From: an uncultured bacterium
Lineage (GTDB): Bacteria; Patescibacteriota; Gracilibacteria; Absconditabacterales; Absconditicoccaceae
Assembly (NCBI GenBank): GCA_937872535.1
Contig: CALMTC010000002.1
Coordinates: 1-64,000 of the forward strand
Direction: 5' to 3'
Length of the DNA stretch: 64,000 nucleotides
Below, one piece after another: positions 1-64,000 of the stretch. The translations under genes and the position numbers were made by a program. Each line of letters begins with the position of its first letter. Position 1 is the first letter of the stretch. Below the pieces are notes generated by a model. That model saw nothing but the letters and a program-made list of their open reading frames with translations, made no database searches and was not told the origin of the DNA.

Positions 1-1
1 A

Positions 2-1012
2 GAACAAGTAATCGGTGAGAAAAAAACCAAAGAAGAACTCAAAGAACAGTTCTGATTGAAATTAAAGAGTCGAAAAAATTTGAAGACGATAGAAGACTGG
101 GAGAAAGAGTTTGCAAAGCATCCAGAACGACAGTGAAAGAACACGGGTTGGATGTATAAGGAGTGAATAGAGTCTTGATGAGCGGCTTTTTATGGAACAT
201 TTATAATCTGGACAAAAAAGCAGGTAGAGTGAATAGGGGATAAAGAAGAAAAGGAGAAAGCAAGAAAGAAGCTGGTAGAAAGAATTTTCCCAGCACTACA
301 TAAAGATCGGAGCCATATCAAGAGGATAGAAGACTGGGAGAAAGAGTTTGCAAAGCATCCAGAACGACAATGAAAGAGCACGAATTGGATGAGAAAGGAG
401 TGAAAAGAGTCTTGATGAGTGGCTTTTTATCAAGCATTGAGTAAATGGATAAAAAAGCAGGTAGAGTGAATAGGGGATAAAGAAGAAAAGGAGAAAGCAA
501 GAAAAAAGCTGGTAGAAAGAATTTTCCCAGCGCTATATGAAGATTGGAGCCATATCAAGAGGATAGAAGACTGGGAGAGTGAGTTTGCAAAGCATCCAGA
601 ACGACAGTGAAAGAACACGGGTTGGATGTATAAGGAGTGAATAGAGTCTTGATGAGTGGCTTTTTATCAAGCATTTAAGGATTGGACAAAAAAGCAGGTA
701 GAGTGAATAGAGGATAAAGAAGAAAAGGAGAAAGCAAGAAAGAAATTAGTAGAAAGGATTTTTCCAGCACTACAAAAAGATAGGAGCCATATGAAGACGA
801 TAGAAGACTGGGAGAGTGAGTTTGCAAAGCATCCAGAACGACAATGAAAGAGTACGGAGTGGATGGTAAAGGAGTGAAAAGAGTCTTGATGAGCGGCTTT
901 TTATGGAGCATTGAGTAAATGGATAAGAAAGCAGGTAGAGTGAATAGAGGATAAAGAAGAAAAGGAGAAAGCAAGAAAGAAATTAGTAGAAAGGATTTTT
1001 CCTAAGAGATAA
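2..1012 (+). CDS. Tandem 79-residue repeat protein, 5' end outside window
   Basis: I do not recognise this family. Read with TGA = Gly, the frame is open from the window edge to a TAA stop. The protein is built of a 79-residue unit repeated about four times. Each unit contains an IEDWEKEFAKHPERQGK-type stretch, then a WM-KEG-ESGG-AFY segment, then a KKQVEGI segment and a lysine/glutamate-rich helix ending in LVERIFP. Each unit uses three or four TGA codons as glycine, two of them adjacent in SGG. The high Lys/Glu content and regular helices suggest a soluble helical repeat or binding protein. No signal peptide can be judged because the N-terminus is missing. Under the standard code the region looks non-coding, which is why only opposite-strand shadows appear there. 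Confidence 0.8.
89..1012 (+). repeat. 237-bp tandem repeat inside the first gene
   Basis: The codons for the IEDWE start of each unit begin at 89, 326, 563 and 800, an exact period of 237 bp (79 codons). Copies are highly similar at the DNA level and differ by scattered substitutions, some of which change residues (for example GIGD versus GIED). The exact period and near identity indicate recent tandem duplication within a coding sequence. Confidence 0.9.
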
Positions 1013-1052
1013 GAAGTGCTTTTATCTCGATACTACCGGTAGATCAGAAAAT

Positions 1053-1541
1053 TTAAGAAAGAAACATAGCAGTGACAATTCTCATAATAGCATAAGAAAA
1101 AATGACGACGAGAATTCACTCAATAGCTCTTTTAATAGGTTGATTGGTAGCGGCTTCACCAGTAAAAACAGTCGTGGCATATTTATAGCCAGCATAAATC
1201 ACCATCAAACCTCAGATAAAAAGCGAGATTTGAGATAAAAATCTAATGAAATAAACGAGATAATCGAGAATAGTATCCCAGTTCATTACCCCAGAAGCGA
1301 GCTGTTCAGAAAGGGTGAGTTGTTCAGATTTTTGGTTGTAAGTTTGCCAAAACCCAGCCTTCGCAGTATCTGGATTCTGATAAATTTTTTGTAAACTTTC
1401 AACAGTATTAACGACTTTTGCCTGACTTGCTTGATCATCAATTTTTGGAATGATGACGAAATCATTTTCCTGAGCAAAAACTCAAAAAATACTAATCTGC
1501 GAAAAAATCAAAAGAAGAGTAATGTATATTTTTTTTGTCAT
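1053..1541 (-). CDS. Small secreted/membrane protein, pilin (VirB2/TrbC)-like
   Basis: This 162-residue protein starts MTKKIYITLLLIFSQ, a typical signal peptide that ends near VFAQ. A soluble stretch of about 65 residues follows. The C-terminal half holds two hydrophobic segments (around LVYFIRFLSQISLFIGGLMVIYAG and IEGILVVIFSYAIMRIV) separated by a short charged loop with a Thr-Gly pair. A signal peptide, two membrane helices and a small size match the pilin-like TrbC/VirB2 family often found in CPR genomes. That assignment is inferred from architecture only. In-frame TGA codes glycine in the signal peptide and in both helices. No secretion ATPase gene is adjacent. Confidence 0.7.
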
Positions 1542-1623
1542 TTTCGATGTACAATCTGCTAAAAAAAACTATAGTTCTACAACAAAGCATACTGACTTTT
1601 CATATTTTTGTCAAATTATTACC

Positions 1624-1899
1624 ATGCTTCATATCAATAAAACTGCTTTCCAAAAGTTTTCTCGTCACTCTTTTAATCAGCAATTGATAGCCAGTATGGT
1701 TGTATCGATGGTCGGGACTATACTATCTGAGCCAGAAATCTCTGGTTATGTCAAAAATTCTACGATCATGATTCAAACAAACAAACAACATCTCAAAATA
1801 AAATTATTTCTTGAAAAAAATAAAATTCTGGCTCAACTCAACGAAAAACTTGAAAAGCAAGGCTATTCCATCAAATTCAAAAATATAATCTCTAAATAA
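1624..1899 (+). CDS. DUF721/DciA-like small protein
   Basis: This is a 91-residue basic protein. I chose the ATG at 1624 because the longer frame upstream overlaps the start region of the divergent gene and has no protein-like character. The C-terminal half (IMIQTNKQHLKIKLFLEKNK followed by ILAQLNEKL) follows the pattern of DUF721/DciA proteins: a strand, then an alternating hydrophobic helix, then a closing strand. Some members of that family act with the replicative helicase. The similarity is a pattern match by eye and function is not demonstrated. It contains no in-frame TGA. Confidence 0.55.
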   Translation: MLHINKTAFQKFSRHSFNQQLIASMVVSMVGTILSEPEISGYVKNSTIMIQTNKQHLKIKLFLEKNKILAQLNEKLEKQGYSIKFKNIISK

Positions 1900-2313
1900 A
1901 CTTATCGACTACCAATCTAAGATTTTTCAGAGAAAAAATCACTCATCCAGCTAAATATCATTTCCACCGCAACCTTGTCTGAGGTCCATCCTTGTGGTAG
2001 AAGGAAAAAAACGAGACGATCCTTTGATGGTGAGTCGGTAGAACGAAGAAAAAATAGTGTGAGTAGTCAAGGAGTAAGGAGGAGAGTAAAGACGAGATTT
2101 TGCGGTGGAGAGGGGTTTTTGAGTACTTTTTTTCCCGGCAGAAAAAAGTACTGTCGGTCCGACGAGGACAAAATAGGGGAAATTTTGGTAGATAAAAATA
2201 ATTTTCTATTTTTCAGCGATAACCAGAATGAAAATTTTATCGAATAACTTTTTTTGTTGAATTTACGATCAAAAAGACTATAAAAAGCCAATTTTATTCT
2301 TTTCTATTTTTTC
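1900..2313. other. Intergenic region with degenerate dispersed repeat
   Basis: This gap of about 410 bp has no convincing gene. Its middle part (about 2030-2190) shares blocks with the gap near 37.1-37.4 kb, including GGGGTTTTTGAGT and the stretch GGTCCGNCGAGGACAAAAT. The part at 2207-2236 is a reverse-oriented copy of the TTCTGGTTAT motif found in other gaps. A code-25 frame on the minus strand (about 1915-2291) is open but has unlikely composition, and the related copy near 37 kb is interrupted in that frame. Confidence 0.6.
2207..2236 (-). repeat. TTCTGG short dispersed repeat, reverse orientation
   Basis: The reverse strand reads TTTTCATTCTGGTTATCGCT, nearly the same as the copy at 48498-48521 (TTTTCATTCTGGTTATCG). 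This is one of about a dozen intergenic copies in the window. Confidence 0.7.
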
Positions 2314-2865
2314 ATGAAAATCGATACATCTGATGCTAAAAAGTGAGTAGTTCTCAAGGTAGACGGACAGCTTTATAAAATTGTCGACACTTCGCATACA
2401 CACATGGGAAGAGGAGGAGCTACTTACAATTTTAGAGTAAAAAATATTGTAACAGGAGCTACAAATAGTTTCACTTATAAAGCTGGGACTATACTAGAAA
2501 AAGCTGATGTCGCTACAAATAGCGCTGTTTATCTTTACAATTCTGGAGATACTTACTCATTTATGGAGCATGATACTTCAGAAATTCACGAAGTCAGTGA
2601 AGATAAAATTGAAGATGTGATACCATACCTCAAAGAAAACCTCGAATTATACTTGATGATCTACGAAGGAAATGTAATTGGAGTTTTGCTTCCGCCTACT
2701 ATTACCTATAAAATTATTGAAACAGTGCCAGGTATTAGAGGAGATCGTGCTCAAGCCGGTAAAAAACCAGCCAAAATAGAATCAGGTCTCGAAGTACAAG
2801 TACCTTTGCACAAAAGTGAATGAGATACAGTTTCAGTGAATACAACTACCGGTGAAGCCTCTTAG
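2314..2865 (+). CDS. efp: Elongation factor P
   Basis: This is a 183-residue protein with the three-domain layout of EF-P: an N-terminal KOW-like domain, a central OB domain (YLKENLELYLMIYEGNVIGV) and a C-terminal OB domain ending in VPLHKSEGDTVSVNTTTGE. EF-P binds ribosomes stalled at polyproline stretches, next to the P-site tRNA, and promotes peptide bond formation. The exposed loop that normally carries the modified residue reads HMGRGGA, so Arg33 sits where most EF-Ps have lysine. Arg is also used by the rhamnosylated EarP-type EF-Ps, but no modification gene is visible here. TGA encodes Gly11 and a glycine near the C-terminus. The gene stands alone between repeat-bearing gaps. Confidence 0.93.
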
Positions 2866-3111
2866 TTTTTTTGAAAAAGTATTTCTTCCAAAAAAATATT
2901 CTGGCTACTTCTAAAAAATACAAAAGAACCTGCCACCTCTCGCGTCATTGCCCCGCAGGCAGGCTTCGTTTCACTCGCAACGACGAGTTTTTAGTATGTT
3001 GCCTAACGGTTCTTGAGGCTGCTTATCGCAGACAGGTTTATCAAAAGAAGGGGATCGAAAAAAGAGAAGTTTTGCAGAAATAAATTTTTTATACATAGTT
3101 CTATCGTCAGT
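2866..3111. other. Intergenic region with two repeat families
   Basis: This gap holds a TTCTGG-family repeat at about 2890-2914 (AATATTCTGGCTACTTCT). At about 2941-2987 there is a higher-GC segment beginning CGTCATTGCCCCGCAGGCAG and ending in CACTCGCAACGACGAG, related to the copy at 8266-8311. I see no gene. Confidence 0.6.
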
Positions 3112-4638
3112 ATGCAAAAAAATTTTGAAAATATTGTGATAGAAAAAATTATCACTGGTGGAGTAGGATTAGCGACACTATGAGATGGAAAAAAAATTCT
3201 TTTGAAGGGAGATGTCGTCCCAGGCATGACAGTCAATTGTTATGTTAAAAAGAAAAAAAAAGATTACATAGAGTGAGGTATCTCATCGATCATTTCATAT
3301 CCAGCGAATATCCAGCCTATTAAACCAATCTGTTCTCATTGTGTAGATCCTATTTCTCCATCTGCCCAGCCAGCTCACAAGGTCTGATGCGGAGGTTGTA
3401 AATGGCAGTCTATTTCTTATGAAAATCAGCTTCTCATCAAGGAAAAAATGATTGAAGATTCTTGGAGGGGAGTTGACCAGTTTTCTGATGCTCGAAAGTG
3501 AGAAGTTTCTGGTACAAGTCAGCCACTTCACTATAGAAATAAAATTGAATTTAGTTTCTGAAAATATCTCATTTTCTGAGAAAATCAGGAATTTCATGAA
3601 CGAAACATCTGATTCCATAAAAAAGGAGAATTTAGTAAAGTGCTTGATGTGGACCAGTGTTTTCTGGTAAGCGAGCCGATGCACCAGATTTTTTCTTATC
3701 TCAAGCAAAAAACCAAAGAATCAAATCTACCGGTCTATTACCAAAAAACGCATAGAGGATTTTTTAGGCATCTTGTGCTAAGACAGTGAGTAAATACTAA
3801 GCAATTAATGGTTAATCTTGTCGTTGCAGATAAGTTTTTTACGATGAGTCCAGAGGCAAGAGATCAGCGAGATAGTTTCAAAAATGAGCTTATTCAAGAT
3901 AAATTTTTAAGTGAAAATTGTACTACTTTTGTAGTAACTTACAATAATGGTTTGGCTGATATCGTTCAGGGGCAAGATACGAGACAAGAGATTTTGCGAT
4001 GAGATGGCTATATTTTTGAAGAGCTTCACTACCATAAATTTGGAGCTCTTCCTGAAGATGGCTCAGAAAAAACAACAGCTCGTTTTAGAGTTTCACCGTT
4101 CTCATTTTTTCAGGTCAACACGCTTTGAGCTCAGCAGCTTTTTTCTCGTGCCATGGAGTTTGTCGGGAATGTTGATGGTATGGTGCTAGATCTTTACTGT
4201 TGAGCTGGTACTATTTGACTTAGTTTACTTGCAAACGGGATCTGAGATGAATTGATTGGAGTCGAGATTGGCGAAGATGCAATTGTTGATGCTCAGTACA
4301 ATGCTAAGATAAATAATTTGACTAATCGTTCTTATTTCAGAGCATGAAAAGCAGAAAAAATAATTTTTGAAGATACGCATATTCAGAGTCGTTTACCAGA
4401 TATGAAGCTTATTGTCATTGATCCACCAAGAGATGGATTACATAAAAGTGTCGTAGATTTTCTCATCCAGCTCAAACAAAACTACGCATTCAAGCTTCTC
4501 TATATTTCTTGTAATCCTCAAACAATGGCTCGCGACTGCGATCTTCTTATAAAATGAGGTTTCAAACTCAAAACTCTCGAAGCAGTCGATATGTTTCCTC
4601 AGACTCATCATGTCGAATCTCTCTGACTTCTCTACTAA
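3112..4638 (+). CDS. 23S rRNA (uracil-5-)-methyltransferase, RlmD/RumA-like
   Basis: This is a 508-residue SAM-dependent RNA methyltransferase of the TrmA/RlmD/RlmC family, which methylates C5 of a uridine in rRNA or tRNA. The N-terminal part has a TRAM-like strand region. A cysteine cluster follows (CSHC and then CGGCKW), as expected for the 4Fe-4S site of RlmD-type enzymes. The C-terminal Rossmann domain has a DLYCGAGTIG SAM-binding loop in which two glycines are TGA-coded, then VIDPPRDG, then YISCNPQTMARD with catalytic Cys467. Which uridine it modifies cannot be told from sequence. It may be transcribed alone and ends just before a hairpin terminator. Confidence 0.9.
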
Positions 4639-4680
4639 ATTTCTAAAAAAATTATTATTCTGAAAACTTCATCAAAAAAA

Positions 4681-4706
4681 AGGATAACCAAATGTGGTAT
4701 CCTTTT
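4681..4706. terminator. Bidirectional hairpin terminator
   Basis: An AGGATA-A-CCA arm pairs with TGGTATCCT, with an A-run before it and a T-run after it. It lies between the convergent methyltransferase and LRR genes, so it can serve both. Confidence 0.7.
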
Positions 4707-4712
4707 GCGAAT

Positions 4713-5378
4713 TTAATTATTCCGCCAAATCTTAAAATGAGTCAGATTAAGATTTTTTATCATTTGTGTACCATTTAGGTACAAATTTTTGAGCTTCTTG
4801 CACTCTTTAATAGAGCTAGGAAGTTCAGCGATATCTGTATCTCCCAAATTCAAATTGACAAGATTAATAAGCTGTCCAAAGCTATCAGGAAGCTCAGTAA
4901 TCTTTGTATTGCTTAAATCTAGTTCCTGAAGATGAGTAAGCTGCCCAAAACTATCAGGGAGCTCAGTAATCTTCGTATTGCTTAAATTCAACGCCTGGAG
5001 ATTAATAAGCTGTCCAAAGCTATCAGAGAGCTTGCTAATATCTGTATTACTCAAGTCTAATCTTCTCAGTTTTGTTAATTTCAAAACCCAATCAGGGATT
5101 TTTTCCAACTTTACAGAACTCAAAATAAGAGTTTCTAGATCCTCAAATAAGTGAAAATATTTCTTGATGAAAACAATTTCCGCTTTATTGACTATCGGAG
5201 ATAGAGTGATTCGTTTGATAGGTGATTCCGTCATATTAAAGTTGACTCTATCCAATTCCTGTGCAGTTGGAAAAGAATGTTCTTTGGTTGTCTCTAAAAT
5301 GAGAACACTAATCAATTCTTGAATCTCATCTTTTGAGAGATCGCTGAATATCTGTCTTTTTATATCATCGAATTTCAT
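4713..5378 (-). CDS. Leucine-rich-repeat protein
   Basis: This 221-residue protein has an N-terminal helical region of about 85 residues (MKFDDIKRQIFSDLSK onward) and at least five leucine-rich repeats of about 23 residues, with the core L-x-x-LDLSNTKITELPDSFGQL. The repeats at 4850-5050 are nearly identical to each other, suggesting recent internal duplication. LRRs form curved protein-binding surfaces. There is no signal peptide, so a cytoplasmic role is likely; the partner is unknown. The gene has no in-frame TGA and is read in one piece under either code. It converges on the methyltransferase gene with a shared terminator. Confidence 0.88.
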   Translation of the reverse strand: MKFDDIKRQIFSDLSKDEIQELISVLILETTKEHSFPTAQELDRVNFNMTESPIKRITLSPIVNKAEIVFIKKYFHLFEDLETLILSSVKLEKIPDWVLKLTKLRRLDLSNTDISKLSDSFGQLINLQALNLSNTKITELPDSFGQLTHLQELDLSNTKITELPDSFGQLINLVNLNLGDTDIAELPSSIKECKKLKNLYLNGTQMIKNLNLTHFKIWRNN

Positions 5379-5481
5379 TTTTTTTATTTTTTGTTGACCT
5401 GCAGACTATAGTCTGAAAAATAAAAAAGTCAAGACAACATAATGTACACTGCTTTATGGTTGAGATTTATTTAAGCTGTAG

Positions 5482-6741
5482 TTAGCGAATTCTACCAAAT
5501 CATAATGTCCCAGTATAAGGAGAAAATCAGAAATCTTTAATAAGTATAGGTGTTTGTAGTTTAGGAGCAGTTGGTTTACCTTTTTGAACAGTAGTTGTTT
5601 TCTGTGTTGAGCTTAGGAGAGGCTTGATTTCTGGTATTGGGAATTTTTTTGGTACTTGAGATGAAAAGAATGCATAGAAAAGACTCTTCGGAATATTTTT
5701 TTCTCAGTTTTTAAAGAGCAGAAAAATATTTTTATAGGTTTTTTGAGGATCGAGATCGAGCACTTTTCGGTCGAGTTCTCAGACAGTTGGATTAGTAAGC
5801 CCGTTCGTAAAATCTTTGTTGAAATAGACAGCTCCCAGAATCTGTGGCTCTCTGAGTAATAAATTTCTAAGAGAAATAAGCCAATTATTCTTGTAGTTAT
5901 GAGTGGTTTGATAAACTTCAAGTGACTTCTCAAATGAGTATTTTTCTTTGTACCACACCGCAGTCGTCGCTACTTCATCAATCAGAATAGGCTTTCAAAA
6001 ATTTTTCAATCTTGGTAAAGTAACTCGTCAGGTTTTATAAAGTATTTTTTCTGGTTCTAATCGAAGTTTATCACCATTTCATTTTCATCGGTTGTAAAAA
6101 GTGATGCCTATAATATCGACAAACTTGCTACCAGGATAATAATCTTCAAAAGTAGGACACTTTTTTGTTCGTTTATTTGTTAGATTACAAGAGACGAGCG
6201 TCGAAGTCTGAGAGGGATATTGATCGAAAGTTGGCATATCAACATGATTTACAGACATAACAAACAATATTTCTTTTTGAGTGAGTCAAGCCTTTCTCGA
6301 TAAATTCCAGACATGCTTTCGAGCTTTTTTGAATGAAGCTGGTTTTGAAGATCGCGAGTATCGTCAGCCGTTCATCTCATGCATCGTTCTAAAAGCTACT
6401 TTGATATCAGCTTTTTTAATGGTTTCAAAGAAATTTTGGTAATAGTAGTCATAAGCTCAAGCTGCGACATCTTCAGCGCTAAAACTAGCTGGAGAGAGTG
6501 TGAGATGGTAGATTCTACCTGTTCCGAGTTTTTCAGGTAAACTACTCACCATCTTCTGAGCCTCAGGACCTCGTTGATCAAATAAAAAAGCTACCACAGG
6601 GATATGAATTGAGTATATTTTCTCGAGTTCCACGATATTTTCTATCGAATTGTCAGACGATTTGAGTCCAAAAAGATAGCCTTGTGTTTGGGAAAGCCCA
6701 GAAAGAGAAATAAAGAAAGTCAGAATAAGAAATTTTTTCAT
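5482..6741 (-). CDS. Secreted glycoside hydrolase family 26-like protein
   Basis: This 419-residue protein has a signal peptide (MKKFLILTFFISLSGLSQTQ). The body fits the TIM-barrel GH26 family (mannanase and related endoglycanases): FRTMHEMNG carries the acid/base glutamate after the fourth strand, and ILIDEVATTA carries the probable nucleophile glutamate. About 70 residues of Pro/Lys/Thr-rich C-terminal tail follow. Several glycines, including one right after HEMNG, are TGA-coded. It probably acts outside the cell on a beta-linked glycan, perhaps a host or matrix polysaccharide; the substrate is not predictable. It lies 27 bp downstream of gatB on the same strand, so the two may be co-transcribed. 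Confidence 0.72.
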
Positions 6742-6768
6742 AGAGAGAGTAAAGAAAAAACAAAAAAA

Positions 6769-8205
6769 TTACGAACTGAGGAGTTGTTCGAGAGCAGATT
6801 TAATTGCATTTGGATCAGCCTTTCAGCCAGTTAGCTTCATACCTTGTCCGACCAGAAATCCGATAGTTGCCACTTTTCCAGCTTTGTATTCAGCGACGAC
6901 TCCAGCGTGATTGGTAGCTACTTCCTGAGCTATTTGACTCAGATCAATAGTTTCTTGCTGATCAAATCCATGGTCGTTCATGATTTTTTTGACAGTATCT
7001 CCAGTTTTGAGCATCACATCCATCACAGTTTTAGCTTGTTGCTCAGACAAAATCTTTGACGCTATAGCCTCGAGAAAATCAAAATATTCAGTCTGTCCAA
7101 AAGGTAAAGTTTCGATGCTACGGCCAGAAATCTGGTTGATATAGCCATTGATTGGTCATACGATCCACTTCGCTACGAGTTTTGGCTCAAATCAGCCTCT
7201 CACCCCAGTCTCAAATCGTATCATCGTTGGTATGTCATTGATCAAACCATTCACAAACTCTTTATTAAACTGGTAATTTTTCGTATATCTTTCAATAATC
7301 TCAAAACCTGATTCTTTAACATTTTTATTCTGCTCAAATATCATGCTTTCAGGAATAATTTTCCTAGGAAGATCTGGTTCTGGAAAATATCTATAATCAA
7401 GTGCATCTTCCTTGGACCTCATGACTGTCGAGCTGCCAGCTTGATCGTCTCGAGATCTCGTCTCTTGAAAGAGAGTTTCTCAGTTTTCTAGAGCAGTTTT
7501 TTGTCTCGAGAACTCATGATTGATGGCTCTCTTGATCGCTCAGAAGCTGTTGATATTTTTTAGCTCGACTCTCGTTCCAAATTCTCAACTACCAGCAGGT
7601 CTGATAGAAATATTAACATCGCATCTCATCTGTCATTTTTCCATATCTGCATTTCAGATGTCGTTTATTCTGACGATTCTTTGAATTTCTTTCAGATATT
7701 CTACTACTTCTTCATCACTACGAAAATCTGGATTGGTAACAATTTCTACGAGAGGAGTCCCAGCGCGATTGAAATCAAGATAGCTTTTGTCTCAGTCGTG
7801 AATAGCTTTTCCAGTATCGTTCTCGAGATGAGCTTGCTTGATGCTGACAGATTTTTTTTCAGTAAACTGATTCACAAAAAAATTCACCATACCATCGGTC
7901 GAGACAGGATTATGGAGCTGTGTAATCTGATAACCAGTCGGTAAATCAGGATAAAAATAAGACTTTCTATCGAAAGAAAGTGTCGGACTAATAGTGCATC
8001 CTAGTGCTTTTCCCAGTAAAATAGCCTTCTCCAGAGCCTCTTGCTGTACCACTGGCAAAGCTCCAGGCTGCGCTGTACAAACAGGACAAACATTGCTATT
8101 TGGACTCAGCGTCTCAAAATCTTGTTCATTACTACACGAACAAAATAGCTTGTTTTTACTATTCAACTTCACATGGACTTCCAATCCTACAACTAATTCC
8201 ATCAT
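6769..8205 (-). CDS. gatB: Aspartyl/glutamyl-tRNA(Asn/Gln) amidotransferase subunit B
   Basis: This is a 478-residue GatB, the usual length. It opens [14 protein letters not shown], followed by a zinc-binding cysteine set (CSCS...CPVC). The C-terminal YqeY-like tail domain includes [12 protein letters not shown] and ends EQLLSS. GatB binds mischarged Glu-tRNA(Gln) or Asp-tRNA(Asn) and works with GatA and GatC, which are not in this window. TGA supplies multiple glycines. The second ATG is an equally good start. It shares its strand with nusA upstream and the GH26-like gene downstream. Confidence 0.95.
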
Positions 8206-8224
8206 ATCTAAAAAACTGAAATTT

Positions 8225-8250
8225 AAATTTTTTTATTCTGACTACTGATC
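8225..8250 (+). repeat. TTCTGG short dispersed repeat
   Basis: AATTTTTTTATTCTGACTAC with CTGATC after it. It lies in the gap between nusA and gatB. Confidence 0.65.
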
Positions 8251-8265
8251 AATTAAACATTTGCC

Positions 8266-8343
8266 GTCATTGCGAGACGAGTGAAATGAGTCGTGGCAAT
8301 CCATAGATTGCTTGCCTCCCGATCCCTGAGTTTGTCGAAGGGG
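8266..8343. repeat. Two REP-like dispersed repeats
   Basis: The first part (8266-8311) reads GTCATTGCGAGACGAGTGAA and continues to a TCGTGGCAATCC end, so its ends can pair around GATTGCC. The second (about 8319-8343) contains CCCTGAGTTTGTCGAAGGGG, a member of the CCCTGAG...TCGAAGGG family seen again at 11070, 12060 and 16631. Their GC content is well above the surrounding sequence. Confidence 0.65.
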
Positions 8344-8404
8344 AGGGAGATCGAAGTGAATTTTAATTTTCAGCAAAAACCAGAAAATTATTTTTTCAGA
8401 AAAA

Positions 8405-9433
8405 TTATTGGATTTCAATAGTATATCCTGTGATTTGAGAAGCGAGTTTGATATTTGAAGCTCATTTACCGATTGCGAGAGCTTTTTGATCTTCATCAAC
8501 TTGGACAAAAGCTTTTTTACCTTTGATTTCTACAGCTTTTACTTTTGCTGGCTTGAGACAGTCAGCGATAAGCTTATGATCATCAGTAGTTTCTTCGATG
8601 AAGTCGATTTTTTCACCATCAAGAAGCGTCAAAACAGTATTGATTCTATCTCATCTTGGTCCGACCATGACACCGACAGGATCAGTTCTTTCGTCGTGAG
8701 AAGTAACGATCACTTTTGATCTTTTTCCTGGTACTCTAGCGATTCTCGTGATCTCTACAGTCCCTTCATCGAGTTCTGGTACGATTTTTCTGAGAACAGC
8801 CTCAATAAAATCCTGAGAAGTTTGAGTAATATCCAAAACAATTCCGCCTGTTCCCTTAGAAATCTGTCTCAAAAGTACAAAAATTTCTTCTCCTAAGTTG
8901 TAAACTCTGTTTGGTACTTGTCATTCAGCCCCCAAAACCACAGTAGTCCCATCAATATCGAGAACAATACTATCTGCATGAACCCTCAAAACCTTAGCTC
9001 TCAAAAGTTCGCCCTGTTTGTTTTGAAATTTTTGATAAAAATTTTCTCTTTCGATAGATTTAAGACTTTGTTTAATAGTTTGACCAGCAGCTTGAGCAGC
9101 GATTCTTGAAAATGAAAGCTCTTCTGGGGTTATATCTATCAAAAGTTTTTCTCCGATTTTAGTATCTTTGAGAATTTTTTTCGCTTCTTCGAGAGTCATT
9201 TCATATTCGTCATTTTCAGGAGTTTCTACGACATCATACTCTCTATAAATTTTAATTGTTCCGTCTCCAGCTATCGAAACTTGAAGTTGAGCTTTTTTAT
9301 CTTTGAGAAAATCTTTTCTAAAAGCTGATTTGATACCTAGTTTCATGATCTCTAAAATTTGAGCAGGATCAAATTTGTAATCCTCCACGAGCTGCATGAT
9401 AGCGAGCTGTATCGTTTTTCCATCTAATTTCAT
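8405..9433 (-). CDS. nusA: Transcription termination/antitermination protein NusA
   Basis: This 342-residue NusA has the N-terminal RNA-polymerase-binding domain (to about residue 125), an S1 domain (LLRAKVLRVHADSIVLDIDG), a KH1 domain (GTVEITRIARVPGKRSKVIV...VGPRGDRI) and a KH2 domain ending in AIGKGASNIKLASQITGY. The acidic C-terminal repeats of some proteobacterial NusAs are absent, which is normal outside that group. It modulates pausing, termination and antitermination. TGA encodes glycines, including those in the KH loops. It starts a minus-strand run nusA-gatB-GH26, with a gap of about 200 bp and repeats after it. Confidence 0.93.
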
Positions 9434-9574
9434 TTATTTTTTGGTAATAATAAAAAAATTTCCTGCTGAAAATGTAAGAAAAACCTCCCAATTTGCAATC
9501 AAATTTTTTATTTGCAATAAGGTCATCAATTGATTACTATCACAAACAATTTTACCCATCAAAAATCGAAGAAA

Positions 9575-11059
9575 ATGGCTGAAACAAACAAAAAAAACAA
9601 ACTTCCACAAGAGGCATCTCAACCTCGAAAACAGTATGCCTTGTACGGAATTATTGGAGTTTTAGTAGTTCTCTTGCTTACTCTCAATTATCAATCAATC
9701 AAATCTCTTTTTTCATCAGATGAGTCTATGGAAGTAATGACTTGAGGACTCATAAATGGTCAACAAGTTTCTTTGTCTGGTAGTATTACAAAAGAGCTTG
9801 ATCTCTCGACTATTCAGCATTTTACTCATGTGCTTGAGACAGAGCAGTATGGTAAAGTTGGCTTGAGTAGCAGAGTAGTAAATATGGATATTTTTGATGG
9901 CAGAGTAATCGTTGATGGAATTGTCTCAGAATCTTACAATGGTACTATTGTCATTGAGGTTCAGAGTATTATTGACGATGTTGATTTCGGTTCATGAGAA
10001 AACCTTTCATGAGAAAATTTAAGCTGACAAGAAGCTATGTTGCCAAGTTTTGATTTTGTTAGTGAATGATGAATAGCTTTTGATAGAGATATTCTTACTG
10101 GGTATAAAATATCTCATAAAAATGGCAGTATAAAAATTATTGATCCTCAAGGAAAACAAGCAGTAAATATAGGATATTTTCAATGTAAACAAGACAAAAG
10201 TTCTGAGGATTGTGTGAATTTAGCTAAAAATATAAAAGCAGCAGGATCATCAAGTATTGATTCTTCAAATGGTAAAAAATTTTATAAACTGGCTGAAACT
10301 TCAGATCGATTTGTATCAAATAATGACTTGCGAGGTTACTATTTTACACCTTCAAATGAACAAACTCTTAATACCATCAATCAGTGAATTAGATTTATTG
10401 ACGATCAGTTTATCCAAGAATTTTACAGCCAGCAAATCAAATCAGCTTGTAAAAACAGTTCTATAGCTCTCGATACAGTAGAAAGTGTCTCTCTCAGCTT
10501 CCAAGGACTTCAGTTGGTATCTGAAGTGGCTGGACAGGACAGCCAAGGGACTGGTGTAGACTGTAAACTTCAGCTTAGTATTTCAGAAGAACCTAGATTT
10601 TCACTTCTTCTTCTCACGAGCAAAAAAACAGCCAACTCAGAGAGTTCAGAAGATCAGACTGCTTCGAGCAGCTCATCAAATACAGATCAAAAACAAACCG
10701 CTACGGGGACACCATTCAAAATCAATACAGGAAATACGCTAGATTTCACATCTCGCAGAGAATTTTCTATTTCGTACCCTTCAAAATCAATCGCTTTTGA
10801 GTCTACAAATATAAAAGAAGATCTCTGAATTAAAGGGCTTTCTTGCTACTCTCAGACGAATATCGTGGCATTCAAAGATCAAGACTCAGTCAATGAAAAT
10901 CCTCAAGTAGTGGTCTATGAGTGTACTACCAAACTCACAAAAAATTCTCCAGAGCTAAAAAATTTCATTTATCATGAATCAGAGAGCGGTCTGAAATTTC
11001 TTATCAAAAGCAATAATGCTGATCGAGATAATTTTGCCAAAAATATTATCATAAAATAA
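9575..11059 (+). CDS. Single-pass membrane protein, unknown function
   Basis: This is a 494-residue protein I do not recognise. The N-terminus is about 30 polar residues, then one membrane helix (YGIIGVLVVLLLTL at about residues 30-45), then a long extracytoplasmic part. That part includes a Ser/Asp/Thr-rich linker around SSEDQTASSSSSNTDQKQTA. Four or more cysteines are spread through the outer domain and could form disulfides. I chose ATG 9575 over an upstream in-frame start because the upstream segment lacks a sensible N-terminus. Five or more TGA codons are read as glycine, including a GGL pair right after the helix. It is divergent from nusA, so the gap of about 140 bp should hold two promoters. 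Confidence 0.75.
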
Positions 11060-11068
11060 ATATTCTGC

Positions 11069-11095
11069 GTTCCCTGAGCCTGTCGAAGGGAAAAA
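11069..11095. repeat. REP-like repeat CCCTGAGCCTGTCGAAGGG
   Basis: TCCCTGAGCCTGTCGAAGGG followed by AAAAATTCCC. The outer arms can pair (TTCCC with GGGAA), so it may also act as a weak terminator for the gene upstream. A short ATATTCTGCG remnant of the TTCTGG family lies just before it. Confidence 0.65.
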
Positions 11096-11141
11096 TTCCC
11101 AAAAAAATCCAGAATAAAAATTTTTAAAAAGAGAGATAAAA

Positions 11142-12035
11142 ATGAAAAAAGCAGAAATCTTAGATGGATCAGGTTTTTTGTACAGAGCATTTTTTGCATT
11201 TCCGCCTTTGACGAATAAAAACGGAGAAAATGTAAACGCAGTCTATGGTTTTTTTCGCTTAATTCTAAAAAACATCCAAACTAAGCCTGATTTTTTTCTG
11301 ATAGCCCGAGATGCGCCGACCAAGACCATTAGACACGAACAATACGAAGACTACAAGGCTACGAGAACCAAGATGCCAGACGATCTGAAAGTGCAGATCA
11401 AAAAAATCCAAGAGCTTGTCAACAAGCTTGGTATTCCGAATTTGACGAATCCATGATACGAAGCAGACGACATTATAGCGACGATTGCACATGGTATCGT
11501 CAAAGAGTGAGACTGTGAGGTGTTTGTCGTTTCCTGTGACAAAGATCTCAAGCAGCTTTTGAAGCCTCAGATTACCTTTAAAGATCCGATGAAAGACGAG
11601 ATCGTGACAGAACAGTCTTTTTTCAGAGAAAATGGTTATCAAGCCAAAAATATTGTTGATTATCTTTCTTTAGTAGGAGATGCAAGCGATAATATAGTCT
11701 GAGTTCCTTGAATCGGCAAAAAAACAGCACTTGATCTTATTCAAAAATTTGGCTCAGTCGAGGCGATATACGAAGACCTTGATGCCATTAGTTCATCGAG
11801 CGTAAAAGAAAAGCTGATTGCTTGAAAAGAATCGTGTTTCCATAGTAAAGAACTCATAAAATGGATGGAAGTTCCAGAGCTTGCTAGTTTTGATAGAGCT
11901 CAGTTAGTAAACTCATTTGATCCAGCTCTTTGGAAAAAAATTCTTATCGACGAAGAGTGATTTACTTCACTCCAAAAATCTCTCGATGAAACCAAAAAAT
12001 TATATACTGGTCTCCAACAAGTTTCGCTTTTCTAA
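11142..12035 (+). CDS. 5'-3' exonuclease (Pol I N-domain/flap endonuclease family)
   Basis: This 297-residue protein matches the stand-alone 5'-3' exonuclease domain of DNA polymerase I. It has ILDGSGFLYRAFFA at the start, GYEADDIIATIA with the metal-binding Asp pair, VVSCDKDLKQLL, DYLSLVGDASDNIVGVPGIG and then the helix-hairpin-helix GIGKKTALDLIQKFG. It removes RNA primers or 5' flaps during replication and repair. No polymerase domain follows; the protein stops after about 297 residues. TGA encodes glycines in GYEADD, GVPGIG and elsewhere. It is transcribed away from the repeat at 11070 and ends before another one. Confidence 0.9.
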
Positions 12036-12054
12036 AACAAGGCGTACAACCACT

Positions 12055-12101
12055 CCGGTCCCTGAGCCAGTCGAAGGGCCGTCATTGCAAGGCAAGGGAG
12101 T
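12055..12101. repeat. REP-like repeat pair downstream of the exonuclease gene
   Basis: Contains CCCTGAGCCAGTCGAAGGG followed directly by CCGTCATTGCAAGGCAAGG. It joins the CCCTGAG...TCGAAGGG family to the GTCATTGC family seen together at 8266-8343. Confidence 0.6.
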
Positions 12102-12108
12102 ACATCTC

Positions 12109-12543
12109 CTAATGTAAAATTTTTCCAAAATCATCAATGCCGTCAAATTTCATATAGACCGAAGCAAATCTGACATAAGCCACCGTATCAATTTCTTTGA
12201 GCATTTTTAAAACATCCTGTCCAATCTCTGTAGATTGTACCTCAGTTCCCAATTTTGATCGCTCTACTTCCATATTGGAAAGCTGATTTTCTATTTCATT
12301 GAGCTGTACAGCTCTTTTCGCAAAAGCCAGCATAATAGCTTTTTTAAGCTTTGATCTGTCATACAGTTCTTTCGTTCCATCTCTTTTGATAACGACTAAC
12401 TCTGTGATTCACCTTCTTTCAAAAGTCGTAAATCTAGTCTTACAATATTCGCATTCTCTCCTTCTTCTAATTGCCTGATTATCTTCAACCACTCTGCTGT
12501 CTATGACTTTCGTATCAAGATTGCTACATTTTGGGCATTTCAT
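12109..12543 (-). CDS. nrdR: Transcriptional repressor NrdR
   Basis: This is a 144-residue NrdR. The N-terminal zinc ribbon shows MKCPKC and [13 protein letters not shown] with the four cysteines, followed by the ATP-cone domain ([20 protein letters not shown]) and a C-terminal tail ending FGKILH. NrdR senses nucleotides and represses ribonucleotide reductase operons. No nrd gene is in this window, so its targets lie elsewhere. The glycine after FERR is TGA-coded. It converges on the exonuclease gene. Confidence 0.95.
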
Positions 12544-12613
12544 GATCCTTTCTAGAAAAAATAAACATTATACCTTTCTTCTAACTTTTTGTGGTCCATT
12601 GTTAAGACAAAAT

Positions 12614-12640
12614 AAAAACTTTATTCTGGCTACTGAATAA
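12614..12640 (+). repeat. TTCTGG short dispersed repeat
   Basis: ACTTTATTCTGGCTACTGAA within the gap between nrdR and the next minus-strand gene. It is one of the best matches to the family consensus. Confidence 0.7.
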
Positions 12641-12658
12641 AATATGAACTAAAAAAAA

Positions 12659-13066
12659 TTACCTCACTTTTTCCCATTTTTGCTGCAAGAAATACAGCCA
12701 AGTTTCCTGGGGAGTTTTTATTTCTTTTGATGTATTTGTATCTTGTTCACCACTCATCACCGTCTTTTGATCAAAGAATTTCACAATAAATTCATCTTCT
12801 TGAAGCACTGTATTTTCATGTGCAAAAAAAAGTTTGGCATAATCAGACTGCTGATAAGGTTTGTAAAAAAAAGTTATAAAGTCTACTTCATCTTGAGTTC
12901 TAAGAGTTTGTAATCTCGTGTTTTCAATACTTTCTCAAATAGTCACATAGTTGATATAAACTCTAATTGCTACGATCATCATGGCGATAGTCACTACCAA
13001 AAAAAGATATTTTCGTAGGTCGCTATATTTTTTGAGTATCTGTATTTTTTTTGGTTTTTGAAGCAT
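12659..13066 (-). CDS. Small single-pass membrane protein, unknown
   Basis: This 135-residue protein has a basic N-terminus (MLQKPKKIQILKKYSDLRKY), one membrane helix (LFLVVTIAMMIVAIRVYI) and a soluble C-terminal part that ends WLYFLQQKWEKVR. The topology resembles FtsL/DivIC-type small bitopic proteins, but no leucine-zipper pattern is clear, so I leave it unnamed. It lies 31 bp downstream of the SbcC/Rad50-like gene on the same strand and is probably co-transcribed with it. One in-frame TGA encodes glycine after the helix. Confidence 0.7.
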
Positions 13067-13097
13067 GTTGTAGAATTCATCAGACAAAAAATTTTTT

Positions 13098-15818
13098 CTA
13101 GTTTAGAAGAGCAGAAAAGTCTATAGTTTCATCCCAAATATCCATTTCTTGAATGTGAGGGGAGTGAGTGACGGTGTAAAGGGTGATATTGCGTTGTTTG
13201 ACGAAGTTTTGGAGCATTTCAGCGACACTGCCGATAGTATGAGCATCGAGATTATTGATAGTTTCATCGAGAAAAAGCATCTCATTACCGAGATAAGAAG
13301 CAATCGATAAAATCCAGACTAGTTTGAGAATGACTTTTTGTCCGCCACTAAGAGCTTTGACCTCTCTTTTCCCCTTTAGATCCGAGACGATACATTCTAG
13401 TTCAAGTTTATCACCAGCTTTTTTAATGATAACAAAATCGAGAGAAAAATCCACAACTTGTGCCAGATAATTATTAATAATAGCACTGAGCGTTGGTAGA
13501 GAATCTTGTAAAACGACCAATAAAAGTTCCTTAGAAAAAATTTGATAAAGATTTTGATAGAGAGTTTCTTTGTGGTGAAGATCTTGTACCAAAAGAGAAT
13601 TTTTTTTGTGTTTTCAGATTAAGTTTGTAAAATCAGCAATAGATTGAGATAGAACTCTAAAAAGCTTATATAGTTGATCTATTTTAGTTATATCAAAATT
13701 TACAATATCTTTTTTGAGACTACTTATTGTCTCTTCAAGTTTTGAGATATCGACAACCAGATCGTCTCTAGTGCGACCGAGTGAAACGAGCTCTTGCTCA
13801 GAAGCAATAAGCTGATTTTTCTTTTCTTCAAATTGATACTGTCTGGCTTCTTCCTCAAGAATTTTCTTGTCTAGTTCTTTAAGATTGATGTCTACTTCAC
13901 GATACGCTTTATAAATTTCTCAGATTTTTTTCCAGTCAATTTTTTCTAAAAATAACTTAATCTGCTGTTTTTCTTCTTCCAATTGTTGGATTTCTTTTTC
14001 AATATCTGATAAATCTTTTTGTTTGCCGTGTTTTTCTATTTTCTCAACTAACTCAGCTTTTTCTTTCTCGAAAAAAACAAAGAAATCAGAAAGAACTTGT
14101 CTAGGATTATTTTCTAGCTCTATCAGAGATTTTTCATGTTTGTTCAAAGTTATCTCTATCTCAGCAATTTTTTTGTCCAGTGCTAAAGTTTTATGTTTTT
14201 CTTGTAGTTCATAAAATTGTTTTTCTGCATCTTCCAAATGTTTTTTTGTAGATTCGATAGTTTTCTCATTGATCTTTTCCATAAACGGGCAGTGTCAATC
14301 AATCTTGCTACAAAAAAACTCAGATTGTAATTTGAGATGCTCTTTAAGGTTATTGAGAGTTTCTTGCGATTTTTTTAATTGGATCTGGAGATCTTCTTGC
14401 TGATTCTCAAGAATATTTTTCTGATTCAGGAGTAGATTTTTTTCTTTGTCTAGTGTAGTTAAAAATCTACTACGAAAAACTAAGAACTCTTGATGAGCTT
14501 TCGAGCCACCATTTTCCCAGTTTCGCTCTTGAAGCTGTTTTTTCAGAGTGTCTGTCGTCTCACCAATCAGATTTTTTTGTTTCCCCAGTCATTCAACTTG
14601 CTGTGCAAGAGTTTTTCCTTTTTCAATCAGCTGTTGAACTGTAGAATGAGCTTCAAAAATATCAGTTACGGGATAGTTATTTTTTTGAAAGTATTGAAAA
14701 TCAATGTCTTTAACCAGAGAAGAAAAATTTTCAGTGAAAATAGCTTTCTCTTTTTTGAGTTGTGAAAGGAGTTCCTGTGAATTTTGACTTATCTCTTTTT
14801 TGAGAGTTTCTTGAGATTTTTCTAAGCCAGTGATAGCTATAGTAGTAGTTTGAAGAGAGTTTTGTGTTTTGAGTAACGATTCATTGAGATGTGAAATGCG
14901 AGTTGATAAGCTGGTGTAGCTTTCTTTTTGTTCTGAGAAAAAAAGATTTTGTTTCTCTAAGACATCAGGCGGAAAAAAGTCATCCCTCAGTCATTCGATA
15001 CGGAGTTCCTCACCAAACTGTCTGAGATCTGAGATTTGTCACTCATAGCTACCAAGAACAGAATCTTTTCAGTTCAAATCTTGAAAAGTATCGTAGCTTG
15101 AAATGATCGACTGAATAATATTTCTAAGTTCCTGATCAGCAGCTTTCGTATCGCTGCGAACTTTTATTTCGGTAGAAATTTCTCTTTTTTTATCAGCAAT
15201 TGTTTCTTTGTAAATATCAATAGAAAGTAGACCAAAGACATTTTTAAAGATATCAATTCTTTCAGACGGCATCAATTCAAAGATATTAGTGGCATCTTGC
15301 ATGAGAAAATGGGTGCTCAAAAAAATTTCTCTGGGTGGTAAAATCTCTCCCAAATAGGCTTGAAGATCTTTTTCATTCTTAAAAACTTCTTCCAAAAGTT
15401 GTATTTCTGGCTCCTGTCAAAGGATAGTTCAAATGTCGGCATCCAAATTGATAATTTCTGGGCAATGCTTGAGGAGAGTAGCTGAAACTATTTCTGGAGA
15501 TTTTCCAGTATGTTTTACTTCAAAAAATCTACTAGTACATCACTCTTTTGAGACTTTTTTCTCGATAATTCTCGTGACCAGAAAAACTTTTTCTCCAAGT
15601 GAAAAAAGCAGTTTAATACTACCTTGTTTAGATTTTATATTGACCATATTTCTAGGACTATACTTATACAGTCCATAAACTGGACCATCAAAAAAAAGAA
15701 AACTTTTTCAGCTTCCAATCGGTGCTTTTACCAGAAATTTACCTTTACGAAAACAGATAGTCAGTTTTTTCTGATAGGGTCAAATATTTTCATAGCTTAT
15801 GGCCAAAAGGTTGATCAT
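13098..15818 (-). CDS. SbcC/Rad50-like SMC-type ATPase
   Basis: This 906-residue protein has a Walker A motif near the N-terminus (APIGSGKS, residues 32-39). Long coiled-coil arms meet at a central cysteine pair near FFCSKIDGHCPFM, which resembles a zinc-hook turn but with eight rather than two residues between cysteines. The C-terminal half-site has the signature LSGGQ (about residues 822-827) and Walker B in MLFLDETINNLD. Such ATPases tether or process DNA ends, usually with an SbcD/Mre11 nuclease. No nuclease partner is adjacent, so the exact subfamily is open. Many glycines, including those near the hook, come from TGA. It is divergent from the gene at 15948. Confidence 0.8.
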
Positions 15819-15896
15819 ATCTTATATTTATTTTTTAGCCACCCTTATGTCAATTGCTCTTCTAGCTAATTGTATGTTCATATCTTGAAAATTGTA

Positions 15897-15924
15897 TTGA
15901 CTTTTTTTATAATTATAATATAAG
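15897..15924 (+). promoter_or_regulatory. Putative sigma70-type promoter
   Basis: TTGACT, a 16-bp A/T spacer and TATAAG, ending 23 bp before the ATG at 15948. A GCAGGAA purine stretch lies between them and may act as a ribosome binding site. Based on consensus match only. Confidence 0.5.
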
Positions 15925-15947
15925 CAGGAAACAAAAATAAAAAAAAT

Positions 15948-16571
15948 ATGGCAGAAATCACAAAAACACAGCAAGATCTTGCTACCGAAATGGGACTCAT
16001 AGAGCCAGGTACTAATGTATCGATCATAAAAATTACTGAAAACAAAGCTGCAGCAGCTGATCTTGGACACACTATGTTTGGTGTACAAGATACATTTCCT
16101 CCAAACAGATTGATTGTTTCGCATTTAACCACACGACTACTAGTCGGTGAAAAAATAGCAATAAAAGCTGATTCTCTGAATGGACTGCCTTTAATAACAT
16201 CAGTGATTAAAGAAATCATTGGGAAATTGACACTCGAAAACGGATTTATAGTAAAAACTGAATCTAATTCAGTTTATATGCTGAAATTTGGAACAAATGC
16301 TGTCAATGGATCTCCTCGTGGTGGACTTTCAGATTTGCAACTCAAAAAAGGCGATATGGTTATCACTACAAAAATTAAAACAGGAGAACAAGTAAAAGGT
16401 AAGTTACTTGTTGATATTCAAGTGAATCAGCCTATTTCTTTAGATGATTCAATAGAAAAACGATTTTTTAATACAACTCTCATTCAAGACTTGTATGAAG
16501 TATCCCAATACCATGCAGCAGTTGTGAGTACTGGAGAAGAGAGAAAACTCTGGTTTATCCAGAAAATTTAA
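15948..16571 (+). CDS. Conserved hypothetical protein, 207 residues
   Basis: I do not recognise this protein. It begins MAEITKTQQDLATEMGLIEP and is beta-strand-rich, with glycines at regular turn positions and no signal peptide or membrane helix. The section KAADL-GHTMFGVQDTFPPN and the section GNAVNGSPRGG-like loop around NAVNGSPRGGLSDL look like small beta domains. It has no in-frame TGA. It has a clear promoter upstream and a strong hairpin terminator downstream, so it forms a single-gene transcript, divergent from the SbcC-like gene. Confidence 0.75.
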   Translation: MAEITKTQQDLATEMGLIEPGTNVSIIKITENKAAAADLGHTMFGVQDTFPPNRLIVSHLTTRLLVGEKIAIKADSLNGLPLITSVIKEIIGKLTLENGFIVKTESNSVYMLKFGTNAVNGSPRGGLSDLQLKKGDMVITTKIKTGEQVKGKLLVDIQVNQPISLDDSIEKRFFNTTLIQDLYEVSQYHAAVVSTGEERKLWFIQKI

Positions 16572-16579
16572 GTTATAGT

Positions 16580-16607
16580 AACCTCGCTTTTAGCGAGGTT
16601 TTTTTTG
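16580..16607 (+). terminator. Rho-independent terminator
   Basis: ACCTCGC, a TTTTA loop, GCGAGGT and then a run of T. It lies nine bases after the stop codon of the gene at 15948. Confidence 0.85.
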
Positions 16608-16623
16608 AAATGAAATACTTATA

Positions 16624-16659
16624 AAAAAATCCCTTCGACTATTGTCTCAGGGATTTTTC
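16624..16659 (-). terminator. dnaK terminator made from a REP-like repeat
   Basis: Arms AAAAATCCCT and AGGGATTTTT flank a loop. The reverse strand contains CCCTGAGACAATAGTCGAAG followed by GG, a member of the dispersed CCCTGAG...TCGAAGGG family. It lies just after the dnaK stop codon in dnaK's direction. Confidence 0.7.
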
Positions 16660-16677
16660 TGTTTATGAGCTAGTATC

Positions 16678-18573
<1,896 letters not shown>

Positions 18574-18619
18574 GATACTTATAGTTTGAGGTAAATAAAA
18601 TAAGCTCACAAAAAATAAT

Positions 18620-18646
18620 ATAGCACCTTGAATATAGTCGTGCTAT
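18620..18646 (-). promoter_or_regulatory. CIRCE-like operator (HrcA site) upstream of dnaK
   Basis: A 27-bp inverted repeat has arms ATAGCAC and GTGCTAT, with the same overall length and spacing as CIRCE (TTAGCACTC-N9-GAGTGCTAA). The TAGCAC/GTGCTA core is perfect, while the inner two bases and the outermost base deviate. It lies 47 bp upstream of the dnaK start, where HrcA would repress heat-shock transcription. Confidence 0.7.
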
Positions 18647-18698
18647 TTTAAAAATCAAGACATTTTCAAAAAATTTTCACTATTCAAAATATTTGTGA

Positions 18699-18717
18699 CC
18701 TGCTTGCCGCAAGCAGG
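18699..18717. repeat. Hairpin repeat CCTGCTTGCCGCAAGCAGG
   Basis: A perfect 8-bp stem with a CCG loop. A close relative (CCTGCCTACGGCAAGCAGG) occurs at 37398-37416. It lies in the gap between dnaK and the CAP-domain gene, which otherwise holds no gene I can support. Confidence 0.65.
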
Positions 18718-18845
18718 AAAGATTTTAGTGAAGGCATATGCTCAGACGACTCTCGGAGAGGAGAAGAAAAAGATTTTTTCAGCAAAATATCACTGATAGT
18801 TATAACCGATGCAGGTTTGGGTTCACTACTGGAAAAAATCATTTT

Positions 18846-19721
18846 TTATTGTAGTTCTGTAGCATAATGAACAGTTAGATAGTATTTTCCTTTAGCTTCA
18901 TCGATGCTAATTCAAAGTCAAATAATCCCAAAATATTTATTGACCATACTGTTGTAGTGAGGTCTAAAAGATTTACCTTTTTCAGACATATAGAAATCAA
19001 AAGTTGATTTGATCGCGGTTATGAGATTCTGAGTACAGTCAGCCTTTGAGCACTTATAAACTCATCGACCAATATTTTCACTATGAGTCACTCTAGAAAT
19101 ATTTTTCGGATTAATACCACGATCGAGAAATCGTTGATTGATGACAGGGTAGTTATAATAGCCATCTCCAGCATTTCTTTCGTGAGTAATTGTCCCATTT
19201 TTTTTACTATAGTCAGATCGTTCAAGTGCTGTAGCATCGAGCCTTGCATTATAGCTATAAGCTGGTACTCAGACTAGTTTCCTTTCAGTATTGAACCATC
19301 CAAGTCGAGCTTGTCTGACAGTATTCATATCAACATTTTTGATGCTTGTTGCCGTATAGTTTCCAGAAAAAAGAGATCAGTTACTGGTCGTTCCAGTATT
19401 GGCCAGAGAAACTACAGAAAGTGTCTCCAGTTTCTGTGTCGCCAACTCTTTTAAATAATCAACGATAGCAATTTTTTGTGAATCAGAAAGACGAGGTCTA
19501 TAAAGATCAAGCAGAGTCACCAAGCGAGTTAGCTGAGTTTTTTCTTTTCAGGCACTGCGTCTCAAAATAATCTGGAACACGGACTCGACTTTTTGTTTCA
19601 TGGTGCTATCAAGCTGAATAGCTACAGCTTCATTGCTTATTATTTCAAATCCCAAAAAAACAACTGAAAAGAGTAAAACTCATAAAAATCCACCAATAAA
19701 ATTTTTCATAAAAGGTTTCAT
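18846..19721 (-). CDS. Secreted CAP-domain (SCP/PR-1-like) protein
   Basis: This 291-residue protein begins with a signal peptide or anchor (MKPFMKNFIGGFLGVLLFSV). The second half has CAP-superfamily features: YNARLDATALERSDY, ITHERNAG, the ENIGRGVY motif and a closing FRPHYNSMVNKYFGIIGLGI segment followed by YYLTVHYA. The CAP fold is an extracellular alpha-beta-alpha sandwich with diverse roles. TGA codes for glycine in the leader and in the CAP core (for example IGRGV). A second in-frame ATG four codons in is also possible. It is divergent from the giant surface protein, with a gap of about 190 bp between them. Confidence 0.78.
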
Positions 19722-19861
19722 CTCTGCCAAAAAAAGTAAAAAAACTCACTGAGTAGACTATATCATAAGCTTCGATCTTTTCAAGCAAAAATAAAAAATA
19801 TTGTTCTTAGATAATACGATCAATAAATATCTTCAAAATTTGACAAATTTTTTAAAATGGC

Positions 19862-19880
19862 TACCCTTGGCTCAAGGGTA
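19862..19880 (+). other. 5'-UTR hairpin before the giant surface-protein gene
   Basis: TACCCTTG-GCT-CAAGGGTA is a perfect 8-bp stem about 35 bp before the ATG at 19915. It is not followed by a T-run, so it is more likely a leader hairpin or operator than a terminator. Confidence 0.5.
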
Positions 19881-19914
19881 AATAGTTTAAAGGTTTAATA
19901 ACTACAAAGAAAAG

Positions 19915-22900
19915 ATGAAAAATAGAGATTTGTCACTACTTTTATTGGTTTTATCGCTTTTTATAACAAGCTTTTGGGCTGTCAAGAATTTTTCTGAAGT
20001 AAAAGCATGATGAATAAGCTCAAACTGGGCCAGTAATTCTTATTTGAACCAAACTTTTCGAGATGATGCACCGACTTCGGGAGATATTTTAAGAGCTTTG
20101 TATGGTGATTGAATAACACCTTGAGCAACTATTTATACATCATGATGGGATGCTAGTTGTGATACAGGAGTTATGAATGTGGTCTATGTAGATAGCTACG
20201 AGATGAATCCGATAGTAAATCCATTATTAAAAAATTTTGTTGCTGATACAGTATATGTACTTCAAAGCTGATCTCATCTCATTTCAGAAGTTTCTACAGG
20301 AGCAGGGACTTGTATTGCTATCATAGGAAGTGGTAATGTGACTATATATTCGACTGGATTACTGAGTAATATATCTGTAATTGATGCTCCATTCTTTTCT
20401 CGTTCGCAGTTTATGTTTGATGCTAGTAGTAGAGTTATTATTGATAATATAAAATTTGATGCTATCAACGATGGTTTAGGAGGAACTCATTCCACTGGTT
20501 ACTGAGGTATCGAAATAAATCGCTTGGAAGGTGGTACTTTTCATGATATTCAGGTAGAGAATTTGACGCTTAATTCATGACAGTGGAATACTCTGAATTT
20601 TGCTGCATTTAGATTCTATGATACTAAAAATATAAAAATTATCGATACTGCGACAGTAACAACAGGTATTATGGGTTGATATGCTCTCGGGTCTTGAGAA
20701 AATATGCAGATTCAGAATTTTTCTTGCCAAGGATATTCTTACATTTGTATGAATATAGATCGAGCCAGAAATATGTTTATTTCTTCTGGACTAGTAAAAG
20801 GTGCTTGGGGAGGGATTGCTATCGTGAACACCGATCTCATCACACTTTCTGGTGTAAATATTGAATGAAATGTAAGTCTATGATCTGCTATAGGTATATA
20901 TTTTGTTGGATCAGGAAATAAAATTTATAACACAACAGTATCAAATATTTATTGATTCTCTGGTCTATTTTTGGGATTTGTAAATCCAGGAATAAATATA
21001 AGTTTTGGTGCGAATTTTGAGGGATCTGATAACGATATCAATAATTTAAAAATACACGATAACAGAGTTTCAGCTTCACTATACTGACCAGTGAAGTCAA
21101 ATAATATTACCTATTTTAACAATAACTCTAGTTGATCTCTCACTTCAATTACGGGAACAAAATTATTGAGTGGGTGATTCACAATAGGGGGGTCAAATAG
21201 TCACATTTCCAATAGCTCATTCTATAATAATGGTGTCGCAATTCGATATTATGATTCTAATGACATTGCATTCAATAATACTATTCATAACTCATTGCTT
21301 TATAATAATGGTGTTGCAATAGCAAGTAAGGGTGATATCCTGCGTAATCTATCTGATGAGTTCAATTTTCCTATTGATGTTGCACTTTCAAATACACAAA
21401 TTTTTAACAACAAGATAGGTATGGACCTAATAGGATGAACAGGAACGAGTTGACCAACACGAGTATTCCATCATTCAGCTATTTATAATAACGGAATCTG
21501 ACTCCAAGCAGGTAATGATTTTAACAATACTTTTCTTATTGTGCTTCATGACCTAGAAATTTACAATAATAATACGGGAATTTTATTTTCTGGTAGCAGT
21601 ATCTGAACACTTCAAACGAGATATCTTGATGATATTAAATTTTTTGCAAATACGCTTGATTTTACAGGAGATCAGGAACCTGGTGTTTCATTGATAACAG
21701 GTGTTGCATCTTTCCTTTATCCATGGTCTGGATGAAATATCGTCGCTACAGGGAAAATAATGACTTGTGACCATTTTACAGTGCCAGTGAATAATCTAGG
21801 ACTCAAATTACAGTGGCTTGATTATTGTAATACCAGAGAAAAAATATTTTCATGGACAGGAACAAGCGGGATGTTATTGTGATTTGGTGAAGATGTGATG
21901 AAGCAGGTGCAGCCAGTAAAATTTCTGGGTAAAAATGTAATTTATAGTGGGTCACATCAAACAGGTATGTTTATAGGAGACTATGTGTTTCAGTGAACGA
22001 CAGGATTTGGTTGATTTGTAGAACCTACAGGAGAAATATTTCCAATTTCGGCAGGGCCTCTTTACACAGGATATAAAATTAAAAGCCAATGAAATCCATT
22101 AGCATTGAACTTATACTCAAACATATCAACAATTTTTTCAATTTCTGGTGACATTATAGGTTCTCCAGTATGAGGAATTTTACCACTTATACTAGCGACA
22201 GGAGTAAATTACACGCCAGTTCACAACTTTAAATATTTTGATGCTCAATATACAAGTGGTAGCTCAGTATCAAATTTTTACTACATTTTTAGGTTATTTG
22301 CACCAGCGCCAGAAAATGATTTTTTTATCCAAATTACCAAAACAGCCGATAAACAATATGCGAATGTAGGAGATATGATTACATATACGATCACTTACTT
22401 GAACACAGGGTCTGATACATATACATGAGTAGTCATTTCTGATAGTTTACCGACAGGACTTCAACTTCAGTCTGCATCTCCAACAGTAGACTCATCAACT
22501 TTTTTTACGACAGGTGCGGTGTTCACACGAAATATTGGTCAAGTCAATCCAGGTTCAGGAGATTCTTTAGTATATACAGCTTTAGTAACTCAGACAGGAA
22601 TATTCACGAATGTTGTAGTAGTAAATTGAAATGGATGTGGCTTGCCTCCTTGTTCAGTTTGAACGACTGAAACAACTGATGTTGGTACTATCTGGTCTAC
22701 AAAAACATGACCAGCAACAGCAAGTTCAGGATCTGTAGTGACTTATACGATTTCATATGGTAATAGCTGAGTTTCTACGGTGACTGGAATTTCAATCGTA
22801 GACGATTTACCGCTTACAGGATTTATTTATGGAGGAAGTTCACCATTGATGATCCAAAATGGTAATCAGCTATCACTGACAGGACAGACACTCACAGGTT

Positions 22901-24036
22901 GAACAATCTATACAATTACTGTGACTGGTATCGTATTTGGGAATAGCGGAGAGCAGATAGTAAATACGGTATTGTTATCTGGATCAATATGTAATGGTTT
23001 TTGCTCAAATAGTATGGGTATTATAACAATTTCACCAGTACCCCCAATCTGTGGAAATAATATTGTTGAAGGAGCAGAACAGTGTGATTGATGAGCTTGA
23101 TGTACGAGTATGTGTACACTTTGATGATGAGGTTGAGGTGGATGATGAGGAAGCGTATCGACACCAGATGATTGTGGATGACCAAATAGACCAGATGGGA
23201 CAGATATGAATGACTTTTCTTCAAGCTATTATGATAAAAAATGTGAAGGAACGCCAATCTTGCCATCAGCACCTATTATTGAATTTATAGATTTCTGTGC
23301 ATACGACGATCTGAATTATGCTGCTATTGTTTTTCCAGATATACCAAATAATATTCACAAAAATAATATTAATTTACTGCTAGATCTTTGTATTGTAAGA
23401 GGAATTCCTGAACTGAGTGCTTATGGAATTATCAGAAATACGACAAAAGCTGAATTTGTAAAAATAGTGACTAAGTTACTTGGCGCTTGAGTTTTTGACC
23501 CAACAAAACACATCGCGAATCCATTTTATCGAGATACAAAAGATCATCGATCAGCAGTATATTTCGATGAATGAAGAAAGTATAATCTTTCGGCAAATCT
23601 AGAAAAATGGTCTATAAAGTGAGTGGAAGTAGGGCCAGATGAACACATTACACAGTGACAAGCTAAAGTAATTCTCAAAAAAGTAAATCAAATCATAAAA
23701 GGTGGAACAGGTGTAAATCAGATGATTGATGAGCTTCTTCCAGTGAAAAATTCATCAAAATTTATTAAAAGAGATATACTTGCTACCCTAATAGTAAGAG
23801 TCTTTGATCTGACGAACGATAACAGTTGGTTCTTTAGTTATATAGATGAGACGATGAATGGCGATACTAAAGCGACTTTAAGAGCATTGACGATTTTTGA
23901 TGAGATCAAAAGCAAAAATTTAAGCCAGGCAGAATTAGCTAAAGTAAAAAGTAATTTTACTAATCAACCACTGTACTGGTTTCAAAAGATGAATATCAAT
24001 AGGGTATTGTTACTTGAAAAAATAAATTCTTTATAA
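19915..24036 (+). CDS. Giant surface protein: beta-helix, DUF11 repeats, SLH-like end
   Basis: This 1,373-residue protein has a signal peptide (MKNRDLSLLLLVLSLFITSF). Residues from about 40 to 700 are Asn/Gly/Ser/Thr-rich strands with repeated SNNGVAI and YNNN turns, typical of right-handed parallel beta-helices. Two DUF11-type domains follow (about residues 800-910 and 925-1025), with VGDMITYTITYLNTG and ASSGSVVTYTISYGNSG. Next comes a Cys-rich segment (CGNNIVEGAEQC) as in DUF4215, and a run of ten glycines, six of them TGA. The C-terminal 300 residues contain FPDIPNN...LCIVRGI...TKAEFVKIV, resembling S-layer-homology domains. It is probably a cell-surface adhesin or layer protein. A terminator follows. 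Confidence 0.85.
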
Positions 24037-24061
24037 AAATTTTTATTCTGCAAAAAAAAAG

Positions 24062-24088
24062 ACCTCCAGCGCGCTCTGGAGGTTTTTA
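24062..24088 (+). terminator. Rho-independent terminator
   Basis: ACCTCCAG, CGCGCT loop, CTGGAGGT and then a T-run, 25 bases after the surface-protein stop. A TTATTCTGC partial repeat sits between stop and hairpin. It can also serve the convergent gene. Confidence 0.85.
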
Positions 24089-24126
24089 TAAAGAAAATTG
24101 AGAAGTAATCAGAATAATAAATTTTT

Positions 24127-24804
24127 TTATATGAGATGAGGAGTAATTTCTTGTCGTTCTCATGACTTGAGAGAATCAATATTTCGCTGTCAAATTCTAT
24201 CACGCCTCAGATAAAGAACTTTATTGTTCAAAGCTTCAAGCATTTTTTTGACTTGATGAAACTTTCCCTCATGAATAACAAGCCTTATTTCTTTGTCAGT
24301 TACTCTCCATGCTTTTGCGGGCATAGTAGTATAGCCATCATCAAGAGTTACTCCAGCTTCGAGTTTTTTGAGATCATCGTCGCTGACGGAAAATGCACAC
24401 TGAAGAAAATACTCTTTTTCCAGTTTTTTCTTTGGAGCTATGATTTCATGGATAAATTGACCATCGCTCGATGCGATGACCAGCCCTTCAGTATCCCAGT
24501 CTAGTCTTCCAGCCACATGTACCAAGTTAGCATATGGCCAACCACTTAACAAGCGTCTATAACTTGGGTAATTTTCATCGACATCGCTACATACATAGCC
24601 TTTCGGCTTATAAAGAATAACAGAAATATTTTCTTTGACTTCAATAGTGCTTTCAGCATAAGTTAAAATATCTCAGATCGTAATTTTATAGTCGCCTTTA
24701 TAGATTATTTCCCCATTGACGCTAACCAGTCACTGTTTAAGAAATTTTCCCGCTTGGCGTCTCGGTATGATGTCTAAATTAGCCAAATATTTATCCAATC
24801 TCAT
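24127..24804 (-). CDS. RsuA/RluB-family rRNA pseudouridine synthase
   Basis: This 225-residue protein has an N-terminal S4 RNA-binding domain (MRLDKYLANLDIIPRRQAGK) and the RsuA-family catalytic domain. The catalytic aspartate lies in VHVAGRLDWDTEGLVI, followed by LEKEYFLQC and the EGKFHQVKKML motif. It isomerises a specific uridine in rRNA; the RsuA versus RluB/E specificity is not decidable here. The last 20 residues (after LRRDRI) are read through TGA. It is convergent with the surface-protein gene and shares the terminator region. Confidence 0.9.
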
Positions 24805-24862
24805 TGATTTCTATTCGAAATTATAAAAAATTATATCCTGAAAAAATATACTTTTCTTTACA

Positions 24863-24897
24863 TAAAAAAAAAGAGCACTTTAATACAAGCGCTCTTT
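24863..24897 (-). terminator. Hairpin terminator for the 24907 gene
   Basis: AAGAGC and GCTCTT arms lie next to an A-run on the plus strand, which becomes a T-run in the minus-strand transcript. Confidence 0.6.
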
Positions 24898-24906
24898 CAA
24901 ATTATA

Positions 24907-25332
24907 CTAATTCCCAGAAGAATTTCCTTTATGATTAGTATCTAAAGGTGGTCCAGGAACGAGAGGATTTAATTCAACTATTTTATCTCTACATCGAGAG
25001 ATAAGGTCATGAAATCCTTCTCGGACAGCAACGATATGAATTTTTGCCACTTCGCTTCTGCATTTTGCTTCGCAAAGAGCAAGATCCAAATAAAAGAGCT
25101 CTAAAAGAGAACCCTCTACATCTCGAGCCTTACTGAGATAATGGAGGCAAATCGATTCGACATCCTCGTTGATACCATCTAAAACCCTTGCTTGGATGGT
25201 TTTTTTGATTTTTTTATCTGATGTATGGAACCACCAGAATGCTACGCAGTCAATCGGGATTTCTGAAAAGGAGATTTCATCCCTAAGATAACATAAAATA
25301 GAATGAGGAACAACATCGTATAGCATATGCAT
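24907..25332 (-). CDS. Hypothetical protein, 141 residues
   Basis: I do not recognise this protein. It is a soluble helical protein with five cysteines (two in LALCEAKCRSE, others in CLHYL and SRCRD) and a proline-rich tail (LVPGPPLDTNHKGNSSGN). It has no signal peptide, membrane helix or in-frame TGA. The methionine two codons later is an alternative start. It has its own terminator and is divergent from the small gene at 25378. Confidence 0.65.
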   Translation of the reverse strand: MHMLYDVVPHSILCYLRDEISFSEIPIDCVAFWWFHTSDKKIKKTIQARVLDGINEDVESICLHYLSKARDVEGSLLELFYLDLALCEAKCRSEVAKIHIVAVREGFHDLISRCRDKIVELNPLVPGPPLDTNHKGNSSGN

Positions 25333-25377
25333 ATTTATTTTAGGAGTGCTTTATAATTTTTTTTGATAAATAAGTCA

Positions 25378-25668
25378 ATGATAAAAACAAGAAAAAAGAT
25401 CTCCATCACAGATGAAGACCTTGATATTATACTTCGTCCCAAGTCAATCCGACAGATACAGACCGACCATATGGATCAAAGCAACTCCCTTACAAACACT
25501 TCAAGATTTGTAAAGACAGCTACACACCTTCCAGCAACGCCTTTGAAACAAGTTCAGGCATTTAGCTCTCTCAGTTCTCAGTGAGAAACGGTACCACGCG
25601 CACAAAACTCTAGGAGTTCCCTACAGGTGTATGTTTACTATCCTCACAAAGTCCGCGTAATTCACTAA
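25378..25668 (+). CDS. Hypothetical small protein, 96 residues
   Basis: The ATG at 25378 begins a basic, Ser/Gln/Thr-rich protein with MIKTRKKISITDEDLDIILR at the start and a VYVYYPHKVRVIH end. One in-frame TGA codes glycine in SSQGETVP. There are no clear domains and it may be disordered. A TTG start 15 bp upstream is possible but less likely. It is divergent from the 24907 gene. Confidence 0.5.
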
Positions 25669-25764
25669 AAAAGCAAATCACTATCGAGAATCAAATGTTC
25701 TACAGAACCGCTAAGGTTTATGTCACTCTTGCTGTGTGGTTATATTATATGTATTTTTACATAT

Positions 25765-25795
25765 TTGTCAAATTTTTTGAGACAAAAAATATAAT
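25765..25795 (+). promoter_or_regulatory. Putative promoter of the RHS gene
   Basis: TTGTCA, a 19-bp spacer and TATAAT. The -10 box overlaps an ATG at 25794 that would give a longer RHS N-terminus, so this position argues for the downstream start at 25914, which has a signal peptide. Confidence 0.4.
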
Positions 25796-25913
25796 GGCGG
25801 AGAATAAAGAGAATAGATCTTGAAATGATGCTGAACTTTCTTACTCACAGAGAGAGGAGAAGATTTTAAAGCTCTCTATACACAAAGATCACAATCTATT
25901 TATTTTTTTTGAA

Positions 25914-28900
25914 ATGATTATGAGACAGTTAATCAGTTTCCCTAAAATCAAAAAGTATGTGTTAAGTTGAGCTGTGTTATTATTTTCAGCTGTATTTTCC
26001 ACAAACGCAGCCACATTTCAAACAGTCTACCATACTTGAATGGTTAGTGGATTTCAGTATGAGCAGACAGATTATCTACTAAACCGAGATCACAGTTGGT
26101 TGAATAGCAGTAGCATCATCCAACCAAGTTTGCCATTATCGAATACTATTCTCGATGGAAGAGCTTATATCCCAAGGACTCTCTTTGGTTCTCCAAGTAA
26201 GTTTTGAACTATAATGAGTATCGATCTGCCAGATCTTCTCGATGCAAATAATGCAAAAGTAGAGGTGATAGCAAGAAATCCTTACACTGAATGAGCTGTT
26301 TCAGCAAAAGATTTTCATATCGTGATGTTTGGTACACAATGAAAAGCTGAAGTAAATTTTGTTGATTCAGCGTTATTGGCAAAATATACTAGAATTTGAG
26401 CTTGAGATACTCTTGTTACGAGAGAATGAACTCTTATAAGAGATTTCAACAACTATACTACGATAGCACTAGAAACAAAAAACCAGACCATAAAAGTGAT
26501 TATAAATTGAACTGTCATTTACTCTGTGCCATACCAAGGTCAACTTGGAAAGCTTGTAAATGTATCTTTGGATTTTAGAGGAAGCGCTTCTGTAGACCAA
26601 TTTAAGATCTATGAAAACTGATCACAAAAGATATCTGAATCATTTAATGTAGACTGAACAACTACAGCAAAATTATCTATCATTACTGGTGCATATCTGA
26701 CTTGAGTAGTCCCATCAACCGGTACAAATTTATTGACTGGTTCTTATGATTTTATTGATCCAGATTTGTCAAACTATCAGTACACAAAGAAACTTTTGTG
26801 AGTCTTAAGTAAAAAACAGTGGGCAATTATAAATGCTGCGAAAGCAAGAGCAATTCAGAGAAGACTAAATACACAACCAAAAAAATATGATATCTGGACT
26901 CTTTGACAAAAAGTATATCAGAATTTCGTGACGAAATCACAAGTAAGATCACAAGATCAATGAGATCCTATAGATCTAGCGGAATGAGCTATGCTTTATG
27001 ATCAAGTTTTGATGGAATTGCCATGAGTTGGTATGAAATACTGATTTCAGCTTACTTACAACAGTTTGATAGACTATAATTCTCCAGTTTGATATTGACG
27101 AGATCACAACTACAACATATACCTAGGATACGATGAAGATGACGGCAAACTTTATTTTGGTAATGGACAATGATTGCCTATAGAGATGCCAGAAGATCAA
27201 GCTATGCCATGAAGTCGATACCAAAAAACATTGTGAGTTAGATTGATAGAAAATACTAGTAAGGATTTTGAGCTTACTTACAGCGATCAGACTAAACTAT
27301 TTTTCAAAAAAATTTCTCAGCCAGATAATACGGTCTACAGACCATATTTGATAATGGATGTCGATTGAAACACATTAAAACTGCTTTGGAATGATCAAGA
27401 TCAATTGACACAAATCACTGATACTTTGGGAAATATCATCAGATACGATTACAACGGAAACGGTAAAATTTCAAGAGTCTCTGAACAATGATGAAGAGCT
27501 GTAGAGTTTAGCTACTACAATCCATGAAGTGCTGATGGTACAGGAGACGACTTGAAATCAGTAAGAATAATAAACTGAGCTTCTTCAAAAAGTATAGATT
27601 TTTCTTACACTGTCTGATTTTGACCTCAACAGGAAGAATTAAATCATAATCTCAAAAAATTAGTCGATGCAAAAGGACAAGTTTATGTAGAAAACACATA
27701 CGACTCTAATGATGCCGTCGTCTCACAAAAACACGGCGCGGATACTGTGAATTTTACTTATAGCCGCAATGGACAATGAGCTATCAACTCAGTCTCTGTC
27801 AATAACGCCAGAAATATTACCACAGTTTACAATTTCAACAGTGATGGGAATGTAACAAGTAGGACAACAAATGGAGAAAACTATCTGTTTTCTTACGATA
27901 GCGATGGTAATATGATCTCTGCGACATCACCAATGGGGAAAAAAGAACTCTACATTCGTGATAGCCTTGGTCGCGTTACTCAGAAAAAAATAATATCTTC
28001 AAATAATTCAATTACTCAGACGACTCATTACAGTTATTTCGGAGATACGGCTTTAACAGCTTCGACTACACTACCAAATGGTCAACAAATAACTTATCAA
28101 AGAGATAATGGAGGACATTTGATCCAAACGACACTATCAAACATAAATCTTGGAAATGTAGTAGCGACAGCCAACTCATATTTTCAGTATGATACTCTCG
28201 GTCAACTTATCAGAATTACCGATCCACAAAATCGTGTAACCAGTTTTACTTATCAAAACGGCCTGGTAAGTACAGTGACAAAAGTAAACGAGGTGACAAG
28301 ATATAATTACGACAATTATTGAAATCTAGTAAGCATTACAGATCCCGAATGAAATATAAAAACGCTCAACTACAATAGTTTCGATCAACTATCAGCTCTC
28401 ATATCGACAGAATGAACTGAAACAAAACGATCATATGATCAAAATAATTCTCTGGTAAATCTCCAAAGAAAAATATCTAACTGAATCTATGCAGAAAGTG
28501 ATTTTACAACAGATTTATTGGACAATACGACTACTATCATAAACGACCAATCTGCTAGTATTCAACAACAGATAATTCAATCACGATATCCTCACGAACT
28601 ACTCAAAGAACAGCAACTTCCAAACTGAACAAAAATAAATTATCAGTACGATCACAATGACCAAGCCGTCAAAAAGACAACTACAGCCTGAAATAGTAGT
28701 TTAGACAACGAATACGAATATGATCTTGATGGAGGTCTGATTAAATTTTTAAATGCAAGAGGATTTCAAACTCAATACCAAAGAGATAGCCTAGGACGCG
28801 TCATCAGAATAATTGATGCAAACTCTGGAAAGACAGAAATATCGTACGATAGCCTCAATTTGCCAGTAAGGGTAGTGGTAAAAAATGCGTCAAATGTAAT

Positions 28901-31900
28901 TTTGAAAGACACAGAGTACGAATACAACGGGATTTGACGACTATTGAGAAAAAGAGAAAAGACAATCCAAGGGACAAATTGGTCACCAAATGGACTAAGT
29001 TTCATATTATCAACACCGCAAACAATAGTGACGAACTACCAATACAACAAAGCATGACAGATCACAAAAGCAATCCAGCCAAGATGAGGTCAAACAAGCT
29101 ACCAGTACAATAACAAAGCGAGATTAACAAAAATGATAGATAGCTTGTGAAACAGCGTAAATTATGAGTACAACCTGAGAGGATTGCTGATTAAAGAGAG
29201 TTTGATATCAGCATCTGGTGGAATTTACAATACAATCTATGGATACGACAGAGACGGTAGAATAATCAGCAAGACAAACAACGACTGAAAAGTAGTATCT
29301 TATCAGTATAATCTACTCAATCAGCTCATTAAAAAAACTGACGAGATGTGAAATGTGACAGACTTGGAGTACGATTTCGCATGAAATTTGGTCAAAGAAA
29401 GTCGTTACTTAGTAGAGTCAGGAAGTGCTACTCCAGTGGTGACAAGCTACGAGTACGATCTGATGAACGAGTTAGTAAAACAAACTGATGCAAAATGAAA
29501 TGCTCATAGCTATAGTTTTGATGGATTCAACCGTATGATAAAAGAAACTTACCCAGACTGAATCAGTGCTGAATATTTTTATGATGCAAATAGGAATATA
29601 ACGAAAAGCATAGATCCAAACGGAAATGTGGTAAACAATGTTTATGACAACCTCGATAGATTGACTACGAGAACTATCAATCCGGCACAATGAGTTTGAG
29701 GTGTTACCAGAGAACAATATTCTTACGATGCTTTATGAAGATTGATAAGTGCAACAGATAGCCAAAACCAGAATATAGAATTTTTGTATGATGGATTAGA
29801 TAGAGTTTTGAAAGAAAAAAATTCAGGTAAGTTGATACATTATAGCTACGATAACGATAGTAACCTCGTGGGAATAATTTATCCATCCAAGAAAAAAGCT
29901 ACGAGAAGTTTTGATATAGTAGATAGATTGACAAATATTTCTTGGAACGCCTACAATCAAAATATTGCTGTATTGTCAAATAGTTATGACAGCCTATTTT
30001 TGAAGCAAACAAATTTTGGTAACTGAGCAAAGAGTAGTTACGGATACGATAATTTATTGAGAAACGAGACTATCAATCATTATCAAAGTGCATTTAACTC
30101 TCAAAACAATGCCAACCAGATAATCGATGCTATAAACTACGATTATGACGATGTTGGAAATATACTATCCGATGGATCGAGAAACTACGATTATGATTCT
30201 CTCTATCGTATAGTCCATGCCGTTTATCCACCAAGTCAAGCTGAGTTTATCAAACAGGAGCAGTGGAAATATGATCTCGTGTGAAACAGGACAAGTTATG
30301 ATCAGCGAATAGACAAAAATCCAATAATAAATCAGACTAATCCAACGGCACCGACTCCTTCATCACCATCCACAAATAACTGATCGAACGACAACACTAA
30401 CAACGGAAAGCATCTGTGACGATACAAAAACGGAAAAGCTGATTGAACAGCACCAGTAGTCTGAAACGGGAATAATGCGAATAGTAATTCAAACACGAAT
30501 AACCAAACTACACCATCATCAAACTGATGAAATATCCAATGATGATGAACTCCATGAATGCTCACTTTTGCTGGAAATAGTGCATACACCGTAAACAACC
30601 TCAACCAATATACGACTGTCACTTATCCAAAAAATCCTGCTCAACAAACTACAGCAAACTTAAACTATGATAAAAATTGAAATCTGCTGGAAGACGATAA
30701 TTTCCAATACCAGTACGATTACAGAAATAGACTCATCCGAGCAAAAAACAAACAAAATCATGAAATATTGACTTACAAGTACGACGCACTCAATAGAAGA
30801 ACAGAAAAAACAAATAGAAGCAAAGCTCGAAAACGAATCTACACATTCCACGATGTGGCTGAAGAAGACTGGTATATGAATAAATCAATGTCAGCATGAG
30901 CTATCAAAGTAAACGAGTTTGTCTACGGAAACTGAATGGACGACCTCGTCTACAGAGAACAAAACAAACCGCTGAACTACAAAGATGAACAAGAAGAGGA
31001 ATGATACACGGAAGTTTATACATGAAATGGATTTTCCAAAGCCGTCAAACGCTATTTCTTCCAAAAAGATCAAGCATGAAGCATTAAAATCATAAGCGAC
31101 AGCAAATGAAAAGTGATAGAGCAATACGCTTACGACGCTTTTGGTAGAGCCTACGAAAAAGACGGAGCTAGTGCTAATTACAGACCATTCCAAAAAAGCA
31201 GAGTAAACAACACTAGACTCTATACAGCCAGAGAGTACGATGCTGATCTATCTATGTTTTACTACAGAAACAGACGATACAGCCCATCACTCTGAAGATT
31301 CATCAACAGAGATCCGTTGTGATACTACGACGATGTTAATCTCTACAGCTATGTAGGAAACAATCCAGCGACTTTTAGAGATCCGTGGGGGTTGGCTAAG
31401 GAGTTTTTAAAAGTTGTCAATCAAGTCCGAGATGAATGTAAACAGAATTCAAACACACGAACACTAGTAAAAGCATGTGTATGATGAGATTTCATAAGGG
31501 AAGAAAAAAACATCTGTGATCTAGCTTGACAAATAGTATGTTGAGAATTTCCAATTGCACCAGATGCTAGAGATTTATTAGCTGCTACCCTATACTGTGA
31601 ACGATGAACTAATTGTGCTAGTGAAATATGATTAGCTTCAGTCTGAGTTTTCCCTGTTGTATGAGCTTTGAAATACTCTGATGAGTTCATGGCTTTGGCG
31701 GGGAAAATTGGGAAGAATCTGGATAGTTCTCTATTAAATCAAAAAAATATACAGGAAACTTTAGAGAGAATAAAACAATGAAAAAATAAATATCAATGAC
31801 ATGATTGAGAACCTTATAAAAATAGTACAAATATATTACCTGAACAAAATAATTGATATTATAAAGAATATACAGTAGAAACACCATGAATAGAATGAAG

Positions 31901-31988
31901 AAAAGGCTGAGAGAGAATTGTAGTGGGAGAGTGATGAGAAATATATTACACCAATGACCACTATAAAAATTTTACTAGAATAAAATAA
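25914..31988 (+). CDS. RHS/YD-repeat polymorphic toxin with barnase-type RNase tip
   Basis: This protein has 2,024 residues from the chosen start. A signal peptide (MIMRQLISFPKIKKYVLSGA) is followed by an N-terminal domain of about 450 residues and a long array of YD repeats (Y-D-x-x-G-x-x) that form a hollow toxin-encapsulating shell. The RHS core ends SPSLGRFINRDPLGYYDD and then NLYSYVGNNPATFRDPWGLA. The variable C-terminal tip closes with ERIKQGKNKYQGHDGEPYKN, GYYKEYTVETPG, RIVVG and YYTNDHYKNF, the ribonuclease N1/T1/barnase family. Likely catalytic residues are Glu1985, Arg2001 and His2016. Glycine is often TGA. An in-frame ATG at 25794 is an alternative start. It is probably an antibacterial toxin delivered by contact, with the barstar-like gene eight bases after it. 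Confidence 0.9.
31308..31713 (+). repeat. 406-bp direct repeat, copy in the expressed RHS gene
   Basis: The DNA from the RDPLGYYDD codons through ALAGKIG appears again at 32400-32805, without differences as far as I can compare. It covers the end of the RHS core and the pre-toxin linker and stops exactly where the toxin tip begins. Confidence 0.9.
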
Positions 31989-31996
31989 AAAATATC

Positions 31997-32389
31997 ATGG
32001 AATATAAATGCAATATAGAGCGAGATAGAAATTGATTGTTGTTTAATAAAAGAGAGAATATCTTAGCTGATTCAATCTTGGAAATTACAATTGATCTCAG
32101 TGATGTACTTAAATGAAAGGAATATTTAGCTGAGTATACATGTGATAAATTAGGAATAGATAAAAGAAGTACATATAATTTTGATGCATTTTTTGATATG
32201 TTGTCAGATAGAGAATCCTTCTGGTGAGAAAAAGAAAAAACAAAAAAGATTTTTTTTTATGTTATAAATAGGAAAATGGGGCCAGAACATTTTCCTTCAA
32301 AAGAAGAAATGTATTGGCACCAAATATACACGATGATATTTATAGATATATCGGTATTTAAGGATATAAAAACAGTCTTTGTTTATTAG
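31997..32389 (+). CDS. Barstar-like immunity protein
   Basis: This 130-residue acidic protein lies eight bases after the barnase-type toxin. The central segment STYNFDAFFDMLSDRESFWG follows the barstar pattern G-x-N-x-D-A-L-x-D. In barstar, acidic residues of this helix plug the RNase active site. Position and family pattern agree, so it most likely neutralises the toxin tip of the RHS protein in the producing cell and its kin. It contains three in-frame TGA glycines. Overall sequence identity to barstar looks low, so this is a structural-pattern call supported by context. Confidence 0.75.
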
Positions 32390-32399
32390 GTGATTTATA

Positions 32400-32805
32400 A
32401 GAGATCCGTTGTGATACTACGACGATGTTAATCTCTACAGCTATGTAGGAAACAATCCAGCGACTTTTAGAGATCCGTGGGGGTTGGCTAAGGAGTTTTT
32501 AAAAGTTGTCAATCAAGTCCGAGATGAATGTAAACAGAATTCAAACACACGAACACTAGTAAAAGCATGTGTATGATGAGATTTCATAAGGGAAGAAAAA
32601 AACATCTGTGATCTAGCTTGACAAATAGTATGTTGAGAATTTCCAATTGCACCAGATGCTAGAGATTTATTAGCTGCTACCCTATACTGTGAACGATGAA
32701 CTAATTGTGCTAGTGAAATATGATTAGCTTCAGTCTGAGTTTTCCCTGTTGTATGAGCTTTGAAATACTCTGATGAGTTCATGGCTTTGGCGGGGAAAAT
32801 TGGGA
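32400..32805 (+). repeat. 406-bp direct repeat, copy in the first silent tip
   Basis: The second copy of 31308-31713 at an offset of 1,092 bp. The match begins at AGAGATCCG and ends after AAAATTGGGA, at the point where the two toxin tips diverge. Confidence 0.9.
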
Positions 32806-33086
32806 GATATAATATAAAAGTATGAGAGGTATTGTCAGACAAAGATACAATACTTAGTGTATCGGAAATTTTTAGTCGTACCAATAAAAGATTCAGATGA
32901 GCCACTATATATACAGATCAAAATTGAAGATATTTTTATAGAGATACTTTGCACACATGACCTAGTTCTCATCTTGAAGTTTTTGATAAAAATTGAAATC
33001 ATTTATGAGAAGCAGATCCAATAACTTGAGAATTGATAGAATGAACTAAGGATGTGAGTAAAAAATTAGATAAAGATTATAGATAA
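32400..33086 (+). CDS. Silent RHS tip cassette: colicin E3-like rRNase domain
   Basis: A continuous code-25 frame without a proper start codon repeats the RHS core end and linker and then carries a different tip of about 93 residues. That tip has YFYRDTLHTG, SHLEVFDKNGNHLGEADPIT and GELIEGTKD. The pattern D-x-x-H...LE-x-x...G-x-HLG-x-x-DP-x-TG matches the C-terminal 16S-rRNA-cleaving domain of colicin E3/cloacin, where Asp, His and Glu are catalytic. As an orphan cassette it would be expressed only after recombination into the upstream RHS gene through the 406-bp repeat. An immunity-like gene follows. Confidence 0.72.
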
Positions 33087-33105
33087 TTTAGTAATTTATA
33101 ATAAT

Positions 33106-33432
33106 ATGATGAGGAAAGAATTGAATGAGCTTATATCAGCTGATAATGACAAATCTTTTAGTAAATTATTATGGGAAAAAAATATATTTGATAATGAAAA
33201 ATATAGTAAAATATTAGAAATTATTAAATGATTAAAAATGTTTTATAAATGAAAAAAAAGTATTGACAGGAGATTGATGCTAAATTTAATACAATTAAAT
33301 CGTATGATGTTAATATTAGATAATTCATATCATATTTGAGAAATAGCTACCAATAATTTTAGTAAAGATTTTTTCCATGATAAACAAGAAGAATTAGACT
33401 CAACTATCCGTAATTTTCTTGCCGATACATAA
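33106..33432 (+). CDS. Putative immunity protein for the colicin E3-like tip
   Basis: This 108-residue all-helical protein starts MMRKELNELISADNDKSFSK 20 bases after the colicin E3-like tip. I recognise no family, and it does not look like the beta-rich ImmE3. The immunity role is inferred only from its position in a toxin-immunity array. It is lysine- and isoleucine-rich, with three TGA glycines. Confidence 0.6.
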
Positions 33433-34098
33433 TATTTCAATCTCTACAGCTATGTCGGTAATAATCCAGCTACCTTTAGAGATCCGTGGGGGTTGGCTAA
33501 GGAGTTGTTGAGTATTGCAAATAAAAATCGTTTATGATGAGCTGTTAATACTCTATTCTGATTAGCTCAAGCATGATTCTCTATTGCAGAAACTGTTTGA
33601 TGAGTTGCAACTTGTGGTGCTAGTTTATGAACTGCTTGTGCTGGGATACCTATCTGAGTAAGTGATGCGATAGCATGAATTACTATGACAGCGGAATGAG
33701 TCTCTGAACTAGTAATGGGAGAAGATTATCAATGGACATATGATCCTGCAGAAAATCTCGTAAACAGCAATATCCAAGATCCATATATCAGATGAACAGC
33801 CATGGTCCTCATGAATATCGATCCTAAATGATTAAAAAAATTCTTGCTAGATGGAGGGAATAATATCGTCAAGAAGAATGGGGATGAGGTGGTTGGTTTT
33901 GCAAGTAAACAAGATAATGCATTAAATGTTTGAGAAATTAATAATCTGAAAAAAGCGGGATATGATATTCATGATTTGAAACCAAATTCAAAATTTGATT
34001 TATATAAAGATAAAAACTGAGACATATATTATAAACGCAAACCTGAATATTGAAACTCTGAGCCCGAATATGTAGATTTAAATATTAAAGATTTTTAA
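33433..34098 (+). CDS. Silent RHS tip cassette, polymorphic toxin type 33-like
   Basis: This start-less frame begins NLYSYVGNNPATFRDPWGLA, the RHS core end. A Gly/Ala-rich hydrophobic linker (AETVGGVATCGASLGTACAG) follows, dense in TGA glycines. The tip ends INNLKKAGYDIHDLKPNSKF, DLYKDKNGDIYYK and EPEYVDLNI. That ending resembles the polymorphic toxin type 33 family seen at RHS C-termini; the assignment is from memory of the pattern and the activity is not established. The stop overlaps the start of the next gene by one base. Confidence 0.65.
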
Positions 34099-34451
34099 TG
34101 ATGAGTGTTTATTTAAAAGTTTTAACTTGAGATCTGAATCCATTATTGGTTTTGTCGGAATTGGGAATAAAGTGAGAGAAAATATTTATAAAATGAGAGA
34201 AAATATTAGACAGATGAGGAATATATAAATATAATGGATTTAGATGTTGTACAAATGAAGAATTGAAAATTAAGTATCTAAAAAAAATAGAAAAGATATG
34301 TAAAGTATTGCATGATAAATATGGAAAGCACATAGAATTAATTTTGGTTTTAGATATTCTTGATAAACAAGGCACTTCAGGAGTTATTATTGATAAAGAA
34401 AGTTTAGCATTCATTCATCGTATGTGAGCCGAAATTGATATTATAAATTAA
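34098..34451 (+). CDS. DUF4279-like immunity protein
   Basis: This 117-residue protein starts at an ATG that overlaps the preceding stop (TAATG). It opens VYLKVLTGDLNPLLVLSELG, has KGEKI in the middle and ends LDILDKQGTSGVIIDKESLA and FIHRMGAEIDIIN. This order (SL-x-x-x-GD-x-L-P, then a lysine-rich GE segment, then a strand plus 'L-x-GAEIDID' end) matches DUF4279, a family often encoded next to RHS toxins. The overlap implies translational coupling to the toxin tip. TGA encodes at least five glycines. Confidence 0.65.
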
Positions 34452-34454
34452 TAT

Positions 34455-35100
34455 TTTCAGTAATAACCCAGCGACCTTTAGAGATCCGTGGGGGTTAGCT
34501 AAGGAGTTGTTGAACTCTATGGAAAGACAATTAAAGATACAAAACCAAATAGCTAATTTAAACTGATTAGATGAAGTATCTCAAATAGTGTCTGATATAC
34601 AACACCAAATTAATAATCTGTAAAACCAATACAATCAATGAAACATAAGCTTGATAGATTATGCAAACCAAGCAACTGCATTATCAATGAATCTACAAAA
34701 TTCTCTAGATTCTCTTTGTAATTCAAACCAAACAACCCCTAACTGTGAAAACTTCTTAGCTTTCCAACAAATGCAAGAGGAATCTATGAATTTGGTTATG
34801 GGAATGGCTTGAAGTGTGAGATCGTCATCATTGATTGGTAATCAACTGAATGTTTCACAAACAGTTCTGAAATATTTATCCAATCCAGATAGATATGTCC
34901 CTATTGAGGTTTTAAAATGAGTTATAAATAATTGAATAAGACAACCAGATCCTCAATGAACATTATCGTCTGCTTTCTATAGTATCATAATCAAAAATTG
35001 AGTCAAATATAATATTAAAGTAATTTATGATGAATCACTTAATATAATTCAACATTTTCACTATACTCAGAAAGCTTTATGACCTTTACCAAAATTATAA
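34455..35100 (+). pseudogene. Silent RHS tip cassette interrupted by a TAA stop
   Basis: The frame begins FSNNPATFRDPWGLAKELLN and runs 53 codons to an in-frame TAA at 34621. The same frame is then open for a further 158 codons, with the tip YLSNPDRYVPIEVLKGVINN, GIRQPDPQGTLS and KYNIKVIYDESLNIIQHFHY. The tip has the look of a small RNase-type toxin, but I cannot name it. The TAA splits linker from tip, so this cassette is either inactive or restarts at an internal ATG near 34687. An immunity-like gene follows. Confidence 0.65.
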
Positions 35101-35122
35101 TTTTATATTTGAAAATACTAGT

Positions 35123-35434
35123 ATGCAAATAACTAATATCGTACCTATTGACCTATACAGAAACAATAAATATTTCTTATACGCTTCTATTAAAATGTTT
35201 CTAGATAATAGATACTCCAAAATTATGAATTTTTGTGATGATTTTACTGTTTTATATAGAGAAACTGATAACAAAACACTAGATAAAAATGAGAGTCTTA
35301 TATTTGATGAGGTAGATTCAATATTACAGTTGTATTCTCCATTTTTAAGCGATCGCGAAAAATACCCATATAAAACAGATGAAGATGTACTTAATATTAT
35401 AAATAAGGCTGTTAAATTATTAAATATAGAATAA
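35123..35434 (+). CDS. Putative immunity protein of the fourth tip
   Basis: This 103-residue acidic helical protein begins MQITNIVPIDLYRNNKYFLY and ends NIINKAVKLLNIE. It has no recognised family. It lies 22 bases after the interrupted tip, as each immunity gene here follows a tip, so immunity is inferred from position. It contains no in-frame TGA. Confidence 0.6.
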   Translation: MQITNIVPIDLYRNNKYFLYASIKMFLDNRYSKIMNFCDDFTVLYRETDNKTLDKNESLIFDEVDSILQLYSPFLSDREKYPYKTDEDVLNIINKAVKLLNIE

Positions 35435-35436
35435 TA

Positions 35437-35556
35437 GCTTGCTGAGAAGTCCCAATTCTACCAGATGCGAGAGATCTCTTAGCTGCCACAGTATATTGTG
35501 GACTATGAACCAACTGTAGCACCGAAATATGATTAGCTTGAGTCTGATTTGTCTTT
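35437..35556 (+). pseudogene. Decayed remnant of a fifth RHS linker
   Basis: In code 25 the frame reads CGEVPILPDARDLLAATVYC and then GTNCSTEIGLAGVG, clearly homologous to the CGEFPIAPDARDLLAATLYC linker of the expressed RHS. Neither core nor tip remains, and the frame runs into the convergent AlkD-like gene. This marks the worn end of the cassette array. Confidence 0.75.
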
Positions 35557-36249
35557 TTAAATGCTCATGAAAATTTTTCTTTCCTGCTTATCAAAGTGTT
35601 CCAGACTATATCTCAGAGCAGTTCTAGGCATCGTGCTAGCTCGTTTGGTGAGAAATTTTCTTAGTAATTCAGTATCTTTTTTACCGACCTCTCTCAGCAC
35701 CCATCAGACAGCCTTGTGAATCAGGTCATGAGAATCGTTTATGAGAACCTCCGCTAGTAGTAAACTAGGTTTTAAAAGTCATTTTCTGATAAATCCCAGC
35801 GTCGATATGATAGAAATTCTTTTCTTCCAGAGATTATCACTACGAGCAAATTCAAAAAGCATCTCGTGATTTCACTCAATCAAATAATCTCCAAGAAGAG
35901 CGGGAGCGGTGGCGTCGACCAGATCCCAGTTATTTACCGCTTTCAAATTTGCCAGATAAAAATCGATAATTTTTTTCTTATCAGCTCACTTTTTTTGGTA
36001 CTGATAGACCAAAATAAATAATCCAACCAGTCTATCTTCGTGAAACTTACTAGCCAAAAGCTTCTGTAGTGTAGAAAAATCAGCTTCTAAAAACTGCTTC
36101 GCTACAGTTCTCATCTGCGGAACAGTCACTCCCAAAAAAATATCTCCCTCTCCATATTCTCCCTTTCCAGTCTTAAAAAAACGAGGAAAAAAAGCCTGTT
36201 TCTCAGGATCAACATGAGCACGAATTTCTTTGCTAATTTTTTCAAACAT
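35557..36249 (-). CDS. AlkD-like DNA alkylation repair protein
   Basis: This 230-residue helical protein matches the AlkD family of HEAT-like-repeat DNA glycosylases, which remove positively charged alkylated bases such as N3-methyladenine. Recognisable parts are FFKTGKGEYGEGDIFLGVTV, PQMRTVAKQF, NNWDLVDATAPALLGDYL with the conserved Trp-Asp pair, and the closing MPRTALRYSLEHFDK. I chose ATG 36249; a TTG one codon upstream is possible. It is convergent with the RHS array, and its stop sits at the array's decayed edge. Confidence 0.88.
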
Positions 36250-36273
36250 CAAAAAAATTTTATTCTGCTTAAA

Positions 36274-36750
36274 TTAAAGCATTTTATCAATAAACAAAAT
36301 TCCATCAAGATGATCGACCTCGTGCTGTATGATCACAGAATCAAATCATTTAAATTTCTTGGTCTGCTGTTTTCCAGAGATATCAAGGTAAGAAACTTTG
36401 ATCTCTTCGTGTCTCAAAACTTGTCCTGTAATACCAGGCAGCGAAAGACAAGCCTCCTCTTCAATGATCATTTTCTCAGATTTCGCGATGATAGTCGGAT
36501 TGATCATGATCTGTTCTCCGAGCAAATCAAGCTGTTTTCCTTTCTTTTTCCACTGAGTCGTTGCGATCAGTCTGATATTCAAACCAACTTGCGGCGCGGC
36601 AAGTCCCACTCCATCAAAATCTCGCATCAGATCAAGCAAATCAAGTCAAATAGTCTTGATATCTTTAGACACTTTCTCTATGGGCTTCGCGACAGATCTG
36701 AGGATAGGATTATCTTTTCAGGTCTGTAATACATATTTTTGGCTACTCAT
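36274..36750 (-). CDS. def: Peptide deformylase
   Basis: This 158-residue protein has the three deformylase motifs: GVGLAAPQVG, EEACLSLPG (motif EGCLS with Ala in place of Gly) and QHEVDHLDG, whose HExxH supplies the two metal-binding histidines while the cysteine of CLS supplies the third ligand. It removes the formyl group from nascent proteins. The start at 36750 (MSSQKYVLQTGKDNPILRSV) is the one that keeps the conserved NPILR segment. The frame crosses several TGA glycines. It is 24 bp upstream of the AlkD-like gene, probably one transcript. Confidence 0.95.
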
Positions 36751-37534
36751 CTCAAAAAAATAACGAAAATAATTAAAACTCACCATACTGATTACTTTTT
36801 TTTTTACAATAATTTTTTCTAAAAAATTAAATTCTGCTAAACAACTGCTAAAATAATTCTCTAGAAAAAGAGAAAAAATTTTCACAAAAGATCTCTGGAA
36901 AACACTGTCAAAGCAAGTCTATCTACTAGTTTTATTTACATTAGAAGGATAAGAAATTCTCTCTATAATCTCCATTTTCAAAAACTAATTTCACTGAAAA
37001 ACTGATAAAGTAGAGCTTCGCTGGAGTTCGCTTGTCGGATGTCGGAACCACAGCTTGATGTGTAGACTCAAATTTTTTCAAAATTTGATAGTCGAACGAA
37101 TCCCTGTGGGAGACCGAAGCGACCAGAAGAGTGATGTAGTCAAACAGAACAGAGCCGATTCTTTGATGATGAGGCGAGCTTCTAGAAAAAACAATGAAAA
37201 CAAGCCAAAGAAAAAAGAGCTAGATTGGTGACGACGAGGGGTTTTTGAGTTTTTTCACTTTCAAATTGTTTGTGATCCCGTGAAGATTTTTAGATTGAAT
37301 CGTAACGGGATTTACCTGGTAGAAAAAAAGTAATGCCGGTCCGGCGAGGACAAAATCAGCGAAAGATTTTTGAAGAAAATATGTAATGACAAAAAAGCCT
37401 GCCTACGGCAAGCAGGTATGCCACCCGGTGAGGGTTTTAATATTGTTAAAAATAGTAAAAATTTTTTCAATATTTATCCTTGTACTCACCACTAATTTCA
37501 CTACACTGCCACTAATTTATTTTTCGATGAAAAA
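36751..37534. other. Repeat-rich intergenic region, about 780 bp
   Basis: I see no supportable gene here. The part at about 37090-37370 is a degenerate copy of the element in the gap at 1.9-2.3 kb, sharing GGGGTTTTTGAGT and CGGTCCGGCGAGGACAAAAT. A 19-bp hairpin, CCTGCCTACGGCAAGCAGG, lies at 37398-37416 and matches the one at 18699. An AATATTG...CAATATT inverted repeat near 37440-37476 precedes the alpha-2-macroglobulin gene. GC content in the middle is higher than in flanking genes. Confidence 0.6.
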
Positions 37535-40500
37535 ATGAAAAAAAATTGGAAAAATTTTTTGGGTATTATTCTTTGATTTATCCTTGTCTGAGGAGGGTAT
37601 GTTTTTTTTGTCCAGCCGTACATTTTATCAGACAAGCCAGTTTCATCAGAGACAAAAAATCAGCTAACACCTCAGCTTCTAGCCGACGAGCAGATCAACT
37701 CTGTCACTTTATGATTTGGCGACCAAGCTCAGGAAGCTCCAGCTTGAATACCTCAGCTTTCTTATGTCAATGGAACTTTAGGCTATCAGTACTCAGAATG
37801 TAATCGAGCTCCAGAAGCACTTTACTGTAATGGTAATAAAGAAATTATAGCTTCAGATCGATTGTTTCAAAAATACGGTTCTCAGCTCAAAGACCAGAAT
37901 TTTCAGTTGCACAAATTGACTTTGAATCAGCAGGATTATCCAGAAAAAATAATTTTTCAGCAAAAAGATTTTAAGGGAGAAATACGAGCAGGAAAGTACC
38001 AAAACTCTGGGGATCAGATCGTTTTTGATACACCAAACGATGAGCAGGGTATTGTGATAAGACTTTGAAAAGATATATGGCTAAAAAACGCCGGTATGAT
38101 GGCATCAGGAAGTTTGCTTTGGATTCCAAAAAATTTTATTTCAGTTTCACCAAGATATTATCAAGTCATTTTTAGTCACCAAGAGAGCTGAGTTCAACAA
38201 GATTTTTCGAGAGCATCAATTCAAAATCCAGCAGCTCAGACGATCGATTTCTCAAATTCAGAAGCTCACTCAGACCAAAATGTCGTCCAGAAACGCATAG
38301 ATCAGGAGGGACAGACATCGTTTTCGTACGGTTCAAATAGAGCTACGACTATTTTCTGAAGAGAAACCAAAGTCTCAAACACTCACAATCTCAACCTGAT
38401 CGGGCCATCATGAGTGATCTCTTTCGTTGGCTATGCCAGATCATCAGCCACTCCAAAAGTTTCAATCAACGATTTTTTGGGAAATCAACTTGCTCCAAAT
38501 TTTTATAAAGTTTCTTTTTCTGGTAACAATCTCCTCATTTCTTTCAAAAATCTTCCACCAAAAGGAAAATTTGTTATCAAACTCCAAGACAAAACACAAG
38601 ATTTTATGGTAAAATTTGGAACTTTTTCTCCCTTTGTCCAGACGCTCGAAAAAAATATCACTAAAATCGATAAGCTGGTAGGCGACTACTCAGATGGTAA
38701 CTACAGACAAGTCAAAAAAACTGTCTCAGTCAATAATTTTCATCTGTGTTTCAATCAGCCACTCGATCAAAAATCAGTAAGAAATTCATTTGCTCAAAGT
38801 TTTTCTTCTGGTGCTTATTCACTGGTCTTTTCACAAACCAACGAAGACTATTCTGATAGTGAAAATAATGACTTCTGTCTTATGTTTTACTACTATCTCG
38901 ATCCAGAAAAAAATCACACATTTGAGCTCAAAAATATTCAGAGTATTTTTGGAGAAAAACTATCCACGAAAATAAGTATTCCAAAGCACGATCTTCCAGA
39001 CGAACATTTTTTCGCGACAGTAGCTGGAAACACAGTCAATGTCTTGCCAAAAAACGGCTACCTAGGAGATAAAATCCAGATAGCATATAAAAATATCAAA
39101 CAGATAGACATCGACTATCGTACTTGTAGCCTGCTTCAGGATCCGAAAAAGATAGAAGCGAATCTGAGAAAAAATACGATAGGTTCTCAAAGAGATATTT
39201 TGTTCAGTTTTATGAACTGTGAACCTCAAAAATCTCAGCAGATCACATTTCCAAATTTTCAGCGACGATCAAATAAAGTTTTGGATTATCCAGTAAATAA
39301 AATTTTTGGAAATAAAGTGCCGTCACTTTTCCGGGTCGGAGTTGATAGTTCGCTCGAGAAATCTCAGGGGAAATTTTTTCAGCGCACCAATATCGGTCTG
39401 ATGGGAAAATATGCTCAGGGAAAATTATTTGTCTGGTCTCACGATCTCGTTAATGGAAAACCTTTCAAAGATATTATTCTGGTTCTCAATTATTTTGATC
39501 CTGTTAGCAAAAAATGGATCTCTATCTCTCAGACAGGAGCTCAGGGAGCTAGCATTTTTTCTGTTCCAGTGACAGATCAATTTATCGATGGGTTTTTGCT
39601 AGCAAAGACGGTAGATGATGAAGCTTTTATGATGCTCCAGGATCTCTATTTTGAATATAATCCAGATGCTAGTTTAGAAAATTATCAGCAGTGAGCTTCT
39701 TATAATAACTCTTTTGCTATTGATAGCTGGCAGATTGGTGCAGGAAGATCTTGGGAAAGCCCGTATGGTTTGAGATTGTATGCTTATACCGACAGAGCTT
39801 TGTACAAACCAGGAGATGATGTTTTTGTATCATGATGGCTCAGAAGGCAGTCTCGCCAAGGGACATTAGTGACTGGAGCTATCGAGATCACAGCCAATGA
39901 CGCTCAGTGACAACAAGTTTACAGTACGAGCTTGGCTAAAGTTGACGAGTTTGGTGGCTTCAAAGCAACATTTAAACTACCAAAGACCAGTAATTTATGA
40001 GGCTACACTATCTCATACTCCTACACCGATCCAGCTTCAAAAAATCAGCAATCTACTTACTATAGCACTTATTTTAGAGTCGATGAGTTCAAGAAAAACT
40101 CTTTTGCAGTAAAAAGTCAGTTTATAGAAACTGAAGAAAAAAAGCGTTATCTGAGAATCGAGCCATACTACTATTTTGGTGGTAATCTCAAAAAATATAA
40201 TGCTCAGCTTCAGTATTCACTTCTGGCGACTAACTACGGCTACCGAGACTGGGAGTCTTGTGGAAAAGTGCGATGTGACGAGCCGATCTACTATGCCAAA
40301 ATTTGGTGAGCAGCTACCAACTCATGAGGTTCTTTGAGTTTGCCAGATTATCAGAAAAAAAGTTTTGATATAGATTTGGAAAAAATTCAGACAAATATGC
40401 CAGCATCATTATCGATCGATGCTACGATTACTGACGACCAGACCAAGGAAGTTCTATCAAAAAATATTGTAGAAACGATATATCCAGACTATCTGGTTTG

Positions 40501-43500
40501 AGTGAAATGATACGATTACAACTGGAAAGATGCAGCAGATAAAAAAATTACAGTGAAAGGAAATACGCTGAAATTTAAATCAGATGATGCTAGTGAGCTA
40601 AAAAATTATCAGCCAAATAGAGACGGAGGAGAGATCAAAGCCTTGATTTATTACAAAGATTATTCAGTTCAGTCAGAGCTTTGACCAGATGGAGAGCGAT
40701 ATTTTGCTGATGGAGCTAAATTTCAAAAAGTTCAAGAAAAATCTATAAAACTAGCATCAGATGGTTCATTTAATCTCGTCTTTGATGCTGAAAAAGTGTG
40801 AAGCTATTTCATCAGATTCATCTACAAAGAAAAATTTGAAGTCAATCACCAAGTCAATCTCTATGCGACAGACGGTATTTCACCTCGTTTCTACGGAGAG
40901 ATGTCAAATAATTTTGCACTTTCAGTCTATGCTCGTGACAAAAACTACCAAGACGGAGAGAAAGCAGAAATAAATATCGAGCCGTACATCAAGGGAGCGA
41001 CAGTTTTGGTCGCAGTCGAAAAAGAAGGGGAAGTGCTTTGGTCTGAGGAAAAAATTCTCGATGGTTCGCCAATCCAAGTCCCAATCAGTAAAAAATGGTA
41101 TCCAAATGCTCACATCTCAGTGGTCCAAATCGTTGGAGAATCTATCAACAAAGATATCTCGCTCAATCGTAAAGAGCCAAGATTTTTCATCTGATACACA
41201 AATATAAAACTTGCTCCAGAGATGATGAAAATAAACTATGCCGTCAAAGTAACGACAGAAGATGGCAAACAGCTCGATCGCTACGAGCCTAGACAAAAAA
41301 TAAAAGTTTCGATCAAAGCGACCAACTATCTTGGCCAGCCAGTAAAAACCAGAATGAGTATTGGTATCGTTGACAAAGCGCTTATAGACCTCTACGACGA
41401 GATCAAGAGGCCTCTCGAAAGTTTTTACATGTTCACAAATCCAGGTTTTAGAATCGTAGCAAATTACAAAGTTCTTTACAAAGCTCTCAGAGTTTTTACT
41501 GCCGACGGTACGAAGTGATGAGGTGGAGGAGGTAATCCTTCAGGACCTATCAATTTAGCCAACCCGAGAAAAAACTTTTTTGATGTCGCATACCGAAGAG
41601 GTGGAGAAATCACAAACGAAAAGGGAGAACTTGAGTTTACTACTCAGCTTCCAGACAATCTGACGACACGAATGATCGAGCTGATTTGAGTCACCAAAAA
41701 TGGAGAGATGGGAACGAGCAGATCATTTTTCAAGGTCGGTAAAGATGTTATTCTGCTGCCAAATCTGCCAAGATTTATTGCTATGGGAGATTCGATTTCT
41801 GTGCCAGTCGCGATCATCTCTGAGAAATCAATCACAAACATTGAACCAAAAGGATTTATGAGTATCGGTACGACAAAAGTTCCACTCATTATCACGAAAA
41901 ATAACGGTAATTTTATGTTTCAGCTCGATACGAACTGACTCGATCAGTCGGAGCTTATCAAAAATGAAACGCTTAAAATTACTCTCGAAGCTCCTGGAGC
42001 CGATGCGGTAGAAATGCAAATTCCAATCAGAAAAGAATGATCTACTGCTGCTACTTATAAAAATTTTTATTCTGCAAAACTCAAAGACAGAATTCTATTG
42101 TCTGGTGAATCAGTAGTAGCAAACATCAAAGTCACAGTTTCAAATCTACCTATCTCGACAGTAGAAAATGCAATCAGATATTTGATGAGATATCCTTATG
42201 GTTGTGTGGAGCAAAAGCTGAGCTGATTGTATCCACTTTTGATAGCTAAATCACTCGCTCAGAGATGATTTATCTCCAAAGATCTCATCAACAGTGACCA
42301 AGTCTATCTCCAAAGATATGAAGATTCAGTAGGTGAAGTAGTCACTCGTCGATTTTCACTCAAAGATCTCGTCCAGGAAGTTCTTCTCGGTATTTACAGC
42401 AAACAGCAACCATCAGGACTTTTCGGTTATCGATGATATGCTGGAGAAGTACCGAACTATGAACTTTCAGTTTATGTGTATCAGGTTTTGTCATCAGTAA
42501 AAAAACTTTGATATACAGTAGACCAAAAAGTATTTGATAGATTAGGTTCAGCACTAAGCTCTACACCTCCTAATTCTAGTCGATTGACGCTCTATGTTTC
42601 GATGGTGAAAGCGATGAATGGACTGCCAGTTGATCTGAATAGAGTGAAAGAAATCATCGCTCAAGACTCAAAAAATATGGTCAATAAACTCTATGCTTAT
42701 GCGATTTTTGTTTACAATGGGCAAAAAGATGACGACCTCAAAAAAGAATTGATCACTTACTTCAAAAATAATTTTACTCAGCCATCTGGATACGGACCGT
42801 ATAATAATCTCAGTATTCTCAAAGCTATTTTTGTGAGATCATTAGTAAAAAATGGAACGATAGATGAGGCGACTCCTTATATTCTCGAGTTTCATAAATC
42901 AGTCAATGAGTATGGGTATCGAAGTCGATCAACTCAGGAAAATATCCAGATTATTTTGGCTATGGCAGATTTTATGAACTCTCGAAATAAAAAAGCAGAC
43001 TATACATTTGATGGAACGATCTGATGACAAAAAATAGCAGGCAAATTGACTCAGGATATCGTGAGTAAAACTATGAACTTTACAGCAAAAAATATTTCAG
43101 ATCTTGCTATCGATTTTTCAGCATCAGATAAGCTTCTTTTGGATATTGATGTAAATTTTGTACCAAAAGATAAATCAGTCCTCAGCGACGAACTTCACGA
43201 GATGTCTCAGCTTTCGTTTGATGTGAATGACAAAAAAATCTCAGCTCTTGAGATCGGAGAAAAAATGAAGGTAACTGGTTCGTTTAGGACGAAAAAGTGA
43301 TCAAACCAAGTAGCTGTGTCATTCAATATCCCAGCCAATACGACGATCATCAATCCAGCTCTTTGACAGGCGAGTTCTGTGTCTCAGCAAAATAACAACT
43401 ACGTAAACGACGGCTATGGCTACTCCAGACCTGAACAGATTGAAAATGGCATAGCATTCAAATCAATGGGAAGCGTCACCAGCTGGTATAACTGTTCGCC

Positions 43501-43675
43501 ATCTCACTCTGAAATGAGATTTGATCGTCTTTTCCTCTACTACGAAAATCTCCCAGCAGGTGCTGGCTGTACAATCACTTTTGAACTGATGAAAACTCAT
43601 CTCGGCTCTTCTCAGCCTATCAAAGCTCAGTTCTTTGAAATGTACGACACCAATGTTCGAGGTATAGACTACTAA
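37535..43675 (+). CDS. Bacterial alpha-2-macroglobulin family protein
   Basis: This 2,046-residue protein has an N-terminal membrane anchor (FLGIILGFILVGGGYVFFVQP). Repeated beta-sandwich (MG) domains follow, an MG2-type segment near LYAYTDRALYKPGDDVFVSG and an A2M-type segment near ELPDNLTTRMIELIGVTKNG-like sequence. The thioester motif YPYGCVEQ with Cys1557 and a downstream helical toroid are intact. Bacterial A2Ms trap proteases at the cell envelope by covalent thioester capture, usually beside penicillin-binding protein 1C; no pbpC is adjacent here. The correct frame starts at 37535, as the ATG at 37527 is out of frame. Many glycines are TGA-coded. A terminator follows. Confidence 0.9.
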
Positions 43676-43676
43676 A

Positions 43677-43702
43677 AAAACTTATTCTGACTATTGTTCA
43701 GG
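43677..43702 (+). repeat. TTCTGA short dispersed repeat
   Basis: AAACTTATTCTGACTATTGT then TCAGG, directly after the A2M stop codon. It is a member of the family best seen at 63854. Confidence 0.65.
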
Positions 43703-43711
43703 AAAACAAAA

Positions 43712-43740
43712 AAGAGAGGCTGATATGCCTCTCTTGCTTT
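43712..43740. terminator. Bidirectional hairpin terminator
   Basis: AGAGAGGC and GCCTCTCT arms with an A-run before and a T-rich stretch after. It lies between the convergent A2M and lipoprotein genes. Confidence 0.8.
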
Positions 43741-44358
43741 TTACCACATAAACTGCTTTACAGGTAGTTTATGTTTTTTTGCTATATCCAAAAAATGTTT
43801 TTCGATAGCAGATTTTATTTGATTCTCATACAGAACAGAAATTTTTTTGGACACAGTAGCATTATAAAGAGCCTTTTCCAAAGAAATAAGATTCTTTATT
43901 CTGCTATCTCTTAGACTGTTTTCTACGGCAGCTCTTTGAGAACCACTTGAAAAACTAGCCAAAAAATTTTCATAGTCCGAGTCTGTTTTATAAAAGAGAA
44001 CTCGGAAATTTTTGCTGCTAAGCGTGAGACTGTCACACTTAAAAATAATTCCTTCTGGCTTTTTTATCACCTCCACCGATCTATTCGGCATATAAAGAAT
44101 GATAATGTTAGCTACAGGGAATTGTAATTCATCTTTTACTGGTTTATTCCAGTAAAGGGCTTCACTAAAACTATATTCGAGTTGGATATCATTAAACTCT
44201 AATATAATTATTGATGCGAGTGCATCAATTTCTTTTTGTAGCTCCTCAACGGGTTTCTGTTCTACAACAAACTCAGGTTTCTTTGTGATTTTGGGGTCTG
44301 AATCTATGCACCCAAGTAGCCCAAATACAAGGGCAAAAAGTAAGATTTTTACTTTCAT
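43741..44358 (-). CDS. Putative lipoprotein, 205 residues
   Basis: The chosen start gives MKVKILLFALVFGLLGCIDS, a signal peptide with a lipobox (LLGC), so the mature protein would be a membrane-anchored lipoprotein starting at Cys17. A longer in-frame start exists upstream but would bury this signal. The mature part is alpha/beta, with KPEFVVEQKPVEELQKEIDA and a Lys-rich end. I recognise no domain. The frame contains no TGA. It is divergent from rny. Confidence 0.78.
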   Translation of the reverse strand: MKVKILLFALVFGLLGCIDSDPKITKKPEFVVEQKPVEELQKEIDALASIIILEFNDIQLEYSFSEALYWNKPVKDELQFPVANIIILYMPNRSVEVIKKPEGIIFKCDSLTLSSKNFRVLFYKTDSDYENFLASFSSGSQRAAVENSLRDSRIKNLISLEKALYNATVSKKISVLYENQIKSAIEKHFLDIAKKHKLPVKQFMW

Positions 44359-44517
44359 CTTTTTTTTATTTTTTTTGAGGAGATATGATAATGGTAAAAA
44401 AAAGAAAGTCAAGGGAATAGTGAAATAAGAAATGCTCGGTTGCATTTTTGATGAAAAAAAGTATTCTAGCAAAGTCCTGTGCCTACTATTTTTAGTATTA
44501 TAAAAAATATCAAATAC

Positions 44518-46029
44518 ATGAGTTTTTTAACTGTATTAACCTATCTGGCCTTGCTTGGAGTTTGAGGAACTTCAGGGTATCTAGTTTATCAAAGAGTCCG
44601 AAGAGAACAGCTTTCAGCTTATAAGAAAAAAATAGGAAAAGCTGAACATATTGCTGAGGAGATCCTAGAAAAAGCTGAGAAGAATTTAAAAGAATCAGAA
44701 GAGAAGGCAAAAGGGATAATAGAAAACGCCCAAAAAGACATTGATAAAAGATATGAAAAAATTGATCAAGTAGAAGAGAGATTGATCCAGAAAGAAGAAA
44801 AAATCGATCAAAAATATGATAGTCTGGAAAAAGAAAAAGAAAATATAGCTAAAAAATCTCAAGAACTAGATGCTCTTTCACAAGAGCAGAGAGAAAAACT
44901 TTCTCAGATTGCCAAGCTTAGTTACGAAGATGCGAAGCAGGAATTGCTTTCGATAGTAGAACAAGAGCAGAAAAAAGATATTTTGGCATTTGTAGAAAAG
45001 TTTAAAACAATCAAACAAGAAGAAGCAGAAAAAGAATCTGTTCATTTGTTGACCAAAATTCTTCCAAGAATTGCTATGAATTCTGTCAGCGAATATACTG
45101 TTTCAAGTGTTGATATTCCTTCAGAAGATGTCAAAGGGAAACTCATTGGAAGAGAAGGAAGAAATGTATCATACTTCGAAAAAATTAGTGGTGTAGAAGT
45201 TTTGATTGATGATACGCCACTCATCGTGAAACTTTCTTCATACGATCCAGAAAAAAGATATATCGCTACTGAGACTCTCAAAAGACTCGTAAAAGATGGT
45301 AGAATAAATCCAGTTTACATCGAAAAAACATATACAGAAGTTCTAAATAGTATCGAAGACCTTCTCATTGAAAAAGGGAAAGAAGCTTTGCAGATGCTCA
45401 ATTTGCCAATGATGAAACCAGATGTAATGAGAATGATTTGACAGTTTCATCTGAGATACAGCTATGGTCAAAATCTATGGATTCACTCGATCGAAGTAGC
45501 GAGAATTGCAGAATCATTAGCTGTAGAAATGGGGCTAGATGGGTTGCTTGCTAAGAGAGCAGGGCTTCTTCACGATATCGGGAAAGTAGTGGCAGCCAAT
45601 GGTCAGTCTCATACGAAGATTGGTGCTGAAGTTCTCAGAAAATACTGATTTGATGATGTGATCGTCAATACAGCTGAAGCTCACCACTACGATGTGCCTA
45701 TCACTCATCCAATTTGATGGATAGTCACGGCAGCGGATGCACTTTCTGCTGGTAGACCATGAGCTAGATTCAATACCAAAGCAATCTTCGTAGAAAAAAT
45801 GTCAGAGCTAGAGAAGCTCATCAGTGGTGTACCATGAGTGGATAAGGTGCATATTATGCAAGCAGGTCGTGAGATTATGATCTTCGTAAATCCTAGTGAA
45901 GTAGACGACCTCTGAGTCGAAAAGCTCATCAAGGAAGTAGCAGTCAGAGTAGAGGACCAGCTTGATTATCCAGGTATTATTAGAGTTGTTGCTATCAGAG
46001 AGACGAAAGTTATTGATTACTTGAGATAA
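44518..46029 (+). CDS. rny: Ribonuclease Y
   Basis: This 503-residue RNase Y is of typical length. It has an N-terminal membrane anchor (FLTVLTYLALLGVGGTSGYL), a long charged coiled coil (to about residue 195), a KH domain (GKLIGREGRNVSYFEKISGV) and an HD domain with AGLLHDIGKV and EAHHYD metal ligands. It is the membrane-bound endonuclease that starts mRNA decay. TGA codes for glycine in the anchor and HD domain. The Lgt-like gene follows by about 60 bp, separated by a reverse TTCTGG-family repeat. Confidence 0.95.
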
Positions 46030-46062
46030 AAATATTTTTTCAGTAGTAACCAGACGAAAAAT
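46030..46062 (-). repeat. TTCTGG short dispersed repeat, reverse orientation
   Basis: The reverse strand reads CGTCTGGTTACTACTGAAAA. It begins right after the rny stop codon. Confidence 0.6.
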
Positions 46063-46088
46063 TTTTAATTTATTCAGGAAAAAAGTTT

Positions 46089-46880
46089 ATGTATCCGTTT
46101 ATCAATATCTTTGGTATCAAATTATATATGACTTGACTAGCGATTCTTATCGGATTTGGATTTTTTCTTTTTAGTATTTACTATTACAGTAAAAAATACG
46201 GTTTAGATTTTCTCAAGTTTTTTTATCAGGTACCGACTCTTATTATTATCACTTATTTTTTGGGATCATACTCATATTTCATCAGTGATATAGGATCATT
46301 TTTTCCAAAAAATCTCCAGGAAATTATTATGATAGTGTCGCCTTACGGTTATAAGTTTCACTTCGTGGGGATTTTGCTCGGGCTTTTCACATCATTTTGG
46401 CTTTTTCTTAGAAATATAAAATCCAGACAGGAGAGAGTCAGATGGATAGATACGCTTTTTTTCGCAGCTTCAATAGCTCTTGTTCCAGCGGGTTTTTTCT
46501 TGCTTCTAGGAGATAATTTCATAGGAACAGTGACAGATAGATGGTTTGGACTTACAGCTCTTCATCAAGAAAGTAAACGAGCAAAATACTGAGTAAGTCT
46601 AATGCCGTTATGACTATTTCTTTCACTGGTTTCAGTAGTGTGTTTTATCGTGATCCAGATTATGAAATTTGTCAAAAAAAGAGCAGGATATTGATATTTA
46701 TGATTTGTATTATTGCTTTTTGCGTTCAATATTATTTTACTATATCAGCAATATCCAAGACATTTTGTAATAGGATTTGGAGGATTTACACTCGATATAA
46801 AAAATTATACTACTCTGGCGGTTGCTCTTTTTTGTCTGCTGATGCACATCAAAATTATGTCAAAAAATCATGAAAGTTAG
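46089..46880 (+). CDS. Lgt-like prolipoprotein diacylglyceryl transferase
   Basis: This 263-residue protein has seven or so membrane helices. The block YGYKFHFVGILLGLFTSFWL resembles the FHGG-type motif of Lgt, and FLLLGDNFIGTVTDRWFG resembles the GDR-x-GNF/R signature near the active site. Lgt attaches diacylglycerol to lipobox cysteines, which fits the lipoprotein encoded nearby. Key residues are only partly conserved, so the match is moderate. Under code 25 the last third, after KRAKY, is read through TGA and contains three more helices. It lies downstream of rny. Confidence 0.6.
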
Positions 46881-46907
46881 TTTAGTAAACGACTAAAAAT
46901 TCACGGT

Positions 46908-48467
46908 ATGAAATTATTTTTCCTCAGAGAAGACAGTTTATACAAAATTTTCAAGACACTTGAAAAAATCCCCAAAAATAAAAAAGTTTCTTTATTTATC
47001 GACGAAGAGAACCAATTTTTTTCTAATATTTGGCGATGAAAACAAGTAAAGGCGACTCTCGAAGAAAAAAATATAAATGCCACTTTTGTTGTAAAATCAG
47101 CAAAAGCAAAGATCTATCTTGAAGAGGTTGGTCTTCAGATTCACTACGAAGCTCCTCATAAATTTGCTGAGTTTATGAGACTTGCCTATCTTTTTTTCTT
47201 CAATGCAAAAGAGTTTCACCTCTATATTTTTGCCAAGAGAAACTACTCGTTTTATATTATTTTTGGTTTCGAGTTGTGTGTCGTATTGGGAATTCTCTAT
47301 GGTCTGTATAGCATCATTTTGCCAAGCGCCACAGTCACTATCAAGCCAGCTTACAATCTTGAGGATATCGTCTACAATTTCCGTTACTACCCAAAAGATA
47401 AACCCATCAATGAAAAAGAGGTAATCTTTATCTGAATCCCTTATCAAACTGGCTATATTCAGTATAATTATACGATGACGACCAATGTCCAGAATGTGAA
47501 ATATTTTCAAAAACCATCTCAAGGGCGAATAAAAATTATCAATACCCAAAATAAAAGTTTATCTCTGCTAAAAAATACCAAATTTATTACAGATGAAGGA
47601 TTACTTTTTCAGACTGCAGAGTGGGTCAATGTTCCTGCTAAAAATAACGAGAAATTTGGAGAAGTAGCAGTGCAAGTCACAGCTTTGGAGCTTGATGCTA
47701 AAAATGAAGTGATTGGTCAGAGATGAAATTTGCCAAAAGATAAAAGACTCTATGCGAAAAATTTACCAGCTTCTATGATTCAGAAAAATGTTTATGCAGT
47801 GGTGATAAATAATTTTACAGGCTGACAGACAGCTATTCAGAGCGTAATTACGACAGGCGACATCTCAGCAATCAAGAAAAAGTTAGTAGACCATGTTCAG
47901 AATAACAAAAAAGTGATTGCGACCAAGTATTTTAATCTTGAAGACGCGTATCTTTTGAGATTTAATGATTTGATGACTGTGGAGATCGTTGATACGAAAG
48001 TAAAAAACCAGCCCTGAGAAAAAACAGCCCTCGTGGAATGAGAAATCAGTGCAAAAATCTTGATCAGATTTGTCCAGCGACAGGATATTGGTGAGTGAGT
48101 AAAAAAATATCTCGAGCAAAGACCAAATGAGAACCTCCAGCTCATTACTGTCGACAAAAAAAGTCTCATTCTCTATGACAAGACCGACACCAATAATTCT
48201 TTTATTATACCCACGAGAATCAGCACTATTTGGTGATATAATTTTGACAAAGACATCAATGGTATCAAGGAAGAGATGAGAGACAAACTCGTCTGAGTTT
48301 CTGAAGAAGAGGCAAAATCTATTATGCTGACTTATCCGACTGTCTGAGATGTCTTTATCACGACCACCCCACCACGATACAATCGTCTTCCTATGCTCAA
48401 ATCCAGAATCCTCTTTAAAATCCAAAATCCTGCCACCGACACCGATTTCGAGTTGAATAAAAACTAA
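46908..48467 (+). CDS. Baseplate J-like membrane protein
   Basis: This 519-residue protein has a cytoplasmic N-terminal domain of about 110 residues, one membrane helix (YIIFGFELCVVLGILYGLYS) and a large outer domain. That outer domain opens TVTIKPAYNLEDIVYNFRYY and includes TKFITDEGLLFQTAEWVNVP and AVQVTALELDAKNEVIG, a combination seen in the 'baseplate J/gp47-like' proteins common in CPR genomes. There is no phage context, so it is probably a cell-envelope protein rather than a phage part. TGA encodes glycine repeatedly, for example in NNFTGGQTAIQ. It starts 27 bp after the Lgt-like gene. Confidence 0.6.
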
Positions 48468-48497
48468 AAATCACTATAAACTCACCATCCACATCAT

Positions 48498-48521
48498 AAA
48501 ATTTTCATTCTGGTTATCGAA
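48498..48521 (+). repeat. TTCTGG short dispersed repeat
   Basis: ATTTTCATTCTGGTTATCGA immediately upstream of the truncated tRNA copy. It matches the reverse copy at 2207-2236. Confidence 0.65.
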
Positions 48522-48553
48522 AAAACATGGAGGTTGTAGCTCAGCTGGTAGAG
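48522..48553 (+). repeat. Duplicated 5' part of tRNA-His (direct repeat)
   Basis: A 32-bp exact copy of 48942-48973, covering four leader bases onward, the acceptor 5' strand and the D arm (ends CAGCTGGTAGAG). After it the sequence diverges: no anticodon arm for His and no acceptor 3' strand. It is therefore a pseudo-tRNA fragment. Together with the true gene it brackets the GIY-YIG gene. Confidence 0.85.
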
Positions 48554-48622
48554 TCCACGCAGTCCTGCGGGGTGGTTCCAAGGTCTGTAAATGTTCAATT
48601 TTAAGCTTGTCTACATCAAAAG

Positions 48623-48919
48623 ATGTACTATGTCTATATACTGAAAGGTCTTAGATCTTGAAAAGTTGCCCATTATATATGATACACTCATGATATTGAT
48701 CTTAGACTAGGACAACACTTGGCATGATGAACTCCAACAACTAAAAGAATATCGAACATCAGTCTTCTAGGCTATTTTACAAAAGAAACAAAAAAAGAGG
48801 CTATTATCCTAGAGAGGATGATAAAAAGAAACTGACATATTAACTATCGAGTTCAACACCCAACATTTTGCTTAAATAATCTTGAAGATTTTGAGGAGTT
48901 GAATAAGAATGAAGAATAA
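48623..48919 (+). CDS. Small GIY-YIG nuclease
   Basis: Read in code 25 this is a 98-residue protein: MYYVYILKGLRSG...HYIGYTHDIDLRLGQHLAGG and then TKRISNISLLGYFTKETKKE, AIILERMIKRNG. It holds the GIY-YIG core (YVYIL and YIGYT), the conserved Arg (DLRL), His and the metal-binding Glu (ILERMIK). It is closest to the small stand-alone YhbQ/UPF0213-like group. It is invisible under the standard code because of TGA in the motif region. It sits between a truncated and an intact tRNA-His copy, so it may be the cargo or agent of that duplication. Confidence 0.8.
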
Positions 48920-48948
48920 GTATAAGACAGTATCGTTCAAGAAAACAT

Positions 48949-49025
48949 GGAGGTTGTAGCTCAGCTGGTAGAGCAATGGGTTGTGGTTCCATTGGCCGCG
49001 GGTTCAAGTCCCGTCAGCCTCCCCA
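48949..49025 (+). tRNA. tRNA-His (anticodon GTG)
   Basis: Cloverleaf folded by eye: G-1, acceptor GAGGTTG with CAGCCTC, D stem GCTC/GAGC, anticodon stem ATGGG/TCCAT with loop TTGTGGT (anticodon GTG), T stem GCGGG/CCCGT with loop TTCAAGT. The genome-encoded G-1 faces C73, the identity element for HisRS, and CCA is encoded at 49023-49025. It is the only intact tRNA gene I find here. Confidence 0.95.
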
Positions 49026-49117
49026 CTTAGTTCAGTTTGTAAGTAATTCAAATAGTTATCAAAGAATAAATAAGTCTATCAAATTGAAGATTCTTTACCT
49101 TTCTCAGAATTAATCAT

Positions 49118-49561
49118 ATGAAAATTGCTGTATGCTGAAGTATGGTTTTTCACAAAGAATTTGAAGAATTGAAAAGCCAATTAGATTCTATGGGTCATAA
49201 TACTCATATACCAGAATTAAAATTAGGAATGACAGATTGAAATATATCTATAAGAGACTATCTTGCAACAGAAGCAAAACCATGAGAAGATCTTACTTGG
49301 TTATGGAAAAAGAAAAATATAGCCATTTTAGATCACTTTAGAATAATAGAAGACAGTGATTGTATCTTGGTGGCAAATTATGAAAAAAAATGAATCCCTT
49401 GATATATAGGAGTTAATACAATGCTTGAAATGTGATTGGCTACTTATTACGGTAAACCGATCTATCTATTAGATAATGTTCCATCAGAAATAGATTGGAT
49501 GGATGAAATTTATGGTATGATGCCAAGCGTAATAAATTTTGATCTGAAAAAAATTATATAA
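49118..49561 (+). CDS. Nucleoside 2-deoxyribosyltransferase-like Rossmann protein
   Basis: This 147-residue protein starts MKIAVCGSMVFHKEFEELKS, a Rossmann-type opening. It continues ILDHFRIIEDSDCILVANYE, GIPGYIGVNTMLEMGLATYY and GKPIYLLDNVPSEIDWMDEI. This order is typical of small nucleoside 2-deoxyribosyltransferase-like or MazG-associated nucleotide-binding proteins. The conserved Glu of NTMLEMG would be catalytic in the deoxyribosyltransferases. TGA encodes the glycine of the first loop. It follows the tRNA-His gene and precedes a terminator; no link to the CRISPR system is implied beyond location. Confidence 0.65.
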
Positions 49562-49575
49562 ATGAAATAAAAAGG

Positions 49576-49601
49576 ATGTGATGAGTTCACATTTTTTTTT
49601 G
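49576..49601 (+). terminator. Hairpin terminator before cas12a
   Basis: ATGTGA-TGAGT-TCACAT followed by nine T. It ends the transcript of the gene at 49118 and separates it from cas12a. Confidence 0.75.
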
Positions 49602-49687
49602 ATTACGAAAATAATCTTTGATCTTGTTTCAAAATCGAAAAATAATAGACTGAGTATAAGATTTATTTATCTGATAAATAAAAAAAT

Positions 49688-52600
49688 ATGAGCAAGTTGT
49701 TTGAAAATATGACAAATCTCTATAGTCTTAATAAAACATTGAGATTTGAACTCAAGCCAGTAGGGAACACGAGGGAATTAATTGAATCAAAAGATTTTTT
49801 CAAAAATGATGAAGAAAAAGCAGAAAATTATCAATTCATGAAAGAAAAAATGGATAAAATTCATCGAAATTATATACAAAAATCATTAGAAACAATAAAA
49901 ATGTTACCAATTTTGGATCAAACAGAACAAAAACGATTGAAAAAAGAAGATATTAAAAATGAATTAAAAAGTCTTAGATCTTTTATTTCAGCAGCATTTG
50001 TTTCAGTAAAAGATTTATTAAGTAATAAAATTATTGAGTGACTTATTTCTGAGGCAAGTATTGAAGAAAAAGAAAAAATAAAGAAGTTTGATAAATTTTT
50101 TGGTTATTTTAAAACCTATGTACAAAATAGAGGTAATCTTTATAAAGCTGAAGATAAAGCAGGTCAAATAGCTTTTCGTCTTATTGATGAGAATCTTCCT
50201 CGTTTTTTTAAAGCAAAACAAATTATAGAAGAAATCATTAAAAAAACACCTGATTTTGTAGTAAAAGAAAGAAATGAGAAACAAGAAGAGACAGAAAAAA
50301 AAATAACTGAATATTTAAGTATTTTTTACCTAAATTCTTATTGTCATTATCTCTCACAGTCTGGAATTGATCTCTTCAACGAAATTGTTGGTCATATAAA
50401 TCTTTCCATTAATTTATATAAGCAAAAAACAGGAGTGAAATTCAGCCTTATACCTTTATTATACAAACTACCTCTTGCACCAAGAAAACAGATATCTCGA
50501 TTACCAAAACAAATAGAAAATCCAGAAGAATTAGAATTGATTGTAAAATCAGTCTTAGATCGCATAGACCAAAAAATTAATCCTTTTATAAATAACATTT
50601 TACAGACTGTCTTGGAAGAGAATAGTGTATATGATTTAAATTGAATATATATTTCTATTAAAACGACAGAACAATGGTGATCAATAGGTCTATCTGGTCG
50701 AAATAGTTTGCGTGAGTTGGGCTATAACCAATCAAAAAATTGAGAAGAACCTGTATTAAAGGCAGAAAAAAATAAATTTCCTTTTATTTCTCTTGGAGAG
50801 ATAAAATCTTTTCTTGATGCCAAACAATTAGCATGAGATGATATAAAATCAGTTTTTTGAGAGGGAAAATCTCAAAGTTTAATGAACTGAAGTTGGTCAA
50901 ATATATTTTTTCATCTTATAGGTAAAGAAATATCATCATTGATTGAAAAATACTTACATTCAAGAAAAAATTATCAAATCTCACAAAGCAAAGAAAATCA
51001 AAAACATGTTCTTGATAATTCACTTTCTCTTTGGAGGTTGTTGGGTTGATTTGTTCTCATGCACAAAAAAACACATCTTACACCGGAAATAAAAGAAAGT
51101 TTCTTCTACGATTGAGAAAATGGACTTGATGCTATAGTTTTCGATGAAAATAGTGACCCAATTCATACGATTTATGATAAAGTAAGAAATTGTCTGACTA
51201 AAAAACCATATAGCAACAAAGATAAAATTAAAGTAAATTTCGATTGTCCTTATCTACTGTGAGGCTGGGACCAGAATTATGATGCTTTTGGTTGACTAAT
51301 ATTTCATGATTGAAAAAAATATTTTCTCTGACTTATAAAAGGGTCATGATTAAATATGGAGGAAAAAAACAAACTATATGAATGAATAAACCCAATGAAC
51401 AGTATAACAAAAATCATTTATGATTATCAAAAACCAGATTTCAAAAATGTACCAAGGTTATTCATTCGTTCAAAATGAGATACATTTGCGCCAATGGTAA
51501 GGGAATACTGATTGCCTGTAAATGATATTCTATATCTTTATGACAATGAATTATACAAGCCAGATAAGAAGAACCCCTGAAAACATAAATCTTATCTAAG
51601 AAGATTAATAGATTATTTTAAACTATGATTAAGTAAACACAAATCATTTAAACATTATATCTTTAAACGAAAAGAAAGTGATCAATACGAAAATCTTGCA
51701 GAATTCTATAGTGATGTAGAATTTTCATGTTATGCAATAAAGAAGGAAAAAGTTAATTTCGATCAGGTCAAAGCATTATGCGAATCAGAAAGGCTATATC
51801 TCTTTGAAATTTATAATAAAGATTATAACCAATTTTCCAAATGAAAAAACAAAAACTTACATACTCAGTACTTTGAAGCACTTTTTGAGGAGCGCGATAA
51901 TAATCTTTTTATGTTAAGTGGTGGATGATCTATATTTTGGAGAGAATCAAATTGAAAAATAGTTGAGAAAATAAGATCATATTCACCCAAATATAATATA
52001 GAAATAATTGATAAAAGAAGATATACAAAAAATAAGCTTATGATCCATATACCAATAGTTCTTAACTTTTGCCGTAACCAAGAATGAAGAGTGAATGATA
52101 TGATTAAATCTCTTATTCAATCTCAATCAAATAATTTCACGATACTCGGAATTGATCGCTGAGAAAAACATCTTTTGTATTATTCGCTGATTAGACAAGA
52201 TTGAACCATTATTAAAACAGGAAGTCGAAATACTATTACTAATAAAATTAAAATAGTAGATTATCATAAGAAATTAGATGACAGAGAAAAAAAGAGAGAT
52301 GAAGCACAAGCAAATTGGGAACAACAAGAACAAATCAAAGATCTTAAAAAATGATATATTTCTCAAGTAATTAATGAAATTAGTAAAATGATTATCGAAC
52401 ATAATGCAATTATTGTATTGGAAGACCTTAATGGATGATTCAAAAGGTGAAGACAAAAGGTAGAAAAAAGTATTTATCAACAATTTGAGTTAGCATTGGC
52501 AAAGAAACTTAATCATCTGGTTTTCAAGAACAGATGAGATACAGAAAGTTGAGGTACTATGAAAGCATATCAATTGACTCCACTTGTAGCACAATTTCAG

Positions 52601-53251
52601 GATTTATCATTTCAAACATGAGTTGTTTTTTATACGCCTGCATGATATACTTCAACAACTTGTCCTTGTTGTGGTTGGAGAAAAAATATATATTTTAAAT
52701 ATGAAAATGAGAAACAAGCAAAAATAGAACTTGAGAAATTAAATATTGTCAGAGAAAACAATTATTTTAGTATAACATATACTGCTGAGTGATGAAATAA
52801 AAAGTGAAAAATAACTTGATCAGTTCTTAATAAAACAGATCGAATACTTACTACAAAATGACAAACCAGATTACAATATGATAGAGCAAGTAAAAACACA
52901 AAAGAATACGATATAACGACTGATTTTAATTCTGTTTTTACAGCAAAATTTCTTGATTATAAAATACGGTTGGAAAATGCTGGTTCTAAACAATGTAGAA
53001 ATCTTATAAATAGTATAAATCTTTTATTAAAAATTCGTAATGCAAAATCTGGTACTGATATAGATACCATTCAATGTCCTGCATGTGAATTTCATAGCCA
53101 GTGATGATTTCAATGAAATGAATTTAATTGAGATGCAAATTGAGCATATAACATTGCTCGTAAAGGGAAAGTCATTATAGATAAAATAGTAAAAGGAGAA
53201 AAAAATACTACGGTTTCTCAAATTGAGTTCGATAATGAGATTCAGAAATAG
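49688..53251 (+). CDS. cas12a: Cas12a (Cpf1), type V-A CRISPR effector nuclease
   Basis: This 1,187-residue protein is at the short end for Cas12a. The N-terminus MTNLYSLNKTLRFELKPVGN is the family hallmark. The REC lobe is followed by WED/PI segments (HFHxxxI-type DNA/RNA contacts) and RuvC-I GIDRGEKHLLYYSLI (Asp823), RuvC-II IVLEDLNGGF (Glu912) and RuvC-III DANGAYNIARKG (Asp1149). Between them lie two cysteine pairs, TCPCCGW (Cys992, Cys995) and QCPACEF (Cys1130, Cys1133), that could bind zinc. Most Cas12a proteins I know have lost this site. TGA encodes glycines in REC and RuvC, including the invariant one in GIDRGE. It cuts DNA guided by a crRNA it processes itself. Confidence 0.97.
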
Positions 53252-53361
53252 ATAATAAATTGACTAATTACAGCATTAAAGATTTATATATATTGATATT
53301 TGAAAATCTTATATCTTTATCCAGATAGATTTTTTATTTATCAAATATATGACATAACAAA

Positions 53362-53940
53362 ATGGAAAACTACATCCGCATCTCCAACCTCAATGATTTT
53401 ATCTTCTGTCCAAAGTCGATCTATTTTCACGAACTTTACCAGAAATATGACGAACAGATCTATAAGGATACGCCACAAGTAGCAGGTACGCAAGCCCACG
53501 AAGCAATAGATCTAAAAAAATATTCGACATCGAAGAATATCCTGCAATCTCTTTCTGTTTACTCAGAAAAATATAACATTGCAGGGAAAATCGACCTATA
53601 CGATGCTGATAAACAGCTTCTGATTGAAAGAAAGAAAAAGATCTCAAAAATCTATGATGGCTATAGATATCAGGTCTATGCTCAGTATTTTTGTTTACAA
53701 GAAATGTGATATCCAGTATGTGAAATTAAAATACATTCACTAGTAGATAATAAATCCTATGATATACCAATTCCCAATGAACAAGAAACAGCAGAATTTG
53801 AAAATTTATTAGAAAAATACAGGAAATTTAATCTATCAGACCCAAAATTTGCACAAAATCCGGAAAAGTGTAAGATGTGTATATACAATCAATTATGTGA
53901 TTACTATACACAAACATGTTATCAATCCCCGACTTGATAG
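53362..53940 (+). CDS. cas4: Cas4 exonuclease
   Basis: This 192-residue Cas4 has ISNLNDFIFCPKSIYFHELY with the first iron-sulfur cysteine, GKIDLYD and LLIERKKK of the PD-(D/E)XK nuclease core, a QVYAQYFCLQE motif IV-like helix, and the three C-terminal cysteines CKMCIYNQLC. It trims prespacers and helps select the PAM end during adaptation. The reading frame ends TGA (Gly) then TAG, overlapping cas1 by 25 bases, so translation is coupled. It comes about 110 bp after cas12a. Confidence 0.95.
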
Positions 53941-54884
53941 AAAAACAAATTGTCGTGCTTACTTCAGAAAATATAAAAGATATATCGCTGAAAAACGGCA
54001 ATCTTTTAGTAAAACAGGACGACAAAATTATCAATCAAATTTCTTGTCATAAGATATTTTGTATTTTTGCTATAGGCGATTTTACTTTTACGACCAAAAT
54101 TATAGACGAATTTATTGCTCATCAGATTAGTGTCTATGTGATAAGCCATAATCTAAAACCAAGGTTTATAATCTGATGAACTCTTGAAGGAAATTATCTT
54201 CTGAGACAAAAACAGTATCATGCTGATCTTAATCAGGAAACCCAGATTGCCAAACATATTATCACCAATAAAACTACAAATCAGCTTCTTTTGCTTAAAT
54301 CTATCAGAGATAAAGACGACAAACTCAAAGATACTATTAGTAAAACAAAAGAATTAATCGCTAAAATAGAAACTATCGAATCTGATGACAGTCTCAGAGG
54401 AATAGAATGATCTATTTCAAAATTATTTTTTTCTGGCTACTTCAAAGAAATATGACGATACCGCAGATTACCAAGAACTCGTGCAGATATCCCAAATTTT
54501 TTGATGGATATTGGCTATACTTACTTATACAATTTTATTGAAGCAAATCTAAATCTTTATGGATTTGATGTATACAAAGGTATTTATCATAAACTCTTTT
54601 ATGAAAGAAAATCACTTGTTTGTGATTTTGTAGAGCCATTTAGATCAATCGTCGACCACAAAATCAGAAAACTATATAACTTATGACAGATAAACGAGAA
54701 AGACTTTAAACTTGTAAAATGAGAATATACTTTAAGTCGAGACAAAAGAAATCTTTATACTAAATTTTTTCTGGAAACTTTAATGGAATATAAAATTCCA
54801 ATTTTTTCATATGTTAAGGACTACTATAGAGCAATAATGAACCCAAATAATCCGCTTCCTGTTTTTAATTTCAAAGAAGAATAA
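53916..54884 (+). CDS. cas1: Cas1 integrase
   Basis: This 322-residue Cas1 starts MLSIPDLIEKQIVVLTSENI. It has the beta-strand N-domain and a helical C-domain with RRLPRTRADIPNFLMDIGYTYL (containing a metal-ligand region), KGIYHKLFYERKSLVCDFVE and PFRSIVDHKIRKLYN. His and Glu/Asp ligands expected for Cas1 are present in YHKLF and CDFVEP. With Cas2 it inserts new spacers at the leader end. TGA is glycine at several sites. It overlaps cas4 by 25 bases and cas2 by one base. Confidence 0.95.
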
Positions 54885-55162
54885 TGCTACTTATCTCTTA
54901 TGACATCTCGAATACAAAACTCAGAACACAGTTTTCTAAGTTCATCAAAAAACATGGCAGAAGATTGCAATTTTCAGTATACGAGATAAAAAATAGTGAA
55001 AGAATCCTTAATATCATACTTCTAGAAATAGAAAATAACTTTGCTAAAAGATTTGAAATCACAGACTCAATACTTATAGTCCCAGTATGTGAGTGGTGTA
55101 GTAAGAAAATAATCAGATATGGCTACGCCGTTCACGAAGAAGAAGAGATTGTCTTCATGTAA
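54884..55162 (+). CDS. cas2: Cas2
   Basis: This 92-residue Cas2 shows the ferredoxin-like opening MLLISYDISNTKLRTQFSKF, with the conserved Asp in SYDIS, then GRRLQFSVYEI and VPVCEWCSKKIIRYG. It forms the Cas1-Cas2 integrase scaffold. The start codon overlaps the cas1 stop (TAATG). It has no in-frame TGA. It is the last gene before the array. Confidence 0.95.
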   Translation: MLLISYDISNTKLRTQFSKFIKKHGRRLQFSVYEIKNSERILNIILLEIENNFAKRFEITDSILIVPVCEWCSKKIIRYGYAVHEEEEIVFM

Positions 55163-55370
55163 TGTTCATTAAAATCAAAAAAACTATAATGAGAAATTAG
55201 GTTATGAGTTGTAACTATAAACTTTTGCTGACTATGAGTCGGCTTACTTCGTCAATAAAAATTGCAAACCTACCGTCTTTATTTTATTGATGAATGGTAC
55301 TAAGCGATTTTCAAGTCTCTCATGCAAAGTGTGTATGATTTGAAAATCGCTTATTTGAGCCATTTTAGGA
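55163..55370 (+). promoter_or_regulatory. CRISPR leader with a 14-bp inverted repeat
   Basis: AT-rich gap between cas2 and the first repeat, with no gene. Inside it, TAAGCGATTTTCAA (55301-55314) and TTGAAAATCGCTTA (55340-55353) form a perfect 14-bp inverted repeat with a 25-base loop, 17 bases before the array. Position suggests the leader; the inverted repeat may be an integration-factor or regulator site, or a terminator-like structure after cas2. Confidence 0.75.
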
Positions 55371-56369
55371 GTTTATAACTTATAAAAAATTTCTACTATT
55401 GTAGATCTTTCCTTACTGTATCTAATGTTTGATCGTTTATAACTTATAAAAAATTTCTACTATTGTAGATTCTCCGATGAAAATGAAATATAAATCACGT
55501 TTATAACTTATAAAAAATTTCTACTATTGTAGATTTAAAGTGCGGAAAGGTTGAAACTATTATTTGTTTATAACTTATAAAAAATTTCTACTATTGTAGA
55601 TAATTCAGATAGCTGCCTGTTGTTCACGTTTATAACTTATAAAAAATTTCTACTATTGTAGATCCAAGTGTCTGCACATTGCATGAATCTTGTTTATAAC
55701 TTATAAAAAATTTCTACTATTGTAGATATACTGTCTGCAAAGCAGTTTCAGCAAAGTTTATAACTTATAAAAAATTTCTACTATTGTAGATACACAAAAA
55801 CAAAGATGTACTATAAAAAGTTTATAACTTATAAAAAATTTCTACTATTGTAGATAGCCACTAGGCTTATGTTGATAATGTTGTTTATAACTTATAAAAA
55901 ATTTCTACTATTGTAGATAAGAAACCGTCTGAGAGGAGATTGATAGTTTATAACTTATAAAAAATTTCTACTATTGTAGATTGTTGGTTCGGTTGCATCC
56001 TTGAGCATGTTTATAACTTATAAAAAATTTCTACTATTGTAGATCTAGCCGATGACAGACGACAACAAACTGAAGTTTATAACTTATAAAAAATTTCTAC
56101 TATTGTAGATCTAGCCGATGACAGACGACAACAAACTGAAGTTTATAACTTATAAAAAATTTCTACTATTGTAGATAGAAACAGACATCCCAATAGCTAC
56201 GACTGGGTTTATAACTTATAAAAAATTTCTACTATTGTAGATATCTGCGATTGCGGTATAAATTGGTGTGTTTATAACTTATAAAAAATTTCTACTATTG
56301 TAGATTTTTCAGTAGTTATCGAGCTGTCTCCAAGTTTATAACTTATAAAAAATTTCTACTATTGTAGAT
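55371..56369 (+). CRISPR. CRISPR array, 16 repeats of 36 bp, 15 spacers
   Basis: Identical 36-bp repeats begin GTTTATAACTTATAAAA and end AATTTCTACTATTGTAGAT, the Cas12a crRNA handle (stem TCTAC/GTAGA). Repeats start at 55371, 55435, 55499, 55566, 55628, 55692, 55756, 55820, 55883, 55946, 56009, 56075, 56141, 56207, 56270 and 56334. Spacers are 26-31 bp. The spacers at 56045 and 56111 are identical. No spacer has an obvious match elsewhere in the window by eye. The last repeat shows no decay, so array polarity rests on the leader next to cas2. Confidence 0.99.
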
Positions 56370-56528
56370 TTTGACTCATCAGCAAAGTAACTAAGAAGTA
56401 AAATAAAAATGATAGTGAAAATTAGAACTAGAAATAATGCTTTTTAAGCATATATTGCCTCCCACTTGATCTCATCTTCCCAATCCCTATAAAAAAACTG
56501 AAAAAAATTTATTTTCTGATTTTCTCAA

Positions 56529-56942
56529 ATGCAAATTACTGTATCGACCACCATCAGTGCTCCTATTGCTAAAGTTCGATCAGCTTGGACTCAGCCAGCT
56601 AATATTATGCAGCGAACTCATGCTTCAGATGACCGACATGCGCCAGCTGCGACCAATGACCTTAAAGTGTGAGGGAAATTTAGCACTACCATGGCAGCCA
56701 AAGACTGAAGTATGAGTTTTGATTTTGGTGGAATTTATAGTGAAGTTATCGAGCACAAACAGATTAGTTACGAGATGGAAGATGGCAGAAAAGTAAATAT
56801 TTTATTTGAACAGCAGTGAGATTCGGTGAAGGTGATTGAGACATTTGACTCGGAAATGACTAATCCTGCAGAAATGCAAAGAGCTGGCCGACAAGCTATT
56901 CTAGATAACTTCAAAAAATATGTTGAATCTGTTCAATCATAA
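56529..56942 (+). CDS. AHSA1/SRPBCC-domain protein
   Basis: This 137-residue protein matches the START-like AHSA1 (activator of Hsp90 ATPase homologue) group. It has MQITVSTTISAPIAKVRSAW at the start, a DDRHAPAATNDLKVGGKFST strand region, YSEVIEHKQISYEMEDGRKV and an AGRQAILDNFKKYVESVQS end. These proteins form a hydrophobic cavity and often bind small ligands; the ligand is unknown. TGA encodes three or more glycines. It follows the CRISPR array but shows no functional tie to it. Confidence 0.88.
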
Positions 56943-57051
56943 ACTAAGCGAGTAATAAAAATTACCATACGACAAAACAGAAAAAGACTTACTTTAAATC
57001 TTTTTCGCTATAAACTGAAAAAAGTTTTAGTCCTTTTACCGTTACTTAGAA

Positions 57052-58257
57052 ATGTCAAAATATTCACACTCAAGAATATCCACTTACGAAAAGTGTCCAT
57101 TGCAATTTCGTTTTCGTTATATTGACGGCTATGCCAAGTGAATGTCTGAAGATTCTCTCATATTATCACTCGGGAAAGCAGTACATTCTGCTCTCGAACA
57201 ATTATATAAAAAAATTAAAATTCTGGTTATTCCAAAAAAAGAAGAGGTGCTGAGCTGGTTTGATCAGATACGAAAAAAAGAATTGTCTAGCTTTACTACG
57301 CAGTATGATGAGCAAACCCAAAAAGATTTTCAGCTAAGATGAGTGATTTATATTCAGGAGTTTTATGAGAAATATTATCCTTTTAATCAGTCAAGACCAT
57401 CAGCTTTGGAAGAAAAAATAATGATCCAGCTGATGGATGGAGTTCATTTTAGTGGGGTAGTGGATAGGATAGATTTCAAGGATGATACTCTCTATGTTAT
57501 CGACTATAAGACTGGTAGTTCTATCCCGACCAACTCTCAAGACAGTGCTAAAAATCAGCTTCTCATTTATTGATTGGCGATGCAGTCTCGTTATGAGTGA
57601 AAGTACAAAAAAATGATTGGGAAAGTGATTTATTTGCATTTTTCCAAGGAAGTAGAGTTTGAAATGACACCAGAGATGATTGAAGAGGTAAAAGACTATT
57701 ACAGTAAAAAAGTCAGAGAAATTCAGGAGAAATCAGACAGGTATTTTTGAGGACAGTGAGATAAGGAAGCGTTTGAAGCGATTGTTTGAAGGCAGTGCGA
57801 TTCGTGTCCATTCAAGGAAATCTGTCCAAAACGAAAACATCAGTATCTTTCAGAAGAAATTGTGATAAATGATTTAACACCGAAGACTCTCAAATCTTTT
57901 GTAGATCAGTATGCAAAAGCATCAAAGCAAGCTACTGAAGCAGAAAAGAATAAAAAATATCTCAGAGAGTTGCTTATTCAGTATGCTGAGAGTTGATGAT
58001 TTTCTGTTCTTTTTGGAGAAGAAAATCAGATAACATTATCGAAGTCAAATCTGCTAAAGATAGATAAAGAAAAGGAAAATGAGTTAAAGCAATTATTACA
58101 GAAAGAGAATTTGCGAGATGAAGTGTCGACATTAAACAATACACTTCTTCAGAAAAAAATAAAAGATGGGACTCTCAAAAGAGAAGAGATAGCTGATCTG
58201 CTCAGAGAAGAAATTTCTTACAGATTGTGAGTCAAACAGAAAAAAGACGATAACTAA
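57052..58257 (+). CDS. PD-(D/E)XK nuclease, RecB/Cas4-like with Fe-S cysteines
   Basis: This 401-residue nuclease opens SHSRISTYEKCPLQFRFRYI, with the first cluster cysteine. The nuclease core follows: GKAVHSALEQL, FSGVVDRIDFKDDTLYVIDY with the metal-binding Asp and KTG, then QLLIYGLAMQ. Three further cysteines occur in CDSCPFKEIC. The last 110 residues are helical. This layout is that of AddB/RecB-family exonucleases and Cas4 relatives. It is separated from cas4 by the array and an AHSA1 gene, so a CRISPR role is speculative. TGA codes for several glycines. Confidence 0.85.
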
Positions 58258-58273
58258 AATTTTTTTACATACT

Positions 58274-59404
58274 ATGTTTTCAAAAATGAAAAAACAAATG
58301 CTACGAGTGTTGTTATTGATTACGCCATTGTTCTCTTTTGCGACTTTTCAGCCTACGAGCCAAGATGAGCTAGTCTTAAATAAAGTAGTAATAAAGCTGA
58401 AAAAAATTCTAGCCTCTAATCCTAGCAAGAAATCGCTCTACAAGAAAAAGATTGAATGACTTGCTCAAGCATATCAATCAAATGAGAGAATTTTCTGGAT
58501 ACTAACTGAATTGGTAGTAAGAAGTTTTGAAACAGCGAGTGCTTCTTCGACACCTAGTCCAGTATCTCAAGGCTCTTCATGTAGCATTTTCCCAGCAGAT
58601 AATGCTCGAAATACAGACATTTCAAACTATCCAGTTCATATAAATTCTGACAAATATATAGCTTCTATGTGAGGTTCTACGAAAAAAGTTCACCCAGACT
58701 TTGGAGCAAATCGAGATGGTGGTCCATTTGGGATTCCTTTCGTGATGGTAGATTCTAAGACGCCATTAGTTCAAGTAAAGGCAGTGCGATATCCAGAAGA
58801 AAGTGATGAGTGAAAGTTTCCAGTCCCGCTCAATGCTCCTAGAGAAAAAGGTGGTGATCACCATGTCATTGCTGTAGATAAAGAAAATTGTATGCTTTAT
58901 GAACTGTATGCTGCAGAGGTTGTAAACTGAACTCGAGAAGCTGGTTCTGTTGCTAAGTTCGACATGAAGACAAACGCTCTCCGTCCAAAAGGTCGAACCT
59001 CAGCAGACGCAGCAGGATTACCAATTTTCCCAGGCTTGGCTCGTTATGATGAAGTGGTAGCAGGAACGATCAGCCACGCACTCAGATTTACAGCAAGTAA
59101 AACACAAAAAGCTTATATAGCTCCAGCGACTCATTTTGCTAGTTCTTCGACAGATAGTAACTTGCCACCGATGGGTCTGCGTCTCAGATTGAAAAAATCT
59201 TACGACATATCGAGACTGACATGACAATCAAAAATTATAGCTGAAGCGCTGAAAAAATATGGGATGATCCTAGCTGACAATGGTAGTGATCGATATATTT
59301 CTGGAGCTCCAGACTCTCGTCGAAGTGATGAAGATCTCAATCAACTTAAATCTATCCCATGAAATGCATTTGAAGCAGTTGAAACAGGTCCTTTGGAAAA
59401 ATAA
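58274..59404 (+). CDS. Secreted protein of unknown function, 376 residues
   Basis: The signal peptide is MFSKMKKQMLRVLLLITPLF with a likely cut after FSFA. The mature protein carries motifs of an unnamed secreted family I remember from actinobacterial and other genomes: GGDHHVIAVDKENCMLYELY, GSVAKFDMKTNALRPKGRTS, ADAAGLPIFPGLARYDEV, LPPMGLRLRLKKSYDISRL and AEALKKYGMILADNGSDRYI. The strong conservation of polar residues suggests an enzyme or sugar-binding role, but I cannot name it. It starts 16 bases after the nuclease gene, perhaps co-transcribed. A terminator follows. Confidence 0.78.
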
Positions 59405-59423
59405 AAAGTTTATATTCTGCAAA

Positions 59424-59455
59424 AAATCCCCCAGCTTTCGAGTGGGGGATTTTTA
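59424..59455. terminator. Bidirectional hairpin terminator
   Basis: AAAAATCCCCCA and TGGGGGATTTTT arms around a GCTTTCGAG loop, between the convergent secreted-protein and Nudix genes. A TATTCTGC repeat fragment precedes it. Confidence 0.85.
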
Positions 59456-59518
59456 TGTCAAATGAGTTTAGAGCCACTAAAGAAATTGAGTATTTCTAAA
59501 GCGATCCAGTTTAAAAAA

Positions 59519-60172
59519 TTATGAAATAAACTGAAGTTCTTGTTTCTTGAAACGATAAAGTTTTGCTGGTCTAAATCTCATACCTGTAAGTTTAGTACCA
59601 GTTTCTTGGATAAGATTCAGACCTGAAATCCATTTTCTAAAGTTCCTTACATCAATTTTTTCGCCAAGAACTGTCTCGTAGACTTGCTGCATTTGAGAAA
59701 GTGTAAATTCATCAGGAAGAAGATATTTAGCGATATCGGTATGAGAAAGTTTTTGAGCTAATCTCTGATAAGCAAAAAGCAAGATTTTATTATGATCAAA
59801 AGCTAATTTTCAGATTGCTTTATAGGGGAGGAGAGCGACCTCTTCAGCATCACTATCAGGAAGTGTTTCAAGATTTTCATAGTCAATGAGTCAAAGGAAT
59901 CAGATACTCATAGTGTGTCATCTCGGATCTCTTCAGATATCAGAAAAAGCTCCAAGTTGTTCCAGATAAATATCTTTTATATGAGTTTCTTCAGCTAACT
60001 CTCTAGCGGCACACTGTTCAGCGGTTTCATTATGTTCCAAAAACCCACCAGGTAATGCTCGCTTTCATTTAAATGGTTCATTCTTTCTTTTGATAAGTAC
60101 AGTACAAAGCGACTTATCTTTTATTGTAAAAACAACAGTATCTGTTGTAATAAATGTTTTTGCTTCTGGCAT
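59519..60172 (-). CDS. Nudix/winged-helix protein, NrtR or ADP-ribose pyrophosphatase-like
   Basis: This 217-residue protein has a Nudix domain whose box reads [20 protein letters not shown] followed by ET; the glycine usually present after the EE pair is threonine, while the REL-x-EE metal ligands remain. A winged helix follows ([20 protein letters not shown], then RNFRKWISG) and the tail [12 protein letters not shown] is typical of NrtR. NrtR proteins bind ADP-ribose and regulate NAD genes, some keeping hydrolase activity. Which applies here is undecided. TGA codes for several glycines. Its neighbour at 60325 is a flavin oxidoreductase gene. Confidence 0.82.
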
Positions 60173-60324
60173 AAGATAATAAGTAAGCCATAAATACAAG
60201 AATAATATATTTTAGAATAAAAAAAACCAGATCTTTTTTAAGAAAAGGTTTTTTTATAAATAAATATAAGAAATAGGAAAATAAAATGTCAAAAAGCAAA
60301 GAATACAATAAGTTATTTTTTGGC

Positions 60325-60894
60325 TTAAGAATATATCTTTTCTACAGTAGACAACCACTCTTGTCTTTGCTCTTCGCTTGGTGATGGTGCCATTTTATTA
60401 AAGGCAGTGATTCACTGAAGTTTGATCCCACAGTATCAAAGTCTTCCAAAAGCCCAGGATAGATAAAGAGGTAAAAAGATACCCATATAGTAAATAAATT
60501 TTGGAGCTCAAGTAGTGATAAAAAGACGCGCTTTTTTTTCTGTTAAAAATTTATTGAGCTTACCGTCGATATATTTATAAGCAAAACCAGCTGTAATATT
60601 TTGATCAAAAAAGTTTTTCAAAATCGCTGGTGCATCGATCCACCACACTGGGAAAGCAAAAATAATCTCATGAGCTCGAGAAATTTTTTGTTGGATAGCT
60701 TCTCTAGAAGGCTCATCTACAAAACGATTATTTTCGTCAAGTTCTAAAAAGTTTTGTCTAAGAGGTGAGCGGTAAAGATCCAAAATTTCAATAGAATTGT
60801 CTGGATTTTTCTGAAGAGTTTGTTGGATAGTTTTTGCAATTCTATGAACAAATCAGTTTTGATTTGGATGGGCAACGACAATGAGATAGTTCAT
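60325..60894 (-). CDS. NAD(P)H-quinone oxidoreductase, flavodoxin-like fold
   Basis: This 189-residue protein matches the NQO1/KefF/MdaB flavodoxin-like family: MNYLIVVAHPNQNGFVHRIA (flavin phosphate loop), IEILDLYRSPLRQNF, IIFAFPVWWIDAPAILKNFF and ITTGAPKFIYYMG. Members use FMN or FAD to reduce quinones or other acceptors with NAD(P)H. The glycines of QNG and TTG are TGA-coded. It may form a transcript with the Nudix gene about 150 bp downstream. Confidence 0.9.
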
Positions 60895-61029
60895 GGTAAG
60901 GAAGAAAAAATAAAAAAACAAATTCAACTATACTAATTCAGTTGAAAAAATCAACCAACCGTAATTTAAAATCAACTTATTGTGGCTAAAATATATTGAC
61001 AAATGAAGACTTATCATTAAATAGCAGAT

Positions 61030-63855
61030 ATGGATGAAAAAAACAATTTTTCTGTCTTTATGAGTGAAATTGTAGAAAAAAAATACAATATCTCAAAAGA
61101 AGAAATTCAAGAAAGATTAAATTTTATTTTTTCTAATAGCTCAAAAGAACAATTAAGTGAGGCTGAAGCATTTTTTTTGATTATAAAAGATAGTAAAAAC
61201 CAGATAAAAAATATTTTTGAGGAAAGCGAAGGAGATGATGACTGAGAAATGGAGATTGAGGAAAGAAAAAAAGAGGTGAAGAATATGTTAGAGAGATGTT
61301 TAGAACAATACGATCAGTGATGAGAAGAATTGTGGATAGAAGAAAAAAGTACGAATAATTTCATCGATCAACCAGAAAAATCAAAAGAATGACCAGAGGA
61401 AATAGAAGCATATATGGAAAAAATGCAAGACAGACTTTTAGATCCTGAAGAAATAGATGCATTGCGATGCTTTGTTAAAGAAAAAGCAAATTATTTCAAA
61501 AAAGCAATAGAGACAAGAAAGGGAATAGACGAGTGATTTAAAAAAGCATTTTATAAGATTTTTCAATATGCACTAGGAGTCGAGAAAAAAGATTGAGTTT
61601 ACTGATGAGACAAAAATATCTCACTAGAAAAACTTGAAACGATACTTTACTGTGGACAATTCGCTGGATCAATAGGAAAAGAAAATCGAGATTTCTTGAT
61701 GGCTCATTACAAGATGTACATAGCACAATCAGCTCCAGATAAAGATGCGCTTATTGGCTTAGCCAAAAGCATCTCTCAGATGCAAGAAAATCCTCCACAA
61801 TCCATCTATTCAGACATCATGTACGACATGCTAAAGAAGATAGACCCGAATGACATACCAGAAGACTTTTTTGGTCGTTTTTTGAAAGCATTGAGAAAAA
61901 GATTATATGTAAATAACCAACTTTTAGAGCTTTGTGCTGAAAAAATCGCATTGCAAACTGAGGTCCGAGAAGAAAAAAGTTTAATAAATGCTTTTTCGGG
62001 ATTGGAGCGTATGAATAAGGTTCCAAGATATCTCATTATTGAGTTAAAAAAGAAATTAGAACAAACAATATCATCTAATCCAACAAATTTTAATCCAGAA
62101 TCATTCATTGTGATGTTATCTGGGCTAAAAAGTATGAATAATTTAGGATGAGACATCGAAGATTTTTTTCTGAAAAAGATAAGTACCATCAATTCTATTT
62201 CACAAAAAAATTTTGGGAAATTAGCAGAATATACCGGGGATAAGATGATTCCTAGTGCCAATAATATAAAAGTTTTGATTGCGAGTTCTGAAAGGATGAC
62301 AGAGACATTATCTCCTACAAATCTCAAAAACTTTTTTAAATGTGTCCAAAATAGAAAAAAAATAGACGAAAAAACATATAAAGCTTTGTTAGATGAAATT
62401 ACCAAAAAAATGGAGGGCGTTGATTCATGAACGGCAAGTGATTACTCAGAGATGTTACTTTATCTCAATGCTCAGCATGATTTACCAGTAAATATGACCA
62501 ATCAATTTCAAAAACACTTTGAAAGAATCTTAAAAGAACAAAAATTATCAACAGTAGATTACAAAAATTGTATATTCTGATTATTGCGAATTTCTATAGG
62601 AAACCAACAAGTAGATAGTTTATTACAGTTGATCGTAAAGGATCTCAGACAAAACTGGTCGACATTGCCAAGAAATACAACTCAAGAAAAAGGCAGCTTT
62701 TTGTCATTGTATAAAGTTCACCAGATGTATGAATTTTATAAAAGAGAGAATCTTATAATTGATCCTGAGTTTCAACTCATAGGGGAAGAATGCTTGAAAG
62801 ACATAAAAGAAAAACATCTAGAAGATGATATGAGTGAACGCAGTAAATTTGACTTTATTAGAAGTTGTATAAAAGATTTGTGAGAGATTTATCAAGAAAA
62901 TTTTTATTTAGGTGCTTTTGAGTGTGATATTTATAGTAAAGAACACAAGTTGAATATTGAGATTGACTGAGTTCAACATCTTTTTGTCGGTACTAAAGAC
63001 ATGCGTAGAGACCAGTTTTTGAGAGAGAAATATGGTGTCGAAACCATTAGAATTCAAAATCATAGACTAAAAAATATAAAGACTATTTTAGAAAACTATC
63101 TTGAAAAGAAAGAGAATAAAGTACTGTATGAGCAAGTACTCAAAGATTTTTTCAAAAATAAAAATAAACAACAACAAAATACTTTGAGGCCAATTTTAAC
63201 TAAAATGGTACAAAAAAAGAATTTAGTGCATAAGAAGTTTACTCAGCTTTATAGGGAAAATGGTCATACTCTAGAATATATCCAAAATGCTGAAACAATT
63301 GAAATCTCTCAGAAAGATGTTCTGATTTTTGTTGATTATTTGATTGAAACTAAAAAAAAGACATGGGAATATTTTACTGTTCTAGCCCAGATATTGAGAG
63401 AAACAGAAAAGCCAACAAGCCAGCTTATAATCAAGCGTATTATTAAACTGCTTGAATTTTCTACACAAACTTCTCAGTTGTTGAGAAAGGAGCTCAAAGA
63501 AGCCACTGAAGGAGTTGTATTTGATACTATTTCATTATATACTGAGATGATTGGCTCATGGCAAGAAATTTCAAAAATCCCAGGCTTTATCATAGCAATA
63601 TATAGAGAAAAAATCCAAGAACTAAAAAATACGCAGGAAATGAAGATCTGAGATTATATAAACATAATCCAAGGGCTTGCTCTTGCATCAAAAAAAAGTT
63701 CAGAAGAAGCTCCTGAAGTGCTCTTGTTTCTCAACGAAACAGTAAAAGAACTAAGAGAAAAATGGGACACTATACCAAAAACTCAGGAAGAACATAAATT
63801 AATTAATCAGCTTTCAAACTACTATTTAAAGCATAGAAAAGAAAATCTTTTATAA
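61030..63855 (+). CDS. Large helical protein with RAP/DUF559-like domain
   Basis: This 941-residue protein is acidic at the N-terminus and then almost entirely alpha-helical, with repeated units of 35-40 residues (such as FSGLERMNKVPRYLIIELKK, LSGLKSMNNLGGDIEDFFLK). Near residues 620-690 an alpha/beta domain reads YLGAFECDIYSKEHKLNIEI and then DGVQHLF, YGVETIRIQNHRL, matching RAP/DUF559-type restriction-endonuclease-like folds (D...IEIDG-x-xH). Helical repeats joined to a RAP domain recall organellar RNA-processing proteins (OPR/FASTK-like). An RNA-binding role is thus a guess. About 250 helical residues follow. TGA codes for many glycines. Confidence 0.7.
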
Positions 63856-63884
63856 AAATTTCTATTCTGGTTACTGTTCAAAAA
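63854..63884 (+). repeat. TTCTGG short dispersed repeat, best copy
   Basis: AATTTCTATTCTGGTTACTG then TTCAAAAA, directly overlapping the end of the preceding stop codon. It is the longest-matching member of the family. Confidence 0.7.
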
Positions 63885-63922
63885 TCACAAAAAATATGAG
63901 TAAATAGGTTCAAAAACAGAAG

Positions 63923-64000
63923 TTATTCAGTAAATACATCATCATTGAGTTGTTTGAGTTGATCTCTCAGCACTGCTGCTTTTTCAAACTCCCAATTTTT
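63923..64000 (-). CDS. UVR-domain protein 3' end, probably UvrB
   Basis: Only the last 25 codons are inside the window. They read KNWEFEKAAVLRDQLKQLND and then DVFTE before TAA. This is the UVR motif (W/L-x-FE-x-AA-x-LRD-x-L), found at the C-terminus of UvrB, where it contacts UvrC, and also in UvrC and ClpC. Ending the protein with the motif favours UvrB. The rest lies beyond 64000. Confidence 0.7.
   Translation of the reverse strand, partial: KNWEFEKAAVLRDQLKQLNDDVFTE

Follow-up and report, generated by a model that had tools for sequence, protein, structure and literature searches.

We favor, as a probable though unsettled reading, that in an uncultured Absconditicoccaceae bacterium a minimal GIY-YIG element has inserted into the anticodon arm of the tRNA-His gene, which makes this locus an occupied site, and that this element spreads in the manner of a homing gene; its cleavage activity and its mobility are inferred. 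The locus lies on contig CALMTC010000002.1, the first 64,000 nucleotides of which were analyzed (the window). A preliminary description of this DNA had suggested a minimal homing or insertion element that keeps its tRNA intact. This idea is now supported by the recurrence of the unit at other tRNA genes and by a tRNA-Lys(CTT) site that is occupied in one genome and empty in another.

The anatomy of the locus can be observed directly. A 32-bp exact direct repeat is present at positions 48522-48553 and 48942-48973 (spacing 420) and reaches 37 nt at 95% identity. An exact repeat of this length is far beyond chance. The second copy is the leader and 5' part of an intact forward-strand tRNA-His (GTG) at 48950-49025, which is called by ARAGORN and by Rfam (RF00005, 63.6 bits) and whose G-1 is encoded at 48949. 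The upstream copy matches it at 32/32 positions on the same strand and comprises the leader and 5' part of the tRNA (positions -7 to 24), but neither ARAGORN nor Rfam calls a tRNA there. Coordinates and identity of the repeat around the GIY-YIG gene were confirmed as previously described. Same-strand duplicates of at least 18 nt within 700 bp were found for only 7 of the 36 tRNAs of this genome that were examined, and we therefore rejected the possibility, named earlier as a potential refutation, that such repeats are a general feature of tRNA leaders.

In the upstream copy, the palindrome TCCACGCAGTCCTGCGGGG (48554-48572, forward strand) directly follows the TAGAG of the 5' half and takes the place of the anticodon arm. 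A similar sequence is found at the same position in G010, a genome of another genus. The hairpin at 48554-48572 is imperfect and not exceptional (z -0.6), whereas most other pseudo-tRNAs have hairpins at this position. Its CGCAG..CTGCG core is dispersed through the genome. The dispersed palindrome CGCAGTACTGCG / CGCAGTCCTGCG occurs at 8 places of this genome besides the one at tRNA-His, and a wider palindrome pattern has about 40 places in genome G029, where the reversed control pattern has none. The sequence after the palindrome, TGGTTCCA.., weakly resembles the 3' part of the tRNA in decayed form. The putative remnant, TGGTTCCAAGGTCTGTAA (48573-48590, forward strand), rests on a by-eye resemblance to TGGTTCCATTGGCCGCGGG and on the analogy with G010, where, as at other loci, the remnant is clearer. 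Since a palindrome and a decayed 3' remnant appear to come after the 5' half, we read the upstream copy as a putative pseudo-tRNA with a replaced anticodon arm and not as a bare 5' half. The earlier view that the duplicate is the 5' half of the tRNA consequently holds here with the palindrome and, weakly, the remnant added, but it does not hold for every locus, as some loci duplicate the 3' half. An element of purely 5'-half type was rejected because both halves occur among the loci.

A promoter-like 30-nt stretch (TTGAAT-N17-TATAAA/G) is also duplicated, at 48450 and 48896, with 80% identity. The upstream version (TTGAAT-17-TATAAA, 48450-48481, forward strand, direct repeat family D2) precedes the half copy and is inferred, from resemblance to the consensus alone, to be the original tRNA-His promoter. 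The second (TTGAAT-17-TATAAG, 48896-48925, forward strand), an 80% repeat of 48450-48479, overlaps the 3' end of the nuclease reading frame. A 24-bp exact repeat on opposite strands was also noted, with one copy upstream of the half tRNA (48496-48519) and the other near another gene (2217-2240).

The reading frame between the repeats (48623-48919, forward strand) contains five in-frame TGA codons, which are read as glycine in code 25. The 98-residue GIY-YIG protein proposed for this interval matched PF01541 at 2.7e-9. The GIY and YIG tyrosines as well as the Arg, His and Glu are conserved, and Y5, Y18, G20, R28, H32 and E64 are invariant columns of the alignment (A2), which meets the criterion for a UPF0213-like member of the GIY-YIG superfamily. 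The best PDB matches are the UPF0213 entries 1zg2 and 1ywl, with SLX1 and UvrC next among solved relatives. No other database-supported reading frame, no integrase and no Y1 (TnpA-like) transposase was found in the tRNA-His unit. An integrase-mediated island was rejected because the GIY-YIG gene is the only database-supported reading frame inside the unit, and a REP/RAYT system, for which a Y1 transposase should lie beside the palindromes, was rejected as well. A group I intron with a homing gene was ruled out because Rfam at E up to 10 returned only the tRNA and weak unrelated matches, and the tRNA is uninterrupted. Phage records queried with one nuclease relative gave no match, and a scan of viral contigs found no relatives. 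The neighboring part of the window holds a 147-aa reading frame without Pfam match (49118-49561), the DNA of which is conserved in G009 and G025 (69%). It also holds, at 49688-56399, a Cas12a gene (1187 aa, 42 in-frame TGA) followed by further reading frames and a CRISPR array with 16 repeats (GTTTATAACTTATAAAAAATTTCTACTATTGTAGAT), two adjacent spacers of which are identical.

The arrangement recurs at many tRNA genes, as a search for the same unit at other tRNAs, proposed at the outset, revealed. In a family survey, nearly all of the 22 GIY-YIG relatives from 14 genomes adjoin an intact tRNA, most of them with a partial duplicate of that tRNA. When 288 genomes of the class were searched with a profile, a tight clade and a broader set of relatives emerged, and the surroundings of 122 distinct relatives were read. 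These came from the top of the score list and are not a random sample, but proximity to a tRNA was no selection criterion. A tRNA gene was present within 400 bp of 98 relatives and was co-oriented with the nuclease gene in every case (98/98), and an exact duplicate (at least 14 nt) of part of the near tRNA across the nuclease gene was found for 62 of the 122. As only about 2.2% of the genome studied here lies within 400 bp of a tRNA and all 98 near relatives are co-oriented with theirs, a chance neighborhood of nuclease and tRNA was rejected. For 24 relatives no tRNA is near; some of these are at the ends of contigs, and in one (L070) the tRNA contains a scaffold gap. The unit is found with tRNAs for Lys, Arg, Met, Trp, Leu, Gln, Glu, Ile, Tyr, Phe, Gly and others; further nuclease genes in the genome under study are partnered with Met, Glu and Ile. 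Relatives outside the tight clade were meant as a control and turned out to be tRNA-associated too, many of them without a detectable duplicate. Within this genome, a tRNA duplicate cannot be predicted from the presence of a nuclease gene within 500 bp alone (Fisher p = 1), because tRNA clusters place several tRNAs near one nuclease gene.

The common junction in the class is the anticodon arm, with the palindrome as a recurrent part. Upstream duplicates most often end at position 27 (11/39 in the tally) and downstream duplicates often start at 42-46 (11/37), positions which border the anticodon arm; other junctions fall in the T arm, the acceptor or elsewhere. Two layouts were seen: at the tRNA-His locus the 5' half is followed by the palindrome, the nuclease gene and the intact tRNA, and in the second layout the intact tRNA is followed by the nuclease gene, the palindrome and a 3' half. 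At some loci a half is present at either outer end, and the nuclease gene and the intact tRNA lie between the two. The palindrome in anticodon-arm position is usually a CCCGNT..ANCGGG hairpin. Pseudo-tRNAs lacking a GIY-YIG gene but with a palindrome in anticodon-arm position are also present in this genome at C11:212883 (tRNA-Lys, CCCGNT..ANCGGG) and C18:7768 (tRNA-Tyr, TCCGAT..ATCGGA). At C11:157819 (tRNA-Val) and C9:344 (tRNA-Leu), the tRNA 3' end is duplicated 127-138 bp downstream, behind other hairpins and without a nuclease gene.

Searching the relatives for tRNA-His, we found that G010 carries a half copy, the palindrome CACGCAGTACTGCGTG, a GIY-YIG gene and an intact tRNA-His. Its nuclease is 56% identical to that of the locus described here over 82 residues. 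Within their first 24 positions the tRNA-His genes of both genomes show three differences, yet each half copy is exact to the tRNA of its own genome, which implies either independent insertion or homogenization. In most of the remaining family members the tRNA-His gene lacks the unit, but no syntenic empty site for the tRNA-His locus itself was found in the relatives. Both checks suggested at the outset nevertheless gave the expected outcome, the comparison with an empty site at another tRNA. In one genus, tRNA-Lys(CTT) is occupied in G012 and empty in G022 at a syntenic position, so that the occupied and empty alleles at one site in relatives that a homing gene should show are observed in this one case. 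In G012, 449 bp separate tRNA position 27 from the resumption of the 3' part. The promoter-side flanks of both genomes align (score 57 versus 15+-6.6 for shuffled sequences, maximum 44) and the terminator is common to both. The two genomes represent different species, about 70% identical in the neighboring gene. A further genome, G061, has two tandem pseudo-copies with a D-loop palindrome and no nuclease.

Nuclease clade and tRNA identity are associated. On a GIY-YIG tree of 95 rows we counted 44 isotype changes, compared to 71.7+-2.0 for shuffled labels and 67.8+-2.0 when labels were shuffled within host families. With one row per host family and isotype the signal is smaller (33.8 versus 38.3 changes, roughly 3 sd), and shared descent therefore contributes to it. 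The tree is based on 83 columns and leaves many forks unresolved. A specificity of the nuclease for its tRNA is likely on this basis.

Under the homing-type reading, what remains upstream would be the native promoter and leader of the tRNA together with its D-arm half, and these would probably drive the nuclease gene, an expression that is inferred. The anticodon arm of the broken copy would be exchanged for the palindrome, and the element would bring a leader, 5' half and anticodon arm of its own; joined to the native 3' half, these would form one intact tRNA. The predicted action of the nuclease is a nick or cut in the anticodon arm of a cognate tRNA gene that is unoccupied. Repair of the break from an occupied donor, with the two tRNA halves as homology arms, would then copy the nuclease gene and the replacement tRNA together. 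Cleavage of the unoccupied allele, spread by repair and the recency of any movement are all inferences. A homing gene should also destroy its own target upon insertion, and this is not the case: only the broken copy loses its anticodon arm, while the intact tRNA keeps an unaltered one and still carries the presumed target. Self-immunity is left unexplained, because the anticodon arm of the empty tRNA-His in G008 is identical to the occupied one.

The recurrent palindromes could instead mean that a structure-specific, SLX1-like nuclease acts on palindromes that extrude cruciforms. The hairpin would then mark the ends of the element, and tRNA stem-loops (the anticodon arm here, the T or D arm elsewhere) would be targeted as hairpin formers. 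Hairpins at the anticodon-arm position of most pseudo-tRNAs fit this idea: 48/59 junction windows have a hairpin z < -1.5 (repeated copies of one locus being counted more than once), similar TCCCGNT..ANCGGGA hairpins are found at unrelated tRNAs, and hairpins also occur in T-arm and D-loop copies. The position of SLX1 and UvrC as nearest solved relatives after UPF0213 makes it plausible. CCCG..CGGG hairpins are moreover enriched genome-wide in many of these genomes, but this enrichment shows no clear link to the presence of the nuclease, and such hairpins may be terminators or unrelated repeats. As the hairpin of the tRNA-His locus is unexceptional and the association of nuclease clade with isotype suggests sequence specificity, we consider this explanation unlikely.

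Frequent tandem duplication of tRNA loci with loss of one half, the nuclease being a hitch-hiker or a retained host repair gene, would account for the tandem units of pseudo-tRNA, about 82-148 bp long, that lack a nuclease gene. It would also account for the nuclease-free half copies of four tRNAs of this genome (Lys, Tyr, Leu, Val). These half copies also speak against homing, as they indicate that duplication can occur or persist without the nuclease, and so do the many relatives outside the tight clade for which no duplicate was detected. However, a passive process is very hard to reconcile with 80% of the nuclease relatives adjoining tRNAs, all near ones in the orientation of the tRNA, or with a junction that recurs at the anticodon arm and a like pattern in other phyla. 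That the pseudo-tRNAs are functional, as RNA decoys for tRNA-targeting enzymes or as regulators kept with the nuclease as a unit, would suit the intact and exact halves, the swap of the anticodon arm for another hairpin and the occasional tandem copies, but is scarcely tenable given that truncation in the T arm or acceptor affects most copies, which tRNA finders miss, that layouts vary by locus and that the 3' part at the tRNA-His locus is decayed.

The association extends to other phyla, including Bacteroidota, Chloroflexi, Proteobacteria, Marinimicrobia and Omnitrophota. A profile of the broader type gave more than 500 matches, of which the 80 best-scoring at named loci were inspected; they belong to the same protein family but not to the same clade. 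For 65 of these 80, a tRNA lies no more than 400 bp away; it is nearly always upstream and in the same orientation, and often it is tRNA-Ser. At a number of loci, 14-18 nt of the tRNA 3' end are repeated just past the nuclease, and in the examples read a hairpin precedes most such repeats. We tentatively raise the possibility, for which we hold less than even confidence, of a class of minimal mobile elements in several phyla. Each would consist of a palindrome, tRNA halves and a nuclease with GIY-YIG as its only domain, would put its own hairpin in place of a stem-loop of the tRNA and would restore the tRNA. Among UPF0213/COG2827 genes, many would then belong to this class, with pseudo-tRNAs that lack the nuclease as its non-autonomous derivatives.

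The nearest precedent is SegB of phages T4 and T6, a larger protein than the nucleases of the tRNA-His type. The available portions of the reports describe SegB as a free-standing GIY-YIG homing endonuclease that cuts within tRNA genes, is widely co-localized with tRNAs in phages and causes the tRNA locus to be amplified in tandem, with the motif RAWTSGAAC (PMC13096335, PMC2988022). To us this motif looks like the T arm. Both systems encode a GIY-YIG nuclease beside tRNA genes, but SegB is phage-borne, whereas the elements studied here lie on bacterial chromosomes and their proteins consist of one GIY-YIG domain with about 80-100 aa; for SegB, those portions describe neither a palindrome nor a target tRNA that is split and partly duplicated. 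In fungal mitochondria, atp6-type homing genes combine an endonuclease gene with a copy of part of the target, which keeps the host gene working. Unlike the tRNA-His element, their targets are protein-coding mitochondrial genes, with no tRNA and no palindrome. Integrative elements that target tRNAs with a tyrosine integrase likewise restore an intact tRNA and leave a partial repeat, but the GIY-YIG element has no integrase, measures about 300-460 bp, often duplicates the 5' half and uses a nuclease of another fold. REP palindromes with a RAYT (Y1) transposase resemble it in tying dispersed palindromes to a small nuclease, with the differences that GIY-YIG stands in place of the Y1 transposase and that the element is bound to tRNA genes. 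UPF0213/COG2827, which provides the closest solved sequences, is the nuclease's own protein family; the PDB entries name 1zg2 and 1ywl hypothetical, and no link of this family to split tRNAs was found in the open-access literature searched. Nor did that literature yield an account of bacterial split tRNAs with GIY-YIG genes. As most subscription papers and all bioRxiv preprints were outside its scope, novelty is provisional.

If the homing-type reading is true, a testable role would fall to a widespread nuclease family for which we found no function: its members would be selfish elements of tRNA genes, and by restoring the tRNA that they interrupt they would allow the host to survive. This would account for partial copies of tRNAs in annotated genomes and would extend the recently reported link between SegB and tRNAs in phages to bacterial chromosomes.
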